59,361 bases of DNA from Longimicrobium sp. (GTDB taxonomy: Bacteria; Gemmatimonadota; Gemmatimonadetes; Longimicrobiales; Longimicrobiaceae): the NCBI GenBank assembly GCA_036389795.1, contig DASVWD010000136.1, positions 1 to 59,361 of the forward strand, given 5' to 3'. Position numbers and translations under genes: made by a program. The notes below the pieces were generated by a model, which saw only the letters and a list, made by a program, of their open reading frames with translations, was not told the origin of the DNA and did not search any database. Positions 1 to 59,361 of this stretch are shown here, one piece after another (positions within the stretch are counted from its first letter, which is position 1; each line of letters opens with the position of its first letter).

Positions 1-90
1 GACTCCCAGGGTGGAGAGCGCGTAGCGCGACGCCTGCAGCGGCGTCTGGAGAGGCTCGGCTACAAGGTGGAACTGCGGAAGGCCGCCTGA
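1..90 (+). CDS. 3' end of a cut-off gene, possibly transposase
   Basis: Frame 1 is open from the first base to a TGA at 88-90 and gives 29 residues ending in RRLERLGYKVELRKAA. Short basic tails with an RLxxLGYxVxL pattern occur at the ends of several transposase families, but too little is left to assign one. The start lies outside the window. It is followed by a palindromic intergenic repeat, which would fit mobile-element DNA. Confidence 0.4.
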   Translation, partial: DSQGGERVARRLQRRLERLGYKVELRKAA

Positions 91-165
91 AGAGCGCGAC
101 CCCGGCTCCGTAGTTTCTATTCAGGGAGCGTCCGCGCGTAATTCACCCCGCGCCAATGGTTGGAC

Positions 166-312
166 GCGACCGAGGGATCTACTCCGCGTGTCTGGTGGCC
201 CGGTGCAGTGCGCAGAAGCCGGCCTCGCTCCGGGGTGAGTAGATCCTTCGGTCGCCGCCAAGCATCGTGCCGAGGCAGGTTCGGCGCAGCGGCTCCCTCA
301 GGATGACATCTT
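166..312. repeat. Palindromic intergenic repeat with CCTCAGGATGACA end
   Basis: The left arm GCGACCGAGGGATCTACTC (166-184) is matched by the inverted right arm GAGTAGATCCTTCGGTCGC (237-255). The element ends with CCCTCAGGATGACATC near 294-310. The same ending and the same 'agatccttcgg' core recur around 12424-12470, 29184-29200 and 57901-58149. This looks like a dispersed non-coding element. I see no gene in 91-349. Confidence 0.6.
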
Positions 313-349
313 CTTTGCACAATCGATCGCAGAATCTGGTATCACTTCG

Positions 350-496
350 TCAGGCTCTGCCGGGGCCCGGCTGCGGGAAGGGAGGGCCGGGGCGGAAGTT
401 GATGAACTCGAGCGTGCGCCCGTGCTCGCCGCGCGTCTGCTCGACCGCGCTGCCGTGCCTGGTCACCGTCGGGGCGACGTAAGGCTTTCTGTCCAT
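350..496 (-). CDS. Lasso peptide precursor A3
   Basis: The product has 48 residues. The leader begins MDRKPYVAPTVTRHGSAV and ends Glu-Gln-Thr-Arg. It carries the YxxP motif (Tyr6, Pro9) that B1 proteins of lasso systems bind, and Thr as the penultimate leader residue (Thr21). Cleavage after Arg22 would release a core of 26 residues starting GEHGRTLEFINF. Gly1 and Glu8 of that core are correctly spaced for an eight-residue macrolactam ring. The tail is long and rich in proline and glycine, which is unusual beside the shorter tails of its two siblings. The start is ATG 496, preceded by GAAAGGATGTCAGC. It is the third and most distal precursor gene, 212 bp after A2, and the closest to the palindromic repeat at 166-312. 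Confidence 0.8.
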   Translation of the reverse strand: MDRKPYVAPTVTRHGSAVEQTRGEHGRTLEFINFRPGPPFPQPGPGRA

Positions 497-708
497 GCTG
501 ACATCCTTTCTCTTCCGTGATGCGGCGCAGCCCGTGGCGTGCGCCGCGAACGTTGCCAGCTCCGCCCGCCCTGCTCTCCCTCTTCCGCGGAACACGACGA
601 CGACGTGCAGAGAAAACGACCTGGGCCGGTGGGACCTCCGGGCCGCGTCTACTCCTCTACTTCACTGCCTTCCCGCGTCGTCTCCTCCGCGGGCGCTCGT
701 CCACCGGC

Positions 709-837
709 TCAGCCCAGGGGCCGGCCGCCGCGGAAGCCGATCAGCTCCAGGTTGCGGCCGCCGCGGCCCTGCGTCTGCACGACGGCGCTGCCGTGGGCGG
801 TGACGGTGGGGGCGACGTAAGGCTTCTTCTCGGTCAT
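709..837 (-). CDS. Lasso peptide precursor A2
   Basis: The product has 42 residues. The first 19 are nearly identical to those of precursor A1 (MTEKKPYVAPTVTAHGSAV). The YxxP motif is at Tyr7-Pro10, and the leader ends Thr22-Gln23. The predicted core is GRGGRNLELIGFRGGRPLG (19 residues), with Gly1 and Glu8 as ring-closing residues. The start is ATG 837 with GAAAGGACCCGAAC upstream. It lies between A1 (100 bp away) and A3 on the same strand. Lasso cores are normally exported after threading. No transporter gene is visible in this locus, so how the product leaves the cell is unknown. Confidence 0.85.
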   Translation of the reverse strand: MTEKKPYVAPTVTAHGSAVVQTQGRGGRNLELIGFRGGRPLG

Positions 838-937
838 GTTCGGGTCCTTTCGGTGGATGGGATCCGCGCCTCCGGGCGACGCCGGGAGCGCGGGTCGGTG
901 GCGCGGCGGCGGGATGCCGCCGCGGGTGTCCTGCCGG

Positions 938-1060
938 TCAGCGCTCCTTCGGCCGCCACTCGATCAGCTCGATGAGCACCCCGCGCCGTCCCTGCGTCCG
1001 CACCACGGCGCCGCCGTGCGCGGTGACGGTCGGGGCCACGTAGGGCTTCTTCCCGGTCAT
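938..1060 (-). CDS. Lasso peptide precursor A1
   Basis: The product has 40 residues. The leader contains YVAP (Tyr7-Pro10) for recognition by the B1 protein and the canonical Thr22 two residues before the cut site. The predicted core is GRRGVLIELIEWRPKER (17 residues). The alpha-amine of Gly1 and the side chain of Glu8 would form the macrolactam; Trp and Arg residues lie in the loop and tail and could act as plugs. The start is ATG 1060 with AGAGGAAAGGAAGTCAGC upstream. It follows the cyclase gene by 35 bp on the same strand, so it is probably co-transcribed with the maturation genes. This is the clearest of the three precursors. Confidence 0.88.
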   Translation of the reverse strand: MTGKKPYVAPTVTAHGGAVVRTQGRRGVLIELIEWRPKER

Positions 1061-1095
1061 GCTGACTTCCTTTCCTCTGCGTAACCTTCCGCCGG

Positions 1096-2931
1096 TCACG
1101 CGGCCGAGGCCGCGGCAGCCGGCTGCATCGCTTCCCTCGGGTACCACCGGCCCGACCTCACCACCAGCCACGTCTCCAGCGCCAGCGTGCACAGCAGGTG
1201 CGGCAGGTTCTCCACCTCGCCCTGGCGCGCGCGCTCGACGGCCGCGCGGAGCGCATCGGCGCGCACCCAGCCGGCCCGCGCCACCAGCGGGTCGACCAGC
1301 AGCGCCCGCAGCCGCGGCGCCTCGCGCTGCAGCGCCCACAGCACGCGCGCGTCGATCCCGCCCTTGCCGCGCCGCGCGCGCACCTCCTCGGGGAGCACGC
1401 CGCGCATCGCCTCTCGCAGCACCCACTTGGTGGTCCCCGGACGGGTGCGCAGCGCCACCGGCAGGCCCAGGCCGAGCTCCACCAGCGGGCGGTGCAGGAA
1501 GGGGTAGCGCATCTCCAGCCCCTCCTGGAACGGCCCGCGCTCCAGGAACCCCGCCAGCGCCGCCAGCCCCGCGCCGATCTCGTCCGCCCACACGCGCCCC
1601 CGCCGCGAGAGCGCCCGCCGCGCCTCGGGCGTGCGCTCGCGCATCCCCGTCCGCCGCGCGAACGCCGGCTCCACCCACGGCGGCACCGTGGCGGGCTCGA
1701 GGCGCCGGGCGAGCGGGCGCGGCAGCAGCGGCAGGAGCGCCTCGCGGCCGAAGACGCCGTAGAAGGAGATGCGCTGCGCCACCGCGTGCCGCGTGGCCTC
1801 GCGCGCGGCCTCGCGCACGCGGCCCCTCGCCAGCAGGTCGGCCAGGAAGGTGAGCGGCCCGGCCAGGTAGTGGTCCGACCCCTGCCCCGAGAGGAGCACC
1901 CGCCCCCCGGCGCGGCGGACCGCGTCGCACAGGCGGCGGTCGCGCGTCCAGTAGGGGAAGTGCGGACGCGGCTCGTCGGCCGCCACCGGCGGCGCCCCGT
2001 CGTCCTCCCACGGCCAGGGGTCGCAGAGCGTCTCGTTGCGCACACCCCAGCGGCGGAGCACGGCGCCCGAGAAGCGCGTCTCGTCCCCGTCGCCCAGCGA
2101 GTCGACGACGGTGACCGTCCCGCCCACCCCGCCGGGGACCTCGCCCGCCGCGGCCAGCGCCTGGGCCATGCAGACCACCGACGACGAGTCGAGCCCGCCG
2201 GAGAGCTGCGACCAGGTGTCGGGCCCGCCCGTCAGCCGGCAGCGCACCGCCTCGGCGAAGAGCGCGCGGAAGCGCTCCACCGCCTCGCGCTCGTCCGCGG
2301 CCTCCGCCGGCCGGAAGTCTTCCGCGCGCCAGTAGCGCCGCACCTCCGTCCGCCCGTCCTCGTGCACCAGGATGCCGCCGGGCGGGACGGCGCGGCGCCC
2401 CTCCCACACCGTCCGCTCCGGGTCCGCCAGGCCGCCGGCCAGGAAGCCGGAGACGAACGCCTCGTCGAACCCCGCCCCCTCCGCCAGCGCCTCCAGCCGC
2501 GAGGAGACCAGCAGCGTGCCGCCGACCGACGCGTGGAAGAGCGGGCGGACCCCGAACGCGTCGCGCGCGGCCACCAGGCGGCGGGCGCGGCCGTCCCACA
2601 CCACGAAGGCGAAGTCGCCCAGCAGCGCGGGGACCGCCGCCGGCCCACGCGCCTCGAACGCCGCCAGCGCCACCTCCAGGTCCGGCGCGTCCGCCGCCAC
2701 GGGCCCGGCGCCGCGCAGCACCTCCGCCCGGTTGTCCAGCCGCACGTCCCCCACCGCCGCCAGCGAGCCACGGCGCGCCGTCAACGGACGGAGGAAGGGC
2801 GGCCCGGCGGCGCCCGCGAACCCGTCGGCGGCGAGCGTCGCGTCGACGGGGGTCCCCGTCCGGCGCAGGCGGCGCGCGAGATCGCCCGGGAGCGACGGAT
2901 CGGGCCCGGCGGCGCAGACGAAGGCGCTCAT
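1096..2931 (-). CDS. Lasso peptide macrolactam synthetase (C protein)
   Basis: This 611-residue protein has the architecture of class B asparagine synthetases. An N-terminal Ntn-type domain spans roughly residues 1-200 and an ATP-dependent synthetase domain follows. The pyrophosphate-binding loop SGGLDSSS is at 244-251 and SGQGSD is at 348-353. The residue after the initiator Met is Ser, so the Cys2 nucleophile needed for glutamine hydrolysis is missing. That is the usual state in lasso cyclases, which adenylate the ring Asp/Glu and join it to Gly1. The context (B1, B2 and three precursors) makes this role much more likely than asparagine synthesis. The start ATG overlaps the stop of the B2 gene (ATGA), implying translational coupling. 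Confidence 0.88.
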   Translation of the reverse strand: MSAFVCAAGPDPSLPGDLARRLRRTGTPVDATLAADGFAGAAGPPFLRPLTARRGSLAAVGDVRLDNRAEVLRGAGPVAADAPDLEVALAAFEARGPAAVPALLGDFAFVVWDGRARRLVAARDAFGVRPLFHASVGGTLLVSSRLEALAEGAGFDEAFVSGFLAGGLADPERTVWEGRRAVPPGGILVHEDGRTEVRRYWRAEDFRPAEAADEREAVERFRALFAEAVRCRLTGGPDTWSQLSGGLDSSSVVCMAQALAAAGEVPGGVGGTVTVVDSLGDGDETRFSGAVLRRWGVRNETLCDPWPWEDDGAPPVAADEPRPHFPYWTRDRRLCDAVRRAGGRVLLSGQGSDHYLAGPLTFLADLLARGRVREAAREATRHAVAQRISFYGVFGREALLPLLPRPLARRLEPATVPPWVEPAFARRTGMRERTPEARRALSRRGRVWADEIGAGLAALAGFLERGPFQEGLEMRYPFLHRPLVELGLGLPVALRTRPGTTKWVLREAMRGVLPEEVRARRGKGGIDARVLWALQREAPRLRALLVDPLVARAGWVRADALRAAVERARQGEVENLPHLLCTLALETWLVVRSGRWYPREAMQPAAAASAA

Positions 2932-3335
2932 CCGGCCTGGGCGGGCATGGGGAGGAAGGCGGCGACGGTCTCGGGGTCCTCGTTCACCGGCTCGCCGTCC
3001 AGCTCCACCCAGGCGTGCGCGGCGAAGGGGAAGGGCTGCACCCCCAGCCTGAGCTCGGCGGGAACGCCGCGGCGGCGCAGCAGCACGTACAGCGCGAGCG
3101 ACTGCTCCAGGCACACCGCCCGCCCGGGGAAGAAGGCCGCCGCCACCGCCACCGCGTACGCCGTCCGCTCCGCCAGCCCGCGTGGATCGGCGGGGCCAGG
3201 GCGGACGACGGCGCCCAGGCCGCGCGCCCGCGCCACCGAGCGCCCGAAGCCCCGCGCCTTCAGGTGCAGCCGCACCGCCAGCAGCAACAGCGCCGCGCGC
3301 AGCACGCCGGGCGGCGAGGACCCGCGCGAGCGCAT
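2928..3335 (-). CDS. Lasso leader peptidase B2 (transglutaminase-like)
   Basis: This 135-residue protein matches the stand-alone B2 cysteine protease of split lasso systems. Cys75 lies in CLEQSLALYVLLRRRG, His107 in AHAWVELDGEPVNED, and an acidic residue near 119-120 completes the Cys-His-Asp set of the transglutaminase-like fold. A hydrophobic stretch at about 11-23 precedes the domain. B2 removes the precursor leader after the Thr-x site, with B1 delivering the substrate. Both ends overlap the neighbouring genes by ATGA, so B1, B2 and C form one tightly coupled operon. Confidence 0.87.
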   Translation of the reverse strand: MRSRGSSPPGVLRAALLLLAVRLHLKARGFGRSVARARGLGAVVRPGPADPRGLAERTAYAVAVAAAFFPGRAVCLEQSLALYVLLRRRGVPAELRLGVQPFPFAAHAWVELDGEPVNEDPETVAAFLPMPAQAG

Positions 3336-3655
3336 CACGCCGCCTCCAGCACGCCGAGCGAGACGAGACGCGCCGCCAGCGCCGCCGCGTCGCGCTCCAG
3401 CACCTCGCGCGGGGCCTCGTACTCGGCCTCCAGCGCGTCCACCGCCTCGGCCAGCGTGGCGCCGCCGCCCAGCAGCTCCCACAGGCGCGTCGCCACCTCG
3501 TCCAGCCCGTAGAACTCGCCCGCGCGGTGGTCCAGCAGCACCGTGCGCCCCCCGTCGCGCGTGCAGGTGACGGAAGGCGCCGCGCGGAAGCGCGCGCCCG
3601 GCGCCGGGGCGGGCGCCGCGGCCGAAGCCTGCGTGCGTCGGAAGAGGCGGAACAA
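3335..3655 (-). CDS. Lasso leader-binding protein B1 (PqqD-like RRE)
   Basis: This is a PqqD-fold RiPP recognition element of about 106 residues. The family features are a short beta hairpin (TVLLDHRAGEFYGLDEVATR) followed by helices with LWELL and a C-terminal LVSLGVLEAA. It binds the YxxP region of the three leaders and presents them to B2. The frame has no ATG. TTG 3655 has GGGGAG ten bases upstream and is preferred; TTG 3700 would add 15 residues but lacks a ribosome site. It is the first gene of the locus. Its stop overlaps the B2 start, and the promoter should lie in 3656-3899. Confidence 0.82.
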   Translation of the reverse strand: MFRLFRRTQASAAAPAPAPGARFRAAPSVTCTRDGGRTVLLDHRAGEFYGLDEVATRLWELLGGGATLAEAVDALEAEYEAPREVLERDAAALAARLVSLGVLEAA

Positions 3656-3899
3656 GAGCGTCGGGCTCCCCGGTTGCGGAAGGACTGTCGAACGTGGCAA
3701 GCGGAAGCTATCCCCGCTTCATTTGTGTCGCAATCACGCCGACGCACGTCCTCCGACACTCGTACGCAGTGGACGAAAACCCCAACGGTGTGGACGGATG
3801 TGCGTGCGCAGGGTGGCTTAATCCGTACGGTTGTGGACGCGAAGCGGCCCGGGCGCGGAGAGACTCCACGCCCGGGCCGCGGCCGGTCCGAATGGCGCC

Positions 3900-4274
3900 T
3901 TACGGCTTGAGGACGATGGCGGTGTTATTGTTCAGCTCCCAGTCCACCGTTTCGCCGCCGTTCAGCGCCAGCGGCTGCGACACGATCTCCGAGCCGCGCC
4001 GCAGCCGCGCCACGAAGCGGTACGAGCCCGAGATCGAGGGCGCGCGGAAGCGCAGCGAAGCGTTCTCGCGCGGCGTCACGCTCCCCAGCAGGTGCCGCTC
4101 GCCCTGCAGCGAGACCACGTAGACGGTGGCCGCCGAAGCGATCGCCAGGTTGTTGTGCACCAGCAGGGTGGCCTCCTCCCGCCGGTCCGAGCCGCGCCGC
4201 CCGCCGAAGCACCCCGCCAGCAGCGGCAGGGCCAGGACGAGCGCCGCCGCCCGCCGGATGCGCGCGCGCAGCAT
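3900..4274 (-). CDS. Small lipoprotein of unknown function
   Basis: The product has 124 residues. A basic N-terminus and hydrophobic stretch end in the lipobox LLAGC (Cys22), so it should be lipidated and kept at a membrane. The mature part looks like a single beta-sandwich, with a pattern such as ATVYVVSLQGERHLLGSV and SYRFVARLRRG. I do not recognise a named family. It stands alone between the lasso locus and engB, with an inverted repeat (4365-4435) upstream. Confidence 0.75.
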   Translation of the reverse strand: MLRARIRRAAALVLALPLLAGCFGGRRGSDRREEATLLVHNNLAIASAATVYVVSLQGERHLLGSVTPRENASLRFRAPSISGSYRFVARLRRGSEIVSQPLALNGGETVDWELNNNTAIVLKP

Positions 4275-4364
4275 CTCACTTCCTCCCGTCGAACCTTCGT
4301 TTTGGTGGATGATCGACTACCCCGCGAGGGGCATGGGGTGTGCCATCCGCGGCGCACCATCGCC

Positions 4365-4435
4365 GGCCTCACACGGAGGAAACGGAGCTCACGGAGGATT
4401 CTCTCTCCGCTGACTCCGTCGACTCCGTGTGAGGC
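4365..4435. repeat. Inverted repeat, possible terminator
   Basis: GGCCTCACACGGAG at 4365-4378 is the reverse complement of CTCCGTGTGAGGCC at 4422-4435. The loop contains further CGGAG/CTCCG pairs. It lies between engB, whose 3' end is at 4480 on the minus strand, and the lipoprotein gene. A transcription end signal for engB or a dispersed palindrome are both possible. Confidence 0.5.
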
Positions 4436-4479
4436 CAATCAGTTTGGGAGGCCAGTCAGTCTGGAAAGCCTGTGCGGGT

Positions 4480-5160
4480 TCAGCCGCCCTCCTCTCCGGC
4501 ATCGTCCTCCCGGTCTTCGTCCCCCTCCTCCCCGCCCTCTCCCTCGCCCGCGTCGGGGAACAGCAGCGCCGAGAGCGTCTCCAGCAGCTCCTCGCGCCCG
4601 TCGCCCTTGAGCGCCGAGAAGGCGATCGCCTGGTCGGGGTCGATGCCGAGCTTGCGGACGGCCTTGGCGACGGCCTGCTCGCGCGCGGTGCTGCCCAGCT
4701 TGTCGCTCTTGGTGAGCGCGAAGAGCACGGGCACGCCCAGCTCGGCCAGGTAGTCCACCGAGCGCAGGTCGTCCTGCGTGGGCCCGGTGCGCACGTCGAT
4801 GAGCTGCACCACGCCCACCAGGTCCTTGCTGGCCGAGAGGAAGCCGTGGATCAGCGGCTGCCAGCGGTCGCGCAGCTCCTTCGGCACCCGGGCGAAGCCG
4901 TAGCCGGGGAGGTCCACCAGGAAGAAGTCGCCCAGGTCCGAGCGCACGCGGTAGAAGTTGATCTCCTGCGTCTTCCCCGGCTGCTGCGACACGCGGGCGA
5001 TGGCCGTGCGCGTGCGCCCCAGCAGCCGGTTGATCAGCGAGCTCTTCCCCACGTTCGAGCGTCCCGAGAACGCCACCTGGGCCACGCCCCGCGCCGCCTC
5101 GGGCTGGGCCTGCCCGATCTGGCCGATGGCGCCGGCGAACTCGACCGACTTGATCTTCAT
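4480..5160 (-). CDS. engB: Ribosome biogenesis GTPase EngB/YsxC
   Basis: This 226-residue GTPase assists assembly of the large ribosomal subunit in the cytoplasm. Walker A GRSNVGKS is at 33-40, followed by the switch region GKTQEINFY, DLPGYGFARV (G3) and TKSDK (G4). The C-terminus has an acidic Glu/Gly/Asp-rich tail of about 25 residues beyond the normal domain. The start at ATG 5160 is set by homology (MKIKSVEFAG). No Shine-Dalgarno site precedes it; a tandem array of 8-bp repeats runs right up to the ATG. Confidence 0.93.
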   Translation of the reverse strand: MKIKSVEFAGAIGQIGQAQPEAARGVAQVAFSGRSNVGKSSLINRLLGRTRTAIARVSQQPGKTQEINFYRVRSDLGDFFLVDLPGYGFARVPKELRDRWQPLIHGFLSASKDLVGVVQLIDVRTGPTQDDLRSVDYLAELGVPVLFALTKSDKLGSTAREQAVAKAVRKLGIDPDQAIAFSALKGDGREELLETLSALLFPDAGEGEGGEEGDEDREDDAGEEGG

Positions 5161-5255
5161 CGAGTGCGAAAGTGCGAGAGTGCGAGAGTGCGAAAGTGCG
5201 AGAGTGCGAGAGTACGGACGTACGAGGTACGGAGTACGATGTGCGAGGACTCTCG
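5161..5255. repeat. Tandem short repeat array abutting engB start
   Basis: There are six units of AGTGCGAG or AGTGCGAA (period 8) from 5163 to about 5210. Units of the AGTACGG/GGTACGG type (period 7) continue to about 5245. Seen from engB (minus strand), the array is a pyrimidine-rich 5' leader that ends directly at the initiator ATG. Confidence 0.85.
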
Positions 5256-5310
5256 CCGCGCGGGGGACGTTCGCACGCGGGGAGGAGAGGCGCAAGGCGG
5301 GGGAAGCAAG

Positions 5311-5341
5311 GCGGGGCGCTCCGGAGGGCGGAGCGCCCCGC
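5311..5341 (-). terminator. GC-rich hairpin at end of HTH-like gene
   Basis: GCGGGGCGCTCC pairs with GGAGCGCCCCGC around a short loop, and the hairpin abuts the stop codon region of the minus-strand gene ending at 5342. No T-run follows, so the termination role is inferred from the stem and position. Confidence 0.45.
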
Positions 5342-5725
5342 TCACTCGGGGTCGCGCAGGGCCTGGATCCAGTCGGGGACGGCGCCCTGCTTGGCGTAGC
5401 GGCCGGCGAGGAGGTCCAGGAGCGCCCGCCTTGCCTCGGCGCGGTCGGGCTCGGTGAGCAGGCCTTCGACCAGGAGCGAGAGCGACGCGGCGGCGCTCGC
5501 CTCGGAGACCTCGGCCAGCGAGGCCATCTCGCGCGTGAACCACTCGCGCAGCTTGCGCAGCGTCTGCGCGCGCGGCACGGCGGTGCGCCCGTCGACGAAG
5601 CTCTGCAGCCACGACGGCGCCATGTCCATGGCGTCGGCCACCTTGCGCAGCGAGGTGCGCTCCACGGCGCGCGCGGCGGCGTAGCGCAGCGTCTCGACCG
5701 AAACGCTCGCCCGGGGAGGGCGCAT
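5342..5725 (-). CDS. Small HTH-like protein, function unknown
   Basis: The product has 127 residues. Residues of about 14-45 (LRYAAARAVERTSLRKVADAM and the following SWLQSFVDGRT) resemble a Cro/XRE-type helix-turn-helix in which the second helix follows SLRKVADAMDM. The C-terminal half is helical and acidic. The ATG at 5725 lies five bases after GGGGAGG; a GTG one codon earlier is too close to that site. The AT-rich patch at 5767-5800, with GTGTA repeats, is the likely promoter region. It could be a small regulator, but no partner or operator is evident. Confidence 0.6.
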   Translation of the reverse strand: MRPPRASVSVETLRYAAARAVERTSLRKVADAMDMAPSWLQSFVDGRTAVPRAQTLRKLREWFTREMASLAEVSEASAAASLSLLVEGLLTEPDRAEARRALLDLLAGRYAKQGAVPDWIQALRDPE

Positions 5726-5872
5726 CACGCCCTCCCCGCCGGGGCGGCACGGCCCCGGTGTTCTCTTTGTACACTATGGTTTCTTTTACACTCGGAAGAC
5801 TACGGCCTCAACGGCGTTCCAACAAGAGCGCTGATTTCGGGCGCATCTGTGCACTCTGTTCACTTTCGTGAC

Positions 5873-6085
5873 GGGAGAGTACGAAAGTACGGAGTACGGG
5901 AATGTCGCGCGCCGAAGTTCGTAGGGTCGAGGCATGCCTCGACCGTCGGATGCTCGCCGTGCACCAATACCTGGGGACTCGCCCCTGCAAGCCAACCATC
6001 ACCACGAACGAAAACGCGCGAGGGCGGCTTCTCCGGCCGCCCTCGCGCTTTCGTACTCCCGTACTTTCGTACTCCCGTACTTCTT
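5873..6085. repeat. Palindromic element with AGTACGG arrays at both ends
   Basis: Units of AGTACGA/AGTACGG at about 5878-5900 face inverted copies (CCGTACT/TCGTACT) at 6050-6083. Between them, 5918 onwards (TTCGTAGGGTCGAGGCATGCCTCGACCG) matches the first part of the large dispersed repeat seen at 32822, 41285 and 55544, so this may be a truncated copy. No gene lies in 5726-6089. Confidence 0.65.
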
Positions 6086-6089
6086 TTCC

Positions 6090-7337
6090 CTACGCTTCCT
6101 TCTTCTTCCTCGGCTCCGCGGCCAGGATCAGCAGCGGCGGCACGCTCTCGCTCACGCACTCGGGGGTGACGACGACTTCGCGCACGTCCTCGCGCGAGGG
6201 GATGTCGAACATGATGTCGCGCATCAGGTTCTCGATCACCGCGCGCAGCCCCCGGGCGCCCGTGCCGCGCTCGATGGCCTGCTTGGCGATGGCGCGGATG
6301 GAGGCGGGGTCGAAGGTGATCCCCACGCCGTCCATCCCGAAGATCTTCTGGTACTGCTTCACCAGCGCGTTCTTCGGCTCGGTGAGGATCTTCACCAGCG
6401 CGTCCTCGTCCAGGTTCTCCAGCGTCACCACCACCGGGAGTCTCCCCACCAGCTCGGGGATCAGCCCGAAGCGCAGCAGGTCTTCCGGCTCCACGTCGCG
6501 GAAGGGGTTCGCCTTCTCCTCGTCGGTCCGCGCGCCCGGCCCCTCGCCGCTGAAGCCGATCTGCCGCTTGCCCGTCCTGGCCTCGATGATCTTGTCCAGC
6601 CCGTCGAACGCCCCGCCGCAGATGAAGAGGATGTGGCGGGTGTTGATCTGGATGTACTCCTGCTGCGGGTGCTTGCGCCCGCCCTGCGGCGGCACCGAGG
6701 CGGTGGTGCCCTCCAGGATCTTGAGCAGCGCCTGCTGCACCCCCTCGCCGGAGACGTCGCGCGTGATGGAGGGGTTCTCGCTCTTGCGGGCGATCTTGTC
6801 GATCTCGTCGATGTAGATGATCCCCCGCTCGCACTCGGCCACGTTGAAGTCGGCCGCCTGCAGCAGCCGCACCAGGATGTTCTCCACGTCCTCGCCCACG
6901 TAGCCCGCCTCGGTGAGCGTGGTGGCGTCGACGATGGTGAACGGCACGTGGAGGATCCGGGCCAGCGTCTGCGCCAGGAGCGTCTTCCCCACCCCGGTGG
7001 AGCCGATCAGCATGATGTTGGACTTGTCGAGCTCGACGTCGTCCATCACCCCCTGGTGGTTCACCCGCTTGTAGTGGTTGTAGACCGCCACCGCGAGCGA
7101 CTTCTTGGCCTGCTCCTGCCCCACCACGTACTGGTCGAGGACCTCCTTGATCTCGACCGGGGTGGGCACGGGGGTGGCCGCGCTGGTGGCCTCCTTGATC
7201 TCCTCCTCGGCGAGGATCTCGTTGCACAGCGAGATGCACTCGTTGCAGATGTAGACCGAGGGCCCGGAGATGAACCGCTTCACCGAGTCCTTGGACTTGC
7301 CGCAGAAGGAGCAGCGGAGGTGCTTGTCGCTAGGCAT
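6090..7337 (-). CDS. clpX: ATP-dependent Clp protease ATPase ClpX
   Basis: ClpX (415 residues) is the hexameric unfoldase that feeds substrates to ClpP. The zinc-binding domain has Cys9, Cys12, Cys31 and Cys34. Walker A is GSTGVGKT and Walker [11 protein letters not shown], and the C-terminal sensor [10 protein letters not shown] is present. The length is typical. Start ATG 7337 is confirmed by the conserved zinc domain at the very N-terminus. It follows clpP in the same orientation, 63 bp downstream, with a hairpin in the gap. Confidence 0.97.
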
Positions 7338-7361
7338 GGCGCTACTGCCGGAGGTTGGCGG

Positions 7362-7386
7362 CCCCGCCGCCGGGGCGGCGGCGGGG
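7362..7386 (-). promoter_or_regulatory. Intercistronic hairpin between clpP and clpX
   Basis: CCCCGCCGCC at 7362-7371 pairs with GGCGGCGGGG at 7377-7386. It lies in the 63-bp gap between clpP and clpX and may attenuate or stabilise the shared transcript. The role is inferred. Confidence 0.4.
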
Positions 7387-7400
7387 CGTTCGGGATGGGA

Positions 7401-8027
7401 TCAGCGGGTCTCGGCCACGGCGTGGGCCACCTCGACCACCTGCCCGCGGTGCTGGATCACGTGGTCGAGCAGGCCGTAGTCCTTCGCCTCCTCGGGGCTC
7501 ATGAAGCGGTCGCGGTCCAGGTCCTCGGCGATCTTCTGGGGCGTCTGCCCCGTGTTGTCGGCGTAGATCTGGTTCATCCGCTCGCGGATGTACAGGATCT
7601 CGCGGGCCTGGATCTCGATGTCGGCCGCCGTCCCCTGCCCGCCGCCCGAGGGCTGGTGCAGCATGATGCGGCTGTTGGGCAGGGCGAAGCGCTTGCCCTT
7701 GGTCCCCGCCGCCAGCAGGAAGCTCCCCATGCTCGCCGCGATCCCCATGCAGTAGGTGTTCACGTCGCAGGAGAGGAACTTCATGGTGTCGTAGATGGCC
7801 ATCCCCGCGTACACGCTCCCGCCGGGGGAGTTGATGTACAGGTAGATGTCCTTCTCCGGGTTGTCGGCCTGGAGGAAGAGGAGCTGCGCGATGATGACGT
7901 TGGCGACGTCGTCGTTGATCGAGCTGCCCAGGAACACGATGCGGTCCATCAGCAGGCGCGAGAAGATGTCGTAGCTCCGCTCGCCGCGGCTGGAGCGCTC
8001 GATCACGTACGGCGCGTAGATCGGCAT
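7401..8027 (-). CDS. clpP: ATP-dependent Clp protease proteolytic subunit ClpP
   Basis: ClpP (208 residues) is a serine protease that forms the double-ring chamber docked to ClpX. The catalytic triad is visible: Ser99 in [11 protein letters not shown], His124 in IMLHQPSGG and Asp173 in DRDRFMS. The glycine-rich SPGGSVYAG segment is intact. Start ATG 8027 ([15 protein letters not shown]) fits the family; longer in-frame extension is not needed. The order tig-clpP-clpX is the classic arrangement. Confidence 0.97.
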
Positions 8028-8122
8028 GGTGCCTCGTTTTCCGTCTCTCGGGGTTTTCCGCTCTTGCCCCCACGCTCCCGGCGCGGCGCGCCTCGCGTAC
8101 ACCGCCCGGGGCGGCGGGTTCG

Positions 8123-9421
8123 TCAGCCCAGCGTGTTCTGCTGCCGGAGCCAGTCGAACACCTTGTCCTCGGTGATCTCGGCCTCCAGCGCCTGCATCTG
8201 CCCGCGCTTCTCCAGCTCCAGCCACACGTCGCTCTCGGTGCGCCCCTGCGCCCGGGCGATCCGCTCCACGCGCTCGTCCACCTCGTCCTGCGTGGCGCGC
8301 AGCCCCTCGCGGTCGGCCAGGTGCTCGATCACCAGGATGCGCTTGAGCGCGGCCTCGGCCTGCGGGCGCATGATCTGGCGCAACTGCGAGATCCGTTCCG
8401 CCTGCTCGGGGGTGGGCTCCGGCCGCTTCCCGCCGCGGTCGGGGTCCAGGCCCATCATGAAGTCCAGGTAGCGCGCCACCATCGACTCGGGGACCTCGAT
8501 GGGGTTGGCCTCGACGATCTGCCCCACCAGGGCGTCGCGCACGGCCTGCTCGGCGCGGCGGCGGGCGTCGTCCTGCAGGTCGGCGCGCACGCGGGCCCTG
8601 AGCGCCTCCAGGGTGTCGAACTCGCCCAGCGACCGCGCGAGCTCGTCGTCGAGCGCGGGGAGCTCGCGGCGGCGCACCTCGTCCAGCCGGATGCGCATCT
8701 TCTGCGTCTGCCCGCGCAGCTCCTCCTCCACGTAGTCGTCGGGGAAGGTGACGTCGAACTCGCGCTCCTCGCCGGGGAGGAGCTGCATGATGGCGCGCTC
8801 GATCGGCTCGATGGCCTGCCCCTCGCCCAGCGCGAAGCGGTACGGCTGCGGCTCGGCGTCCTCCTGGTCGAGCGCGGTGATCTCCACCACCACCTCGTCG
8901 CCCTCCCCGGGGCTCGCGCCCTCGACGGGGTGCAGGGCGGCGCGCTCGGCGCGCAGCCGCTCCAGCACGGCGTCCACCTCGGCGTCGCCCACCTGCTCGG
9001 AGGGGCGGGGGACCACGAAGCCGCCGGTGCGCGCCAGGGAGAGCTGGGGCTGCACCTCGAACTCCACGTCGTAGTGCAGCTCGCCGCCCTGGCCGTGGTA
9101 GTGGAGGTTCTGCACCTCGCCCTGGTTGATCGGCTGCAGTCCCTGGCTGTCGAGCGCTTCCCGGTAGGTGTCCTGGATCACCTTCTCGACGGTCTGCTGC
9201 TCGATGGCCGCGCCGAACTGCTTCTCGACCAGCCCCTCGGGGATCTTCCCCTTGCGGAAGCCGGGCATGCGCACGTTGCGCGCGTACTGCGCGGCCACCG
9301 AGCGGCGGATCTTCTGCACGCGCTCGCCCGGGACCACGATGGAGAGGCGCCGGCTCGACGACGAGGGCTCGCTGACGGTGACGGTGAGGTCGGTGCCGCT
9401 GGTGGTGGTTTCCGCTGCCAT
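8123..9421 (-). CDS. tig: Trigger factor, ribosome-bound chaperone
   Basis: Trigger factor (432 residues) folds nascent chains at the ribosome exit tunnel. The N-terminal ribosome-binding domain carries the signature [13 protein letters not shown] at about 49-61. A central FKBP-like domain has [16 protein letters not shown], and a helical C-terminal arm follows. Start ATG 9421 is 28 codons inside the open frame; the extra upstream part overlaps the tRNA-Leu gene and is not coding. Two other neighbours on this strand, clpP and clpX, complete a folding/degradation cluster. Confidence 0.96.
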
Positions 9422-9466
9422 TCCGGATCTATCTCGCGCTTGCTTGCGGCCAGGAAGAACGGGGAG

Positions 9467-9547
9467 TGCGAAAGGGGGGACTCGAACCCCCACGGCCGGA
9501 GCCACCAGATCCTAAGTCTGGCGCGTCTACCATTCCGCCACTTTCGC
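9467..9547 (-). tRNA. tRNA-Leu (UAG)
   Basis: The acceptor stem GCGAAAG pairs with CTTTCGC. The T-arm GGGGGTTCGAGTCCCCC and an anticodon arm CCAGACTTAGGATCTGG give anticodon UAG. A variable arm with a GC stem (GTGGCTCCGGCCG) marks a class II tRNA. The discriminator base is A and no CCA is encoded. About 81 nt. Confidence 0.93.
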
Positions 9548-9997
9548 CCGAAACGAACCGCAAGATACAGCCGGGGCGACGGCGAGGTCAACCGAAAGGC
9601 ACGCCGGGTAACGAAAGGCGCGGCAACGCCCTCGCGCCGTCCACGGTGGATCCCCAGGCGTGCGTAGGCCGAGGGTGCGAAGTGCGAAGTGCTCCCCGGC
9701 GGACTCCGGCGCGGCGGCCGGGGGCCCTCTCCCTGGCGCCCGAGGCGCCTGTCCCTCCCCCAAAACAGCCTGGGGGAGGGACCTCGGCGCTTCGCGCGAC
9801 GAACCCGAGCGCGGGACGACGTGGGGTGCGCGGTTGAAGCCTCGCGGGGTTTGCGAGGCTTTCCGTGGTTCCAGCGGGTGTCTTCAGGCACTCGCGCCGA
9901 AACGGCGATCGCCGCGAGAGAAGCGTGGGCTCGCGGCGACCGGGTGTCCTGGGCCTCGCCGCGTACGGCCGCGCGGCACGGCGGACGGGGCCCGGGG
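9548..9997. other. Non-coding gap with stem-loop repeat
   Basis: No convincing gene is seen. Around 9753-9782 a palindrome of the form GTCCCTCCCCCA/TGGGGGAGGGAC is present. A stem-loop AAGCCTCGC...GCGAGGCTT at 9837-9861 recurs at 11586-11610. Both may be dispersed repeats. Confidence 0.5.
9836..9863. repeat. Stem-loop GAAGCCTCGCG repeat, copy 1
   Basis: A perfect nine-base stem (AAGCCTCGC/GCGAGGCTT) with a seven-base loop is followed by TTTC. Copy 2 is at 11586-11611, and both are preceded by GTTG. It could act as a terminator. Confidence 0.55.
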
Positions 9998-10240
9998 TCA
10001 GCCCACCTCGGCCGGGGCCATCACGCCCAGCACCCGCTCCATGGCCATGGTGTGGCTGCAGGTGCGGTGGGTGCGGAAGTAGCCGCAGTCGCAGTGCCAG
10101 TGGCCTTCGCGGAAGTCGACCTCGTGGTGACCGTTCTTCCCGTCGAACTCTACTTCGAGGCTGCGGAAGTGAATGCGCTCCGGCTCCGAGGCGTACTCCT
10201 TCGCCTTCTGGATCTTGTTGATCATCCCGGAATCGAGCAT
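9998..10240 (-). CDS. Small SWIM-type zinc-finger protein
   Basis: The product has 80 residues. The C-terminal part HCDCGYFRTHRTCSHTMAME fits the SWIM pattern CxC...CxH, which binds one zinc ion and occurs in DNA- or protein-binding proteins. Nothing else in the protein is recognisable. ATG 10240 has GGAGGGTGAA directly upstream. A second SWIM protein is encoded nearby at 11133 on the other strand; the two share little outside the motif. Confidence 0.75.
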   Translation of the reverse strand: MLDSGMINKIQKAKEYASEPERIHFRSLEVEFDGKNGHHEVDFREGHWHCDCGYFRTHRTCSHTMAMERVLGVMAPAEVG

Positions 10241-10714
10241 TTCACCCTCCTCGGTGGATGGAAAAACATGAACGCCCGCGCAGCCATCGAGCTACGGGGC
10301 GTTCCTCATGGAGCGGTGCAGGGAGCGGGCTCGCTGCAGAAGCCAGGGATTTTCATGACCCACCTCCTCTCCTCGCAGCGAACCGCGGGTGGCGCCGCTC
10401 TCACCGGCGCCGACGCGCGGGCGGCGCACGCCGTCCACGCTGTCTGACTGGTCCGAAGCGCAAGGTAATCGCTCCCCCACTCCGCCCGCAACACCCTCGT
10501 GAGCGGTCGCGACGGGCCCGCCGCCGCTCGCAAGATCCGTTCTCCGGCCCAATCCCGCGCCGCGCCTGGCTGTCGAGGAGCGGTGGCGGATTCGGCGCGC
10601 CGGAGAAAGGCCGCGGCGGAGGAAAAGCAAACGCATGTCGTTGCGGGAACGCCTCTTGCGGCCGGGGCACGGCGTCGGCGCAAGAGGGGAGAGACCGCAT
10701 ACGCTGGAGGGAGC
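10241..10714. other. Non-coding gap, no clear gene
   Basis: No convincing gene is present. On the minus strand a 16-codon frame (10308-10358, MKIPGFCSEPAPCTAP) follows GAGGAGAGGAGG, a strong ribosome site, but it is too short to accept without other evidence. Confidence 0.4.
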
Positions 10715-10939
10715 ATGGCGGACCTGAAGCAGACCACCCAGACCCCGGGCGGGGGGAGCACCGCGGCCGGCAGCGGGATGACGCCGAAGGGGGCGGAGGG
10801 CGACCACAACCACGGCGCGGAGTTCGGCGCCTCCGAGCCCGGCACGGCCGGCACGGACCGCGACTTGGACCGCTCGGGCACCTCGAAGAACCAGGGCCAC
10901 GGCCATCCGCGCGAGGAGCGCGGCGCGAGCCACGACTGA
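10715..10939 (+). CDS. Small hydrophilic Gly-rich protein
   Basis: The product has 74 residues with no hydrophobic core and is rich in Gly, Thr, Ser, Asp and His (MADLKQTTQTPGGGSTAAGS). It is probably disordered. ATG 10715 follows GGAGGGAGC. I recognise no family. Together with other charge-rich small proteins in 12600-16251 it could belong to stress-type proteins, but that is speculative. Confidence 0.6.
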   Translation: MADLKQTTQTPGGGSTAAGSGMTPKGAEGDHNHGAEFGASEPGTAGTDRDLDRSGTSKNQGHGHPREERGASHD

Positions 10940-11014
10940 GAGGTACGGAGTACGGAGTACGAAAGTACGGGCGTGACGAGCCGGCGCGTCCCGCCCGTAC
11001 TTTCGTGCTTTTCG
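10940..11014. repeat. Head-to-head AGTACGG heptamer arrays
   Basis: Units AGGTACGG/AGTACGG/AGTACGA at 10941-10971 are followed by the inverted CCCGTACTTTCGTGC at 10993-11008, so the whole can fold into a hairpin. It sits just after the stop codon of the gene ending at 10939. Confidence 0.75.
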
Positions 11015-11132
11015 TCCATCGCCCGTGCACGCCGTGCGAGTTCATTTCTGCCGAAGATTTTCCGAAACCGGGAGATCCGACGGGGGTATCATCCCGCGGT
11101 GGTTCGTCATGATTTCTCCCGGAGGGAAAACG

Positions 11133-11471
11133 ATGCGGCCGATGATCGACATGGGGGCGGCGGGCGGCGTGGACCCCGGGCGGCTGGAGCGCGGGGTGGG
11201 GCTCCAGACGCTGCGGGTGGGGCCGGGGCAGTACCAGGTGACGGGCGGGCGCGAGGTGCACTGGGTGGACCTGCGCTCGCCCTGGAACCCGCGCTGCGAC
11301 TGCGGCGACCACCTCTGGCGCGAGCGCGTCTGCAAGCACATCCTGGCCGCCCTGCTGCGCGAGGGAGACCCGCAGGTGATCGCCGCCGTGGGCGCGCTGG
11401 TGCGCGAGCTGCGCGCCCGGGCCACCCCGCCGCCCCGCCTCGGGCGCCGCCTGTATCCGATCGGCTCCTGA
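11133..11471 (+). CDS. SWIM-type zinc-finger protein
   Basis: The product has 112 residues. RCDCGDHLWRERVCKHILAA fits the SWIM pattern CxC...CxH. The upstream part has a beta-strand-like PGQYQVTGGREVHWVDL, so the layout resembles SWIM domains in which a short beta sheet precedes the zinc site. ATG 11133 lies six bases after GGAGGG; earlier in-frame codons lack such a site. The partner or nucleic-acid target is unknown. Confidence 0.78.
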   Translation: MRPMIDMGAAGGVDPGRLERGVGLQTLRVGPGQYQVTGGREVHWVDLRSPWNPRCDCGDHLWRERVCKHILAALLREGDPQVIAAVGALVRELRARATPPPRLGRRLYPIGS

Positions 11472-11585
11472 CGCGGCCCGGGGACAATTCGCAGCAGGAC
11501 AGCGCGTCACGCCGCCGGGCTCCTCCGTATCCTTTGAGCGCCGCCATCGGCGCTCGTCCCAGAGCCGCACGATCCAGAGCAGTTG

Positions 11586-11611
11586 AAGCCTCGCGCGGTT
11601 CGCGAGGCTTT
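11586..11611. repeat. Stem-loop GAAGCCTCGCG repeat, copy 2
   Basis: A ten-base stem AAGCCTCGCG/CGCGAGGCTT with a five-base loop, the second copy of the element at 9836. It lies just downstream of the endonuclease III gene (minus strand) and may end its transcript. Confidence 0.55.
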
Positions 11612-11663
11612 CTGCCGTCGTTGCCGCGGCTTCAGCCGCCCGGACCGGGGGTCGCCGCGCCGC

Positions 11664-12329
11664 TCACCGGTGCTCGGTCACGCCGACCTGGCGGCAGAAT
11701 TCGAGGACGGGGCAGGTGGAGCACTTCGGCGCGCGGCCGGTGCAGACGTGCTTGCCGAAGGGGACCAGCAGCTCGTTGATGGTCACCCAGTAGCGCTTCG
11801 GGAGCACCTCGCCGAGCGCGGCCATGGTCGCCTCCGGGGTGGAGGCGCGCACGTAGCCCCAGCGGTTGGTCACCCGGTGCACGTGCACGTCCACGCCGAT
11901 CCGCGGCTCGCCGCAGGCGATCCCCATCACCAGGCTGGTGCACTTGGGGCCCACGCCGTGGAAGCCGAGCATCACCTCCTCGCTGCACGGCAGCTCCCCG
12001 CCGTGCCCGGCGACGCACGCGCGGGCGATCTCCAGGATCTGCCGCGCCTTGGCCTCGTGGAAGGCGCAGGTGGCGATCAGCGCGTCCAGCTCCTCCAGCC
12101 CCAGCGCGGCGACCTGGGCCGGCGTGCGCGCCCGCGCGAAGAGCCGCCGCGCCGTGGGCAGCGTCACCTCGTCGCGCGTGCGGACGGAGATCAGGCAGGC
12201 GGCGAGCTGCTCGAACGCGCCGCCGAACCCCTCGTCGCGCAGCTCGAACAGTGCCGCCCTGGGGAACGGCCGCACCGCCGCCCGGATGCGGCGCATCACC
12301 TCGTCGACGTCGAACGGGAGCTTCGGCAC
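11664..12329 (-). CDS. nth: Endonuclease III-family DNA glycosylase
   Basis: This base excision repair glycosylase/AP lyase has 221 residues. The helix-hairpin-helix FHGVGPKCTSLVMG contains the catalytic-type lysine, and VDVHVHRVTNR holds the catalytic-type aspartate. The C-terminal iron-sulfur site has Cys-x6-Cys-x2-Cys-x5-Cys (CTGRAPKCSTCPVLEFC). The GTG start at 12329 gives a length close to the E. coli enzyme. An ATG at 12413 would add a low-complexity Arg/Pro segment and is less likely. A MutY-like role is not favoured because the C-terminal domain is missing. Confidence 0.88.
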   Translation of the reverse strand: MPKLPFDVDEVMRRIRAAVRPFPRAALFELRDEGFGGAFEQLAACLISVRTRDEVTLPTARRLFARARTPAQVAALGLEELDALIATCAFHEAKARQILEIARACVAGHGGELPCSEEVMLGFHGVGPKCTSLVMGIACGEPRIGVDVHVHRVTNRWGYVRASTPEATMAALGEVLPKRYWVTINELLVPFGKHVCTGRAPKCSTCPVLEFCRQVGVTEHR

Positions 12330-12423
12330 GGGGCGCGGACCTCGGCGGCGGAACGCGGGTGATCGGGGAGATGAAGGACGAGCCCGCCGGGACCATCGCG
12401 CGTCCCACCCCACGAGACGGGGC

Positions 12424-12470
12424 GAGTAGATCCCTCGGGTCGCTACCGCGCCCCTCGGGATGACACCGTC
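12424..12470. repeat. Fragment of CCTCAGGATGACA-type repeat
   Basis: GAGTAGATCCCTCGGGTCGC and CCCTCGGGATGACACC match parts of the element at 166-312. Downstream, AGTGTACAGAGGATACACT (12530-12548) forms a 6+6 inverted repeat that could be a small operator or hairpin. No gene is seen in 12330-12599. Confidence 0.5.
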
Positions 12471-12599
12471 TGGCGCGACGACTCACCTCCGCGGGAGCGG
12501 GCGGAGCGGACCCGCAGAAAGTGTACAGAGGATACACTGCGGGGGCGCCGGGCGATTCGCAAGCCCCGGCGCCCCCGCAGCCGTGGAGAGCGGCGTCCG

Positions 12600-12920
12600 T
12601 CAGTCCGTGCGCGTGCCGCCGACGGCCGGGTCGCCCTTCCCCTCCCCGCCGCGCTCCTTGATGATCCCCATGGGGGTGTCGGGGCGCTGGTCGCTGGCGG
12701 TGTTCGGCTCGCGCTGCCGGTCTTCGGACACGCCGGCCACCTTCTGGCCGAAGCCGCCGGGGCGCTTGCCGGGGTCGTCCTCCAGCCCGGGGGCGGAGAA
12801 GTCGGGGCCGCCGTCGGGGGCGTCCTGGAAGCCGGCCTCCGCGAACGCCTCCTCGCCGAGCGGGTCCTCGTTCTCGATCTCGTCCCGGTCGAAGCCCGGG
12901 TCCTGCCTGCGCTTGGTCAT
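12600..12920 (-). CDS. Acidic hydrophilic protein, function unknown
   Basis: The product has 106 residues. It is highly charged and Gly/Asp/Glu-rich with no hydrophobic segment (starts MTKRRQDPGFDRDEIENEDP), and probably mostly disordered. The start ATG 12920 is preceded by CAGGAGGCGTG, a good ribosome site. It lies directly downstream of the Gly/Arg/Tyr-rich protein gene on the same strand with a 26-bp gap, so both may be on one transcript. Confidence 0.65.
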   Translation of the reverse strand: MTKRRQDPGFDRDEIENEDPLGEEAFAEAGFQDAPDGGPDFSAPGLEDDPGKRPGGFGQKVAGVSEDRQREPNTASDQRPDTPMGIIKERGGEGKGDPAVGGTRTD

Positions 12921-12946
12921 CACGCCTCCTGTCCGGGGTTCCTCGG

Positions 12947-13423
12947 TCAGTACCGCAGCCCGCGCCGCGGCTGGATGGTGTACTCGACGTCGTAGCCGTG
13001 GCGCTCGGCCCAGCGCCGGAGCGCCCGGTCGCCGCCGCGGCCGTACGTGGGGCTCTCGCGCGGCGGCACGCGCCGGGCCTCGTAGTCGTAGCCGCGGTCG
13101 TAGCCGCGCGCCGGCCCGGGGGGCACCCAGCCCACGCCCGCCCCCCAGCCGGCCCACCCCAGCACGGGGTCGAAGCCCAGCGGCGCCATGGCGAACGGCA
13201 TCCACCCGGTGGCGTCGTACGGCGGGAGCCCGGCCCCGTACCCGGCGTCGTAGCCGCGGAGGTGCCGGTCGTACCCGCGGCTTCGGGGGCGGTCATAGCC
13301 GCGGCGGTACCCCCGGTCGTAGCCGCGCCACCCGCCGCCGTACTCGCGTCCGTACCCGCCCGCGCGCCAGCCCCGGCCGTGGCCCGGCGGGTAGTCGCGC
13401 CCGTATCTGCCGGATCCTCGCAT
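12947..13423 (-). CDS. Gly/Arg/Tyr-rich repeat protein
   Basis: The product has 158 residues. The first half is built of imperfect repeats such as RGYDRGYRRGYDR, and a central stretch is hydrophobic and aromatic (WMPFAMAPLGFDPVLGWAGW). The C-terminus is RRWAERHGYDVEYTIQPRR. Composition is like RGG/YG-rich low-complexity proteins that bind RNA or phase-separate, but no family assignment is possible. ATG 13423 follows CAGGAGGCGAAG. Confidence 0.65.
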   Translation of the reverse strand: MRGSGRYGRDYPPGHGRGWRAGGYGREYGGGWRGYDRGYRRGYDRPRSRGYDRHLRGYDAGYGAGLPPYDATGWMPFAMAPLGFDPVLGWAGWGAGVGWVPPGPARGYDRGYDYEARRVPPRESPTYGRGGDRALRRWAERHGYDVEYTIQPRRGLRY

Positions 13424-13549
13424 CTTCGCCTCCTGTCGGGCGTTGCGGCAGCGGGAGGCGTATCCGCAAGGAGCGTGCGTGCCACCCCCGCGGAACGGCG
13501 ATTGCACCCCCGCCCGCCGAAGCCGTCAGTCCCGGAGGTGGGGTGCCCG

Positions 13550-13822
13550 ATGAGCGTGCTGCTGGTGTGCCTGATCGCGCTGTTCGCCCTCGCCGTGGCC
13601 CTCCCCTGGGCCGCGGCGCACTACCTGTCGAGGCTCCCGTACGCCCCCGAGTGCCCGCTCTGCCGGGCCGTCACCGTCGACCCCGGGCGCACCGGGGTGC
13701 TCGACCGCGTCTGCGCCGTGGCCGCCACCACGCCGGTGCGGCGGTGCGCGCGCTGCGGCTGGGCCGGGCGCATGCGCTGGCGGCTGGCGGCCGAGCGCGT
13801 GCGGCGCCACACGCGCGACTGA
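13550..13822 (+). CDS. Small membrane protein with zinc-ribbon-like cysteines
   Basis: The product has 90 residues. An N-terminal transmembrane helix (VLLVCLIALFALAVALPWAA) is followed by a soluble part. Two CxxC pairs (CPLC near 36 and CARC near 68) are spaced as in a zinc ribbon. ATG 13550 has GGAGGTGGGG upstream. Function unknown. Confidence 0.7.
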   Translation: MSVLLVCLIALFALAVALPWAAAHYLSRLPYAPECPLCRAVTVDPGRTGVLDRVCAVAATTPVRRCARCGWAGRMRWRLAAERVRRHTRD

Positions 13823-14029
13823 GCCTTCCCCGCGTAGCAGCTTTCCACGACCCGGACGGGTCCGTAAGCCACCGTCCGCCCGGTCTTCCGCCTAAGCCGT
13901 TCCCCCGTTTGAGCTTTTCAAAAGCGGGCCCGGAGCGCGTCCGTCGCTGGTTGCGGGCGCACGGGGGGCCGTCTATGTTCAGCCGTCGTGCCGACCCAGT
14001 CCGTGCAGCCGAACCCCGCAAGAAGGTTG

Positions 14030-14542
14030 ATGACCAGGAACGCCGCCACTCCCGGTGCCGCGCAGGCTTTCGTGGAACAGCGCCGGGCGCGGATGTGCCG
14101 CCTGCTCGGCCGCGTCCCCGAGCGCGTGGGCAACGGCTCGGCGCCCCTGCCGCCGGAGCGGCTGGGGTACCTGCGGCGCGAGGCCGAGGACCTGTACTGG
14201 AACGAGCTGGTCTGGGAGGAGCTGACCGACGAGGAGGCGGTGGCCGGCGGGCACCTGACGGAGATGGTGTTCCCCGGGTTCCTGGCCTTCGTGGACGGGC
14301 TGCTGGTGGAGCCGCCGGGCACCGACTCGCAGCGGCCGTGCTGCCCGCACCCCGACGCGGTGGAGGAGATCCTCACCTTCCTGGGCGAGCGCTACGCCGA
14401 GGCCACCCTCGACCTGGAGTCCGGCATCGACTCGCAGAAGGTGGTGTGGGCGCGGCTGATGACGCGCCACCTGGTGGACCTGGTGCTCGCCCGCCTGTAC
14501 CGCCTGGACCGCGCCGAGCAGGAGATGCTGGAGCGGGACTGA
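14030..14542 (+). CDS. Conserved-looking protein of unknown function
   Basis: The product has 170 residues and is largely helical and acidic. PGFLAFVDGLLVEPP and CCPHPDAVEEILTFLGERYAEATLDL suggest a folded domain rather than disordered sequence. ATG 14030 (MTRNAATPG) is preferred; a GTG at 13988 would add 14 residues. No family is recognised. It is followed by a palindromic repeat array. Confidence 0.6.
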   Translation: MTRNAATPGAAQAFVEQRRARMCRLLGRVPERVGNGSAPLPPERLGYLRREAEDLYWNELVWEELTDEEAVAGGHLTEMVFPGFLAFVDGLLVEPPGTDSQRPCCPHPDAVEEILTFLGERYAEATLDLESGIDSQKVVWARLMTRHLVDLVLARLYRLDRAEQEMLERD

Positions 14543-14546
14543 ACTG

Positions 14547-14701
14547 CAGGGGACAGGGGACAGGATACAGGGGACAGCCGGCGGGCTCCGCGGCTGTCCC
14601 CTGTCAGTTTCGCACTTCGCACTTTCGCACTCACGCACTCACGCACTCACGCACTCCGCAGTTGCAGGCTGTCCCCTGTCCCCTGTACCCTATCCCCTAC
14701 C
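14547..14701. repeat. Palindromic GGGGACA and TCGCACT arrays up to GDPD start
   Basis: GGGGACA units (14550-14578) face inverted CTGTCCC units at 14594-14601. The TCGCACT/CACGCACT array follows at 14611-14656. CTGTCCC, CTGTCCC, CTGTACC, CTATCCC and CTACC then run directly into the ATG at 14702, so no Shine-Dalgarno site precedes that gene. Confidence 0.85.
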
Positions 14702-15574
14702 ATGCCCTCCCATCGCCCCGGCCACCGCTACCTGGCGGGCGCGCCGCTCCTGATCGCCCACCGCGGCGGCTCCGCGCTGGCGCCGGAGAACACGCTCTTC
14801 GCCTTCCGCCAGGCGCTCGACTGGTGGCGCGCCGACCTGCTGGAGACCGACGTGCAGCCCACGCGCGACGGCGACGCGCTGGTGATCCACGACCCCACCG
14901 TCGACCGCACCACCGACGGCGCCGGGCGCGTCGCCGACTTCACCACGGCCGAGCTGAAGCGGCTGGACGCGGGCTTCCGCTTCACCCCCGACGGCGGCGC
15001 CACCTTCCCCTTCCGCGGCCGCGGCGTGCGGTTCTCCACCCTGCGCGAGGTGCTGGAGGCGCTCCCCGGGGCGCGGGTGAACGTGGAGATCAAGGACGCC
15101 CGCGCCCAGCAGGCCGTGTGGGACACCGTCCACGAGCTGCGCGCCGTGCACCGCGTGCTGATCGCCGCGGGAGACCGGAGGAACCGCGCGCGCTTCGGAC
15201 GCTACGCGGGGCCCACCAGCGCGTCGGCGCAGGAGGCGTACGCCTTCTACGCGCTCCACCTCTGCCGCGTGGCCCGCTTCTGGAGGCCGCCGGTGGACGC
15301 CTTCCAGATGCCCGAGCGGCACGGCGGCCGCCAGGTGCTCACCCCCCGCATGGTGGGCGAGCTGCACGCGCGCAACGTGGCCGTGCACGTGTGGACGATC
15401 GACGAAGCCGACGACATGCGGCGCCTGCTGGAGTGGGGGGTCGACGGCCTGGTCACCGACCGCCCCGACCGCCTGGGGCGGCTCCTCCACGAGCTGCACG
15501 GCCGCCCCCTGCCGCCGGGGCCGGCGGAGGGGGAAGCGGAGCCCTGGCTGGAACGGTTGTTGCGCGCCGGCTGA
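14702..15574 (+). CDS. Glycerophosphodiester phosphodiesterase
   Basis: This 290-residue GDPD-family TIM-barrel enzyme hydrolyses glycerophosphodiesters to glycerol-3-phosphate and an alcohol. The metal and catalytic motifs are clear: IAHRGGSALAPENT near 18-31, ETDVQPTRDGDALVIHD with the Glu-x-Asp metal pair and catalytic His, NVEIKD in the middle, and VHVWTIDEADDMRRLLEWGV plus GLVTDRPD at the end. No signal peptide is seen, so it is probably cytoplasmic. The start ATG 14702 is preceded by heptamer repeats only. Confidence 0.93.
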   Translation: MPSHRPGHRYLAGAPLLIAHRGGSALAPENTLFAFRQALDWWRADLLETDVQPTRDGDALVIHDPTVDRTTDGAGRVADFTTAELKRLDAGFRFTPDGGATFPFRGRGVRFSTLREVLEALPGARVNVEIKDARAQQAVWDTVHELRAVHRVLIAAGDRRNRARFGRYAGPTSASAQEAYAFYALHLCRVARFWRPPVDAFQMPERHGGRQVLTPRMVGELHARNVAVHVWTIDEADDMRRLLEWGVDGLVTDRPDRLGRLLHELHGRPLPPGPAEGEAEPWLERLLRAG

Positions 15575-15651
15575 GGCCGCCCGGCGCCGGGGACCAGTCC
15601 CGGCGCGCGGGCGCGTCCGCACGCCTTCCACCGCACGCCAGGAGCCTGACG

Positions 15652-16251
15652 ATGGCGCGCTACGACCACGCCTACCGCTACCCCCCCGGCGGGCGCGGCC
15701 CCGGCCCGCGGGACGACCCGGGCCGCGAGGCCGCCGCGCGCGAGGCCTACACCCCCGGCGGCTTCGGGCCCGAGTGGCTGCGGCGCGCCGGCGGCAGCCC
15801 GTACGACGGCGACTTCCGCCCGCACGGCGGCCGCGGCGGCGGCGCCGAGTTCGAGGGCGGCCGCGGCGTGGGCGCGCCCTGGAGCGAGGAGGAGGGCACC
15901 GTCTACGGCCCCGCGCGCTACGGCCTGGGCCCCTACTACCGCCGCCTGCAGCAGCGCCGCCGCCCCGACGACGAGCTGAAGCAGGAGGTGGAGGAGGCGC
16001 TCTTCTTCGACACCTGGGTCGACGCCGAGTCCATCACCGTCGAGGTGCGCGACGGGATCGTGACCCTGCGCGGCGAGCTCCCCGACCACGAGGAGGTGCG
16101 CTACGCCACCGACGACGCGTGGGACGTGGACGGCGTGCGCGGCGTGCGCTCCGAGCTGCGCGTCGACTCCTCGAAGCGCAAGCCGCTGGACTGGGTCGGC
16201 GGCAAGCGCGAGAGCCAGGGCCGCGAGGGACACGGCGCAGGGAACGGGTAG
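15652..16251 (+). CDS. BON-domain protein with Gly/Arg-rich N-terminus
   Basis: The product has 199 residues. The first ~105 are low-complexity and rich in Gly, Arg, Pro and Tyr. The region of about 110-175 (DDELKQEVEEALFFDTWVDA, then ITVEVRDGIVTLRGELPDHE) is a BON domain, a fold linked to phospholipid binding in periplasmic and stress proteins. No signal peptide is seen, so location is unclear. ATG 15652 has CCAGGAGCCTGACG upstream. It ends just before a strong bidirectional hairpin. Confidence 0.8.
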   Translation: MARYDHAYRYPPGGRGPGPRDDPGREAAAREAYTPGGFGPEWLRRAGGSPYDGDFRPHGGRGGGAEFEGGRGVGAPWSEEEGTVYGPARYGLGPYYRRLQQRRRPDDELKQEVEEALFFDTWVDAESITVEVRDGIVTLRGELPDHEEVRYATDDAWDVDGVRGVRSELRVDSSKRKPLDWVGGKRESQGREGHGAGNG

Positions 16252-16297
16252 GGATCGCGCCCGGGATCAGGGCGGTAGAACACGTCCCGGGCTGAAC

Positions 16298-16331
16298 AAG
16301 GGGGGCGCCGGATCGCACCGGCGCCCCCCTT
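16298..16331. terminator. Bidirectional intrinsic terminator
   Basis: AAGGGGGGCGCCGG at 16298-16311 pairs with CCGGCGCCCCCCTT at 16318-16331. It stands 46 bp after the BON-protein stop (plus strand) and 38 bp after the stop of the 58-residue minus-strand frame, serving both convergent genes. Confidence 0.7.
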
Positions 16332-16368
16332 GGCACTCCCCGACAAAAGTCCCCGTCGAACCAATCCG

Positions 16369-16545
16369 CTACGAGCCCGACCCGTAGTAGCCGTCCGGAC
16401 CGCGCGTGCCGAGCGAGAACGGGCGCCGGGCCGGCGGGAACGGCGGCAGCTCGGCAGCGCCCGGCCGGGGCTGTCCCGGCGCTCTCGTCGCCCGGGGAGC
16501 CTCACCGCCCGCAGGCACAGGCTCGGTTCCCTCCACATCCCCCAT
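16369..16545 (-). CDS. 58-residue peptide ending GYYGSGS
   Basis: The frame starts at ATG 16545, nine bases after AAAAGGAG, and stops at TAG 16369-16371. The first part is Pro/Gly/Ala/Arg-rich; the end is RRPFSLGTRGPDGYYGSGS. The last seven residues follow the same pattern as the ends of the two 46-residue lipoproteins at 18334 and 18859: [GN]-[WY]-x-G-S-x-[HS]. No signal peptide is present. It could be a signal-peptide or modified-peptide precursor. Being short, it may also be chance; the ribosome site, terminator and tail motif argue for a real gene. Confidence 0.45.
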   Translation of the reverse strand: MGDVEGTEPVPAGGEAPRATRAPGQPRPGAAELPPFPPARRPFSLGTRGPDGYYGSGS

Positions 16546-17006
16546 GAGGCTCCGCTCCTTTTCGGCTGAGCGTGGGCAAGGATCGGGACGCCCGGCCCTG
16601 GTGTGTGCCGACAGGGCGTAGCTACCGCGCGCGTTGCCGCGGCGGTCACAGCCGAGCCCCCAGCACCGGGCGTCCCGATCCGCAGCACACGCCCGTCAAC
16701 GGCTCTGTCGGGGCATGCGCCGACACTGGCGCGTGACAGTAGGGTAAAAGGCGGAATAGGTGCGTGAAAGGGATAGACACGAAGCGGCCGGGGGCTTTCC
16801 CGCGGGAAGACGCCCCCGGCGCAATCCCGGGCATTTCGATTCTCCGACCGCTACCGATGGGACAGGGGCGGCGAACGGGCCCGGCGAGCTCGACTGGCTT
16901 GCCCGGGTCCGTTTCACGCCATATCGTCCACGGAGAGCACCGCGCTGTCGCTTCCCGCCGCCTTCGCCTCCGCACCACCCGGAGGCGCTGACTCCTGGTT
17001 CAACGC
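16546..17006. other. Non-coding region upstream of TPR gene
   Basis: No gene is recognised. It must contain the promoters of the minus-strand 58-residue peptide gene and of the plus-strand TPR gene. An AT-richer patch at about 16735-16770 (AGTAGGGTAAAAGGCGGAA) may be promoter DNA. Confidence 0.4.
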
Positions 17007-18293
17007 ATGACAAAGCCCCAGAGCCCGAGACGACGCCCGCGTACCGAGTTCCGTGTGCCGCCCCCGCTGGTGCAGCGCATCGACGCGGCAGGCTTCACCG
17101 GGTCCGATCTGTTAGACGACGAAAACGGACCGTCCGCGCTCGTGTTCTGGCAGTGCTACCGCGACGTGGAGCTCTGGGCGCGAGCCGGTGTCCGCGAAGG
17201 CCTGTTTCGACCGGGACGAGCGAAAGCCCGCGCCGGCGAGATCGAAGCGCTGGACCAGGCCGCTCTCGCGGAGGCGAAACCGCACCTGGCCGCGCTGCTG
17301 GAGGTGGTGCGCTGCCCCGAGGCCGCCGAGGCTTCGCGGATCGCGGACGCGTGCTCCGCGCTGGCCGGGTGGTTCGAGGGACGGGGACGGCTGCGCTGCG
17401 CGGTGGATTTCGCGGTATGCGCGTACCTCGCGAGTCCGCGGCAGGCGGGGCTCGCGGTCCGCGTGGCGCGGCTCACGCGAGTGCTCGCCGAATATCCACG
17501 CTCCACGAGCTGGTTCGACTACTCGATCTATCTGGCGCGGAAAGCCCACGACTGGCAGGCGTATGCCGAAGCGCTCGCAGGGCTTGGGAACCTGTACTTC
17601 CAGCTCGGCAACTTCCCGCGAGCGAGACACTATCACCGGCGCTGCCTGCGGGCCGCGACCCGCAACCATCTGCGCGAGATGGCCGGTGCGGCATATCACA
17701 ACCTGTTCGTCCTGGAAATGGATGCCGGCAACGTCGAGCTGGCGGAGAGCCTCGCGGCCAGGGCGTTTGCCTCATACGGACCGACCTCGCCGTCCGTCGC
17801 GAGACTCGCGCGCGACCTCTCGCGGCGCTGGACCGTTCTCGGACACTTCGAGCGATCGTTGCCGCTGGCGCTGGAAACCCTCAACCACTTCTCGACGCCT
17901 GCAGACCGGGCTCTGGTTTGGGCGGACGTTGCGCGTGCTGCCGGAGGTGCCGGACAGATAGCGATCTTCGAAGACGCCTGGGCTGAATCCTGGACTCTTG
18001 TCCGGCGGGGAGTGACGGACCCCGTCACCGCTGACGTGTTGATCGACCTTGCGCGCGGCGCAGCCTCCCTCGCCCAAGTGCGCCGGGCCGCGCATGCAGC
18101 GGGTAAGGCACTCGAAGTCGCGCGCCAGAGAAAGGAAGGGCGTACGGTCCTCGAAGCAGAATCCTTGTTGGACAGCTTACATCTCCAGACTCCGGAACCT
18201 CACCCCACCGGGCTCCCCACGACCGAGCAGTTGCCGGAGCTGGCCGGCGGCATTCTACGGGCGCTGCGAGAATTGCGCGCGGCAGCGGTGTAG
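17007..18293 (+). CDS. TPR-repeat protein, possible peptide sensor
   Basis: The product has 428 residues. From about 160 on it is a series of helix pairs; the clearest TPR is AYAEALAGLGNLYFQLGNFP near 190-210, and further units continue to about 390. The N-terminal ~150 residues are helical without an obvious HTH. No signal peptide or membrane span is seen, so it is cytoplasmic. TPR arrays commonly bind short peptides or protein tails. The gene is bracketed by three tiny peptide genes on the opposite strand with a common C-terminal motif, which suggests, but does not prove, a receptor/ligand relation. The start ATG 17007 lacks a strong ribosome site. Confidence 0.75.
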   Translation: MTKPQSPRRRPRTEFRVPPPLVQRIDAAGFTGSDLLDDENGPSALVFWQCYRDVELWARAGVREGLFRPGRAKARAGEIEALDQAALAEAKPHLAALLEVVRCPEAAEASRIADACSALAGWFEGRGRLRCAVDFAVCAYLASPRQAGLAVRVARLTRVLAEYPRSTSWFDYSIYLARKAHDWQAYAEALAGLGNLYFQLGNFPRARHYHRRCLRAATRNHLREMAGAAYHNLFVLEMDAGNVELAESLAARAFASYGPTSPSVARLARDLSRRWTVLGHFERSLPLALETLNHFSTPADRALVWADVARAAGGAGQIAIFEDAWAESWTLVRRGVTDPVTADVLIDLARGAASLAQVRRAAHAAGKALEVARQRKEGRTVLEAESLLDSLHLQTPEPHPTGLPTTEQLPELAGGILRALRELRAAAV

Positions 18294-18296
18294 CCA

Positions 18297-18640
18297 CGCC
18301 GCCGCGCGCGACCGCTCGGAAAACGACAGGGGATCAGTGCCCGCTCCCCAACCACCCGCCGGCATCCTTTGCGGGGGTCGACGGCGCCACCTGGGGTCCA
18401 ACCGGGTTTTCGCTTCTGCACGCGGCTGTGATGAGCACGAGCAGAAGTGATGCGGTAATGATGCGGAGCTTCATCTTGCTTCCTCCGGTAAAGTAAGTGA
18501 CCCTCGCGCGCAGGACTTTCCCGCGCGGAAGCAAGATAGTGCCGCCGCACCTGGAACGCCGCTCATTTTGCGTCTGGGGACCTTCGCTAAGTAACCAGAG
18601 TGCCGGTCTGCCCGTCCGGCGGGGCGTGGGGAGAGGTGCG
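18297..18640. repeat. Duplicated unit, left copy
   Basis: This segment matches 18822-19165 at an offset of 525 bp. The match includes the whole peptide gene, its ribosome site, a leader with GCGCGCAGGACTTTCCCGC, and the upstream block GCCGCTCATTTTGCGTC. The 180 bp between copies is unrelated and shows no gene. Confidence 0.75.
18334..18474 (-). CDS. 46-residue exported peptide, copy 1 (ends WLGSGH)
   Basis: ATG 18474 is preceded by CCGGAGGAAGCAAG, a strong ribosome site. MKLRIITASLLLVLITAAC is a signal peptide ending at a lipobox-like TAAC, so processing at Cys19 would leave a 28-residue lipopeptide CRSENPVG...AKDAGGWLGSGH. It is a paralogue of the gene at 18859: the N-terminus, the ENPVGxQV segment and the AK(D/E)AGxW tail match, and the flanking DNA is also duplicated. 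The T at -3 of the lipobox is atypical, so simple secretion is also possible. It lies convergent to the TPR gene, 40 bp away. Confidence 0.75.
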   Translation of the reverse strand: MKLRIITASLLLVLITAACRSENPVGPQVAPSTPAKDAGGWLGSGH

Positions 18641-18821
18641 TGGCGCGCTTGCGGGGAAAGCGCCGGGCGGGTGTTCAGGTCGGAATCGCCTCGCGTCCAT
18701 CCACGCCGTCGCGAGTGGCGCAGAACTCCAGCGAAGCCGACGCGCTGGGCGGCCGGCCTCGACTGACCCGTGGTCGGACCTGGGACTGCGGGCGTAAAGG
18801 AGCGACGCGCGGCCGCCGTTC

Positions 18822-19165
18822 AGCCGCCGCGCGCGAGCCGCTCCCGAAGAGATGGGGGTCAGTGATCGCTTCCCATCCAGTTGCCGGCCTCCTTCGCCGC
18901 GGGGGATGGTGACACCTGGGATCCGACCGGGTTTTCGCCTGTGCACGCGGCAGCGGCGAGCACGAGCAGGAGCGATGCGGCGGCGACGCGGAGCTTCATC
19001 TTGCTTCCTCCGGTGAAGGTAGGTTGACGTTCGCGCGCAGGACTTTCCCGCACAGAAGCAAGGTAGCGCCGCCACATCCGGAATGCCGCTCATTTTGCGT
19101 CCGGAGACCTTCGCGAAGCAGCCAGAGTGCGGGTCGGCCCGTCCGGCGGGGTGGGAGGCTGCCGC
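18822..19165. repeat. Duplicated unit, right copy
   Basis: The second copy of the unit at 18297-18640. Conservation outside the coding part, especially the TTCGCGCGCAGGACTTTCCCGC leader and CCGCTCATTTTGCGTC, suggests shared promoter or leader function or a recent duplication. Confidence 0.75.
18859..18999 (-). CDS. 46-residue exported peptide, copy 2 (ends WMGSDH)
   Basis: ATG 18999 follows CCGGAGGAAGCAAG. MKLRVAAASLLLVLAAAAC is a signal peptide with lipobox AAAC, leaving a 28-residue mature part CTGENPVG...AKEAGNWMGSDH. It has the same length as copy 1 and about two thirds of the residues are identical. Substitutions are mostly conservative (KDAGGWLGSGH against KEAGNWMGSDH), which indicates selection on the protein rather than drift. 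It has its own leader region, so it is probably expressed separately from copy 1. Confidence 0.77.
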   Translation of the reverse strand: MKLRVAAASLLLVLAAAACTGENPVGSQVSPSPAAKEAGNWMGSDH

Positions 19166-19259
19166 GGCGCGCGGACGCCGGCCGCATCCCACCGTTCTCC
19201 CGCGCGTTCCCTCTCGTTAACTTCCCGCCGGGCTTCCTCTGATCCCCCGGCTTCGGCGC

Positions 19260-20618
19260 ATGCGGAACCCTCCCTCGCTGGCGGAGCGCTTTCGGGCGAA
19301 CCTGGAGCGGCTCGGCCTCGCGCGCGGCGACGCGCACGTGCTGGTGGCGCTCTCGGGCGGGGCGGACTCCGTGGTCCTCCTCCACCTGCTGCGCTTCGCC
19401 GCGGCCGACCTGGGCGTCGCGGTCTCCGCCGCGCACTTCGACCACGCCATGCGCCCCGGCAGCGACGCCGACGCGCGCTGGACGGCCGGCCTCTGCGCCT
19501 CGTGGGGCGTCTCCCTCCTCGCCCGCAGGAGCGATCGGGCGCTGCGCACCGAGGAGGAGGCGCGGGACGCGCGCTACGAGTTCCTCCGCGCCGCGAAAGA
19601 AGAGGTCGGCGCCACGCACCTGGCCACCGCGCACCACGCGGACGACCAGGCCGAGACGGTTCTCTTCCGCGTGCTGCGGGGGACGGGGATCGCGGGGCTG
19701 GCGGGGATCCCCGCGAGCGACCCGGGCGGGCTCGTCCGCCCGCTCCTTCCCTTCTGGCGCGCGGAGCTCAGGCGCTACGCCCGCGCGCACCGGCTGCGCT
19801 GGCGCGAAGACCCCACCAACCGCCTGGCCGGGCCGGCGCGCAACCGCATCCGCCACGAGCTCCTCCCGCTGGCCGAGCGCGTGGCCCCGGGCGCGCGGAG
19901 GAGCCTGGTGCGCCTCGCCGCCCTGGCGCGCGAGGAGGAAGCGACGTGGGAGCGGCTCCTGGCCGGGGCCGCCGCGGGCCTCGCGCGCGAGGAAGACGGG
20001 GCGCTCGTTCTTGTCCGCGAAGCACTTGCGGGTTATGATTCGGCCGTGGCCGCGCGGCTGCTGCGCGGCGTCCTGCGCCGCTACGGGATCGTCCTGGACC
20101 GGACGGGAACCCGCTCGGCGCTTCGGTTTATCTGCCGGGCACCCAGCGGCAGGCACCTCCTCCTCCCCGGCGGCGTCCGCGTCTCCACCGAGTTCGGCGC
20201 CGCCCGCGTCGAGCGCACGGGCCAGGACCGGCCGCCGGACCGGCCGCTGCTGATCGAGGGCGACAGCGGCCGGGGAACGTGCCTGATCGGCGGGCGCGAG
20301 CGGCGGGCCGAGTGGCGGACGGACGTCTGGAACGGCGGCAGGCCCGCGGCGGACCGGCCGGTGCTGCCGCGGGACCGCGTGGACGGGCCGCTCTTCCTGC
20401 GCGGCTGGCTCCCGGGAGACCGGATGCGGACGCCCGGCGGGACGAAGACGCTCAAGAAGCTGTTCAACCAGGCGCGCGTCCCCCGCTCGGCCCGCTCCCG
20501 CGCCGCCGTGCTGGCCGACGCCGCGGGCGCCGTGCTCTGGGTGGCGGGGATCGGGCAGGCGGTGGCGCCGCCCCGCCCCGGAGAGCGGGCACTCACCCTC
20601 GACCTCGACGATGCCTGA
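19260..20618 (+). CDS. tilS: tRNA(Ile)-lysidine synthetase
   Basis: TilS (452 residues) converts cytidine 34 of the AUA-reading tRNA-Ile to lysidine, using ATP and lysine. The PP-loop SGGADS is at 32-37, followed by HFDHAMRPGSDADARW and THLATAHHADDQAETVLFRVLRGTG. The C-terminal TilS domain includes FLRGWLPGDRMRTPGGTKTLKKLF. It overlaps hpt by 8 bp. The linkage tilS-hpt-ftsH is common in bacteria and supports the call. Confidence 0.94.
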   Translation: MRNPPSLAERFRANLERLGLARGDAHVLVALSGGADSVVLLHLLRFAAADLGVAVSAAHFDHAMRPGSDADARWTAGLCASWGVSLLARRSDRALRTEEEARDARYEFLRAAKEEVGATHLATAHHADDQAETVLFRVLRGTGIAGLAGIPASDPGGLVRPLLPFWRAELRRYARAHRLRWREDPTNRLAGPARNRIRHELLPLAERVAPGARRSLVRLAALAREEEATWERLLAGAAAGLAREEDGALVLVREALAGYDSAVAARLLRGVLRRYGIVLDRTGTRSALRFICRAPSGRHLLLPGGVRVSTEFGAARVERTGQDRPPDRPLLIEGDSGRGTCLIGGRERRAEWRTDVWNGGRPAADRPVLPRDRVDGPLFLRGWLPGDRMRTPGGTKTLKKLFNQARVPRSARSRAAVLADAAGAVLWVAGIGQAVAPPRPGERALTLDLDDA

Positions 20619-21171
20619 CACGGACCTGACCCTCGCCCGCACCGGCGGCCGCGCGCTCTCCCGCATCGTCTACAGCGAAGAGCGGATCGCCGCGCGCGTG
20701 CGCGAGATGGGCCGCGAGATCTCGGCCGCCTATCCCGACGGCGAGAAGCTGCTGGTGCTGGGGCTGCTCAAGGGGTCGTTCATCTTCCTGAGCGACCTGG
20801 TGCGCGAGATCACCCGCCCGCTGCACGTGGACTTCCTGGTGGCCTCCAGCTACGGCAGCGGCACCACCAGCTCGGGGCACGTGCAGCTCCTCTACGACCC
20901 CAACGCCGAGTTCGCCGGGAAGCACGTGATCCTGGTGGAGGACATCGTCGACAGCGGCACCACGCTCTCGCGCCTGATCCCCGTGCTCGAGGAGCGCGGC
21001 CCCGCGTCGCTGGAGATCTGCACCCTGCTGCACAAGCACATCGCCACCAGCCTGATCCGCGAGCCCCGCTGGGTGGGCTTCGACGCCCCCCACGAGTTCC
21101 TGATCGGCTACGGGCTGGACCACTCCGAAGACTACCGCAACCTCCCGTTCATCGGCAGCCTCCCATCGTGA
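20611..21171 (+). CDS. hpt: Hypoxanthine phosphoribosyltransferase
   Basis: This 186-residue purine salvage enzyme makes IMP or GMP from hypoxanthine or guanine and PRPP. The PRPP-binding loop ILVEDIVDSGTTLS is clear, as are LLKGSFIFLSDLVR and VDFLVASSYGSGTTSSG near the N-terminus. The family tail WVGFDAPHEFLIGYGLDHSEDYRNLPFI is intact. ATG 20611 overlaps the end of tilS, indicating co-translation. Confidence 0.95.
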   Translation: MPDTDLTLARTGGRALSRIVYSEERIAARVREMGREISAAYPDGEKLLVLGLLKGSFIFLSDLVREITRPLHVDFLVASSYGSGTTSSGHVQLLYDPNAEFAGKHVILVEDIVDSGTTLSRLIPVLEERGPASLEICTLLHKHIATSLIREPRWVGFDAPHEFLIGYGLDHSEDYRNLPFIGSLPS

Positions 21172-21208
21172 GGCCGCCGAGCGCGGGAGGACGCCCAAGA
21201 AGGTGAAG

Positions 21209-23176
<1,968 letters not shown>

Positions 23177-23179
23177 CGG

Positions 23180-23290
23180 CGGTACGGGGTACGGGGTACG
23201 AGGTACGTGTGGGCTGAGGTGGCGGCGCGGACCGGCGTGCGCTACCTTCGCGAAACACGGCTCCGCACCACGTACCCCGTACCTCGTACC
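23180..23290. repeat. Palindromic GGTACGG arrays up to folP start
   Basis: Forward units GGTACGG, GGTACGG, GGTACGA, GGTACG (23182-23206) face inverted ACGTACC, CCGTACC, TCGTACC (23270-23290). The last unit runs directly into the ATG of folP. Confidence 0.85.
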
Positions 23291-24160
23291 ATGACGGAAG
23301 CTCGGTCGCGCGACGACGTCTGGGTCCTGCGCGGGCGGACGCTCTCGCTCGAGCGCCCGCTGGTGATGGGGGTCCTGAACGTCACGCCCGACAGCTTCAG
23401 CGACGGGGGCCGGTTCCGCGACGCGGGGCCGGCCCTCGCGCGCGCGCGGCAGCTGGCCCGGGAGGGCGCCGACCTGCTCGACGTGGGCGGCGAGTCCACG
23501 CGGCCCGGCTCGGGCGGCGTGCCGGCGGACGAGGAGCTGGCGCGGGTGCTCCCGGTGCTGGAGCGGGTGAAGGCGGAGCTGGACCTCCCCGTCTCGGTGG
23601 ACACGCGCAAGGCGGCGGTGGCGCGCGAAGTGCTCGCGGCGGGGGCCGACGCGGTCAACGACGTCTCGGCGCTCGCCGACCCGGAGATGGCCGGCGCCGT
23701 CGCTTCGACGGACGCCGGGCTGGTGCTGATGCACATGCGCGGCACGCCCGAGACCATGCAGACGCTGACCGACTACCGGGACGTGGCCGAGGACGTGGCG
23801 GAGGAGCTGGCGGGGCCGCTCGGGCGGGCGCTGGCGGCGGGGATCGCGGCGGAGCGGATCGTGGTGGACCCGGGGGTGGGCTTCGCCAAGACGGCGGAGC
23901 AGAACCTGGAGCTGATCGCGCGCCTGGACGTGCTGCGCCGGCGGCTGGAGCGGCCCGTGCTGCTGGGGCCCTCGCGCAAGGCGTTCATCGGGCGGCTGCT
24001 GGGAGGCATCCCGGCGGAGGAGCGCGACGCGGGGACGGTGGGGGCGTGCGTGGCGGGGCTGGCGCGGGGCGCGCGGATCTTCCGCGTGCACGAGGTGCGG
24101 GCGGCGCGCCACGCGCTGGACGTGGCGGAGGCGGTCTTCCGGGCGGCGGAGGGGGCGTGA
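23291..24160 (+). CDS. folP: Dihydropteroate synthase
   Basis: This 289-residue TIM-barrel enzyme joins p-aminobenzoate to the pterin pyrophosphate in folate synthesis. Signature motifs are GVLNVTPDSFSDGG near 26-39, DVGGESTRPGSGG, SVDTRKAAVA and the C-terminal LLGPSRKAFIGRLLG. ATG 23291 is chosen because the preceding open frame is repeat DNA. No ribosome site is visible before it. The stop overlaps the GTG start of the cyclase gene that follows. Confidence 0.95.
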   Translation: MTEARSRDDVWVLRGRTLSLERPLVMGVLNVTPDSFSDGGRFRDAGPALARARQLAREGADLLDVGGESTRPGSGGVPADEELARVLPVLERVKAELDLPVSVDTRKAAVAREVLAAGADAVNDVSALADPEMAGAVASTDAGLVLMHMRGTPETMQTLTDYRDVAEDVAEELAGPLGRALAAGIAAERIVVDPGVGFAKTAEQNLELIARLDVLRRRLERPVLLGPSRKAFIGRLLGGIPAEERDAGTVGACVAGLARGARIFRVHEVRAARHALDVAEAVFRAAEGA

Positions 24161-24957
24161 GCGAGCTGCTGGAGCGCCTCGGCTTCCTGGTCCCCGGCTG
24201 GAAGGACCTGCTGGAGATCCTGATCGTCGCGGCGGTCATCTACCGCATCCTGCTGGTGTTCGCCGGCACGCGGGCGATCCAGATGCTCCTGGGCGGCTTC
24301 CTGCTGGTGGGCGTCTACGTGGTCTCGCGCATCCTCAACTTCACCCTGCTGGAGACGCTGCTGCAGACGCTCTTCAACTTCGGGGTGATCGCGGCGCTCA
24401 TCGTCTTCCAGCCGGAGCTCCGGAACGCGCTGGCCAGCCTGGGGCAGAACCGCCTCTTCCGCGTGTTCAACCGCGCCGAGCAGCGCTACGCGGCCGAAGA
24501 GGTGGCCGAGGCGGTGGAGGAGCTCTCGCGCGACAAGACGGGCGCCATCATCGCCATCGAGCAGGAGGTGGGGCTGGGGGAGTACGCCGAGAGCGGGACG
24601 GCGCTGGAGGCGCGCGTCTCGTCGCCGCTGCTGGTGAACATCTTCACCCCGTACTCGCTGCTGCACGACGGCGCCGTGATCGTGCGCGGCGACGACATCG
24701 TGGCCGCGGGGGTGATCCTCCCGCTCACGCAGTTCCCCGTCACCGACAGGAGCCTGGGGACGCGGCACCGCGCGGCGCTCGGGCTCTCGGAGGAGACCGA
24801 CGCGCTGGTGGTGGTGGTGTCGGAAGAGACGGGGATCATCTCCGTGGCGCACCGCGGCCGCCTGCAGCGCGGCCTGACCCCCGAGCAGCTCCAGCACGTC
24901 CTCAACGCCGGCCACCTCCCCTCCGCCCCCGCCGCCGCGCCGCGGGTCACGTCGTGA
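24157..24957 (+). CDS. cdaA: Diadenylate cyclase CdaA
   Basis: CdaA (266 residues) makes the second messenger cyclic di-AMP from two ATP, controlling potassium and osmolyte uptake and envelope homeostasis. Three N-terminal hydrophobic helices (about 15-85) anchor it. The DAC domain shows LLHDGAVIV (DGA motif) and GTRHRAALGLSEETDA (RHR motif). GTG 24157 overlaps the folP stop (GTGA). The folP-cdaA pairing recurs in several phyla. No YbbR-type regulator gene follows here, which is the more usual partner. Confidence 0.93.
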   Translation: MSELLERLGFLVPGWKDLLEILIVAAVIYRILLVFAGTRAIQMLLGGFLLVGVYVVSRILNFTLLETLLQTLFNFGVIAALIVFQPELRNALASLGQNRLFRVFNRAEQRYAAEEVAEAVEELSRDKTGAIIAIEQEVGLGEYAESGTALEARVSSPLLVNIFTPYSLLHDGAVIVRGDDIVAAGVILPLTQFPVTDRSLGTRHRAALGLSEETDALVVVVSEETGIISVAHRGRLQRGLTPEQLQHVLNAGHLPSAPAAAPRVTS

Positions 24958-24972
24958 GGAAAATCGCCCCGT

Positions 24973-25161
24973 CTACTCAGTTTCGATGAGCAAACGCGTC
25001 CAGCAGGCGCTTCCGCGCTCAGCATAGTCTTCCGCGTTGACGTCCTTGGCAGCGCGATCGAACATCCGGATCAACTGCTCCTGCCGAGCGGCATCTCCCA
25101 ACTCACGTGTGAACGCCGCCTCTTTCCAGCATCCCAATCGTACGCGCCCACGGGATCTCAT
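24973..25161 (-). CDS. Small third gene of toxin-antitoxin operon
   Basis: The product has 62 residues, is basic at the N-terminus and helical, and contains no recognised motif (AAFTRELGDAARQEQLIRMF). Start ATG 25161 lies 1 bp after the end of the toxin stop codon, so it is probably co-translated. It may be an unrelated passenger or an accessory of the module. Confidence 0.5.
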   Translation of the reverse strand: MRSRGRVRLGCWKEAAFTRELGDAARQEQLIRMFDRAAKDVNAEDYAERGSACWTRLLIETE

Positions 25162-25162
25162 C

Positions 25163-25456
25163 TCAGAGCCGGTGTAGCCAGTAATCTGGATCGCGCCGCT
25201 GGTGCATCACGGTGAGGACGTGGATTCGCTCGCTCTCAATGCGATAAATGAGCGTGTAGGGGAACCGGTAGCCGTACTTTCTCCTGAACCCCCATTCGTC
25301 GGGAGACCCGGTTTCGGGGTTGCGCTTGATGCGGGCGAGCGCTGCACGCACGTCCGCCGCGAATCTCTTCGCCCGGCCAGGATTCTCTTTCCGATAGAAT
25401 CGAACCGCGTCCTTCAGCTCCGCCTGCGCTTCGTCATGGAGTATGACTGGCTTCAC
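25163..25456 (-). CDS. ParE/RelE-family toxin
   Basis: The product has 97 residues. The family pattern is LHDEAQAELKDAVRFYRKEN at the N-terminus, a central RIKRNPETGSP, and a C-terminal strand pair RRKYGYRFPYTLIYRIESER then VLTVMHQRRDPDYW. RelE members cut mRNA and ParE members poison gyrase. The C-terminal HQRRDPDYW points to the ParE branch. The upstream antitoxin gene overlaps it by four bases. Confidence 0.85.
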   Translation of the reverse strand: MKPVILHDEAQAELKDAVRFYRKENPGRAKRFAADVRAALARIKRNPETGSPDEWGFRRKYGYRFPYTLIYRIESERIHVLTVMHQRRDPDYWLHRL

Positions 25457-25698
25457 CGAGCGATTTCGTCGAGTTGGCGGAGGGCTTCTTCGGCCGGGAT
25501 GCCTTTGACTTTCCCCGTACGGAGTTCTTCGCTACGGCGCTCGAGCTCCGCGACCTGGGCAGCATCGAGCTCCTGATCCACCAGACTGGCAAGCAACGCG
25601 TCCACGATGGCTTCCCGCTGTTCCTCCGGGAGACGCAGCGCAGCCTCGGTAAGCTGCGCGGCCGTCAGTCCGTTAATCTGGTCGGCTGTAAGGGGCAT
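25453..25698 (-). CDS. Antitoxin of addiction-module family (PF09720-like)
   Basis: The product has 81 residues. LRLPEEQREAIVDALLASL, followed by AELERRSEELRTGKVKGIPA and EEALRQL, is the hallmark of the short unstable antitoxins paired with ParE-type toxins. The C-terminal half wraps the toxin. ATG 25698 (MPLTADQINGL) is preceded by AGAGGAGAGTCC. It lacks a clear DNA-binding domain, as is normal in this family. Confidence 0.82.
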   Translation of the reverse strand: MPLTADQINGLTAAQLTEAALRLPEEQREAIVDALLASLVDQELDAAQVAELERRSEELRTGKVKGIPAEEALRQLDEIAR

Positions 25699-25850
25699 TG
25701 GACTCTCCTCTTGTAGGTTGCGGGCGGCAGACGCACGGTAAGTTAGCGAGCCGATCCGCGTCACCGGAAGCTCCCGTGCGAGATCCGCCACCGGGCGAAC
25801 ACCTCGCGTCGGCTTGCTCCGCCCCCGCCCGGGGCGTACAATCCTTCGCC

Positions 25851-26546
25851 ATGGAAACGGACGTGCTGGCGGCGCGGGTCGCGGAGGTGAGGGAGCGGAT
25901 CGAGCGGGCGAAGGAGCGCGCCGGGCGCACCGACCCCGTCACCCTCGTCGCCGTCACCAAGACGCACCCGCCGGAGGTCGTCCGGGCGGCCATCGCCGCG
26001 GGCGTGGCCGACGTGGGCGAGAACCGCGTGCAGGAGATGGAGGAGAAGGTGGCCGAGGTGGGCCGCGGCGCCGTCCGCTGGCACCTGATCGGCCACCTGC
26101 AGCGCAACAAGGCGGCGAAGGCGCTCCCGCTCTTCGACCTGCTGCACTCGCTCGACTCGCTGCGCCTGGCCGAGGCCCTCTCCGCCGCCGCGGCGAAGGC
26201 CGGCACCACCGTCCGCGCGCTGGCGCAGGTGAACGCCTCGGGCGAGGAGACCAAGGGCGGCTTCGAGCCGGAGGAGCTGGTGGACGCGCTGGGCCGCATC
26301 GCCCTTCTGCCGGGGATCGAGGTGGCGGGGCTGATGACGATGGCGCCGTTCACGGACGACGAGGGCGCGATCCGCCGCGCGTTCCGCAGGACACGGGAGC
26401 TGGCGGAGGACGCCGGGCGGCAGCTCCCCGGCTTCCGGGCCCGGCACCTGTCGATGGGAATGAGCAACGACTACGAGATCGCCGTGGAGGAGGGGGCCAC
26501 CCTCGTCCGCGTCGGCTCCAGCATCTTCGGGGAGCGGGGGGCATGA
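25851..26546 (+). CDS. YggS/PROSC-type PLP homeostasis protein
   Basis: This 231-residue single-domain alanine-racemase-like barrel binds pyridoxal phosphate and balances cellular vitamin B6. The PLP lysine lies in VAVTKTHPPE. VGENRVQEMEEK, HLIGHLQRNKA, MTMAPF and LSMGMSNDYEIAVEEGATLVRVGSSIFG are family motifs. Start ATG 25851. The stop overlaps the DivIVA start by ATGA, the common yggS-divIVA arrangement of cell-division regions. Confidence 0.94.
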   Translation: METDVLAARVAEVRERIERAKERAGRTDPVTLVAVTKTHPPEVVRAAIAAGVADVGENRVQEMEEKVAEVGRGAVRWHLIGHLQRNKAAKALPLFDLLHSLDSLRLAEALSAAAAKAGTTVRALAQVNASGEETKGGFEPEELVDALGRIALLPGIEVAGLMTMAPFTDDEGAIRRAFRRTRELAEDAGRQLPGFRARHLSMGMSNDYEIAVEEGATLVRVGSSIFGERGA

Positions 26547-27067
26547 TCGACCTGACGCCGCTCGACGTACGCAAGAAGAAGGGCGACTTCCGCCGCGTGA
26601 TGCGGGGCTACGACCCCGAGGCGGTCGACAACTTCCTCGACGAGGTGGTCGCCCGCATGGAGGAGCTGGTCCGCGAGAACAGCGCGCTGAACACGCGGGT
26701 CTCCTCGATGGCCGAGGCGATCACCGAGTACCGCGAGCGCGAGCGGGCCATGAACGACGCGCTGGTCAGCGCCCAGCAGATCCGCGAGGGGATGCGCGAG
26801 CAGGCCCAGCGCGAGGCGGACCTGGCCATGCGCGAGGCCCGCGCCGAGGGCGAGCGCATCATCGCCGACGCCAAGCGGCAGGTGACGCTGGCGCTGGAGG
26901 CGCTCCGGCGGGTGCAGGCGCAGCGCGTGCGCTTCCTGCGCCTCTTCCGCGCGCTGGTGGAGCGCCAGCTGGTGGAGATCGAGCAGGAGGAGGAGCGCAC
27001 CACCACGATCTCGCGGCTCGACGCCGAGGTGGACCGGGCGGAGGCGCTGGACGAGGAAGGGGTCTAG
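26543..27067 (+). CDS. DivIVA-domain protein
   Basis: The product has 174 residues. The N-terminal DivIVA segment is MIDLTPLDVRKKKGDFRRVM followed by RGYDPEAVDNFLDEVVARME. The rest is a long coiled coil (about 40-160), acidic at the end. DivIVA proteins bind curved membrane and organise poles, septum or peptidoglycan synthesis. It is coupled to yggS and separated from the phosphorylase gene by 3 bp. Confidence 0.9.
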   Translation: MIDLTPLDVRKKKGDFRRVMRGYDPEAVDNFLDEVVARMEELVRENSALNTRVSSMAEAITEYRERERAMNDALVSAQQIREGMREQAQREADLAMREARAEGERIIADAKRQVTLALEALRRVQAQRVRFLRLFRALVERQLVEIEQEEERTTTISRLDAEVDRAEALDEEGV

Positions 27068-27070
27068 TCC

Positions 27071-27907
27071 GTGACGGAGACGACGACCGGCTCGCTCGCG
27101 GCGCGCATCGCCGAGGCGGTGGAGGCGGTGCGCGCCCGCAGCGCGCTCGCGCCGGAGGTGGGGATCATCCTGGGGACGGGCCTCGGCGCGCTGGCCGCGC
27201 GCATCGAGGTGGAGACGGCGATCCCCTACGAGGAGCTGCCGCACTTCCCGCTCTCGACGGTGGAGTCGCACACGGGGCGGCTCCTGCTGGGGCGCCTGGG
27301 CGGGAAGGCGGTGGTGGCCATGCAGGGCCGCTTCCACCGCTACGAGGGCTACACCCTCCAGGAGGTCACCTTCCCCGTGCGGGTGATGCGGGCGCTGGGG
27401 GCGGGCGCGCTGGTGGTCTCCAACGCCTGCGGGGGGATGAACCCGCTGTGGACGCCGGGCGACCTGGTGCTGATCGCGGACCACATCAACCTGCTGGGCG
27501 ACAACCCGCTGTGCGGCCCCAACGACGACGCGCTGGGCCCGCGCTTCCCCGACATGAGCCAGCCGTACGACCTGGACCTCCAGCACCTGGCGAAGGAGGT
27601 GGCGCTGGAGCTCAGGATCCCGCTGCGCACGGGGGTCTACGTGGCCGTCCCCGGACCCAACCTGGAGACGCGCGCCGAGTACCGCATGCTGCGGGTGATG
27701 GGCGCCGACGTGGTGGGGATGTCCACCGTCCCCGAGGTGATCGTGGCCCGCCACGGGGGGATGCGGGTGATGGGCCTCTCCATCATCACCGACGCCTGCC
27801 TCCCCGACGCGCTGGAGGAGGCGAGCATCGAGCGGATCATCGCCACCGCCAACGCCGCCGAGCCGAACCTGACGCGGCTGGTGGAGGGCGTGGTGGCGCG
27901 GATGTGA
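27071..27907 (+). CDS. Purine nucleoside phosphorylase
   Basis: This 278-residue enzyme of the trimeric PNP/MTAP class cleaves purine nucleosides with phosphate. Motifs: [12 protein letters not shown] near 31-42, [35 protein letters not shown] in the base-binding region, and [14 protein letters not shown] for the ribose/phosphate site. GTG 27071 is the start. The product forms one operon with yggS and divIVA. Confidence 0.94.
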
Positions 27908-27910
27908 ATC

Positions 27911-28039
27911 CCGCAGTGCCCAGTGCCCAGGTACAAGTGCCCAGTAACCACCTGGACCGGGCACTGGGCACTGGGCACTGGGCACTTCGCACTTCGCACT
28001 TCGCACTTCGCACTTCGCACTTCGCACTTCGCACTTCGT
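27911..28039. repeat. Palindromic AGTGCCC and GCACTTC arrays up to lipoprotein start
   Basis: Units AGTGCCC, AGTGCCC, AGGTACA, AGTGCCC, AGTAACC (27916-27950) face inverted GGGCACT units (27959-27983). Seven units of TCGCACT follow and run into the ATG at 28040. Both arms can base-pair. Confidence 0.87.
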
Positions 28040-28432
28040 ATGAACGGACGATACTTCCGGTGGTGCGCGCTCGCCCTCATCCTCGCTGCGGCGGCGTGCG
28101 GCGGGGACGGCGGCGCGGCGGAGGGCGGGGACGACGTCGACACCACGCTGGCGCCGCCGGGCAACCCCGTCCCGCAGGCCGGGCCGCAGACGGGTCCGGC
28201 GCCCGGCACCGAGGCCGCGGACGCCCTGCCGGAGTCGGTGATGCCACAGCCGCAGCCTGGCGGGGCGCCCACGCCCATCGTCCGCTCCGAGGCCGACCGC
28301 CCCTCGCGCGCTTCGCCGGCCGGGCAGCGGTACTCGGACTGCGTGGCCCAGGCGCGCTCCAAGTCCGACGCCGAGCGCGAGATGATGATGGAGACCTGCA
28401 GCCGCCTGCCGGACGCTCCCAGGCGGCAGTAG
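28040..28432 (+). CDS. Lipoprotein of unknown function
   Basis: The product has 130 residues. The signal peptide RYFRWCALALILAAAAC has a lipobox AAAAC (Cys20). The mature part begins with a Gly/Asp/Pro-rich linker. A short C-terminal domain has two cysteines (YSDCVAQARSKSDAEREMMM, then ETCSR) that could form a disulfide. ATG 28040 has only repeat DNA upstream. It ends immediately before the GNAT gene. Confidence 0.72.
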   Translation: MNGRYFRWCALALILAAAACGGDGGAAEGGDDVDTTLAPPGNPVPQAGPQTGPAPGTEAADALPESVMPQPQPGGAPTPIVRSEADRPSRASPAGQRYSDCVAQARSKSDAEREMMMETCSRLPDAPRRQ

Positions 28433-29164
28433 ATGCTCTCCGCACCGGCGCGCGCCGCGGCGGACGCGTACTGGGCGCGCGTCTTCGGGTGCGCGCCCGA
28501 GCGGCTCCGCCCGGCCGAGCCGCTCGTCCTCCCGCACTCCCCGGAGCTGGCCGACTTCGCCGGCGCCTACCTCCACTCATTCGGCGCGGCACCGATCGTC
28601 TCCCTCCCTCGCTCGCTGGTCGATTCGCACGGGGAGCCGGCGGCCGCCGCGGCGCGGGACGGCCTGGGCGACGAGGCCCGCTGGCGCGCCGTCTTCGGAG
28701 CTCGCGTCGAGGCCGTCGTCGGCCCGGCGGCGATCCGCTACGCCGATGCCGGGACGCTCCGGCCTCTCCCGCCCGATCCCGGCACCCGTCTCCTGGCGCC
28801 CGACGACGCCGACGCCCTCGACGTGCTCCGCCGCGCCTGCATGCCGGAGGAGTGGGAGCACGGCGGGAGCGAGTTGAGTGACGGTCCGGTGGCGGGGGTG
28901 TTCGCGGACGGCGTGCTGGCCGCCGCCGCCGGCTACGAGGTGTGGGGCGAGACCATCGCGCACATCGCCGTCGTGACCCATCCCGCCTTCCGCGGGCGCG
29001 GCCTCGGCGCGGCGGCGGTGAGCCGGATCGCCGCCGAGGCGGTGGAGCGCGGGCTGCTGGCGCAGTACCGCACGCTCGAGGCGAACGCGCCCTCGCTCGC
29101 CATCGCGGACCGGCTCGGCTTCCAGCCGTACGCGCGCAGCCTGGCCGTCCGGCTGGCGCTCTGA
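28433..29164 (+). CDS. GNAT-family N-acetyltransferase
   Basis: The product has 243 residues. The C-terminal third is the acyl-CoA-binding core: HIAVVTHPAFRGRGLGAAAV has the (Q/R)-x-x-G-x-(G/A) loop, followed by ANAPSLAIADRLGFQPYARS. The N-terminal part is a divergent GNAT-like half. The substrate is unknown; resistance, protein or small-molecule acetylation are all possible. Start ATG 28433 immediately follows the lipoprotein stop. Confidence 0.82.
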   Translation: MLSAPARAAADAYWARVFGCAPERLRPAEPLVLPHSPELADFAGAYLHSFGAAPIVSLPRSLVDSHGEPAAAAARDGLGDEARWRAVFGARVEAVVGPAAIRYADAGTLRPLPPDPGTRLLAPDDADALDVLRRACMPEEWEHGGSELSDGPVAGVFADGVLAAAAGYEVWGETIAHIAVVTHPAFRGRGLGAAAVSRIAAEAVERGLLAQYRTLEANAPSLAIADRLGFQPYARSLAVRLAL

Positions 29165-29202
29165 TACCAGGTTCCGCGTTCGAGATGTCATCCTGAGGGC
29201 AG

Positions 29203-29322
29203 ATGTTCTTGCTGCAACCGGACAAGGCGGCTGGATCACCTCTTGACGTGGAAGGACTCGACCTCGGGCTGACTAAGGAAGAGATCGTCGCGTTCGTGCG
29301 CGAGGGCCGGCGCGAGCCCTGA
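29203..29322 (+). pseudogene. Short remnant frame (39 codons)
   Basis: MFLLQPDKAAGSPLDVEGLD followed by LGLTKEEIVAFVREGRREP gives 39 residues. The end resembles C-terminal tails of small antitoxin-like proteins (xxTKEEIxxFVREGR), but the N-terminal half is missing and the ATG is inside a CATCCTGAGG repeat. It is probably a degraded gene. Confidence 0.3.
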
Positions 29323-29475
29323 CGGACATCCCCCGAACGGTTCTTGCAGGGCGGGGCTCGGACCCGCGCGGGCGCGGCTTGCCGCGCCCGTTATATTTGC
29401 CGGATTCGCCGCCAGTCCATCACCGCCCGGCCGCTCGCCGAGAGCAGCCGGAGACGTTTTCGTTCAGCCGAACCG

Positions 29476-32400
29476 ATGCGGGAATACCCGGAGCTTCCGA
29501 AGACCACGGGCGAGCTGGAAGAGGAGGTGCTCGCCCGCTGGCAGGCCGAGAACACCTTCCGCCGCAGCCTGGAGAAGACCGCGGACGGCGAGACGTTCGT
29601 GTTCTACGAGGGTCCGCCCACCGCCAACGGCCGCCCCGGCATCCACCACGTCCTGAGCCGCACGCTCAAGGACGCGGTCGCGCGCTTCCGCACCATGCAG
29701 GGGCGCCACGTGCCGCGCATGGCGGGGTGGGACACGCACGGCCTGCCGGTGGAGATCGAGGCGGAGAAGAGGCTCGGCATCAGCGGCAAGCGCGAGATCG
29801 AGGAGATCGGCATCGCCCGCTTCAACGAGGTGTGCCGCGAGAGCGTGTCCACCTACCTGGAGGACTGGCTGCGCTTCTCGGCGCGCATCGGCTACTGGCT
29901 GGACTACTCGCGGCCGTACGTCACCTACCACCCGGACTACGTCGAGTCCGTCTGGTGGCTGCTGAAGCAGATCGCCGACCGCGGGCTCTTCTACCGCGGC
30001 CACAAGATCCTGCCGTACTGCCCGCGCTGCGGCACCGGCCTCTCCAGCCACGAGGTGGCCCTCGGCTACAAGGACGTCAAGGACCCGTCGCTCTACGTCA
30101 CCCTGCCGGTCCTCGGCCGCGACGGGGAGCCGGACGGGCGCGAGCTCCTGGTGTGGACCACCACCCCGTGGACGCTGGTCTCCAACGTCGCCCTCGCCGT
30201 GCACCCGGAGCTGCAGTACGCCGAGGTGGAGTGGGAGGGCCGCCGCCTGGTCCTGGCCCGCGCCCGCGTGGCGCCGCTCTTCGGGTCCGAGGAGGCGGCC
30301 GTCCGCACGCTCGCGGCGGACGAGCTGGTCGGGCTCGGCTACCGGCGGCCGTTCGACTGGGTGGACCCGCTGCAGTACGGGCCTCCGGACGCGGCGGAGC
30401 GGGCGTGGCACGTGGTGCCGGCGGACTTCGTCACCGCGGAGGACGGCTCTGGCGTCGTGCACATGAGCCCGGCGTTCGGCGCCGACGACTACGCGGTGGG
30501 GCAGCGCTTCGGCCTCCCCGTCCTCCAGCCGGTGGACGACCGCGGCGCGTTCCGGGCGGACCTGCCGCTGGTGGGCGGGAAGTTCGTGAAGGACGCCGAC
30601 ACCGACCTGGTGATCGACCTCAAGAAGCGGGGGATGGTCTTCCGCTCCAGCAAGGAGGAGCACAGCTACCCGCACTGCTGGCGCTGCTCCAGCCCGCTGC
30701 TGTACATGGCGCGCGACTCGTGGTTCATCCGCACCACGGCGCTGCGCGAGGAGCTGCTCGGCAACAACGCGCGCATCAACTGGTTCCCGCCCGAGATCGG
30801 CAGCGGGCGCTTCGGCGAGTGGCTGGAGAACAACGTCGACTGGGCGATCTCGCGCAACCGCTACTGGGGGACTCCGCTGCCGGCCTGGGTGTGCGAGACG
30901 AATCGCGAGCACGTGCGCTTCGTGGGCTCGTACGACGAGCTGCGCGGGCTGGCGGGGGGGCTCCCCGAGGGCTTCGACCCGCACCGGCCGGGGATCGACG
31001 AGATCGTCTTCGGCTGCCCGGAGGGCGGGTGCGGCGGGACGATGCGGCGGACTCCCGAGGTGATCGACGTGTGGTTCGACAGCGGGGCGATGCCGTTCGC
31101 GCGGCACCACTACCCGTTCGAGAACCGGGAGAAGATCGAGGGCGGGCCGAAGGTGCGGGAGTTCCCGGCGGACTTCATCTGCGAGGGCGTCGACCAGACG
31201 CGCGGGTGGTTCTACTCGCTGCTGGCGATCTCGACGCTGCTGGGCAGGGGGCCGTCGTACCGCAACGTGGTGGTCAACGACATGATCCTGGACGCCGAGG
31301 GGCTGAAGATGTCGAAGTCCCGCGGCAACGTGGTGGACCCGATGGAGGCGATCGGGCAGTTCGGCGCCGACGCCATCCGCTGGTACCTGGTCACCTCGAG
31401 CCACCCCTGGCTGCCCAAGCGCTTCGACCCCGAGGGCGTGCGCGAGGTGCAGCGCAAGACCTTCGACACGCTGCGCCAGACGTACCGCTTCTTCGCCCTG
31501 TACGCCAACCTGGAGGGGTGGGCGCCGGGCGCGGACGACCCGCGGCCGGAGGAGCGCTCGGTGCTGGACCGCTGGCTCCTCTCGCGGCTGGCCTCGGTGA
31601 CGGCGGAGGTGACGGAGGACCTGGAAGGCTACAACCTCACCCACGCCACGAGGGCCGTCGCCGAGTTCGTGGTGGAGGAGCTGTCGAACTGGTACGTGCG
31701 CCGCTCGCGCGACCGCTTCTGGGGGAGCGCCGACGCGGCCGACACGCGGGCGGCGTTCGCCACGCTGCACCAGGCGCTGGTCACGGTCGTGCGTCTCATG
31801 GCGCCGATCGCCCCGTTCCTCCCCGACTGGCTGCACCGCGCGCTGGCGGGCGACGAGATGAGCGTGCACCTGGCCGACTTCCCCGCGGTCGAGCGCGCGT
31901 GGATCGACAGGGAGCTGGAGCGGGGGATGGAGGCGGTGCGCACGCTCTCGACGCTGGGCCGGGCGGCGCGCGAGGAGGCGGAGGTGGTGGAGCCGGACGG
32001 CCGGCGGCGCCAGGGGATCAAGGTGCGCCAGCCGCTGGAGGTGCTCTACGCGGTAATCCCGGCCGGGGTGGAGACGGGCGAGGACCTGCTGGCGATCCTG
32101 CGCGACGAGCTGAACGTGCACCGCGTGGAGTTCATGCACGAGGCGGAGGAGCTGGTGAGCTTCAGCGCCAGGCCGAACTTCAAGGCGCTGGGCGCGGCGT
32201 TCGGGAAGCTGACGCCCAGGGTGGCCGACGCCATCCGCGCGCTGGACTCGGCGGCGCTGGCCGGCTTCCGCCGCGGCGAGCCGCTCGCGGTGCAGGCGGA
32301 CGGGCAGGCGGTGGAGCTGGCCGCGGAGCACCTGGAGGTGGTGCAGCTGGCGAAGGGCGACTTCGTGGTGGAGTCGTCGGACGGCTTCACGGTGGCGCTC

Positions 32401-32715
32401 GACCCCGTCATCACCCAGGAGCTGCGCTGGGAGGGGATCGCCCGCGAGGTGGTGAACCGGGTCCAGAAGCTGCGCAAGGAGAGTGGGCTCCAGGTGCAGG
32501 ACCGCATCCGCCTGGGCGTGTTCGGCGACGGCGAGCTGCTGGACGCCATGCGCGCCTTCGGCGAGCTGGTCAAGCGCGAGACGCTGGCGGTGGAGCTGGA
32601 GATCGGATCGACCACCGATTTCCACGGGTACGAGGCCGTCCGCGAGGTGGACCTGGACGGGGTGCCGGCGACCATCGCGCTGGCGCGGGTGGAGCCGGGC
32701 GGGGGAGGATCGTAG
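29476..32715 (+). CDS. ileS: Isoleucyl-tRNA synthetase (type 2)
   Basis: IleRS (1079 residues) charges tRNA-Ile. The class I HIGH region is PPTANGRPGIHHVLSRTLKD, and KMSKSRGN marks the second ATP site. The editing domain lies at roughly 190-400. CWRCSSPLLYMARDSWF, VDQTRGWFYSLLAIS and the anticodon-binding domain with YVRRSRDRFW follow. The HIGH form and C-terminus match the eukaryote-like IleS2 group, which tends to tolerate mupirocin. ATG 29476 is preferred over the long open frame upstream. Confidence 0.95.
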   Translation: MREYPELPKTTGELEEEVLARWQAENTFRRSLEKTADGETFVFYEGPPTANGRPGIHHVLSRTLKDAVARFRTMQGRHVPRMAGWDTHGLPVEIEAEKRLGISGKREIEEIGIARFNEVCRESVSTYLEDWLRFSARIGYWLDYSRPYVTYHPDYVESVWWLLKQIADRGLFYRGHKILPYCPRCGTGLSSHEVALGYKDVKDPSLYVTLPVLGRDGEPDGRELLVWTTTPWTLVSNVALAVHPELQYAEVEWEGRRLVLARARVAPLFGSEEAAVRTLAADELVGLGYRRPFDWVDPLQYGPPDAAERAWHVVPADFVTAEDGSGVVHMSPAFGADDYAVGQRFGLPVLQPVDDRGAFRADLPLVGGKFVKDADTDLVIDLKKRGMVFRSSKEEHSYPHCWRCSSPLLYMARDSWFIRTTALREELLGNNARINWFPPEIGSGRFGEWLENNVDWAISRNRYWGTPLPAWVCETNREHVRFVGSYDELRGLAGGLPEGFDPHRPGIDEIVFGCPEGGCGGTMRRTPEVIDVWFDSGAMPFARHHYPFENREKIEGGPKVREFPADFICEGVDQTRGWFYSLLAISTLLGRGPSYRNVVVNDMILDAEGLKMSKSRGNVVDPMEAIGQFGADAIRWYLVTSSHPWLPKRFDPEGVREVQRKTFDTLRQTYRFFALYANLEGWAPGADDPRPEERSVLDRWLLSRLASVTAEVTEDLEGYNLTHATRAVAEFVVEELSNWYVRRSRDRFWGSADAADTRAAFATLHQALVTVVRLMAPIAPFLPDWLHRALAGDEMSVHLADFPAVERAWIDRELERGMEAVRTLSTLGRAAREEAEVVEPDGRRRQGIKVRQPLEVLYAVIPAGVETGEDLLAILRDELNVHRVEFMHEAEELVSFSARPNFKALGAAFGKLTPRVADAIRALDSAALAGFRRGEPLAVQADGQAVELAAEHLEVVQLAKGDFVVESSDGFTVALDPVITQELRWEGIAREVVNRVQKLRKESGLQVQDRIRLGVFGDGELLDAMRAFGELVKRETLAVELEIGSTTDFHGYEAVREVDLDGVPATIALARVEPGGGGS

Positions 32716-32716
32716 C

Positions 32717-33100
32717 CCGGCTTCGGCGCCGCCGCGGCAGCCCTCACCCGCCGCCCTGGAGCGGCAACCCTCTCCCAGGTCTGGGAGAGGGTGGGCTCGA
32801 CGGGATTGGTGCGGGGGGCAGTTTCGTAGGGTCGAGGCCTGCCTCGACCGATGGATGCCGGCAGGTGCGCGAGCGGCGGGCGATGTGCCGGCGCCACCCT
32901 CGCACGGACTCGCATGCCCGCTACGGAACTTCATCCTCACGACGGAGACCCGCGTGAGGGATGCGCGCCCGACAGGGCCGGGACCCCGGAGCGCCGGGGG
33001 TTGGGCGCGGAGGGGGCCCGGCGCCGTTGGGCACGGTCGTATCGTGCCCTACGGCGCGCGCAGCCCGGCCCGGAGCGCAGCGGAGGGACACGCCCGAAAC
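32717..33100. repeat. Large dispersed repeat, copy 1
   Basis: The first part (from CTTCGGCGC and CCCTCACCCGCCGCC, plus hairpin CCCTCTCCCAG/CTGGGAGAGGG at 32768-32791) matches copy 3. The second part (TTTCGTAGGGTCGAGGCCTG at 32822 to GGAGGGACACGCCC near 33095) matches copies 2 and 3. It has no protein-coding look and is followed by AGTGCGA heptamers. The hairpin may end the ileS transcript. Confidence 0.8.
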
Positions 33101-33107
33101 CGCGGTG

Positions 33108-33130
33108 CGAAGTGCGAGGTGCGAAGTGTG
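33108..33130. repeat. AGTGCGA heptamer array
   Basis: Units GGTGCGA, AGTGCGA, GGTGCGA, AGTGTGG directly follow the large repeat, as also at 55826-55852. Confidence 0.7.
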
Positions 33131-33157
33131 GTTCCAAGCCACTCTGGATGACGACGC

Positions 33158-33748
33158 ATGACTGAATCGGTGATGACGGAGAGCATGCGCGGGGCGCGGG
33201 CGCTGAGCCAGGCGGACGCGGAGCGGCGCAAGCTCGGACTGTACCTGGGCACCGTCGGCGGGGTGATCCTGCTGGACCAGGTGACCAAGTTCGTGGTGGA
33301 GCGCTCGCTGCAGCTCTACAACCCGGTGCCCGTGCTGGGCGACGTCTTCCGCCTCACCTACATCTTCAACCGCGGGGCGGCGTTCGGGCTGAACCTGGGC
33401 CAGAGCTCGCGGTGGATCTTCATGGGGCTGGCCGCCGTCGCGGTCGTCGTCCTCTGGCTCATGTACCGCGGGACGCCGTGGGGCGACAAGCTGCGCCTGA
33501 TCGCCATCGCCTCGGTCACCGGCGGGGCGATCGGCAACCTGATCGACCGGGTGCGCTCCTCGCGCGGGGTGGTGGACTTCCTGGACTTCGGGGTGGGCGA
33601 CGTGCGCTGGCCGGTGTTCAACGTGGCCGACATCGCGGTGACGGTGGGCGCGCTGATGCTGGCCTTCAGCCTCTGGCGCGAGGAGAAGAAGATCGAGCAC
33701 GAGCTGGACCCCACCGCGGACCCCGTCGCGGATGACGCCGGGGAGTGA
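33158..33748 (+). CDS. lspA: Lipoprotein signal peptidase
   Basis: LspA (196 residues) is the inner-membrane aspartyl protease that cleaves prolipoproteins before the lipidated cysteine. Four hydrophobic helices are visible. The catalytic aspartates lie in GGAIGNLIDRV and FNVADIAVTVG, and FNRGAAFGL and DQVTKFVVE are further family motifs. ATG 33158; an alternative start is ATG 33173. It overlaps rluD, a common pairing. Several lipoproteins in this window are expected substrates. Confidence 0.95.
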   Translation: MTESVMTESMRGARALSQADAERRKLGLYLGTVGGVILLDQVTKFVVERSLQLYNPVPVLGDVFRLTYIFNRGAAFGLNLGQSSRWIFMGLAAVAVVVLWLMYRGTPWGDKLRLIAIASVTGGAIGNLIDRVRSSRGVVDFLDFGVGDVRWPVFNVADIAVTVGALMLAFSLWREEKKIEHELDPTADPVADDAGE

Positions 33749-34691
33749 GGAGACGGTCGAGCTGGTCGTGGAGGAGGCCTCCGGCGACCGGCTCGACGCC
33801 TGGCTGGCGGCGCGGCTCGGCGTCAGCCGCTCGCGCGCCGCGCAGTGGATCGAGGAGGGCCACGTCCGCCTCAACGGCGCGGCCCCGAAGAAGAAGGACC
33901 GCCCCGCCCCCGGCGACCGCGTCTCGGTCGCCGTCCCCCCGCCCGAGCCCTCGGACGTCGCCCCGGAGGCGATCCCGCTGGACATCGTCTACCAGGACCG
34001 CGACCTGGCGGTGATCGACAAGCCGCCCGGCCTGGTGGTGCACCCCGCCGCGGGCCACCGCTCGGGGACGCTGGTGAACGCGCTCCTGCACGCGGTGGGC
34101 GACCTGTCGGGGATCGGCGGGGTGCTCAGGCCGGGGATCGTGCACCGGCTGGACAAGGACACCTCGGGACTGCTGCTCATCGCCAAGAACGACGAGGCGC
34201 ACCGCGTCCTCTCCGACGAGCTGAAGCGTCGCCAGATCAGGCGTGCCTACCTCACCGCCTGCTGGGGCCACCTCCCGCAGGAAAAGATGACGGTGGACGC
34301 GCCGATCGGGCGGCACCCGACGGACCGCAAGCGGATGGCGGTGGTGCCGGACGGGCGCCCGGCGCGGACGCACTTCTCCCGCCTGGAGCGCTGGCCGGCG
34401 GCCGACCTGCTGCGCGCGGAGCTGGAGACGGGACGCACGCACCAGATCCGCGTACACCTGCTGCACCTGGGCCACCCCGTCGTCGGCGACCGCACCTACG
34501 CGTCCGCGCGCGAGCGGGGGGTGAGCGGGCCGGAGCGCGGCTGGGCGGCGGGGCTGGCCAGGCGCGTCCCCCGCCAGTTCCTCCACGCGGCCGAGCTACG
34601 CTTCACCCACCCCACGACGGGCGAGCCGATGCGCTTCGAGTCGCCGCTGCCGCCGGACCTGGCGGACGCCGCGGCGTGGGCGCGGGTCTGA
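33732..34691 (+). CDS. rluD: Large-subunit rRNA pseudouridine synthase, RluD family
   Basis: The product has 319 residues. An N-terminal S4 RNA-binding domain (about 18-75: RLDAWLAARLGVSRSRAAQW, then HVRLNG) is followed by the pseudouridine synthase core. The catalytic Asp is in HRLDKDTSGLLL. KRRQIRRAYLTACWG, ETGRTHQIRVHLLHLGHPVVGD and QFLHAAELRFTHP are family motifs. It should modify 23S rRNA helix 69, though RluC-like specificity cannot be excluded. It overlaps the lspA stop by 17 bp. Confidence 0.93.
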   Translation: MTPGSEETVELVVEEASGDRLDAWLAARLGVSRSRAAQWIEEGHVRLNGAAPKKKDRPAPGDRVSVAVPPPEPSDVAPEAIPLDIVYQDRDLAVIDKPPGLVVHPAAGHRSGTLVNALLHAVGDLSGIGGVLRPGIVHRLDKDTSGLLLIAKNDEAHRVLSDELKRRQIRRAYLTACWGHLPQEKMTVDAPIGRHPTDRKRMAVVPDGRPARTHFSRLERWPAADLLRAELETGRTHQIRVHLLHLGHPVVGDRTYASARERGVSGPERGWAAGLARRVPRQFLHAAELRFTHPTTGEPMRFESPLPPDLADAAAWARV

Positions 34692-35131
34692 CGCCGGGGT
34701 GATTCCCCGCGCTGATCCCCCGCCGGAGTTGTCCCTTCCGTCGTTCGCAACAGGCCGCCGGTGTCCTCGTCACCGTTCACAGAGGACGATCACGCCTGAT
34801 TCCATCCTGCTGCCGGCAGGCCGGCTCGCGGACACCATCGCGACCGGCTTGGCACAGGCGGCCGGGAGCATGTACCCGTTCGCTCCGATCTGCCTACTTC
34901 CACGAATCCCACGACAGCCCGGCGGCTCTGCGCCTCGCCCTGCGCCCACGCGGGCAGGGGTGGCTGCGATGCGCTGACCACTCAGGAAGGGAAGCAGGCG
35001 AGCTCGGGCGCTTCTGCTCCCCCTTTCGCACCGGCACGGAATCGGTAACCTTCACGTCGCCCGCTTGCCCGGCCCGGGTATCCGTCGCTCCCGTCTTCCC
35101 TCGGCTGAACGAGCACCACTGAGACGCGCCC
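34692..35131. other. Non-coding gap, no clear gene
   Basis: I see no supported gene or repeat in this 440-bp stretch. It should carry the promoter of the peptidase gene that follows. Confidence 0.4.
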
Positions 35132-37051
35132 ATGACTGAATGGCTCTCGCGCCGCGCCGGCATCGCCGCCGCGCTCATGCTGGCCTGCGCCGCGCCGCTG
35201 CACGCGCAACGCGCCGGACCGGTCTTCGTGAACGGCATGGCGCAGGTCGTTCCGGCTTTCGCCGATTCCGCGCAGTGGATTCGCCAGAATCTCTGGGTCG
35301 AAACGGACTTCGACTCCGACCGCGACGGCCGCAGCGATCGCGTGCACGTGGCGGTGACGCGGCCTCGCCAGACGGAGACCGAGGGCCTGAGGGTGCCGGT
35401 CGTATACGGGTCGAGCCCCTACTTCGCCGGCGTCGCGCGCACGTCCGCGTTCTGGAACGTGCGCCAGGAGCTGGGCGATCCCTCCCCGCCGCGCGGCTCG
35501 ATGCTCGGCCCCCCGCACGATTCGACCCGCACCCGCATCTCGAACCAGCTCGTGCGTACGTGGGTGCCGCGTGGCTTTGCCGTCGTGCATTCGGATGCGC
35601 CGGGCACCGGGCGCTCCCAGGGATGCGTGACGGTGGGCGACACGCCGGAGCGTACCGCGATGAAGTTCGTCGTCGACTGGCTGAACGGACGCGCGAAAGG
35701 CTATACGACTCCGAACGGCGCCGAGGAGGTGTCGGCGACGTCGTGGTCGACGGGCAGGGTGGGGATGATCGGCACGTCGTACGAGGGCACGCTGCCACTC
35801 GCCGCGGCGACGACGGGGGTCGCGGGACTCGAGGTCGTCATCCCGGTCTCCGCGAACACGTCCTACTACCACTACTACCGTTCGAACGGGCTGGTGCGCT
35901 CGCCGGGTGGGTATCTCGGCGAAGACGTGGACGTGCTCTACGACTTCGTGGCCAGCGGCCCTCCCGCCACGCGCACCGTGTGCGACCGCATCTGGAAGGG
36001 CGGCGTCTTCGCCTCAGGGCAGGACCGCAGGACCGGCGACTACAACGACTTCTGGGCTGCGCGCGAGCTGCTGCCGTACGTGCGGAACATCCGGGCGGCG
36101 GTGCTGCTCGCGCACGGGCTCAACGACTTCAATGTCATGCCGTCGCACAGCGTGCGGATCTACGAGGCGATGAAGGCGGCCGGACTGCCCGTCTCGCTGT
36201 ACCTCCACCAGGGCGGCCACGGAGGCGATCCGCCCGCCGACATGGTGAACCGCTGGTTCACGCACTACCTCTTCGGCGTGGACAACGGCGTCCGCCGCGA
36301 CCCGCCGGTGTGGATCGTGTCGAGCACCGCCGCCGATTCGGCCGCTGCAGCGGCGCGTGCGTCGGGCCAGCGTGGTGCGATGCCGGCGCCGGTTCCGTTC
36401 GCGTCGTTCCCGGTGCCGGGGTCGGCGCCCGTCCGGCTCTATCCCACGGATGGCGGCAACGGCATCGCCCCGCTCGCCCTCCAGCCCTCGCGAGGGCTCG
36501 ACTCCATCGTCGACGACGCCGCCGTCACCGGCAGCGCCAGTGCCGGCGCGCCACGCTCGGCCCATCGCCTGCTCTTCGCGACGGCGCCCCTGACGGATTC
36601 GCTGCGCATCTCCGGCACGCCGCGCGTCACCATACGCGTAGCCGCCGACCGGCCCGCGGCGAATCTCAGCGTGTGGCTCGTGACCCTGCCCTACGACTCG
36701 ACCCGGATCGGCGCCGCCAGCCGCGCCGGCGTGGTGACGCGCGGGTGGGCCGACATCCAGAACCACGCGTCGCTCACGCGCGGCGGCGTCTACGAGTCGA
36801 AGCGCCGCGGTGATCCGCTCGTCCCGGGGAGGTACTACGACCTGACCTTCGATCTCGAGCCGGACGACCAGGTCATCCCGGCGGGGAGGCAGCTCGGGAT
36901 CATGATCATGTCGAGCGACCCGGAGTTCACGCTCTGGCCGAGGGCGGGAACACGGCTGACGGTGGATCTCGCGGGGACGTCGTTCACGGTGCCGGTCGTG
37001 GGCGGCGGCGCGGCGTTGATGCGCGCGGGCGGCGTACGGCGGAATCCCTGA
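35132..37051 (+). CDS. Exported S15/CocE-family peptidase or esterase
   Basis: The product has 639 residues. A signal peptide (RRAGIAAALMLACAAPLHAQ) directs export. The alpha/beta-hydrolase core has the nucleophile Ser216 in GMIGTSYEGT, Asp332 in HGLNDFNVMPSH and His363 in HQGGHGGDP. The C-terminal jelly-roll (RISGTPRVTIRVAADRPAAN) is the X-Pro dipeptidyl-peptidase C-terminal domain. Xaa-Pro dipeptidyl-peptidase activity is likely; ester or beta-lactam-type amide hydrolysis is possible in this family. It stands alone and carries weaker GC-codon bias than its neighbours. Confidence 0.87.
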   Translation: MTEWLSRRAGIAAALMLACAAPLHAQRAGPVFVNGMAQVVPAFADSAQWIRQNLWVETDFDSDRDGRSDRVHVAVTRPRQTETEGLRVPVVYGSSPYFAGVARTSAFWNVRQELGDPSPPRGSMLGPPHDSTRTRISNQLVRTWVPRGFAVVHSDAPGTGRSQGCVTVGDTPERTAMKFVVDWLNGRAKGYTTPNGAEEVSATSWSTGRVGMIGTSYEGTLPLAAATTGVAGLEVVIPVSANTSYYHYYRSNGLVRSPGGYLGEDVDVLYDFVASGPPATRTVCDRIWKGGVFASGQDRRTGDYNDFWAARELLPYVRNIRAAVLLAHGLNDFNVMPSHSVRIYEAMKAAGLPVSLYLHQGGHGGDPPADMVNRWFTHYLFGVDNGVRRDPPVWIVSSTAADSAAAAARASGQRGAMPAPVPFASFPVPGSAPVRLYPTDGGNGIAPLALQPSRGLDSIVDDAAVTGSASAGAPRSAHRLLFATAPLTDSLRISGTPRVTIRVAADRPAANLSVWLVTLPYDSTRIGAASRAGVVTRGWADIQNHASLTRGGVYESKRRGDPLVPGRYYDLTFDLEPDDQVIPAGRQLGIMIMSSDPEFTLWPRAGTRLTVDLAGTSFTVPVVGGGAALMRAGGVRRNP

Positions 37052-37103
37052 TCGAGGCGAGACGAAGCGCGTCGGAGCGCTCCCCAGGCCGGGCGGTGCG
37101 TCC

Positions 37104-37652
37104 TTACGGCGACCGCGTGTAGACGAGCCGGTAGACGAGCGGCGCCGACAGGCGAGGGCTGGTCATCGTAGCCACCATCGTCAGCCTCGTGCCGTCCGGG
37201 CTCACCGTGAAGACGTTCTGGCGCTGGCCGTCTTCCGAACGGAAGGTCTGCACCAGCGCCTGGTCCTCCCACGTGGTCGTCACCACCACGCAGGCGTCTC
37301 GCATCTCGGTGCAGGGGCGGCCCGTCCGGCGGTGCCAGAATACCGGCTGCCCGTTCGCCGGGCTCGAGACGGACGGGTACCCCGGCATGTCTACGCTGAC
37401 ATTCTCGTCGAAGGAGAAGATCAGCCGCGGGTAGGGGACGTTCGTCGTCCGCAGCCGCGAGCGCGCGACCTGGCGCACGACGAAGTTCATCCCCGCGATC
37501 GACGCGTTGATCTTCGCGTCGATGTCGTCGCTCTGCTCCGGGTCGAGCGTCCAGGCACCGCTGAACCGCGGGCTCTCCTGCGCCAGACCCCCGGCACTCG
37601 CCAGCGCCAGGAGAGCGACGATCGCCAGCAGCGGAACGCGTTGACGGCACAT
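37104..37652 (-). CDS. Exported protein of unknown function
   Basis: The product has 182 residues. A signal peptide MCRQRVPLLAIVALLALASA ends before GGLAQESPRFSGAWTLDPEQ. The mature part looks like a lipocalin-like or beta-barrel domain (SGAWTLDPEQSDD, VVTTTWEDQALVQTFRSEDG, VFTVSPDGTRLTMVATMTSP). The same FSGxWxLD pattern is frequent in exported proteins of soil Gemmatimonadota and Acidobacteria. ATG 37652. It is convergent with the peptidase gene. Confidence 0.72.
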   Translation of the reverse strand: MCRQRVPLLAIVALLALASAGGLAQESPRFSGAWTLDPEQSDDIDAKINASIAGMNFVVRQVARSRLRTTNVPYPRLIFSFDENVSVDMPGYPSVSSPANGQPVFWHRRTGRPCTEMRDACVVVTTTWEDQALVQTFRSEDGQRQNVFTVSPDGTRLTMVATMTSPRLSAPLVYRLVYTRSP

Positions 37653-38176
37653 GGCGCGTTGGTTCAGGGGCTGGAAGAGGCCGCAAGCCGGCGACGCAGA
37701 GATCTCCCGTACCACGATCGGGACGCGTCCCCTGGCCAGGGAGGGCCCGGTCGCATCCGCTTCGACTGCAAACCCCGCGCTTGGAGAAGCGGCCGAGCCT
37801 GGAGATCGGGGATCACCTGCCGGGGGCGGCGATGGATGGCCTTCCACACCAGCGCCGTCACGACGGCGCCGGGTGACGAGGCCGGGTCATGTCGTAATAA
37901 ATTTTCGCAGGGGCGGCTTGCGCTGTAAGTTTTTGTGCCAGCCCGCCTTTGCGTCGTACGGGATCGTCATCGCGGCCTCATGCGCCGGATGTTTTGCGCT
38001 CGCCTCTCCACGACATCCGCACGCTGCCTGACGCGCCGCGGAAATGGCGGCACCGGCGCGGCACCCTGGCACCCTCGCGGTCCCGGTGTGCACGGGGCCG
38101 TTGCTTGACCCGCAAAGGTGCCCCCGCTATACTGTTCCGCTCACCTCCCCGAGCGGAGTCTCCCCCCAGGCCGGCA
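37653..38176. other. Upstream region of chemosensory locus
   Basis: No gene is supported. It carries the promoter at 38105-38133 and an AT-rich patch at 37893-37910 (TCGTAATAAATTTTCGC), the least GC-rich part of the window, which may be a promoter for the minus-strand gene or an upstream element. Confidence 0.45.
38105..38133 (+). promoter_or_regulatory. Sigma-70-type promoter of chemosensory locus
   Basis: TTGACC (38105-38110), a 17-bp spacer, then TATACT (38128-38133). This is close to the housekeeping consensus and rare in such GC-rich DNA. It lies 44 bp before the cheW start. Confidence 0.75.
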
Positions 38177-38668
38177 ATGCTCCACACCGACACCGAAGCC
38201 GATGCCGCCGCCGTGGCGGCCGACGAGGTGGTCGAGCCCGAGCGCATGGTGCTGTTCGTCGTGGACGGGCACCGCTTCGGGATCCCCATCGACCGCATCC
38301 GCGAGATCATCCCCAGCCGCCCCTACACCCCGCTCCCCGGGAGCGGCGCGCACGTGTGCGGGCTGATCAACCTGCGCGGGCGCATCGTCACCGTGCTGGA
38401 CCTGGGCGCCCGCCTGAACCTCCCCCCCGCCCGGCGCCACCCCGACCACAGCATCGTGATCGTGGAGCACCAGGGGAAGCTGGTGGGGATGGCGGTGGAG
38501 GAGGTGGCGCGCATCGCCAGCGTGGACCCGGGCTCGCTGGAGACCTCGGCCGAGACGCTGCGCTCCCTGAGGGTGGACCGTGCCTACCTGCGCGGCGTGG
38601 GCGAGGTGGACGAGGAGATCTTCGTCGCGGTGGACCCCGACGAGCTCTTCGCCGGCATCCTGGCCTGA
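38177..38668 (+). CDS. cheW: CheW-type coupling protein 1
   Basis: CheW proteins (here 163 residues) bridge chemoreceptors and the CheA kinase. The SH3-like double barrel is visible: MVLFVVDGHRFGIPIDRIRE, then GLINLRGRIVTVLDLGARL and SIVIVEHQGKLVGMAVEEV. The first 20 residues form an acidic tail. ATG 38177 follows a near-consensus promoter. It is the first gene of the locus, before cheY and cheA. Confidence 0.92.
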   Translation: MLHTDTEADAAAVAADEVVEPERMVLFVVDGHRFGIPIDRIREIIPSRPYTPLPGSGAHVCGLINLRGRIVTVLDLGARLNLPPARRHPDHSIVIVEHQGKLVGMAVEEVARIASVDPGSLETSAETLRSLRVDRAYLRGVGEVDEEIFVAVDPDELFAGILA

Positions 38669-38717
38669 CCCGGCCCCGTGACTTTCCAACCCATCCGCCC
38701 CTGAGACCGGAGGCTCG

Positions 38718-39080
38718 ATGAGTCAAACCGTGTTGATCTGCGACGACGCCATCTTCATGCGGACGATGATCGGCGACATCCTCACCCAGGCCGGCTTCCA
38801 GATCGTGGCCGAGGCCGAGACCGGGCTGCAGGCGGTGGAGAAGTACCGCCAGCACAAGCCCGACCTGGTGACGATGGACATCGTGATGCCCGACATGGGC
38901 GGGATCGACGCCGTGCGCGAGATCATCAAGGAGGACCCGAACGCCAAGATCCTGATGTGCAGCGCCATGGGGCAGCAGGCGCTGGTGATCGAGGCGATCC
39001 AGGCCGGCGCCCGGGACTTCGTGGTGAAGCCCTTCCAGCCTTCGCGCGTGCTCGAGGCCGTGCAGCGAGTCCTCGGCTGA
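38718..39080 (+). CDS. cheY: CheY-type response regulator
   Basis: This is a single receiver domain of 120 residues. Asp9 and Asp10 bind magnesium, Asp54 in LVTMDIVMPDMGG is the phosphorylation site, and the Thr/Ser (ILMCSAMG) and Lys (FVVKPF) switch residues are present. There is no output domain, so it acts by binding a partner. In MglA-type systems that may be a pole-switching or pilus factor rather than a flagellar motor. CheC encoded downstream could remove its phosphate. SD GGAGGCTCG precedes the ATG. Confidence 0.95.
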   Translation: MSQTVLICDDAIFMRTMIGDILTQAGFQIVAEAETGLQAVEKYRQHKPDLVTMDIVMPDMGGIDAVREIIKEDPNAKILMCSAMGQQALVIEAIQAGARDFVVKPFQPSRVLEAVQRVLG

Positions 39081-39084
39081 ACCC

Positions 39085-39172
39085 CGTTAGTCCTTAGTGC
39101 TTAGTCCTTAGTGCTTTAGCTTTAGTACCCGCTCACTAAGGACTGAGGACTCAGGACTAAGGACTTTCCAAG
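39085..39172. repeat. Palindromic AGTCCTT/AGTGCTT array
   Basis: Units AGTCCTT, AGTGCTT, AGTCCTT, AGTGCTT (39089-39118) face inverted AAGGACT/GAGGACT units (39139-39167). The array forms a near-perfect hairpin between cheY and cheA and may affect expression of the distal genes. Confidence 0.85.
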
Positions 39173-39187
39173 GATGTAACCCCGCCC

Positions 39188-41152
39188 ATGGAGCTGTCCC
39201 AGTACGCGGAGCTCTTCCTCTCCGAGTCGCGCGAGCACGTCTCGACGATCAACCACCTCCTGCTGAGCCTGGAGAGCGACCCGGGCTCGCGGGAGGCGGT
39301 GGAGGGGGTGTTCCGCGCCGTGCACACCATCAAGGGGATGAGCGCCACCATGGGCTACCGGCCCGTGGCCGACCTCTCCCACGAGATGGAGAACCTGCTG
39401 GACCGCATCCGGCAGGGGAAGGCCGACGCCTCGCCCGAGACCATCGACCTCCTCTTCCAGGCGTGCGATGCGCTGGAGAAGGCGATCGAGGCGGCGGTCG
39501 AGGAGGCCGACGAGGAGCCCGACCTGGAGGCGCTGCTCACCAGCCTACGCGCGGCCGCCGGCGACGACCGCGCCTTCGACTACTACGCCCCCGAGGTCTC
39601 GCTCGACGACGGCGACCCCGGCACGGTGGAGGTGGCCGCGCACCCGCAGCAGGAGGCGCTCCGCGTGCGCGTCGCCGTGGCCCGCGGCGCGCTGCTGCCG
39701 GGCGTGCGCGCGTTCATGGCGCTGCGCCGGGCGCGCGAGCTGGGCGAGGTGAGCGGCGTGGAGCCCGCCGAGGCCACCTTCGACGCGGCCGACTTCGCGG
39801 GGGTCGTGCGCTTCGTGCTGCGCACCCCGAACCCCGGGGACGAGGTGCGCGACGCGCTCCTCTCCGTGGGCGAGGTGGACGAGGTGGAGGTCGTCGAGCA
39901 CCGGCCCGATGCGCCGGTCGCTTCCGCGCCGGCGGCGGAGGAGGAGGCGCAGGAGAGCGCGGGCGGCCGGGTGGCGGTGGGCGCGGCGGGGCGGGTGCGC
40001 AGCTTACGCGTGGACCTGCGCCGGCTGGACGCGCTGATGAACCAGGTGGGCGAGCTGGTGATCGTGCGCGACCGGCTGCGGAGACTCGCCACGGGCGCCG
40101 AGGCCGAGTTGGCCGAGAGCGTGGACCAGGCGTCGCGGCTGATCGGCGAGCTGCAGGACGAGATCATGCGCGCCCGCATGGCGCCGGTGTCGCAGGTGTT
40201 CGACCGCTTCCCCCGCCTGGTGCGCGACGCGGCGCGGGCGCTGGGGAAGAAGGTCGACTTCGTGATCGAGGGGAAGGAGATCGAGCTGGACCGCTCGATG
40301 CTCGACGAGATCGGCGACCCCGTGGTGCACCTGCTGCGCAACTCCCTGGACCACGGGATCGAGACGCCGGAGGAGCGCCGCGCGGCCGGCAAGCCCGAGA
40401 CGGGGACGCTGCGCCTGCTGGCCAGCCGCGAGCGCTCGCGCATCCTGATCCGGGTGGAGGACGACGGCCGCGGCATCCAGCGCGGCAAGGTGCTGCGCAA
40501 GGCGACGCAGACGGGCCTGGTCTCCCGCGAGGAGGCCGAGGCGATGAGCGACGAGGAGGTGCACCGCCTGATCGTGCGCCCCGGCTTCTCGACCGCCGAG
40601 ACGGTGACGGACGTGTCGGGGCGCGGGGTGGGGCTCGACGTCGTCGCCACGCGCGTCCGGGCGCTCGGCGGGCTGCTGGAGATCGAGAGCCGCGCGGGCG
40701 AGGGGACGCAAATGACGCTGCAGCTCCCGCAGACGCTGGCGATCGTGCGCGCCCTGCTGGTGCGCCAGAGCGGGGAGACGTACGCGCTCCCGCTCACGCA
40801 CGTGGGCGAGACGATCCAGCTCCTCCCCGACGAGGTCGGCACGGTGAAGGGGAAGACGGTGGCCTTCATCCGCGACGAGGTGGTGCCGCTGCACGCCATG
40901 CGCTCGATCCTGCGCACCAACGGCGCGCCGCCGGAGGGGCCCAAGCGCGCGGCGGTGATCCTGGAGGTGGGCGAGCAGCGGGTGGGGATCGAGGTGGACG
41001 CGCTCCTGGGCCAGCAGGAGATCGTGGTGAAGCAGTTCGACGCCACCAGCGACACGCTGCGCCTCTTCTCGGGCGCGACGATCCTCTCCGACGGGCGGCC
41101 GGCGCTGATCCTGGACGCGGGGAGCCTGCTGGGGGCGGCGGCGAACGGATAG
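39188..41152 (+). CDS. cheA: Chemotaxis histidine kinase CheA
   Basis: CheA (654 residues) is the central kinase of the chemosensory array. Domains in order: HPt with phospho-His46 (FRAVHTIKGMSATMGY); a P2-like response-regulator-binding domain at about 155-240; dimerisation (DLRRLDALMNQVGELVIVRD); ATP-binding with N box HLLRNSLDHGIETPEER and G box VEDDGRGI; and a CheW-like regulatory domain at the C-terminus. It should phosphorylate CheY and CheB from this locus. ATG 39188 lies after a repeat hairpin. Confidence 0.96.
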   Translation: MELSQYAELFLSESREHVSTINHLLLSLESDPGSREAVEGVFRAVHTIKGMSATMGYRPVADLSHEMENLLDRIRQGKADASPETIDLLFQACDALEKAIEAAVEEADEEPDLEALLTSLRAAAGDDRAFDYYAPEVSLDDGDPGTVEVAAHPQQEALRVRVAVARGALLPGVRAFMALRRARELGEVSGVEPAEATFDAADFAGVVRFVLRTPNPGDEVRDALLSVGEVDEVEVVEHRPDAPVASAPAAEEEAQESAGGRVAVGAAGRVRSLRVDLRRLDALMNQVGELVIVRDRLRRLATGAEAELAESVDQASRLIGELQDEIMRARMAPVSQVFDRFPRLVRDAARALGKKVDFVIEGKEIELDRSMLDEIGDPVVHLLRNSLDHGIETPEERRAAGKPETGTLRLLASRERSRILIRVEDDGRGIQRGKVLRKATQTGLVSREEAEAMSDEEVHRLIVRPGFSTAETVTDVSGRGVGLDVVATRVRALGGLLEIESRAGEGTQMTLQLPQTLAIVRALLVRQSGETYALPLTHVGETIQLLPDEVGTVKGKTVAFIRDEVVPLHAMRSILRTNGAPPEGPKRAAVILEVGEQRVGIEVDALLGQQEIVVKQFDATSDTLRLFSGATILSDGRPALILDAGSLLGAAANG

Positions 41153-41284
41153 GGCCCCCTCCGGCTCGCTGGGGCTCGCCACCTCCCCCGGCTGCGCGGG
41201 GGAGGCTGCAGGGCAGGCTTCGGTGAGCGCGGGGGAGATGGGCGTAGGGCGGGAGTGACTTACGGCACGGTGCGGGAGACGGGT

Positions 41285-41565
41285 CTTCGTAGGGGCGAGG
41301 CATGCCTCGCCCGGCGGATGCCGGCAGGTGCGCGAGCGGCGGCCGATGTGCTGGCGCCACCCTCGCACGGACTCGCATGCTCGCCCCTACGGAACTTCAT
41401 CCTCACGACGGAGACCCGCGTGAGGGATGCGCGCCCGGAGGGCCGGGGCACGGGCGCGCCGGGGGTTGGGCGCGAACGTGACCCGGCGCGGTTGGGCACA
41501 GTCGTATCGTACCCTACCGCGCGCGCAGCCCGGCCCGGAGCGCAGCGGAGGGACACGCCCGAAGC
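41285..41565. repeat. Large dispersed repeat, copy 2
   Basis: It begins CTTCGTAGGGGCGAGGCATG and ends GGAGGGACACGCCCGAAG. It matches the second part of copies 1 and 3. The inner arms CGTAGGGGCGAGGCATGCC and GCATGCTCGCCCCTACGG (near 41378-41393) form an inverted repeat. It lies between cheA and cheC; the 130 bp before it are also non-coding. Confidence 0.8.
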
Positions 41566-41609
41566 CGTAGTTGCCGTTGAAGTTGCAGCTTGATGTTTCT
41601 CTTCAGAGG

Positions 41610-42254
41610 ATGACGAACGGGAGCGATCCGACGATGACGCTCGACCTGCGGGACCTGGGGGCGATCCAGCTCGACGCCCTCCGCGAGGTGTCGAACATGG
41701 GCGCGGGCCACGCGGCCACCGCGCTGTCGCAGATGACGAACACCCGCATCATGATCAACGTCCCCCGCCTGCAGGTGACGGCGCTGGAGGACGTCCCCGA
41801 CATCATGGGCAACCCGTCGGAGGTGGTGGCGGCGGTGCTCATGCACATGCTGGGCGACCTCACCGGGCGGACGCTGCTCATCTTCCCGCGCAACGCGGCG
41901 ATGCGCCTGGCCGAGATCCTCATGCACCGCCAGCCGGGGACCAGCCACGTCTTCGGCGAGCTGGAGCAGAGCGCCATCAAGGAGGCCGGCAACATCCTCT
42001 CCGCGGCGTACATGAACGCGCTGTCGGACTTCATGGGGCTCATGCTCCTGCCGTCCGTCCCCTCGCTGGTGATCGACCTCTGCGGGGCCGTGCTCACCAC
42101 GGCCTACACCAACTTCGGGCACGAGCGCGACTACGTCTTCTGCATCCAGACGGAGTTCCTCATGGAGGGGGACGAGGTGGTGCAGGGGCAGTTCCTGCTG
42201 CTGCCCGACGTGGAGTCGCTCGAGATCATCCTCCAGGCGATCCGCCTTGCCTGA
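41610..42254 (+). CDS. cheC: CheC-type phosphatase of CheY
   Basis: The product has 214 residues. Two copies of the CheC active-site pattern ExxN are present: LREVSNMGAGHAATAL near 23-38, and ELEQSAIKEAGNILSAAYMN near 110-129. CheC removes phosphate from CheY-P and also binds CheD, whose gene is encoded at 53817. ATG 41610 is chosen; ATG 41634 (MTLDLRDLG) is an alternative. The end overlaps the TTG start of the next gene. Confidence 0.9.
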   Translation: MTNGSDPTMTLDLRDLGAIQLDALREVSNMGAGHAATALSQMTNTRIMINVPRLQVTALEDVPDIMGNPSEVVAAVLMHMLGDLTGRTLLIFPRNAAMRLAEILMHRQPGTSHVFGELEQSAIKEAGNILSAAYMNALSDFMGLMLLPSVPSLVIDLCGAVLTTAYTNFGHERDYVFCIQTEFLMEGDEVVQGQFLLLPDVESLEIILQAIRLA

Positions 42255-45009
42255 GCTGCTGGACCCCGCCGCCCCCGAGCCGCCGCAGCGCCCGCCCCAC
42301 TCGGAGCGCGACCTGCGCATCCTGCGCGGCTTCGCGCAGCGCATCGACGCGGCCGACGCGGGCGCGCACAACAACCTGGGCGTCCTCTACTTCAACAAGG
42401 GCCTCCACGAGGAGGCGATCCAACAGTTCCAGCGCGCGCTGGCCATCGACCCCAAGATGGTCGTCGCCCAGCGCAACCTGGAGATCGCCTACTTCAACAC
42501 CGGCTACTACGACCGCCTGATCAGCGAGCTGCGCGAGCGGCTGCGCGACGACCCCACGGACGTGGAGGCCAGGACGCGCCTCGCTCAAGCCTACCTGAAC
42601 ACGGGCGACCATGCGGGCGCCGTCGCGGAGCTGAAGCGCGTGCACGCGCAGGCGCCCGACGACCTCGGCGTCCTCATCCAGCTGGGCCAGGCGGAGAAGG
42701 CGGGGGGGAACTTCGAGGCGGCGATGGAGTGGTTCCAGCGCGCGCTGGAGGCGGACCCCGACTCGGCCGTGCTGCACTTCTACGTGGGCGAGCTCTTCTA
42801 CAACCGGGGGCTGAACGACGACGCGCTCCGGGAGCTCGTGCGCGCGGTGGAGCTGAACCCGGACCTGGCCGACGCGCACTACGTGCTGGCCTTCGTCTAC
42901 GGCGACATGCAGGACATGGAGAAGGCGGCCGCGTCGTCCAGGCGGGCGATGCAGCTCAACCCGCAGTTCGCCAAGGCGCAGGCCAACCTCTCGCTCGACC
43001 GCTACAGCACGGCGCGCTACCAGGAGCTGGTCGGCGGGCGCGTCCGCCGCCCCGAGGTCGCGACCGGCGAGGCGCTGGCGCACTACAACCTGGGGATCGC
43101 CTTCCGGCAGAAGGGCCTCTACAACGAGGCCCTGCGCGAGTTCCAGCGCGCCCTGGAGCGCGGCGAGGAGCCCCACCTGGCCCGCCAGGCGATGGCCGAG
43201 GTGCACCTCCTCCAGGGGAAGACGTCGCAGGCGCTCGACCTCTACGACCGGCTGCTGGCCGAGGACGAGAAGAGCCCCAAGCTCTGGAACGAGCGCGGGG
43301 TGCTGCTGCACCAGACGGGCGACGTGGCCGAGGCCGAGGCGGGGTACCGGCGGGCGATCGAGAACGACCCGGCGTACGCGCTGGCGTGGAACAACCTGGG
43401 CGTGGTGCGGCTGCACCGCGGCGACGCGGAGGGCGCGGAGCAGGCGTTCGGCGAGGCGGTGACGCTCCGCCCCGGCTTCGTGGACGCGTGGTGCAACCGC
43501 GGGCTGATGTACCTGCGCCGCGGCCGCCACGGCGCGGCGCTCGACGCCTTCCGCGCGGCGCTCAAGTCCAACCCCGAGGCGGCGTCGGCGTGGAACGGGA
43601 TCGGCGCGGTGCTGATGGAGACGCGCCGCTACGACGAGGCCCGCAACGCCTTCGTCCGCGCGGTGGAGGCCGACCCCGACCACGCGGAGGCGCGCTACAA
43701 CCTCTCCTTCGTCCTCTCCAACCTGGGCGACTTCGAGGGGGCGCTGCGCGAGACCAAGCGGGCGCTGGAGCTCAATCCCTACTACACCACGCCGCGCTAC
43801 AAGCTGGCCATCGACCTCCAGTTCGAGTACGCCGAGGTGCTGGCCCCCGAGCTGGACGCGGCGGAGCGCCTGGGCGAGGGCCAGGCGGTGGAGAGCTTCG
43901 CCTTCGACGACGCGGCGCTGGACGCCATCTTCCAGGAGCTGGCGCCCGCCCCCTCCGCGCCCGAGGCGCCGGCCGGCCCGCCCGCGGACGCGTTCGCCCT
44001 CGCCGAGGACTACCTGTCGAAGGGGCTGCTGGACCGTGCGCTGGCGGAGATCCGCCGCGTGGCCGTCGCGGGGGCGGACCCGGTGCAGGCGGCGCTGCTG
44101 ACCGCGCAGCTCTTCCTCCGCCAGGGGCTCGACGGCGAGGCGCTGGAGCGCTTCGACGCGGCGGTCGCGCGGCTGGAGGGGAAGCCGTGGGGCGAGGACC
44201 ACTCGCGCGCCTTCGCGGGCCGCGCCCGGGCGTCGCTCCGCCTCGGCAGGTTGGACGACGCGCGCGAGGCGGCGGAGGCCGTGCACGAGCACGACCCGGA
44301 CCGCGTCGAGAACCTCCAGGTGCTCGGCGAGACGCTCCTCCTGCAGGGCGAGGCCGGCGAGGCGGTGCGCGTCTTCTCGCGCGCCTGCGAGCTGTCGCCG
44401 AAGGACCCCGCGCTCCTGCGCCACCTGGGGCGCGCGGCGGTCGCGGCGGGGAAGCCCGACGACGCGGAGCGGGCGCTCAGGCTGGCGATCCGGCACGACC
44501 CCGACTTCGTGGCCGCGCGGCTGGAGCTCGGCCGGCTGTACCTGGACCGCGGGCGGACGGACGACGCGGTAACGGAGGCGCGGGCCGCGCTCGACGTGCT
44601 GCCGACGTACGCGGACGGGGCGCTGCTCCTGGCGCAGGCGCAGCGCGCGGGGGGGCGCTTCGGCGAGGCGGTGGACGTGCTCGTCGACCTGCTGGAGGGC
44701 GACCCGTACCACTTCGACGCGCTCCTCCTCCTGGGCCAGGTGCTGATGGACGAGGGGCGGCGCTCCGACGCGCGCACGGCCTTCCTGCGCGTGCTGAAGT
44801 TCGACCCCGACCGCGCCGAGGCGCTCTTCCACCTGGGGAGCGTGGCGGCGGCGGAGCGGCGCTTCCGCGAGGCGATCGAGCACTGGCGGCGCGCGGTGGA
44901 GGCGGACCCCGACGGCGAGTACGCGGTGGCCGCGCGCGAGAACATCGCCACGGCGCTGGACCTGGCGCACGTCTTCCACACCGCGGCGGCGCCCGCGCCC
45001 ACGGGCTGA
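42247..45009 (+). CDS. Large TPR-repeat protein
   Basis: This 920-residue soluble protein is made almost entirely of TPR units (for example GAHNNLGVLYFNKGLHEEAI and QQFQRALAIDPK at the start, SAWNGIGAVLMETRRYDEA in the middle). A linker rich in Ala and Pro lies near 570-585. No enzyme domain or signal peptide is seen. Long TPR proteins in MglA/chemosensory clusters often act as scaffolds. The only usable start is TTG 42247, overlapping the cheC stop, suggesting translational coupling. Confidence 0.85.
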   Translation: MPELLDPAAPEPPQRPPHSERDLRILRGFAQRIDAADAGAHNNLGVLYFNKGLHEEAIQQFQRALAIDPKMVVAQRNLEIAYFNTGYYDRLISELRERLRDDPTDVEARTRLAQAYLNTGDHAGAVAELKRVHAQAPDDLGVLIQLGQAEKAGGNFEAAMEWFQRALEADPDSAVLHFYVGELFYNRGLNDDALRELVRAVELNPDLADAHYVLAFVYGDMQDMEKAAASSRRAMQLNPQFAKAQANLSLDRYSTARYQELVGGRVRRPEVATGEALAHYNLGIAFRQKGLYNEALREFQRALERGEEPHLARQAMAEVHLLQGKTSQALDLYDRLLAEDEKSPKLWNERGVLLHQTGDVAEAEAGYRRAIENDPAYALAWNNLGVVRLHRGDAEGAEQAFGEAVTLRPGFVDAWCNRGLMYLRRGRHGAALDAFRAALKSNPEAASAWNGIGAVLMETRRYDEARNAFVRAVEADPDHAEARYNLSFVLSNLGDFEGALRETKRALELNPYYTTPRYKLAIDLQFEYAEVLAPELDAAERLGEGQAVESFAFDDAALDAIFQELAPAPSAPEAPAGPPADAFALAEDYLSKGLLDRALAEIRRVAVAGADPVQAALLTAQLFLRQGLDGEALERFDAAVARLEGKPWGEDHSRAFAGRARASLRLGRLDDAREAAEAVHEHDPDRVENLQVLGETLLLQGEAGEAVRVFSRACELSPKDPALLRHLGRAAVAAGKPDDAERALRLAIRHDPDFVAARLELGRLYLDRGRTDDAVTEARAALDVLPTYADGALLLAQAQRAGGRFGEAVDVLVDLLEGDPYHFDALLLLGQVLMDEGRRSDARTAFLRVLKFDPDRAEALFHLGSVAAAERRFREAIEHWRRAVEADPDGEYAVAARENIATALDLAHVFHTAAAPAPTG

Positions 45010-45018
45010 GGCCGGGCG

Positions 45019-46155
45019 ATGGCGATCGAAGGACCGCTGCGCGAGCTCGCGCTCTCCGACGTCTTCCAGCTGCTGGACCTGTCGCGCAAGACGGGGACGC
45101 TCACCATCACCCACGAGTCGCGCCACCGGCCTGCGGTGGTGCGCTTCGACCGGGGCGCGGTGGTGGGCGCCGAGCTGGGCGAGGCGCACGAGCGCATCGG
45201 GCACCTGCTGCTGCGCGCCGGCAAGGTCACCGAGCGCCACATCGAGCACGCCCGCCGCGCGCAGGACCGCGAGCCGGGGCGGCCGCTGGGGGCGATCCTC
45301 GTCGAACAGGGCGTCATCTCGGCCGACGACCTCAAGCGCCAGCTCCGCTTCCAGATCCAGGAGGCGATCTTCGAGCTGATCCGCTGGAAGGACGGCTACT
45401 TCCGCTTCGACGAAGTACCGGTGCCGCAGAACGGGGGCGTGGGAGTGCGCGTCCCCACCGAGAGCCTCCTGATGGAGGCGGCGCGGCGGATCGACGAGTG
45501 GAGCACGCTGGAGTCCAAGGTCCCCCACATGGGGGTGATCCCCGCGCTGGTGAGCGAGTCGGCCGAGGGGCCCACGCTGGACCTGCACCCGTCGGAGTGG
45601 GAGGTGCTGGCGGAGATCGACGGCGTGCGGACGCTCAAGGAGATCTCGGCCACGCTGGGGCGCGGCGACTTCGAGATCGCCAAGATCGTCTACGGGCTGG
45701 TGACCACGGGGATCGTGGAGATCCTGGAGGAGCGCCCCCCCGAGACGGCCGCGCCGATGGAGCGCCCGCTGCGCGACGCGCTGGGCGAGGCGCGCCTGGC
45801 GCTCTCGGACGGGCACCCCGACCGGGCGCGCCGGCTGCTGGACGACCTCTCCCGCGCCCACCCCGACCGCCCCGAGGTGTGGCTGATGCTGGCCGAGGCG
45901 CAGCGCAACCTGGGGCGCTGGGGCGAGGCGGTGATCTCGCTGGGCCGCGCCGCCGCGCTCGATCCGCTGGCCGCGACGACGCACTACCACCTGGGCTTCG
46001 CCGCCGCGCGCACGGGCGACTTCCACCGGGCGGAAGAGGCGTGGGCCACGTATCTCCGGCTGGAGGACGGCGACGCCGCGCGCCGCGAGAACGCCGAGCG
46101 CGCCCGCGCCGCGGCCGACGCGCTCCTCTCCGCGCTGGACCGGGAGGTGGGATGA
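45019..46155 (+). CDS. DUF4388 (PATAN-like) protein with TPR
   Basis: The product has 378 residues. The N-terminal ~100 match the DUF4388 pattern: MAIEGPLRELALSDVFQLLD, then KTGTLTITHESR and VVRFDRGAVVGAELG. A region like the type II secretion GspE N-domain (PLGAILVEQGVISADDLKRQ) follows. The C-terminal part has TPR units (ARRLLDDLSRAHPDRPEVW). DUF4388 proteins are linked to signalling and polar-motility complexes. The stop overlaps the next start by ATGA. A paralogue is at 51350. Confidence 0.85.
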   Translation: MAIEGPLRELALSDVFQLLDLSRKTGTLTITHESRHRPAVVRFDRGAVVGAELGEAHERIGHLLLRAGKVTERHIEHARRAQDREPGRPLGAILVEQGVISADDLKRQLRFQIQEAIFELIRWKDGYFRFDEVPVPQNGGVGVRVPTESLLMEAARRIDEWSTLESKVPHMGVIPALVSESAEGPTLDLHPSEWEVLAEIDGVRTLKEISATLGRGDFEIAKIVYGLVTTGIVEILEERPPETAAPMERPLRDALGEARLALSDGHPDRARRLLDDLSRAHPDRPEVWLMLAEAQRNLGRWGEAVISLGRAAALDPLAATTHYHLGFAAARTGDFHRAEEAWATYLRLEDGDAARRENAERARAAADALLSALDREVG

Positions 46156-47270
46156 GCGCTTCTCCGCAGCAGGTGCGGCAGTGGAGCGAGGAGGTGGCCG
46201 CCGACCCGGGGAGCCGCGCCTTCCTCCCCCTGGCCGAGCACTACCGCGCCGCCGGCCGCCACGACGCCGCGCTGCGCCTGGTGGTGCGCGGGCTGGAGCG
46301 CCACCCGTACGACGTGGAGGCGCACCACCTGCTGGGCCTCCTCTACCGCGACGCCGGCGACCTGGTGCGCGCCGAGGACGAGTGGGGCACCGCCGTGGCG
46401 CTCGCCCCCGAGCACCTGGCCGCCCGCCGCGAGCTGGGCCTGTTCTACTACGCGCGCGGCGACTGGGAGCAGGCGGTCAGGCACCTGGACCGCGCCCGCG
46501 AGCTCGACGTGATGGACGACGAGGTGCGCCTGGCGCTGGAAGAGGCGTGGGCGCGCTCCCGCGAGGGCGGCGGGAGGGGACGCGGGAGAGGGGACGGGGG
46601 ACGGGGGACAGGGGACAGCCGGCAGGTCGTCGCCGAGACGCCGGCTCCGGCCGCGCCTCCCGCGTCCGCCGACGCTCCGGCCGCGCCGGTCTCCCCCGCC
46701 CCGCCGTCCGACGAGGCCCGGGCGGACGCCGGCGCCGCGTCTCCGGCCCCCGCGCCGTCCGACGCCGCAGCGCCGGCCGGGACGACCGACAGCAGTTCGC
46801 ACTTCGCACTTCGCACTTCGCACTTCGCACCTGCCGCGCCGACCGAGGCGGAACCGTCCACCGGCGGATGGCAGGGCGGGCGCGAGTTCGAGGTGCTGGC
46901 GGGCGAGCTCCACGCGCTGGCGGGCGAGCGGGGGATCGTGGGGGCGGTGATGCTGGACGCGCAGGGGTTCGTGGTCGCCGGGGAGCTGCACGTGGGCGGG
47001 CGCGACCGGGGGCCCGAGATCGCCGCCGTGCTCTCGCCCGCGTCGTTCGAGGCCGAGCGCAGTCTGCGGCACCTGGGGCTGGGGAGCTGGCGGGGGATCC
47101 TGGTGGAGACGCCCGAGCACGTGGTGCGCCTGTCGCCGACGGCGGACGGGGGGATGGTGGCCGTGGCGGGGAGCCGCGAGGTGCCCACCGGGTGGGTGCT
47201 GCGCGTGGCGGGGCGCGCCCGCGAGGCCGCCGAGCGCTTCCTGGCCGCACTGGGTTCGGAGGGCCGGTGA
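46152..47270 (+). CDS. TPR plus roadblock/LC7 protein with repeat-derived linker
   Basis: The product has 372 residues. TPRs occupy about 10-135 (HHLLGLLYRDAGDLVRAEDE). A low-complexity linker (140-235) follows, then a roadblock/LC7-like domain (FEVLAGELHALAGERGIVGA, then VMLDAQGFVVAGEL). Within the linker, two intergenic-type repeat arrays are read in frame: GGGGACG/GGGGACA units at 46566-46618 give Gly/Arg runs, and TCGCACT units at 46796-46830 give HFALRTS copies. GTPase regulation of MglA is the likely role of the roadblock part. Confidence 0.82.
   Translation: MSASPQQVRQWSEEVAADPGSRAFLPLAEHYRAAGRHDAALRLVVRGLERHPYDVEAHHLLGLLYRDAGDLVRAEDEWGTAVALAPEHLAARRELGLFYYARGDWEQAVRHLDRARELDVMDDEVRLALEEAWARSREGGGRGRGRGDGGRGTGDSRQVVAETPAPAAPPASADAPAAPVSPAPPSDEARADAGAASPAPAPSDAAAPAGTTDSSSHFALRTSHFAPAAPTEAEPSTGGWQGGREFEVLAGELHALAGERGIVGAVMLDAQGFVVAGELHVGGRDRGPEIAAVLSPASFEAERSLRHLGLGSWRGILVETPEHVVRLSPTADGGMVAVAGSREVPTGWVLRVAGRAREAAERFLAALGSEGR
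46566..46618. repeat. GGGGACA-type repeats inside coding sequence
   Basis: Purine-rich units GGGGACG, GGGGACA of the same type as the intergenic array at 14550. They are read in frame through the linker of the TPR/roadblock protein. Confidence 0.7.
46796..46830. repeat. TCGCACT heptamers inside coding sequence
   Basis: Four units of the TCGCACT heptamer. Three units equal 21 bp, so the peptide repeats every seven residues (HFALRTS). It is identical to the arrays outside genes. Confidence 0.85.
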
Positions 47271-47620
47271 GCGCCTACGGCGAGCTGCTGGACCGGGTGA
47301 ACCGGGTGAGCGGCGTGCGCGGCTCCATGGTCGTGGCGCTGGACGACGGCCTGGTGGTCGAGGAAGACCTGATGTACGGCGTCCCCGGCGAGGCGGTGGC
47401 CGCGCTGGTGGCCTCCATCTTCCGCCGCGCGCGCCGGAGCGTGGAGGCCGCGGAGTTCGGCGCCGCGTCGTTCGTGCAGGTGGAGGGCGACGAGGGGCTG
47501 CTCTTCGCCGCGGCGCCGCCGCAGCTCGGCGACCTGCTGCTGGTGGTGATCGCCGAGCGCTGGGTGAACGTGGGCCTGGTGCGCCTGGAGGCCGCGAAGG
47601 TGGTCGAGGCGCTGGGATGA
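47267..47620 (+). CDS. Roadblock/LC7-domain protein 1 (MglB-like)
   Basis: The product has 117 residues, a single roadblock/LC7 domain: LLDRVNRVSGVRGSMVVALD, then DGLVVEEDLMYG and LLVVIAERWVNVGLVRLE. MglB proteins of this fold activate the GTPase MglA and set the leading and lagging poles. The GTG start at 47267 overlaps the preceding stop. Three roadblock-containing genes lie in a row before mglA; which is the true MglB is undecided. Confidence 0.82.
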   Translation: MSAYGELLDRVNRVSGVRGSMVVALDDGLVVEEDLMYGVPGEAVAALVASIFRRARRSVEAAEFGAASFVQVEGDEGLLFAAAPPQLGDLLLVVIAERWVNVGLVRLEAAKVVEALG

Positions 47621-48096
47621 GGCGCGCCGACCTGCCGCAGTTCGTCGGCGCCCTCACCGAGCCGGTCGACCGGTTCGCGCGCGAGGCCGGACTGCGCCTG
47701 GTGCTGCTGATCAACGAGAGCGGCCAGGTGCTGGCGCAGCGCGGCTTCGCGCGGGCGCTGGACGTGATGGGGGTGGCGGCGCTCGGCGCCGGCATCCACG
47801 CCAGCAGCCACGCGCTGGCGGTGATGGTGGGCGAGGGCGGCTTCAAGCACCTGCACCAGGGCGGGGCGGCGGCGCAGGTGTTCCTGGGCCCCTTCCGCAC
47901 CCCGGCCGAGGACCTGATCGCGATCGCCGTCTTCGGAGAGGACTCCTCGCTCGGCCTGGTGCAGGTGTTCTTCGCCGAGTTCGTGCGCGAGGTGGCGGCG
48001 CTCCCCGGCTGGGCCCAGCTGCGCCCCACCGCCGACGCCGAGGCGTTCGAGCGCGACCTGGAGGCGGGGCTGGAGACGGTGTTCGGGGAAGGATGA
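47617..48096 (+). CDS. Roadblock/LC7-domain protein 2
   Basis: The product has 159 residues. LRLVLLINESGQVLAQRGFA marks the beginning of the roadblock fold. AGIHASSHALAVMVGEGGFK resembles the HxASxxLAxxxGE segment of MglB-like proteins, and DLIAIAVFGEDSSLGLVQVF completes it. It overlaps the previous gene by ATGA and precedes mglA after a repeat array. It is a likely MglA regulator. Confidence 0.82.
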   Translation: MRRADLPQFVGALTEPVDRFAREAGLRLVLLINESGQVLAQRGFARALDVMGVAALGAGIHASSHALAVMVGEGGFKHLHQGGAAAQVFLGPFRTPAEDLIAIAVFGEDSSLGLVQVFFAEFVREVAALPGWAQLRPTADAEAFERDLEAGLETVFGEG

Positions 48097-48103
48097 ACGG
48101 CGA

Positions 48104-48222
48104 GTGCGAAGGTGCTTTAGTCTTTTAGTCCTTAGTCCTTAGTAGCTCCGCACTGGGCACTGGGCACTGGGCACTAAAACACCAAGCACTAAGGACTAAA
48201 ACACTTAGCATTCAGTACTTTA
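48104..48222. repeat. Mosaic palindromic heptamer array upstream of mglA
   Basis: Units of four types are mixed here: AGTGCGA, TTTAGTC/TTAGTCC, GGGCACT and ACTAAGG. The forward half (48104-48145) is matched by an inverted half (48172-48215). Shared structure across unit types suggests one family of related elements. Confidence 0.85.
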
Positions 48223-48240
48223 CGGCGAAGCGGAGACCGA

Positions 48241-48861
48241 ATGTCCCTGGTCAACTACTCGACCCGCGAGATCACCTCGAAGATCGTCTACTACGGTCCG
48301 GGGCGGAGCGGGAAGACCACGAACCTGCAGTACATCTACGGCCAGGTGCCCGAGGAGCGCCGCGGCCGCATGGTGTCGCTGGCCACCGAGACCGACCGGA
48401 CGCTCTTCTTCGACTTCCTCCCGCTGGACCTGGGGACAATCTCGGGGTTCCAGACGCGCTTCCAGCTCTACACCGTCCCCGGCCAGGTCTACTACGACGC
48501 CACCCGCAAGCTCGTCCTGCAGGGCGCCGACGGAGTCGTGTTCGTGGCCGACAGCCAGCGGGCGCAGGCCGACGAGAACGTGGAGAGCCTGCGCAACCTG
48601 CACGTGAACCTGCTGGAGCAGGGCGTCGATCCGCGGCAGATCCCCATCGTGCTGCAGTACAACAAGCGCGACCTCCCCGACGTGCTGAGCGTGGAGGAGA
48701 TGGACGACCTGCTCAACTACCGCGACCTCCCGCGCTACGAGGCGCGCGCCCTGGCCGGCGCCGGCGTCTTCGACACCCTCCGGGGGATCAGCGAGCAGGT
48801 GCTCCGCCGCCTCTCGCAGCGCTTCGGCCGCGGCGTCACCCCGGCGGGCGCGGGGGCGTAG
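48241..48861 (+). CDS. mglA: MglA-type small GTPase
   Basis: MglA (206 residues) is a Ras-like polarity switch for gliding or type IV pilus motility. Motifs: VYYGPGRSGKTTNLQYIYGQ (P loop near 18-26), ATETDRTLFFDFLPLDLG (switch I), YTVPGQVYYDATRKLVLQGA (switch II), and LQYNKRDLP (base recognition). The DFLPLDLG motif separates MglA from Ras/Arf proteins. The C-terminus extends by a short Gly/Ala tail. SD AAGCGGAG precedes ATG 48241. It follows the roadblock genes in the same orientation. Confidence 0.95.
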   Translation: MSLVNYSTREITSKIVYYGPGRSGKTTNLQYIYGQVPEERRGRMVSLATETDRTLFFDFLPLDLGTISGFQTRFQLYTVPGQVYYDATRKLVLQGADGVVFVADSQRAQADENVESLRNLHVNLLEQGVDPRQIPIVLQYNKRDLPDVLSVEEMDDLLNYRDLPRYEARALAGAGVFDTLRGISEQVLRRLSQRFGRGVTPAGAGA

Positions 48862-48981
48862 CGCACACCGGAGAGCGGTGTTGCGGCGGACGTGTGCTCC
48901 GCGTGGCGTATTCGCACCGACATCTGGACGGACTGGACCCGGGTGTTAGATTGGTGAGGACACCCGAGCGGAGGAGGCTGC

Positions 48982-49386
48982 ATGGCCAGCAAGAAGCCCT
49001 GGCGGACGGTTCTCGTGCCGGAGGAGACGGGCCGGTTCACGCGTGAGCAGATCGACGCCGTAATCCTCAAGGCCAAAGAGGAGCGCGAGCGGAAGGCTGC
49101 CGCCAAGGCGGGCAAGCCGCCGCGGCAGCATCGAGGCGAAGCAAAAAGAGGTGGTCACATGGCGAGCAAGAAGCCCTGGCGCACCCTGGTCATCGACGAG
49201 AGCGAGGTCTGCGGCCGGTTCACCCGCACGCAGATCCGCGAGGCGGTGCTGGCGGTAAAGGCGGAGAGCGAGCGGAAGGCTGCAGCGAAGGCGGCGCGCG
49301 CCCGGAAGGTATCGGGTCGCGGTGCCGCCTCCAAGCAGGCCAAGGCGACTGCCGCGCAGTCGCGTAAGATGCCCAGGGCGGCGTGA
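48982..49386 (+). CDS. Basic protein with internal duplication
   Basis: The product has 134 residues. Two halves start with the same MASKKPWRT and continue with (G)RFTREQIDAVILKAKEERER or GRFTRTQIREAVLAVKAESER plus KAAAKA. The second copy has its own ribosome site (AGAGGTGG) before ATG 49159, so it may be translated alone. The Lys/Ala-rich tail suggests nucleic-acid binding. It lies immediately upstream of, and overlaps, the next gene, so it could be its partner or antitoxin. No family is recognised. Confidence 0.7.
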   Translation: MASKKPWRTVLVPEETGRFTREQIDAVILKAKEERERKAAAKAGKPPRQHRGEAKRGGHMASKKPWRTLVIDESEVCGRFTRTQIREAVLAVKAESERKAAAKAARARKVSGRGAASKQAKATAAQSRKMPRAA

Positions 49387-50006
49387 CGGCGGACGGGTAC
49401 GACCGCAGCGTATTCATCAACTGCCCGTTCGACAGCCGCTACCGCCCGCTCTTTCGCGCCACCGTGTTCACAGTTCACGACTGCGGCTTCACCGCCCGTA
49501 GCGCGCTGGAGGTGGAGGACAGCGGGGAAGAGCGTATCCGCAAGATCAAGCGCATCATCCGCGAGTGCCGCTACGGCATCCACGACATCTCGCGCGTCCA
49601 ATCCGACCCGGCGACCGGCCTCCCGCGGTTCAACATGCCCCTGGAACTGGGGCTGTTCCTGGGCGCGCAGGAGTACGGCGACGAGGAGCAGCGGCGGAAG
49701 CGCTCCCTGGTGCTGGACACCGAGCCGTACCGCTACCAGAAGTTCTGCTCCGACATCGCCGGCCAGGACATCCGCTCGCACCGCGACCAGCCCACCCGGG
49801 TGATCGCCGCCGTTCGCGCGATGCTCGCCACCGCACTGGGAGGCGCGGCCCGCGTTCCCGGTGAAGCCAGGATCCGCGCGCGCTACAGCCAGTTCCGGGC
49901 GGAGTTGCCCACCCTGTGCCACGGTCTCCACGTCAGGCCCACCGAAATCCAGTTCGTGGAGATGCGTACGTTGATCCAGGAGTGGCTGGACACGCATCCC
50001 CTCTGA
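49383..50006 (+). CDS. TIR- or deoxyribosyltransferase-like protein
   Basis: The product has 207 residues. A Rossmann-like beginning (DRSVFINCPFDSRYRPLFRA, then FTVHDCGFTARSALEV) is followed by GIHDISRVQ and FNMPLELGLFLGAQEYG. The conserved NMPLELG glutamate fits the nucleoside 2-deoxyribosyltransferase/TIR-like superfamily, whose members may cleave NAD or nucleosides. The C-terminus is helical. GTG 49383 overlaps the stop of the basic protein gene. It looks foreign to the chemosensory locus. The assignment is by motif only. Confidence 0.55.
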   Translation: MTADGYDRSVFINCPFDSRYRPLFRATVFTVHDCGFTARSALEVEDSGEERIRKIKRIIRECRYGIHDISRVQSDPATGLPRFNMPLELGLFLGAQEYGDEEQRRKRSLVLDTEPYRYQKFCSDIAGQDIRSHRDQPTRVIAAVRAMLATALGGAARVPGEARIRARYSQFRAELPTLCHGLHVRPTEIQFVEMRTLIQEWLDTHPL

Positions 50007-50153
50007 TCAATCGGGTTCTTGACGCACAAGCAGGAGTTTAGCCTTCACCCGCGCCCTGCCGGGCTGGCTTCTTCGGGCTGATGCGGATAGGTTTTTCCAG
50101 TTCCCCCCACCACGAGAACACCCGGCCCCCGACCCGACGCCCGAATCCAGCCG

Positions 50154-51347
50154 ATGAGGTTCGAGCAGGATCCCCGCTTCACCTTCGACACCTTCGTGGA
50201 GGGCCCCGGCAGCCAGATGGCCGCGGCCGCGGCCCGCCGCGCCGCCGAGAGCCCGGGGACCAGCTACAACCCGCTCTTCCTGCACGGCGAGCCCGGGGTC
50301 GGCAAGACGCACCTCCTGCACGCCGTCGGCGCGCTCGCGCTGGCCGTCCGCCCCGAGCTGCGCGTCTACCACCGCACCGCCGAGGAGATGGTGGACGACC
50401 TCTCCAGCGCCGTGGGCGCGGGGACGGTCGACACCTTCCGCGACGAGCTGCTGGAGAGCGACCTGGTGCTGCTGGACGACGTGCACCGCCTCGCCGGGAA
50501 GGCGCGCACCCAGGAGGAGCTGCTCGCCGTGTGGGACGAGCTGGTGTGGACGGGGATCCAGGTGGTGCTCGCCAGCCGCGTCCCCCCGGCCGAGATCCCC
50601 GACCTGCACGACGGCCTGCGCGCCAGGCTGGCCGGCGGGCTGGTGATCGACATCCCCCCGCCCGAGCCCGAGACGCGCCTGGCCCTGGTCCGCCGCGGCG
50701 CCCGGGAGCGCGGGGTCGAGCTGGCCGAGGGGGTGGACCTCAGGATCGCCGAGCTGCCGCTGGAGGGCGCGCCCGAGCTGCACGCGGCGCTCGACCGCGT
50801 CGCCCGGGTGCAGGCGGACGAGGCGCGGCGGGTGGCGCCGGGCGAGGTGGCGGCGGTGGTGGGGCTCGCGGCGGAGGCCGAGGAGCCGGCCGACGAGTTC
50901 AGCGCCTACCTGGCCGACATCGTCAGCACCGTCGAGCAGCTGGTGGAGACCGACCCGTGGCGCAAGCGCCTGGCCGAGGCGATCCTGCGCTACGAGGGGG
51001 AGGGGATCCGCACCCGGCGGCTGGAGCACGCGCTGGAGGCCGACAGCGCCCCCGACGTCGACACGCTCCTCTCCGGCTTCGCGGCCGACCTGGAGCGGCT
51101 GCGCGCGATCGCCGCCGAGCTGATCGCGCTGGACCCCACCGCGGCCTCCGCCCACGTCCTCTCCGACCCCGACCGCGTGGCCGAGGCCGAGGCGCTCCTC
51201 CTCTCCGCCCGGGCCGCGGCCGAGCGCAAGGCCGAGGCGGCCGCGCCCGCCGAGCCCACGGTGGACCGCTGGTACTTCAACAATCCCGAGAAGGTGGCCT
51301 GGGGGTGGCTGGCGCTGGAAGACCGGCTGATCGAGGAGCTGGCCTGA
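50154..51347 (+). CDS. DnaA-like AAA+ ATPase without DNA-binding domain
   Basis: The product has 397 residues. Residues 1-215 match the AAA+ module of DnaA/Hda: FTFDTFVEGPGSQMAAAAAR, Walker A HGEPGVGKTHLLHAVG, Walker B DLVLLDDVHRLAGKARTQEE, then RVPPAEIPDLHDGLRARLAG. The C-terminal half is a different helical region and lacks the DnaA domain IV. It precedes a DUF4388/TPR gene by 2 bp and the cheR/D/B genes, so a role in polar organisation is more likely than replication initiation. A Hda-like regulator is the alternative. Confidence 0.83.
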   Translation: MRFEQDPRFTFDTFVEGPGSQMAAAAARRAAESPGTSYNPLFLHGEPGVGKTHLLHAVGALALAVRPELRVYHRTAEEMVDDLSSAVGAGTVDTFRDELLESDLVLLDDVHRLAGKARTQEELLAVWDELVWTGIQVVLASRVPPAEIPDLHDGLRARLAGGLVIDIPPPEPETRLALVRRGARERGVELAEGVDLRIAELPLEGAPELHAALDRVARVQADEARRVAPGEVAAVVGLAAEAEEPADEFSAYLADIVSTVEQLVETDPWRKRLAEAILRYEGEGIRTRRLEHALEADSAPDVDTLLSGFAADLERLRAIAAELIALDPTAASAHVLSDPDRVAEAEALLLSARAAAERKAEAAAPAEPTVDRWYFNNPEKVAWGWLALEDRLIEELA

Positions 51348-51349
51348 CG

Positions 51350-52966
51350 ATGGCGATCAAGGGAAACCTGCGCGAGGCCGGCCTCCCCGACGTGCTGCAG
51401 CTGCTGGCCATGGGACAGAAGACGGGGTGCCTCTCGCTCACCGACCGCTCCAACTTCGGCTACATCTACTTCGACCGCGGGCGCATCACCTACGCCTCCA
51501 TCGTCAACCGGCGCGACCGGCTGGGCGACCTGCTGGTGAAGAACGGGATGCTGGACGCCGCCGAGCTCTCGGCGGCCGTCGACGAGCAGGCGAAGAGCCC
51601 GGGGACGCGCCTGGGCGAGATCCTGGTGCGCAGGGGCGCCATCACCCGTGCTCAGCTGGAGCACCACATCCGCGTCCAGATCGAGGAGGCGGTCTACTTC
51701 CTCTTCACCTGGAACCAGGGGAGCTTCCAGTTCGAGCCCGGCCAGCGCCCCGAGGAGGGGGCCATGCTGGTGTCGATCAACCCCGAGAACCTCCTGCTGG
51801 AGGGGGCGCGGCGGATCGACGAGTGGAGCCTGATCGAGAAGAAGATCCCCTCGCTGGAGCTGGTGTTCGAGATCGACCGCTCCAAGTCCGTCGAGGGCCT
51901 CGAGCTCTCCGACGAGCAGCGCAAGCTCCTCCCGCTGGTCGACGGGAAGAGGAGCGTGCAGGAGGTGATCGACGAGAGCGGGATGGTGGAGTTCGACGTG
52001 GGCAAGGCGATCTTCGGGCTCATCCAGGCGGGCCTCGCCCACCCCGTGGGCCGGCGCGCGGCGCAGGCGCGCGAGGTGCCCCAGGCGCGCATCGACGAGC
52101 ACCGCAACCTGGGGATCGCCTTCTACAAGACCGGGATGTACGAGGAGTCCACCCGCGAGTTCCGGCGCGTGGCCGACCTGCAGCCCAACAACGCCGACGC
52201 CCGCTTCCACCTGGGGCTGATCGGGCTCAGGAAGGGCGACGACCGCTTCGCGCTGCGCTACCTCAAGGAGGTGGTCGAGCTGGGCGGGGTGCGCCCCTCG
52301 GCGCTGCACGACATGGCGCTGGCGCTGGAGCGGCTGGGGCGGGCGGGCGACGCGCGCATGGCGCTGGAGGAGGCGGCGCGGCGGGCCCCGAAGCGGCCGC
52401 AGGTGCTGCTGTCGCGCGCCATCCTCCTCCTCAAGCAGGGCGACCCCCACGCGGCGCGCGAGGCGTTCGCCAGGTACCGCGAGGTGCTGGGCGAGGCCCG
52501 CCCGCCGGCCGCGTACTACGCCTTCGCCCCGCTGGCCGAGGCCGCGGCGGGGCGGGCGGACGAGGCGGTGCGCCTGGGCGAGGAGGGGGCCGAGGCGCAC
52601 CCGCACTCGGCGTACGTGCACCTGCACCTGGGGGCGGTGCGCGAGCGGCGCGGCGAGTGGGCCGAGGCCGAGGCCGCCTACCGGCGGGCGGTGGAGGAGG
52701 ACGGCGAGGTGCCGCAGGCGCGCAAGGCGCTGGGTGACGCGCTCTACCGCCGGGGGAGCTACGACGAGGCGGCCGAGGAGTACCGCAGGGCGGTGCAGCT
52801 CGCCCCCGCGCTCGGCGACGACGTGTACTTCCGGCTGGGGAACATCCACTACAAGCGGATGGACCGCGCCGAGGCGGTGGCGCTGTGGCGGCGGGCGCTG
52901 GAGCTCAACCCGCACAACACGGTGGTGCGCACCAACCTGGAGCTGGTGGAGAACGTGCTGCGATGA
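51350..52966 (+). CDS. DUF4388 (PATAN-like) protein with TPR, second copy
   Basis: The product has 538 residues and is a paralogue of the gene at 45019. The N-terminal DUF4388 is MAIKGNLREAGLPDVLQLLA with KTGCLSLTDRSNFGYIYFDR. A GspE-N-like segment (TRLGEILVRRGAITRAQLEH) and a domain with LLEGARRIDEWSLIEKKIPS follow. At least six TPRs fill 240-530. ATG 51350 is 2 bp after the DnaA-like gene stop, and the end overlaps cheR (ATGA). A scaffold or output protein of the chemosensory array is likely. Confidence 0.85.
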   Translation: MAIKGNLREAGLPDVLQLLAMGQKTGCLSLTDRSNFGYIYFDRGRITYASIVNRRDRLGDLLVKNGMLDAAELSAAVDEQAKSPGTRLGEILVRRGAITRAQLEHHIRVQIEEAVYFLFTWNQGSFQFEPGQRPEEGAMLVSINPENLLLEGARRIDEWSLIEKKIPSLELVFEIDRSKSVEGLELSDEQRKLLPLVDGKRSVQEVIDESGMVEFDVGKAIFGLIQAGLAHPVGRRAAQAREVPQARIDEHRNLGIAFYKTGMYEESTREFRRVADLQPNNADARFHLGLIGLRKGDDRFALRYLKEVVELGGVRPSALHDMALALERLGRAGDARMALEEAARRAPKRPQVLLSRAILLLKQGDPHAAREAFARYREVLGEARPPAAYYAFAPLAEAAAGRADEAVRLGEEGAEAHPHSAYVHLHLGAVRERRGEWAEAEAAYRRAVEEDGEVPQARKALGDALYRRGSYDEAAEEYRRAVQLAPALGDDVYFRLGNIHYKRMDRAEAVALWRRALELNPHNTVVRTNLELVENVLR

Positions 52967-53820
52967 GCGGGACGCCGCCGCTGCCGCCGTACCTGTCCTT
53001 CACGCTGCCGCTGGAGGGTGACGAGGAGGAGCTGGAGAAGCTCAAGCGCAAGATCGAGCGCGACCGGGGCTTCAACTGCTCGTTCTACAAGGACAAGTGC
53101 CTGCGCCGCCGCATCGCGGTGCGGATGCGGGCGCGCGGGCAGCACACCTTCGCCGAGTACGCGGCCCTGCTGGACCGCGACGCGGGCGAGTACGAGCACC
53201 TGCTGGACACGCTCACCATCAACGTCACCAAGTTCTTCCGCAACCAGGAGACGTGGGCGGCCATCGAGCAGCAGGTGGTGCCGCACCTCTTCGCCCGCCC
53301 CGGGCCGGTGCGGGTGTGGAGCGCGGGAAGCGCGAGCGGCGAGGAGGCGTACACCGTCTCCATCCTCTTCCACGAGTGGGCCGAGCGGCACCACCGCAGG
53401 CCCGAGCTCGGGCGGGTGCGGATCGTGGGCACCGACATCGACCGCCGGAGCCTGGAGGCGGCGGAGCGGGGCGTCTACCCCGAGCTGTCGCTCTCCGAGA
53501 CGCCGCCGCACCTGGCGGAGAAGTGGTTCTCGCCGGGGCCGCCCTTCCGCATCCGCCCCGAGGCGCAGCAGGGGGTGAGGTTCCTGCGGCGCGACCTGAT
53601 CTCGGGCGAGCCGGAGCGCGAGCAGAGCCTGATCCTCTGCCGCAACGTGGTGATCTACTTCGACCGCGACATCCAGGAGCGGCTCTTCAAGGACTTCTAC
53701 GACTCGCTGCTCCCCGGCGGGTTCCTGGTGATGGGAAAGGTGGAGACGCTGATCGGGATCGCGCGGACGCTCTTCCGCCCGGTCAACAACCGCGAACGGA
53801 TCTTCCAGAAGCCCGCATGA
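52963..53820 (+). CDS. cheR: Chemoreceptor methyltransferase CheR
   Basis: CheR (285 residues) methylates glutamates of chemoreceptors with S-adenosylmethionine. An N-terminal helical domain (about 20-95) is followed by the catalytic domain: VWSAGSASGEEAYTVSILFH (SAM site), VGTDIDRRSLEAAERGVYPE, and LILCRNVVIYFDRDIQERLF. ATG 52963 overlaps the previous stop and the end overlaps cheD. Receptors for it must be encoded elsewhere. Confidence 0.95.
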   Translation: MSGTPPLPPYLSFTLPLEGDEEELEKLKRKIERDRGFNCSFYKDKCLRRRIAVRMRARGQHTFAEYAALLDRDAGEYEHLLDTLTINVTKFFRNQETWAAIEQQVVPHLFARPGPVRVWSAGSASGEEAYTVSILFHEWAERHHRRPELGRVRIVGTDIDRRSLEAAERGVYPELSLSETPPHLAEKWFSPGPPFRIRPEAQQGVRFLRRDLISGEPEREQSLILCRNVVIYFDRDIQERLFKDFYDSLLPGGFLVMGKVETLIGIARTLFRPVNNRERIFQKPA

Positions 53821-54302
53821 ACCGGCAGACCTTCGTGCGGGTGGCGCACCACGCCACGGGCGGCGCGCAGGACGTGCTGGTGACGCTGGGGCTGGGCTCG
53901 TGCGTGGCCATCCTGCTGCACGACCGCCTGGCCCGGGTGGGCGGGCTGGCGCACGTGCTGCTGCCGGAGCCGGCGCTCGCGCGCGACCAGTCGAACCCCG
54001 CCAAGTTCGCCTCCACGGCGGTGCCGCTGCTGCTGAAGGAGCTGGAGGGCCTGGGCGGCCGCACGGGGCGGATGGAGGCCCGGCTGGTGGGCGGCGCGTC
54101 GATGTTCACCTCGCTGATGGTGCCGGGCTCGCTCAACATGGGCGAGCGCAACGTCCGCGCGGCGCGCGAGGCGCTCCGGCGCGCGGGGATCCCCGTGCTG
54201 GCCGAGGCGGTGGGGGGCGACTTCGGCCGCTCGGTGCGCTTCACGGTGGGCGAGGGGAAGACGGTGGTCACCTCGGTGGGGAAGCCCGATGTCGTCCTCT
54301 AG
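53817..54302 (+). CDS. cheD: Chemoreceptor deamidase CheD
   Basis: CheD (161 residues) deamidates receptor glutamines and binds CheC. The catalytic Cys is in LGLGSCVAILLHDR, the His in GGLAHVLLPEPA and the Thr in KFASTAVPLLL. ARLVGGASMFTS, NMGERNVRAAREALRRAGI, EAVGGDFGRSVRFTVGEGK are family motifs. It overlaps cheB by 14 bp. With CheC upstream, this forms the CheC/CheD/CheY adaptation loop. Confidence 0.95.
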   Translation: MNRQTFVRVAHHATGGAQDVLVTLGLGSCVAILLHDRLARVGGLAHVLLPEPALARDQSNPAKFASTAVPLLLKELEGLGGRTGRMEARLVGGASMFTSLMVPGSLNMGERNVRAAREALRRAGIPVLAEAVGGDFGRSVRFTVGEGKTVVTSVGKPDVVL

Positions 54303-55437
54303 GCCTTCGAAGCCCCGCTCCGGGAAGACGGGGGAGGCCCGCCGGCACACGGTGCTGGTGGTGGACGACAGCGCCTTCATGCGGCGGGTGATCAGCGACA
54401 TCCTCTCGGCCACCGAGGAGTTCCGGGTGGTGGGCACCGCCAGGGACGGCAACGACGCGCTGCGCAAGGTGCACCAGCTGGACCCCGACCTGGTGACGAT
54501 GGACGTGGAGATGCCGGGGCTCGACGGCCTCTCGGCGCTCGGCTACATCATGAGCGAGACGCCGCGGCCGGTGGTGATGCTCTCGGCGTACACCACGGAG
54601 CGGGCGGAGGCGACGATGCGGGCGCTGGACTACGGCGCGGTGGACTTCGTGGCCAAGCCGTCGGGGACGATCTCGCTGAACCTGGAGTCGGTGCAGGACC
54701 GGCTGCTGCAGGCGCTGCGGGCGGCGGCCGCGGCGAACCTGTCGATGCTCCCGGTGCGCGTGTACCAGCGCGCGGAGGAGGCGGCGAAGCGCCCGCCCGC
54801 GGCGCGCCGGCTGCGGCGCGGTGCGGCCCAGGGGCCGGAGGTGGCGGTCTGCATCGCGGCGTCCACCGGGGGCCCGCGGGCGCTGGTGGAGCTGCTGCCG
54901 AAGCTCAGGGTGCCGCTGGGGGCGGCCGTGCTGGTGGTGCAGCACATGCCGGCGCGCTTCACCCGCACGCTGGCCGAGCGGCTGGACGGACTGCACGGCC
55001 TGCCGGTGAGCGAGGCGGCCGACGGCGAGCCGGTGCGGCGCGACCACGTGTACCTGGCGCCGGGCGACTATCACCTGCGCGTGGTGCGCGGCGAGGGGGG
55101 CGAGGCGCGCATCGCGCTGGACCAGGGGCCGGCGGTGTGGGGGGTGCGCCCGGCGGCGGACCACCTCTTCCACAGCGTGGCCGAGGCGTACGGGGCGCGC
55201 AGCGTGGGCGTGGTGCTCACCGGGATGGGGCGCGACGGGGCCGACGGGCTGCGCGGGATCGTGGCCGCGGGGGGCGTTGGCATCGCGCAGGACCGCAAGA
55301 CGTCGGTGATCTACGGGATGCCGCACGCGGCGGCCGAGTACGCCACGGCCGTCCTCCCGCTCTCCGGGATCCCGGCGGGGATCGAGCGGGCGGTGGACGA
55401 GCGGGCGGCGATGCAGGCGGAGCAGAGGCAGGAGTAG
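54289..55437 (+). CDS. cheB: Chemoreceptor methylesterase CheB
   Basis: CheB (382 residues) removes receptor methyl groups when phosphorylated by CheA. The receiver domain has Asp27, Asp28 and phospho-site Asp72 (MDVEMPGLDGLSAL). The esterase domain has Ser192 in IAASTGGPRALV, His in VVQHMPARFTRTLA and Asp in LTGMGRDGADG. A basic, Arg-rich linker joins the domains (about 160-180). ATG 54289 overlaps cheD. Confidence 0.96.
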   Translation: MSSSRPSKPRSGKTGEARRHTVLVVDDSAFMRRVISDILSATEEFRVVGTARDGNDALRKVHQLDPDLVTMDVEMPGLDGLSALGYIMSETPRPVVMLSAYTTERAEATMRALDYGAVDFVAKPSGTISLNLESVQDRLLQALRAAAAANLSMLPVRVYQRAEEAAKRPPAARRLRRGAAQGPEVAVCIAASTGGPRALVELLPKLRVPLGAAVLVVQHMPARFTRTLAERLDGLHGLPVSEAADGEPVRRDHVYLAPGDYHLRVVRGEGGEARIALDQGPAVWGVRPAADHLFHSVAEAYGARSVGVVLTGMGRDGADGLRGIVAAGGVGIAQDRKTSVIYGMPHAAAEYATAVLPLSGIPAGIERAVDERAAMQAEQRQE

Positions 55438-55439
55438 CG

Positions 55440-55824
55440 GGCTTCGGCGCGGCCGCGGGGGCCCTCACCCGCCGCCTTAGAGCGGCAACCCTCTCCCAAC
55501 TTCGGGAGAGGGTGGACTCGACGGGTTCGGTGCGGGGACGGCGGTTTCGTAGGGGCGAGGCCTGCTTCGACCGGCGGACGGCGGACGGTGCGCGAGAGGC
55601 GGGGTTACGAGACGATGCAGACTCCGCACGGACTCGCAGGCTCGCCCCTACGGAGCTCATCGCCGCGACGGATGCCCGCGTGAGGGATGCGCGCCCGGAG
55701 GGCCGGGACCCCGGAGCGCCGGGGGTTGGGCGCGGAGGGGGCCCGGCGCCGTTGGGCACAGTCGTATCGTGCCCTACGGCGCGCGCAGCCCGGCCCGGAG
55801 CGCAGCGGAGGGACACGCCCAAAC
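55440..55824. repeat. Large dispersed repeat, copy 3
   Basis: This copy has both parts, as copy 1: the leading CCCTCACCCGCCGCC segment with hairpin CCCTCTCCCAACTTCGGGAGAGGG, and the second part from TTTCGTAGGGGCGAGGCCTG (55544) to GGAGGGACACGCCC. The middle (55590-55640) differs from copies 1 and 2. It is followed by AGTGCGA heptamers. Confidence 0.82.
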
Positions 55825-55825
55825 C

Positions 55826-55852
55826 GAAGTGCGAAGTGCGAAGTGCGAAGTG
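55826..55852. repeat. AGTGCGA heptamer array
   Basis: Three to four units of AGTGCGA directly after the large repeat, the same order as at 33108. Confidence 0.8.
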
Positions 55853-55878
55853 CGGAACCGCGACCCACACGAGCAGGC

Positions 55879-56376
55879 ATGAGCAGCGCTGAGACGACGC
55901 CGACCGACTACCGGCCCTTCCGCGAGCGCGTGGCGGAGGACCAGGCGCAGGTGATCGCCTTCCGCGTGGGCGGGGAGTGGCACGCCTGCGACGTCCGGCT
56001 GGTGGAGGAGGTGGTCACCCGCCAGGGCGTGCACCCGCTCCCCGACATGCCGCCGCGCCTGCTGGGCGTGCTGCGGCTGCGCGGCGAGCTGGTGCCGGTG
56101 CTGGACGTGGCGCCGCTGCTGGACCTGGCGCTCACGGCGGAGCGGCCGGCGGTGCTGGTGCTCTCCTTCGGCGGGGCGCGCATCGGCGTGGCGGTGGACG
56201 CGGCGGAGGAGGTGATGACGCTCACGCCCGACTCCTACCGGCCCGCGCCGCACACGGGCGGCGAGCGCGACCTGTTCGTGGCGGGGGTGGCGCGGGTGGG
56301 GGGGCGGCTGGTGAACCTGATCGACCTCGCGGAGCTGCTCCGCGGGCAGACCACCCTTTCCGGGGAGGACCGGTGA
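55879..56376 (+). CDS. CheW-type coupling protein 2
   Basis: The product has 165 residues. AQVIAFRVGGEWHACDVRLV, VVTRQGVHPLPDMPPRLLGV, LRLRGELVPVLDVAPLL and RIGVAVDAAEEVMTL match the CheW fold. It overlaps the third CheW gene by 4 bp (GTGA). Having two adjacent CheW copies may allow coupling to different receptors or to the second one as a competitor. ATG 55879 has GAGCAGGC upstream. Confidence 0.9.
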   Translation: MSSAETTPTDYRPFRERVAEDQAQVIAFRVGGEWHACDVRLVEEVVTRQGVHPLPDMPPRLLGVLRLRGELVPVLDVAPLLDLALTAERPAVLVLSFGGARIGVAVDAAEEVMTLTPDSYRPAPHTGGERDLFVAGVARVGGRLVNLIDLAELLRGQTTLSGEDR

Positions 56377-56903
56377 GAAACGTACGGCAGGCCGCCGTGC
56401 CCCAGGTGCAGCTGGTCACCTTCAAGGTGGGCGGCGAGGAGTTCGGGCTCGACGTGTTCCAGGTGCACGAGATCCTGCGCTGGCAGGAGCCCACGCCGGT
56501 GCCCAAGGCGCCCGCCTTCGTGGAAGGAGTGCTGGACGTGCGCGGGGCGCTGGTGCCGGTGGTCGACCTGCGCAAGCGCTTCGAGGTGCCGAGCCTCGCC
56601 TACGACGACGACACCCGCATCGTGCTGGTGGACTTCCAGGGCGAGCGGCTGGGGCTGGTGGTGGACGCGGTGACGGAGGTGCTGCGCGCGCCGGAGACGG
56701 CCGTGTCGCCGCCACCGGCGTTCTTCAAGGGGCTCTCGGCCGAGTTCCTGCGCGGGCTCGTGCGGCTGGAAGGGCGCCTGGTGGTGCTGCTCGACCTGGA
56801 GAAGATCCTCTCCAGCCAGGAGCGGATGGCGCTGCTCCTTTCCGGCGTGGGCGGGCGCGGCGAGGAGGCGGCGGGCACGGCGGCGAAGCCCGCGGGGAAG
56901 TGA
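56373..56903 (+). CDS. CheW-type coupling protein 3
   Basis: The product has 176 residues. VQLVTFKVGGEEFGLDVFQV, VHEILRWQEPTPVPKAPAFV, GVLDVRGALVPVVDLRKRF, RLGLVVDAVTEVLRAPETAV and LEGRLVVLLDLEKILSS are all standard CheW elements. The GTG start overlaps the stop of the previous gene. The C-terminus has a short Gly/Ala/Lys tail. Confidence 0.92.
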   Translation: MRNVRQAAVPQVQLVTFKVGGEEFGLDVFQVHEILRWQEPTPVPKAPAFVEGVLDVRGALVPVVDLRKRFEVPSLAYDDDTRIVLVDFQGERLGLVVDAVTEVLRAPETAVSPPPAFFKGLSAEFLRGLVRLEGRLVVLLDLEKILSSQERMALLLSGVGGRGEEAAGTAAKPAGK

Positions 56904-56904
56904 C

Positions 56905-57774
56905 GTGGGCGGGATGACGACGGACGAGTACTTCGCCGCGCTGGAGGAGCGCCGCGAGCGGATCCGCGCCGAGCTGGACGCCGCGGGCGCCGGCGAGCGC
57001 GAGAAGGTGCGCGACGAGATCGTGGCGCTCTTCAAGGAGGCGGAGGGCGCCATCGAGCGGATGACGGCCTTCAAGGAGAGCATCCGCGAGCTGGTGCAGC
57101 GCTACAAGGAGCTGGCGCCCGAGAAGCCGCGCCGGGCGGAGAAGGGGAAGCCGGAGAAGTCGGTGGTCTCCGACCACCTGGGGAGCAGCACCTACGTGGA
57201 GCGCGGCTGGACGGCGATCGCGGGGGGCGACCACGCGCGGGCCATCAAGGAGCTGGAGCGCGCGCTGGAGCTGGCGCCCGACGACCCGCACGCGGAGAGC
57301 CTGCTGGGGTGGGCGCAGATGCTGCGCGGCCAGTACGACGACTCGCTCTTCACCTACTACAAGGTGCTGGCGAAGGACCCCAACAACCCGCTGGCCCGGG
57401 TGAACCTGGGGTACATCTGCCTGAAGAAGGGGATCTTCGGCGAGGCCATCGAGCACCTCTCCAAGGCGATCCGCCAGGACCAGGACCGCAAGGCGTCGCT
57501 GTACGCGCACTTCTACATGGGGCTGCTGTACCTGGACCGCGAGATGTACGAGGACGCGCGCGCCTTCTTCCGCAAGACGCTGGAGCTGGGCCCCGGGATG
57601 CTGGAGGCGTGGTACGAGATGGGCCGCACCTTCTACCTGCAGGGCAACCGCAAGGCGGCCGCCGAGGCGTGGCGGCAGGGGGTGGAGGCCAACCGCTTCA
57701 GCGTGTGGGGGGAGCGCTGCGGGGAGGCGCTCAAGCAGCTGGAGGCGGGGGCGGCGGTGTCGTTCGCGGGATAG
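56905..57774 (+). CDS. Coiled-coil/TPR protein at end of chemosensory locus
   Basis: The product has 289 residues. The first ~85 form a charged coiled coil (LEERRERIRAELDAAGAGER). Then at least four TPR units follow, ERGWTAIAGGDHARAIKELE and LARVNLGYICLKKGIFGEAI among them. A GTG start at 56905 or ATG 56914 are both possible. It starts 2 bp after the last cheW, so it belongs to the same transcript, probably as an adaptor. Function not defined. Confidence 0.82.
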   Translation: MGGMTTDEYFAALEERRERIRAELDAAGAGEREKVRDEIVALFKEAEGAIERMTAFKESIRELVQRYKELAPEKPRRAEKGKPEKSVVSDHLGSSTYVERGWTAIAGGDHARAIKELERALELAPDDPHAESLLGWAQMLRGQYDDSLFTYYKVLAKDPNNPLARVNLGYICLKKGIFGEAIEHLSKAIRQDQDRKASLYAHFYMGLLYLDREMYEDARAFFRKTLELGPGMLEAWYEMGRTFYLQGNRKAAAEAWRQGVEANRFSVWGERCGEALKQLEAGAAVSFAG

Positions 57775-57900
57775 TGCGAAGTGCGAGGTGCGAAGTGCGA
57801 AGTGCGAAGTGCGAAGTGCGAAGTGCGAAGTGCGAAGTGCGAAGTGCCAAGTGCCAAGTGCCAAGTGCCAAGTGCTAAGTCTTTTAGTGCTTTAGCCCTT
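57774..57900. repeat. Long heptamer array with unit drift
   Basis: About ten units AGTGCGA (57775-57845) pass into AGTGCCA units, then AGTGCTA, AGTCTTTT, AGTGCTTT and AGCCCTT. The gradual change from one unit type to another shows these types are variants of one repeat. Confidence 0.88.
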
Positions 57901-58149
57901 AGAGGGTGTTACGAACCCGAATCCCCAGGGTGTCATCCTGAGGAGCCGCCTGCGCCGGAACAGCGGAATGAGCGGATGCCGGGGCGGCGACGAAGGATCT
58001 GCGGGCCGGGTCCGAGCGTGAGCCAGGCAGACGCGCGAGTCCCCACCCGCAGATCCTTCGGGCGCACAAGCGCTTGTGCAAAAGCGACTTCGGTGTGTGC
58101 GCCCTCAGGATGACAGCGTATCTCTGGTGCAGGCTCGTAACACCCTCTT
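57901..58149. repeat. MITE-like element with terminal inverted repeats
   Basis: AGAGGGTGTTACGA (57901-57914) is the exact reverse complement of TCGTAACACCCTCT (58136-58149). Inside are TGTCATCCTGAGG (57931) and its inverse CCTCAGGATGACA (58105-58117), plus two AGATCC(T)TCGG cores. The size (249 bp), terminal repeats and lack of a gene fit a non-autonomous mobile element. Confidence 0.72.
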
Positions 58150-58158
58150 GATTCCTGA

Positions 58159-59196
58159 GTGCCCGGTGCCGGGCGCCCGTCTCGTCCGACGGGCTCCCGG
58201 CACTCGTCACTGAAGGCTCGTGCCCTGGTAAAGCCGACGAAGCTCCCGCGCACCTTCGCAGCCGCGGCCGCGCTCGTCCTCGCGTCTTTCGCGACGGGGG
58301 AGGCGCGGGCGCAGGAGCCCGAGACGCTCGTCTCAGGCTCGGTGCGCGTGGTGCACGTGGCCCGGCAGCGTGCCCTCGCGCGCGAGGTGCTGGCGGCGGC
58401 GCTCGACTCCTTCCCCTACCCCGGCCTGGGGCGCCGCGCCGCGCCCGACTCCACCACCATCGTCCTGGCGCCGAGCCCCGCGGCGTTCCGCGAGGCGACG
58501 GGCGGCTTTCCCGAGTGGGCGGGGGGCGTGGCGATCCCCGCGCTGCGCACCATCGTGCTCCCCACCTACCCGTCCAGGCAGGTGCGGCAGGAGGAGGCGA
58601 GCGTGCTGCTGCGGCACGAGATCGCGCACCTGCTGCTGGCCCAGGCCGTCCCCGAGCCGGTGCCGCGGTGGTTCACCGAGGGGTACGCGGAGGTGGCCTC
58701 GGGCGGGTGGGACGTGGAGGGGGCGTGGCAGCTCAGGGTGGCGTTCCTGGTGGGCGGCGTTCCCCCGCTGGACTCGCTGGCGCTGGAGTGGCCGGCGGGC
58801 GCGGAGCGGGCGCGCTTCGCCTACCTCCTCTCCGCGACCGCCGTGGACCACCTGCGCAGGACCAGGGGAGAGCGGGGGATGGCGCTGCTCTTCCGCAGCT
58901 GGCGCGAGACGGGGAGCCTGGACCGGGCGATGCGCGCCACCTTCGGCATCACGCTGGGGCAGTTCGAAACGGAGTGGGCGCGCGACGTGAAGCGCCGCTA
59001 CGGCTGGCTGCTGGCGCTGTCGAACCTGGCGCTGATCTGGTTCATCGCCACCGTGCTGGTGCTGGCCGCCTGGATCCCGCGCCGCCGCCGCAACCGCCGC
59101 AAGCTGGCGGCGATGGACGCCGAGGAGCGCATGCTCCCCCCGCCGCGCGACGACGGCGTCGACGTGGAGTATCCGCTACCGGAGCCGAGGGACTGA
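58159..59196 (+). CDS. Membrane-anchored zinc metalloprotease (MA family)
   Basis: The product has up to 345 residues. A signal segment (AAAAALVLASFATGEARAQE) is followed by a gluzincin domain: LLRHEIAHLLLAQ with the zinc motif HExxH, and WFTEGYAEVASGG with the downstream glutamate. A hydrophobic helix LALSNLALIWFIATVLVLAA lies near the C-terminus, then a basic cytoplasmic tail. The start is uncertain: the listed GTG adds about 28 residues from repeat DNA; the true start may lie between 58220 and 58240. The substrate is unknown. Confidence 0.8.
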   Translation: MPGAGRPSRPTGSRHSSLKARALVKPTKLPRTFAAAAALVLASFATGEARAQEPETLVSGSVRVVHVARQRALAREVLAAALDSFPYPGLGRRAAPDSTTIVLAPSPAAFREATGGFPEWAGGVAIPALRTIVLPTYPSRQVRQEEASVLLRHEIAHLLLAQAVPEPVPRWFTEGYAEVASGGWDVEGAWQLRVAFLVGGVPPLDSLALEWPAGAERARFAYLLSATAVDHLRRTRGERGMALLFRSWRETGSLDRAMRATFGITLGQFETEWARDVKRRYGWLLALSNLALIWFIATVLVLAAWIPRRRRNRRKLAAMDAEERMLPPPRDDGVDVEYPLPEPRD

Positions 59197-59231
59197 AGTG
59201 CGAAAGTGCGAAAGTGCGAAAGTGCGAAAGT
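59196..59231. repeat. AGTGCGAA array (period 8)
   Basis: Four units of AGTGCGAA following the metalloprotease stop codon, like the array at 5163. Confidence 0.85.
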
Positions 59232-59242
59232 GGGCCGTGTGC

Positions 59243-59361
59243 CTAAACAGAGTTGACGGCCCTGGGAATCACCACAGTGGTGAGCAGTTCGCGCATGCTC
59301 CAGATGTGGTCAGTTAGTCCGGCCGCCATCGCAGGCGAGCGCTGATCCCACCGCCGGCCTG
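59243..59361 (-). CDS. 3' end of a transposase
   Basis: On the minus strand the frame entering from the right edge reads [20 protein letters not shown], then [12 protein letters not shown] and stop TAG at 59243-59245. The [18 protein letters not shown] tail is typical of IS transposase C-termini. The rest lies outside the window. Confidence 0.7.

Follow-up and report, generated by a model that had tools for sequence, protein, structure and literature searches.

Three tandem precursor genes in a predicted minimal class II lasso peptide cluster of Longimicrobium

Six genes near a contig end

We analysed a 59,361-nucleotide stretch of DNA from Longimicrobium sp., referred to here as the window. 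Six lasso-type genes, all on the minus strand, occupy positions 3655-350 in the order B1-B2-C-A1-A2-A3. This is the place and the order, with three separate precursor genes distal to the enzymes, that had been claimed in an original prediction for this DNA. The genes are as follows.

3335..3655, minus strand: B1, PqqD-like RiPP recognition element (RRE), with a TTG start at 3655; matches PF05402, TfuB1 and TbiB1
2928..3335, minus strand: B2, transglutaminase-like leader peptidase; matches NF033537 and PF13471, with Cys76 and His108 invariant
1096..2931, minus strand: C, asparagine-synthetase-like lasso cyclase without Cys2; matches PF00733, and NF033535 below cut-off; carries SGGLDS
938..1060, minus strand: A1 precursor, predicted core GRRGVLIELIEWRPKER, predicted ring Gly1-Glu8; NF033521 below cut-off
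709..837, minus strand: A2 precursor, predicted core GRGGRNLELIGFRGGRPLG, predicted ring Gly1-Glu8; NF033521 just below cut-off
350..496, minus strand: A3 precursor, predicted core GEHGRTLEFINFRPGPPFPQPGPGRA, predicted ring Gly1-Glu8; NF033521 above cut-off, with core counterparts in genomes G011 and G012

All six reading frames are intact. The TTG start of B1 is backed by the N-termini of its orthologues, which have a similar M-x-x-[LW]-[FL]-R-[RK] stretch. The start codon of B2, either the ATG at 3335 or the GTG at 3338, overlaps the stop codon of B1, and the ATG start of C overlaps that of B2. B1, B2 and C overlap in this way and are probably translationally coupled. Each precursor gene is preceded by its own Shine-Dalgarno sequence of the AAAGGA type (AGGAAAGGAAG, GAAAGGA and AGAAAGGA for A1, A2 and A3, respectively) and should therefore be translatable independently of the enzymes; the third-position GC of the three genes (0.90-0.95) is similar to that of the enzyme genes. 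Past A3, 349 bases of the contig remain. Since the window is the whole contig, the region beyond base 1 lies outside view, and a further precursor could be present there.

The three enzymes make up the complete maturation set that had been proposed. B1 matches Pfam PF05402 at 64.4 bits, and the solved structures closest to it are both lasso RREs (TfuB1, E 1.7e-9; TbiB1, E 5.4e-9); the RRE of a lasso cluster, which may stand alone or be fused to the peptidase, is here a separate protein. B2 scores 97.6 bits against the NCBIfam lasso_biosyn_B2 model NF033537 (cut-off 33) and 101.9 bits against Pfam PF13471, and a comparison with solved structures gave no significant match. The catalytic Cys and His expected of a lasso peptidase are found as Cys76 and His108, which are invariant in 25 aligned B2 sequences. 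The third catalytic residue, at the position expected from McjB, is Glu or Asp in the same alignment, so that Asp is not constant.

C matches Pfam PF00733 at 135.7 bits, and its Pfam match to GATase_7 begins only at profile position 15. Among NCBIfam models it fits best the one for lasso cyclases, NF033535, a narrow curated model of the 'exception' type, with 231 bits against a cut-off of 525. The absence of Cys2 had been predicted correctly, as the N-terminus reads MSAFVCAAG and residue 2 is Ser. An alignment of 27 C sequences shows no variation in the ATP motif SGG-x-DS. An intact ATP motif without Cys2, as in a lasso cyclase, is thus present, though the NF033535 score is sub-cut-off; with this reservation for C, the profile comparison, one of the checks that could have refuted the original prediction, gave matches for all three enzymes. 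We also observed that a Cys at residue 6 (F-x-C; C residues 1-6, window 2914-2931) is retained in the close cyclase orthologues, which lack Cys2.

All three precursors have a KPYVAP...HG...T-x-G leader and junction, with Thr at position -2, Gly1 and Glu8, in keeping with the leader motif, the Thr(-2), the usual Gly at residue 1 and the Asp or Glu at core positions 7-9 of lasso precursors. Against the lasso leader model NF033521 (cut-off 19), A1, A2 and A3 score 14.1, 18.0 and 20.0 bits. The pattern YxxP...T-x-G...D/E occurs three times in the 59-kb window, whereas 100 windows simulated with a first-order Markov model contain it 0.04 times on average and never more than once; the pattern was written after such precursors had been seen, and this is a check against chance and not a blind test. 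When a profile of ten aligned precursors, with those of genome G001 left out, was compared with all PDB chains, the two best matches were TfuA (E 0.004) and TbiA (E 0.015), the leader peptides bound by TfuB1 and TbiB1 in their solved complexes, and the match falls in the leader part of the profile. A search of solved structures with the A3 core returned only proline-rich or weak chance matches, and a profile search of the family's genomes for orphan precursors found only weak matches (E > 0.1) outside clusters.

Gene order in related clusters

The closest clusters come from other Longimicrobiaceae. Cyclases of genomes G017, G005, G011 and G012 are 57-66% identical to the C of the window and belong to clusters in which B1-B2-C is followed by one to three precursors. 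In G001, from a genus that did not contribute to the precursor profile, this profile finds a tandem of four (E 2e-21 to 2e-10; cores GNHGRALELINFRPGHP, GNGFRHVEKIGFRNGQP, GNFGRRAEFINFRFGPI and GNFGRLLEFINFRLGLP), the outermost of which is cut by the contig end. An E[LF]IN[FWY] core motif is found in most of these five clusters. The clusters are alike in their B1-B2-C-A order where contigs allow it to be seen, and differ from the window in having between one and four precursors, as against three, and in lying at different genomic sites.

A search of 395 Gemmatimonadota genomes found 21, besides that of the window, with a best cyclase match below 1e-85, and one cluster was counted for each. A recognisable precursor is present in 18 of these clusters, in each case downstream of C and never upstream; of the remaining three, two end at a contig edge and one lacks the motif. 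We also collected 66 cyclase loci from several phyla, a sample that is biased in being gathered by similarity to the window's cyclase, in which a few pattern matches are due to chance and two loci (L005 and L097) appear to be the same sequence. Candidate precursors are only downstream in 38 of these loci, on both sides in 5, only upstream in 2 and absent from 21, of which 11 sit at a contig edge. Precursor-first loci do occur in this sample (L032 and L088).

The same order is found in published clusters from acidobacterial soil DNA, BGC 44.1 (D1-D2-B1-B2-C-A) and BGC 482.1 (B1-kinase-B2-C-A1-A2), which share with the window the split B1 and B2, the cyclase and the terminal position of the precursors (PMC9064862). 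These clusters, which we liken to the window by gene order, come from Acidobacteria rather than Gemmatimonadota, carry one or two precursors where the window has three, and include ABC transporter genes (D1-D2 in BGC 44.1) or a kinase gene (BGC 482.1) where none is recognised beside the window's cluster. For these soil clusters of like order, E. coli as expression host gave no detectable peptide, and neither did Burkholderia, used for one of them (PMC9064862). From the family of the window itself, antiSMASH has called a lassopeptide cluster without a similar known cluster in the strain CB-286315 of Longimicrobium terrae, published as type and position only (PMC7291104).

The fusilassin/fuscanodin (Tfu) and Tbi systems, with RRE-leader complexes 6jx3 and 5v1u, have a split B1 that belongs to the same family, together with a YxxP leader, and their cores differ from those of the window. 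The Tfu cluster has the precursor-first order.

The B1-B2-C-A order is therefore a known one, being evident in the published soil clusters and in the relatives' loci. The original prediction had implied that distal precursors are an oddity, and this does not hold up: precursors distal to C are the normal order in this cyclase branch, an order that recurs in other phyla and is already in print (PMC9064862). 'Precursor first' is accordingly unsafe as a search rule.

The place of the cluster in the genome is less constant than its internal order. The genes clpX and engB adjoin one another in most of the family's genomes. The G005 cluster is placed between them, and the window's cluster sits beyond engB and a lipoprotein-like gene, whereas in G011, G012 and G017 no lasso genes lie between or just after clpX and engB and the clusters are found elsewhere. 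Because orthologous clusters occupy these differing places, the cluster has changed sites with its order intact. This housekeeping block is near the cluster in two genera, at different points (window 3900-7337; locus L073, 4235-9848).

The predicted pathway and its alternatives

We interpret the locus, with a probability of about 0.9, as a class II lasso peptide cluster that is minimal but complete and has three tandem precursors, a reading supported at the sequence level by the genes, their motifs, their orthology and their order. In lasso biosynthesis an RRE binds the leader, the B2 peptidase cuts it off and the cyclase closes the core by way of an acyl adenylate. By analogy, B1 would bind the KPYxxP...HG leader and deliver the precursor to B2, which would cleave after the residue following Thr(-2); C would then activate Glu8 with ATP and link it to the amine of Gly1 around the folded tail. 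The output would be three lasso peptides, each with a ring of 8 residues, whose predicted tails have 9, 11 and 18 residues and whose predicted monoisotopic masses, at one water lost per core, are 2088.2068 (A1), 1963.0976 (A2) and 2812.4309 (A3). We infer cleavage site, ring closure, threading and product in this way, and any target or activity is likewise conjectural. Counting against this reading are the score of C under the NF033535 cut-off, the variable Glu or Asp at the third catalytic position of B2 and the negative expression results for the soil clusters of like order.

A specific target is suggested by the ring pattern G-x-x-G-x-x-x-E, which is found in nine of ten aligned cores, the exception being where Gly4 is replaced; the cores have Gly1, Gly4 and Glu8 in common with microcin J25, klebsidin and ubonodin. 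The products might then be RNA polymerase inhibitors of this type, and among the known targets of lasso antibiotics RNA polymerase is the commonest (PMC6784204). However, ubonodin and microcin J25 depend critically on Tyr9 and on a second Tyr close to the C-terminus for the inhibition of RNA polymerase (PMC10037499), whereas nearly all cores have Leu or Phe at position 9, the tails have no corresponding Tyr, and the cores of the window, with Leu or Phe at 9, contain no Tyr at all. Because both Tyr residues are missing, a microcin J25-type target is very unlikely, and we rejected it as the main reading.

The cluster could also be decayed or silent and yield no product. A scan of window positions 1-4500 found no promoter-like site with a sigma-70 consensus, which is expected to work poorly in this phylum, and one terminator-like site, below the shuffle mean of 1.4; nothing in this region therefore accounts for regulation of the precursors. 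Among several kilobases of neighbours, limited on one side by the contig end, no exporter or transporter, immunity, isopeptidase or kinase gene was recognised, and the lack of an adjoining transporter would fit a silent cluster. However, the six intact frames, the coding-like third-position GC, the clear ribosome-binding sites, the conservation of motifs in all enzymes and the retention of orthologues in several species and genera make decay very unlikely as well. Least credible of all is a reading in which C belongs to another pathway, as an asparagine or beta-lactam-type synthetase, and has no relation to the small genes, since, although its solved relatives are a hydroxyamidotransferase, a beta-lactam synthetase and asparagine synthetases, C has no Cys2, has a degenerate glutaminase domain and adjoins lasso-specific B1, B2 and YxxP precursors in relatives from several phyla.

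Lassomycin, another lasso peptide, targets ClpC1 (PMC6784204). A functional link between the window's cluster and the neighbouring clpX was considered and judged weak, because the orthologous clusters in G011, G012 and G017 are not at clpX.

As a lasso cluster, the locus would add to the known lasso peptides a Gly1-Glu8 family that shares an E[LF]IN[FW]R-type motif and comes from a little-studied phylum, and would pair one enzyme set with three predicted products of exact mass. It leaves the understanding of lasso biosynthesis unchanged.

Precursor divergence and further lasso loci

Leaders and cores of the precursors appear to have diverged at different rates. Within the window, the leaders of A1 and A2 are 89% identical and their cores 54% (first 13 residues), with dN of 0.05 and 0.49, respectively. 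By contrast, A3 and its counterparts in G011 and G012 are 85% identical in the core and 61% in the leader, and the A3-type precursors of G011 and G012 have cores identical over 13 residues and leaders 78% identical. This contrast, which comes from stretches of 13-18 codons in three genomes, merely hints that A3-type cores (GEHGR[T/A]LE[L/F]INFRPG) vary less from species to species than the leaders attached to them, with the reverse for A1 and A2 within the window, and suggests one constant product accompanied by variable ones. That purifying selection in Longimicrobiaceae preserves one 'constant' lasso peptide, GEHGR[T/A]LE[L/F]INFRPG..., alongside tandem 'variable' peptides produced by the same enzyme set is a speculative extension that we consider doubtful; if true, the constant peptide would imply a conserved target.

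The genome of the window has two further loci of this kind. A second lasso cluster (L081, G000:C86:6000-22000, ~6100-9660, minus strand) has the order B1-B2-A-C-A-A, and its cores have Asp8 followed by a Cys-Gly-Cys stretch, for example GTAGVNTDACGCSVPR.... A third, lasso-type cluster (L082, G000:C71:10000-25000, ~6850-9870, plus strand) has the order B1-B2-C-A and a predicted core that begins with Cys (CGASAPLDGG...).

Other precursor types occur among relatives. In class relatives (L098, L099, L100, L102, L104 and L105), lasso-type precursors downstream of C have predicted cores without Gly1, which begin with Asn, Val, Gln, Met, Ala and His, and a conserved G-[FY]-x-L at the end; these are possibly a distinct subfamily. 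Candidate precursors in G013 and G014 (L076 ~10143 and L077 ~10766) lie downstream of a distant cyclase and have a leader-like WHTPVVEEVPFTRTE start, a leader type unlike that of the YxxP family.

Follow-up and report, generated by a model that had tools for sequence, protein, structure and literature searches.

A recurrent TPR–lipoprotein gene arrangement in Gemmatimonadota, probably a Rap/Phr-like receptor–propeptide–regulator module

The TPR gene and its neighbouring small lipoprotein gene in a 59,361-nucleotide stretch of Longimicrobium sp. DNA (the window) are one case of a large Gemmatimonadota pattern, often present in many copies per genome. By comparing loci across the phylum, we established the linkage of the two genes, their convergent layout, the clade-specific and repeated C-terminal tails of the lipoproteins, the linkage to an AraC-type HTH gene and the TPR fold of the putative receptor. 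We consider it probable that the arrangement constitutes a Rap/Phr-like receptor–propeptide–regulator module in a diderm phylum, a likening made without assignment to RRNPPA. The features of the window locus are as follows.

17007..18293, + strand: TPR gene, 428 aa, receptor-like, with a Pfam TPR_12 match above cut-off and no visible signal peptide
18334..18474, − strand: small lipoprotein gene, propeptide-like, 46 aa from its ATG, ending DAGGWLGSGH (tail GGWLGSGH)
18337..18357, − strand: tail codons GWLGSGH, C-terminus of the first lipoprotein
18859..18999, − strand: second lipoprotein copy, 46 aa, ending EAGNWMGSDH (tail GNWMGSDH)
18862..18882, − strand: tail codons NWMGSDH, C-terminus of the second lipoprotein
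16369..16545, − strand: third small ORF, 58 aa, ending PDGYYGSGS, without signal peptide
18329..18583, no strand: tandem duplication unit 1 (coding part 18329-18493, upstream part 18498-18583)
18854..19110, no strand: tandem duplication unit 2 (parts 18854-19018 and 19025-19110)

The four ORFs described by the sequence-only reading are present, and all three small products end in an exact match to [GN]-[WY]-x-G-S-x-[HS]; as it had also claimed, two of them, including the putative propeptide beside the TPR gene, carry a lipobox-type export signal and the third carries no signal, as called with a custom regular expression instead of SignalP. Its treatment of the three small genes as independent carriers of the motif did not hold. 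The two lipoproteins, 67% identical at the protein level, are paralogues from a recent tandem duplication of DNA (165 nt at 80%, 86 nt at 86%) and were therefore counted once, while the third ORF, divergent and upstream of the TPR gene, encodes a different protein, presumably not exported, whose one convincing paralogue in this genome is C285:10797-10922 (E 3.6e-10, with 71% identity across query residues 9-57). Matches to this ORF were found in 2/21 family genomes overall, and that in G180 is borderline (E 0.00998). The first lipoprotein gene, its ATG preceded by an RBS-like GGAGG, converges with the TPR gene across a 40 bp gap. There is no strong terminator between the two genes (the fold is ordinary, z −1.09), and the lipoprotein genes have no promoter motif in common except the ribosome-binding site.

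Over all loci examined, a convergent small lipoprotein gene accompanies 65 of 96 TPR genes versus 14 of 312 control ORFs, and one with a GSG-like tail accompanies 40 of 96 versus none of 312, counts that are phylogenetically non-independent for the tailed genes and that all predate the hand edits of the pair set. As its own refuting condition, the sequence-only reading had named beforehand the case that small genes with such tails are no commoner around TPR genes in other genomes; these counts reveal enrichment, and the convergent pattern also occurs at 17 of 20 loci of a held-out set that was fetched later and unused in pattern discovery. Among distant loci it was seen at 18 of 20, a sample overlapping the 96-TPR set, and the window genome itself contains about 20 TPR paralogues, most with a lipoprotein in the same position. 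Exceptions occur on both sides: 31 of the 96 TPR genes have no convergent lipoprotein under the strict rule, and tailed lipoproteins without a nearby TPR gene were found at C157 (two cases) and C141.

We assembled a set of 71 pairs, which includes 7 hand-added partners that the strict rule had passed over or that lie near contig ends, and which omits the doubtful candidate partner of L120. The lipoproteins in this set are 41–150 aa long (69 of the 71 at most 100 aa), and the TPR–lipoprotein gaps (n = 65) range from −51 to 274 bp, with 13 of the 65 negative and the genes thus overlapping. A profile search with the lipoproteins scored 150 of 306 candidates; the 18 best places went to training genes, so this search is mostly circular. 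The window TPR protein has no match in phages or viral contigs, and on plasmids TPR matches are weak, Gemmatirosa kalamazoonensis excepted.

The shared motif noted by the sequence-only reading proved to be one among several clade-specific tails (GxxGSGx, FVNPNV, SNTCH and QPWY), which are often tandemly repeated. Such C-terminal repeats are present in 15 of 65 TPR-linked lipoproteins versus 1 of 76 other lipobox ORFs, and that single ORF adjoins a distant TPR homologue. Of 50 last cores, 29 have a basic residue among the six positions that precede them, versus a background of 26%. TPR identity goes with tail identity (Mantel r 0.44, p 0.0005) more strongly than with signal-peptide identity (r 0.29); inside the window genome no correlation between tail and TPR similarity was detected over 17 pairs (r −0.19, p 0.86). 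We rejected the bare tail pattern as evidence, since its 59 genome matches compare with 51 for the reversed pattern; it is gene position, rather than the motif alone, that exceeds chance.

An AraC-type HTH gene (HTH_18) lies downstream on the same strand, just past the lipoprotein gene, at 49 of 94 TPR loci versus 2 of 270 controls, a count that is partly circular because adjacency itself served to define the HTH family. Less affected by this are the window genome, where 7 of 9 HTH-family matches adjoin TPR paralogues, and the held-out TPRs, 18 of 21 of which have an adjoining HTH gene. The HTH_18 domain is present in 14/14 aligned family members; a receiver-like N-terminus, an impression gained by eye, was discarded, being unsupported by Pfam or a PDB profile. 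An orthologous group that has no convergent lipoprotein under the strict rule (L027, L073–L078) mostly retains the HTH gene. The window TPR gene has no AraC-type HTH gene beside it, nor do 4 of the 5 other TPRs of its comparison group.

In VIA-align, the AlphaFold model of the window TPR protein (mean pLDDT 90.3) matches RapH along 323 residues (Z 20.6); RapH covers model residues 40–378, a range that includes the helical N-terminal part, although helical repeats align easily. Rap or NprR structures make up 15 of the best 50 VIA-align matches, while the best 50 Foldseek matches include no Rap, and LGN and other eukaryotic TPR proteins score level with Rap in structure comparison. For a distant TPR, a model predicted from its sequence alone was of unusable quality (pLDDT 53). 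A profile comparison with Rap spanned 142 columns (prob 95.7, E 8.9e-9); its register differs from that of another such comparison. Conserved residues include D270 (21/21), H231 (20/21) and D/N232 (17/21); equivalence to the invariant groove Asn of RRNPPA receptors (Asn227 in RapF) would hold in only one of the two conflicting registers. No HTH was detected by Pfam at the N-terminus of the window protein. With 428 aa, 46 aa and a 40 bp gap, the window pair lies within the limits of the RRNPP definition given in the cited part of PMC10075063 (receptor 250–500 aa, propeptide 10–100 aa, gap −60 to 400 bp), which the lipoprotein lengths, with two exceptions, and the gaps of the wider pair set also fit. 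Five SBP_bac_5 genes were also counted in favour of the Rap–Phr-like reading. The likeness to RRNPP systems that had been claimed from the sequence is thus strengthened by layout, size, tandem tails, fold and the adjacent HTH gene, and is ambiguous in register as to kinship past the TPR repeats.

Part of this evidence could be read without any peptide leaving the cell. The TPR protein, which has no signal peptide, might bind the tail while the precursor still bears it, reporting export capacity or holding the precursor back; convergent, at times overlapping genes suit such local regulation, and the partner at locus L126 keeps its tail despite having no Sec signal. We regard this as unlikely, because the tandem copies, the linkers and the basic residues before the core resemble release sites, and because it leaves the clade-differing tails and the presence of roughly 20 pairs in one genome unexplained. 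L126 is also the basis for reading the tailed peptides as RiPP or antimicrobial precursors that await modification, with the TPR protein as a maturation, immunity or control factor: its TPR gene lies within a lasso-peptide cluster (Asn_synthase, Transglut_core3, PqqD), and the convergent precursor ends AGYLGSGG behind a leader that we take to be lasso-type. This is a single locus; the other partners bear lipobox signals, what recurs beside the TPR genes is an HTH protein rather than an enzyme, and Pfam detects no enzyme domain in the TPR family, which makes the explanation very improbable for the pattern at large.

TPR domains often bind C-terminal peptides, and the fold matches include APPBP2 with its RxxGP degron bound. 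In line with this, the TPR protein could serve a structural lipoprotein of the cell surface as chaperone or targeting factor; the tail would then be a sorting or assembly motif, and the HTH linkage would reflect control over the expression of both. The lipoproteins are mostly 41–100 aa and those examined have no folded domain by Pfam, while the tails differ sharply between clades as the remaining layout persists; we accordingly give this account little credence.

In the Rap/Phr-like module that we favour, the small gene would encode a lipoprotein precursor exported, as its lipobox suggests, by Sec and signal peptidase II. Proteases would then free the tail, present in one to six copies, often near Arg or Lys, and a peptide ABC importer may return the short peptide to the cytosol. 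There, as fold, conservation and linkage suggest, it would bind the concave groove of the tail-to-tail TPR protein, which would alter the activity of a partner, by linkage most likely the adjacent AraC-type HTH protein. In the window, where the propeptide gene is duplicated and no HTH gene adjoins, the output would need to act in trans. The lipid anchor and the outer membrane are obstacles to both release and re-uptake of a peptide. Beyond this, we tentatively entertain, short of thinking it probable, a peptide-pheromone system across the diderm phylum with dozens of channels per cell, each comprising a TPR receptor, a tandem-pheromone lipoprotein and an AraC-type regulator, either separate from or anciently related to the RRNPPA of Firmicutes, and with lasso peptides recruited in at least one case.

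Gemmatimonadota are common in soil and largely unstudied, and a search confined to one open-access library found no published description of such a system in them. For Bacillota, the cited parts of PMC9765709, PMC12700828 and PMC10075063 describe Rap/Rgg-type quorum sensing, in which peptides are sensed inside the cell. If the proposal is true, a many-copied counterpart would extend peptide signalling to diderms, raise the question of two-way peptide passage across the outer membrane, and put names to many of the lipoproteins and TPR proteins that count as 'hypothetical' in the phylum. The tails are directly testable candidate peptide ligands.

Among known systems, lasso clusters are alike at L126 only, where the enzymes (PF00733, PF13471, PF05402) occur with a tailed precursor and a TPR neighbour; the window small genes, by contrast, have a lipobox and no lasso-type leader. 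The Phr3T/Phr105 precursors similarly hold several pheromone copies (cited part of PMC11343458), but are phage-borne in Bacillus, whereas the genes here encode lipoproteins on mostly chromosomal-type contigs. TprA2–PhrA2 of Streptococcus pneumoniae likewise has its regulator and peptide genes on opposite strands (cited part of PMC5436883), although TprA2 is itself a transcriptional regulator and the TPRs examined here have no Pfam HTH. Compared with Rap–Phr of Bacillus, sequence likeness of the Gemmatimonadota TPRs is established as far as the TPR repeats; the phylum is diderm, the precursor gene is convergent rather than co-directional, the AraC-type HTH partner is encoded within the same locus, and lipobox precursors are the rule, versus 211 of 2,734 in RRNPPA. 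The two nonetheless share a cytosolic TPR protein of about 380–430 aa with a helical N-terminal part, a tiny adjoining exported precursor with a C-terminal, sometimes duplicated signal, many pairs per genome and an HTH regulator as the likely target, which in Bacillus is ComA.

The TPR-repeat gene of the window is accompanied by two small lipoprotein genes, both lying downstream of it on the opposite strand, tail-to-tail with it, and by a third small ORF:

17007-18293, + strand: TPR gene; 428 aa, TPR repeats, without signal peptide
18334-18474, - strand: small lipoprotein gene 1; 46 aa, lipobox signal, tail GGWLGSGH
18859-18999, - strand: small lipoprotein gene 2; 46 aa, lipobox signal, tail GNWMGSDH
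16369-16545, - strand: third small ORF; without signal

The two lipoproteins, whose lipobox signals were called by our own regular expression, are paralogues (67% protein identity) encoded within a tandem DNA duplication.

The window's genome (7.5 Mb, 285 contigs) gave 23 TPR-protein matches, 21 of them accepted as family members. Most of these paralogues have a convergent lipoprotein gene alongside, with a product usually ending in R/K..GGxxGSGx or a variant, repeated in some and present in about six copies in one. Across the phylum, a TPR profile search scoring at most four candidates per genome matched 116 of 395 genomes at E 1e-10, and all 15 listed genomes of the window's family were strong matches. 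In the non-random sample of loci chosen by TPR score, a convergent lipobox ORF lay at -60 to 400 bp from 65 of 96 TPR genes (E < 1e-20, with downstream room), compared to 14 of 312 control ORFs (other ORFs of at least 250 aa from these loci), an odds ratio of 45; the p-value of 2e-37 assumes independence, which does not hold for these loci. Convergent lipoproteins with a GSG-like tail accompanied 40 of the 96 TPR genes and none of the 312 controls. On the divergent upstream side, lipobox ORFs were found for 5/96 TPR genes versus 38/312 controls, so the association belongs to the convergent side. The partner was also present in 18 of 20 distant loci, mostly of the same class (a set overlapping the 96), and in 20 later-fetched loci for 17 of the 20 central TPRs, or 17 of 21 TPR ORFs including a second one in L290. 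Gemmatirosa kalamazoonensis KBS708 carries one pair on each of two plasmids, with tails ...CDATQPWWLC and ...CCVQPWY.

Clustering of neighbouring genes revealed a third partner, a protein of ~280 aa with an AraC-type HTH, encoded on the TPR gene's strand directly past the lipoprotein gene; all 14 aligned members of this family contain an HTH_18 domain. The HTH gene lies within 700 bp downstream of 49/94 TPR genes versus 2/270 controls, and it follows the TPR gene in 16/20 of the first distant set and for 18/21 held-out TPRs. In the window's genome, seven of nine HTH-family matches adjoin TPR paralogues; of the other two, one is on contig C241, where the stretch examined contains no TPR gene. 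The HTH gene is absent beside the TPR gene at the window and at L209. The common module, given these linkage counts, is thus a TPR gene, a convergent lipoprotein gene and an HTH gene.

Several loci depart from this layout or add to it. At L026 (- strand), a repeat-tailed lipoprotein gene (1620-1889) and a more distant TPR gene (2046-3389) point the same way, an exception to the convergent arrangement. L227 7125-7436 (+ strand; the same as L161 1213-1524) encodes a lipoprotein in which GxxGSGT occurs five or six times, with no TPR-family gene within the 15 kb examined, and L270 holds two near-identical tandem lipoprotein genes (5322-5501 and 5834-6019, - strand) ending CRNGMLGSGTRC, with no TPR-family or HTH-family match in 11 kb. 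Orthologous TPRs at L027 and L073-L078, where no lipoprotein partner was seen and the HTH gene is kept in most, are possible orphan receptors. At seven distant loci (L166, L168, L171, L172, L174, L175 and L176), a pseudopilin-like gene (~142 aa, identified by eye) lies divergently upstream of the TPR gene.

The closest match of the third ORF lies elsewhere in its own genome (C285:10797-10922, with E 3.6e-10 and 71% identity over query 9-57); the sole further match, in G180, is borderline (E 0.00998), giving two of 21 family genomes matched in all. Near the C285 paralogue are a stand-alone fragment of the TPR family's N-terminal part (HMM match) and an ORF with weak, sub-cut-off HTH matches. 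In a row at L040 (+ strand) are the N-terminal TPR-family fragment (7853-8314), a small HTH-like ORF (8327-8731), of a family that turns up again near other TPRs of the window's genome, and the third-ORF paralogue (~8900-9088).

In the close family, GS/T-G/D/S occurs in the mature part of 50 of 53 lipoproteins, within three residues of the C-terminus in 41; position -4 is G in 42, -3 is S in 37 and -2 is G in 41. The motif GGGLMGSGT is internal in two near-identical loci, L106 and L107, therefore the extreme C-terminal position is not essential. Distant clades carry other tails (FVNPNV in tandem, SGHQGSGT x2, NWQGSGT x2, SNSNTCH, GGSQPWY x3, KPWG). C-terminal repeats mark 15/65 TPR-linked lipoproteins versus 1/76 lipobox ORFs elsewhere in the loci, the sole exception adjoining a distant TPR homologue. 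A basic residue within six residues ahead of the last core, seen in 29/50 close-family lipoproteins versus 26% of windows, would suit protease release of the tail. Across 71 pairs, tail identity tracks TPR identity (r 0.44); the 17 pairs from the window's genome alone show no such correlation (r -0.19, p 0.86). Tail-specific recognition by TPR proteins is therefore plausible over long distances and was not evident among paralogues. At L126, a TPR-family gene (107-2857, - strand) lies within a lasso-peptide cluster, whose convergent precursor (4371-4544, - strand) has a lasso-type leader and a C-terminal AGYLGSGG, which suggests that the tail can ride on a different carrier.

AlphaFold predicts the window TPR protein as all-helical with confidence (pLDDT 90.3). 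VIA-align placed LGN TPR domains at the top (Z 22.5); RapH scored Z 20.6, its 323 aligned residues spanning positions 40-378 of the model. Rap or NprR made up 15 of the 50 rows. Since helical repeats align easily, the predicted model shows an arrangement in common with RapH, not descent. By profile comparison (prob 99.9, E 4e-33), the close and distant TPR groups clearly form a single family. All 21 TPR sequences compared carry D270, 20 carry H231, and 17 have D or N at residue 232. RRNPP receptors are described as holding the peptide backbone by an Asn (RapF Asn227, PMC3601957), whose Rap3T counterpart, N226, is invariant among nine Rap proteins. Residue 232 aligns with this Asn in the single-sequence register, but the profile match to the nine Raps (E 9e-9) has a different register, making residue 232 a candidate counterpart, a lead and not proof.

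The module would best be accounted for by a Rap-Phr-like circuit, of which we infer every step past gene layout. The small gene product would be exported as a lipoprotein, its tail peptides set free and re-imported, and the peptide bound by the TPR protein, which would then act on the HTH regulator. The window's genome has five peptide-type binding-protein genes.

RRNPPA systems (Rap, Rgg, NprR, PlcR, PrgX, AimR) are described from Bacillota in those parts of the literature examined, and a search of one open-access library returned no publication describing a Gemmatimonadota counterpart. The lipobox signals, repeats and opposite-strand layout each have precedents among RRNPPA-type systems: a lipobox-type signal is present in ~8% of RRNPPA propeptides, pseudo-repeats have been described, and TprA2-PhrA2 (PMC5436883) provides the opposite-strand regulator/peptide-gene layout.
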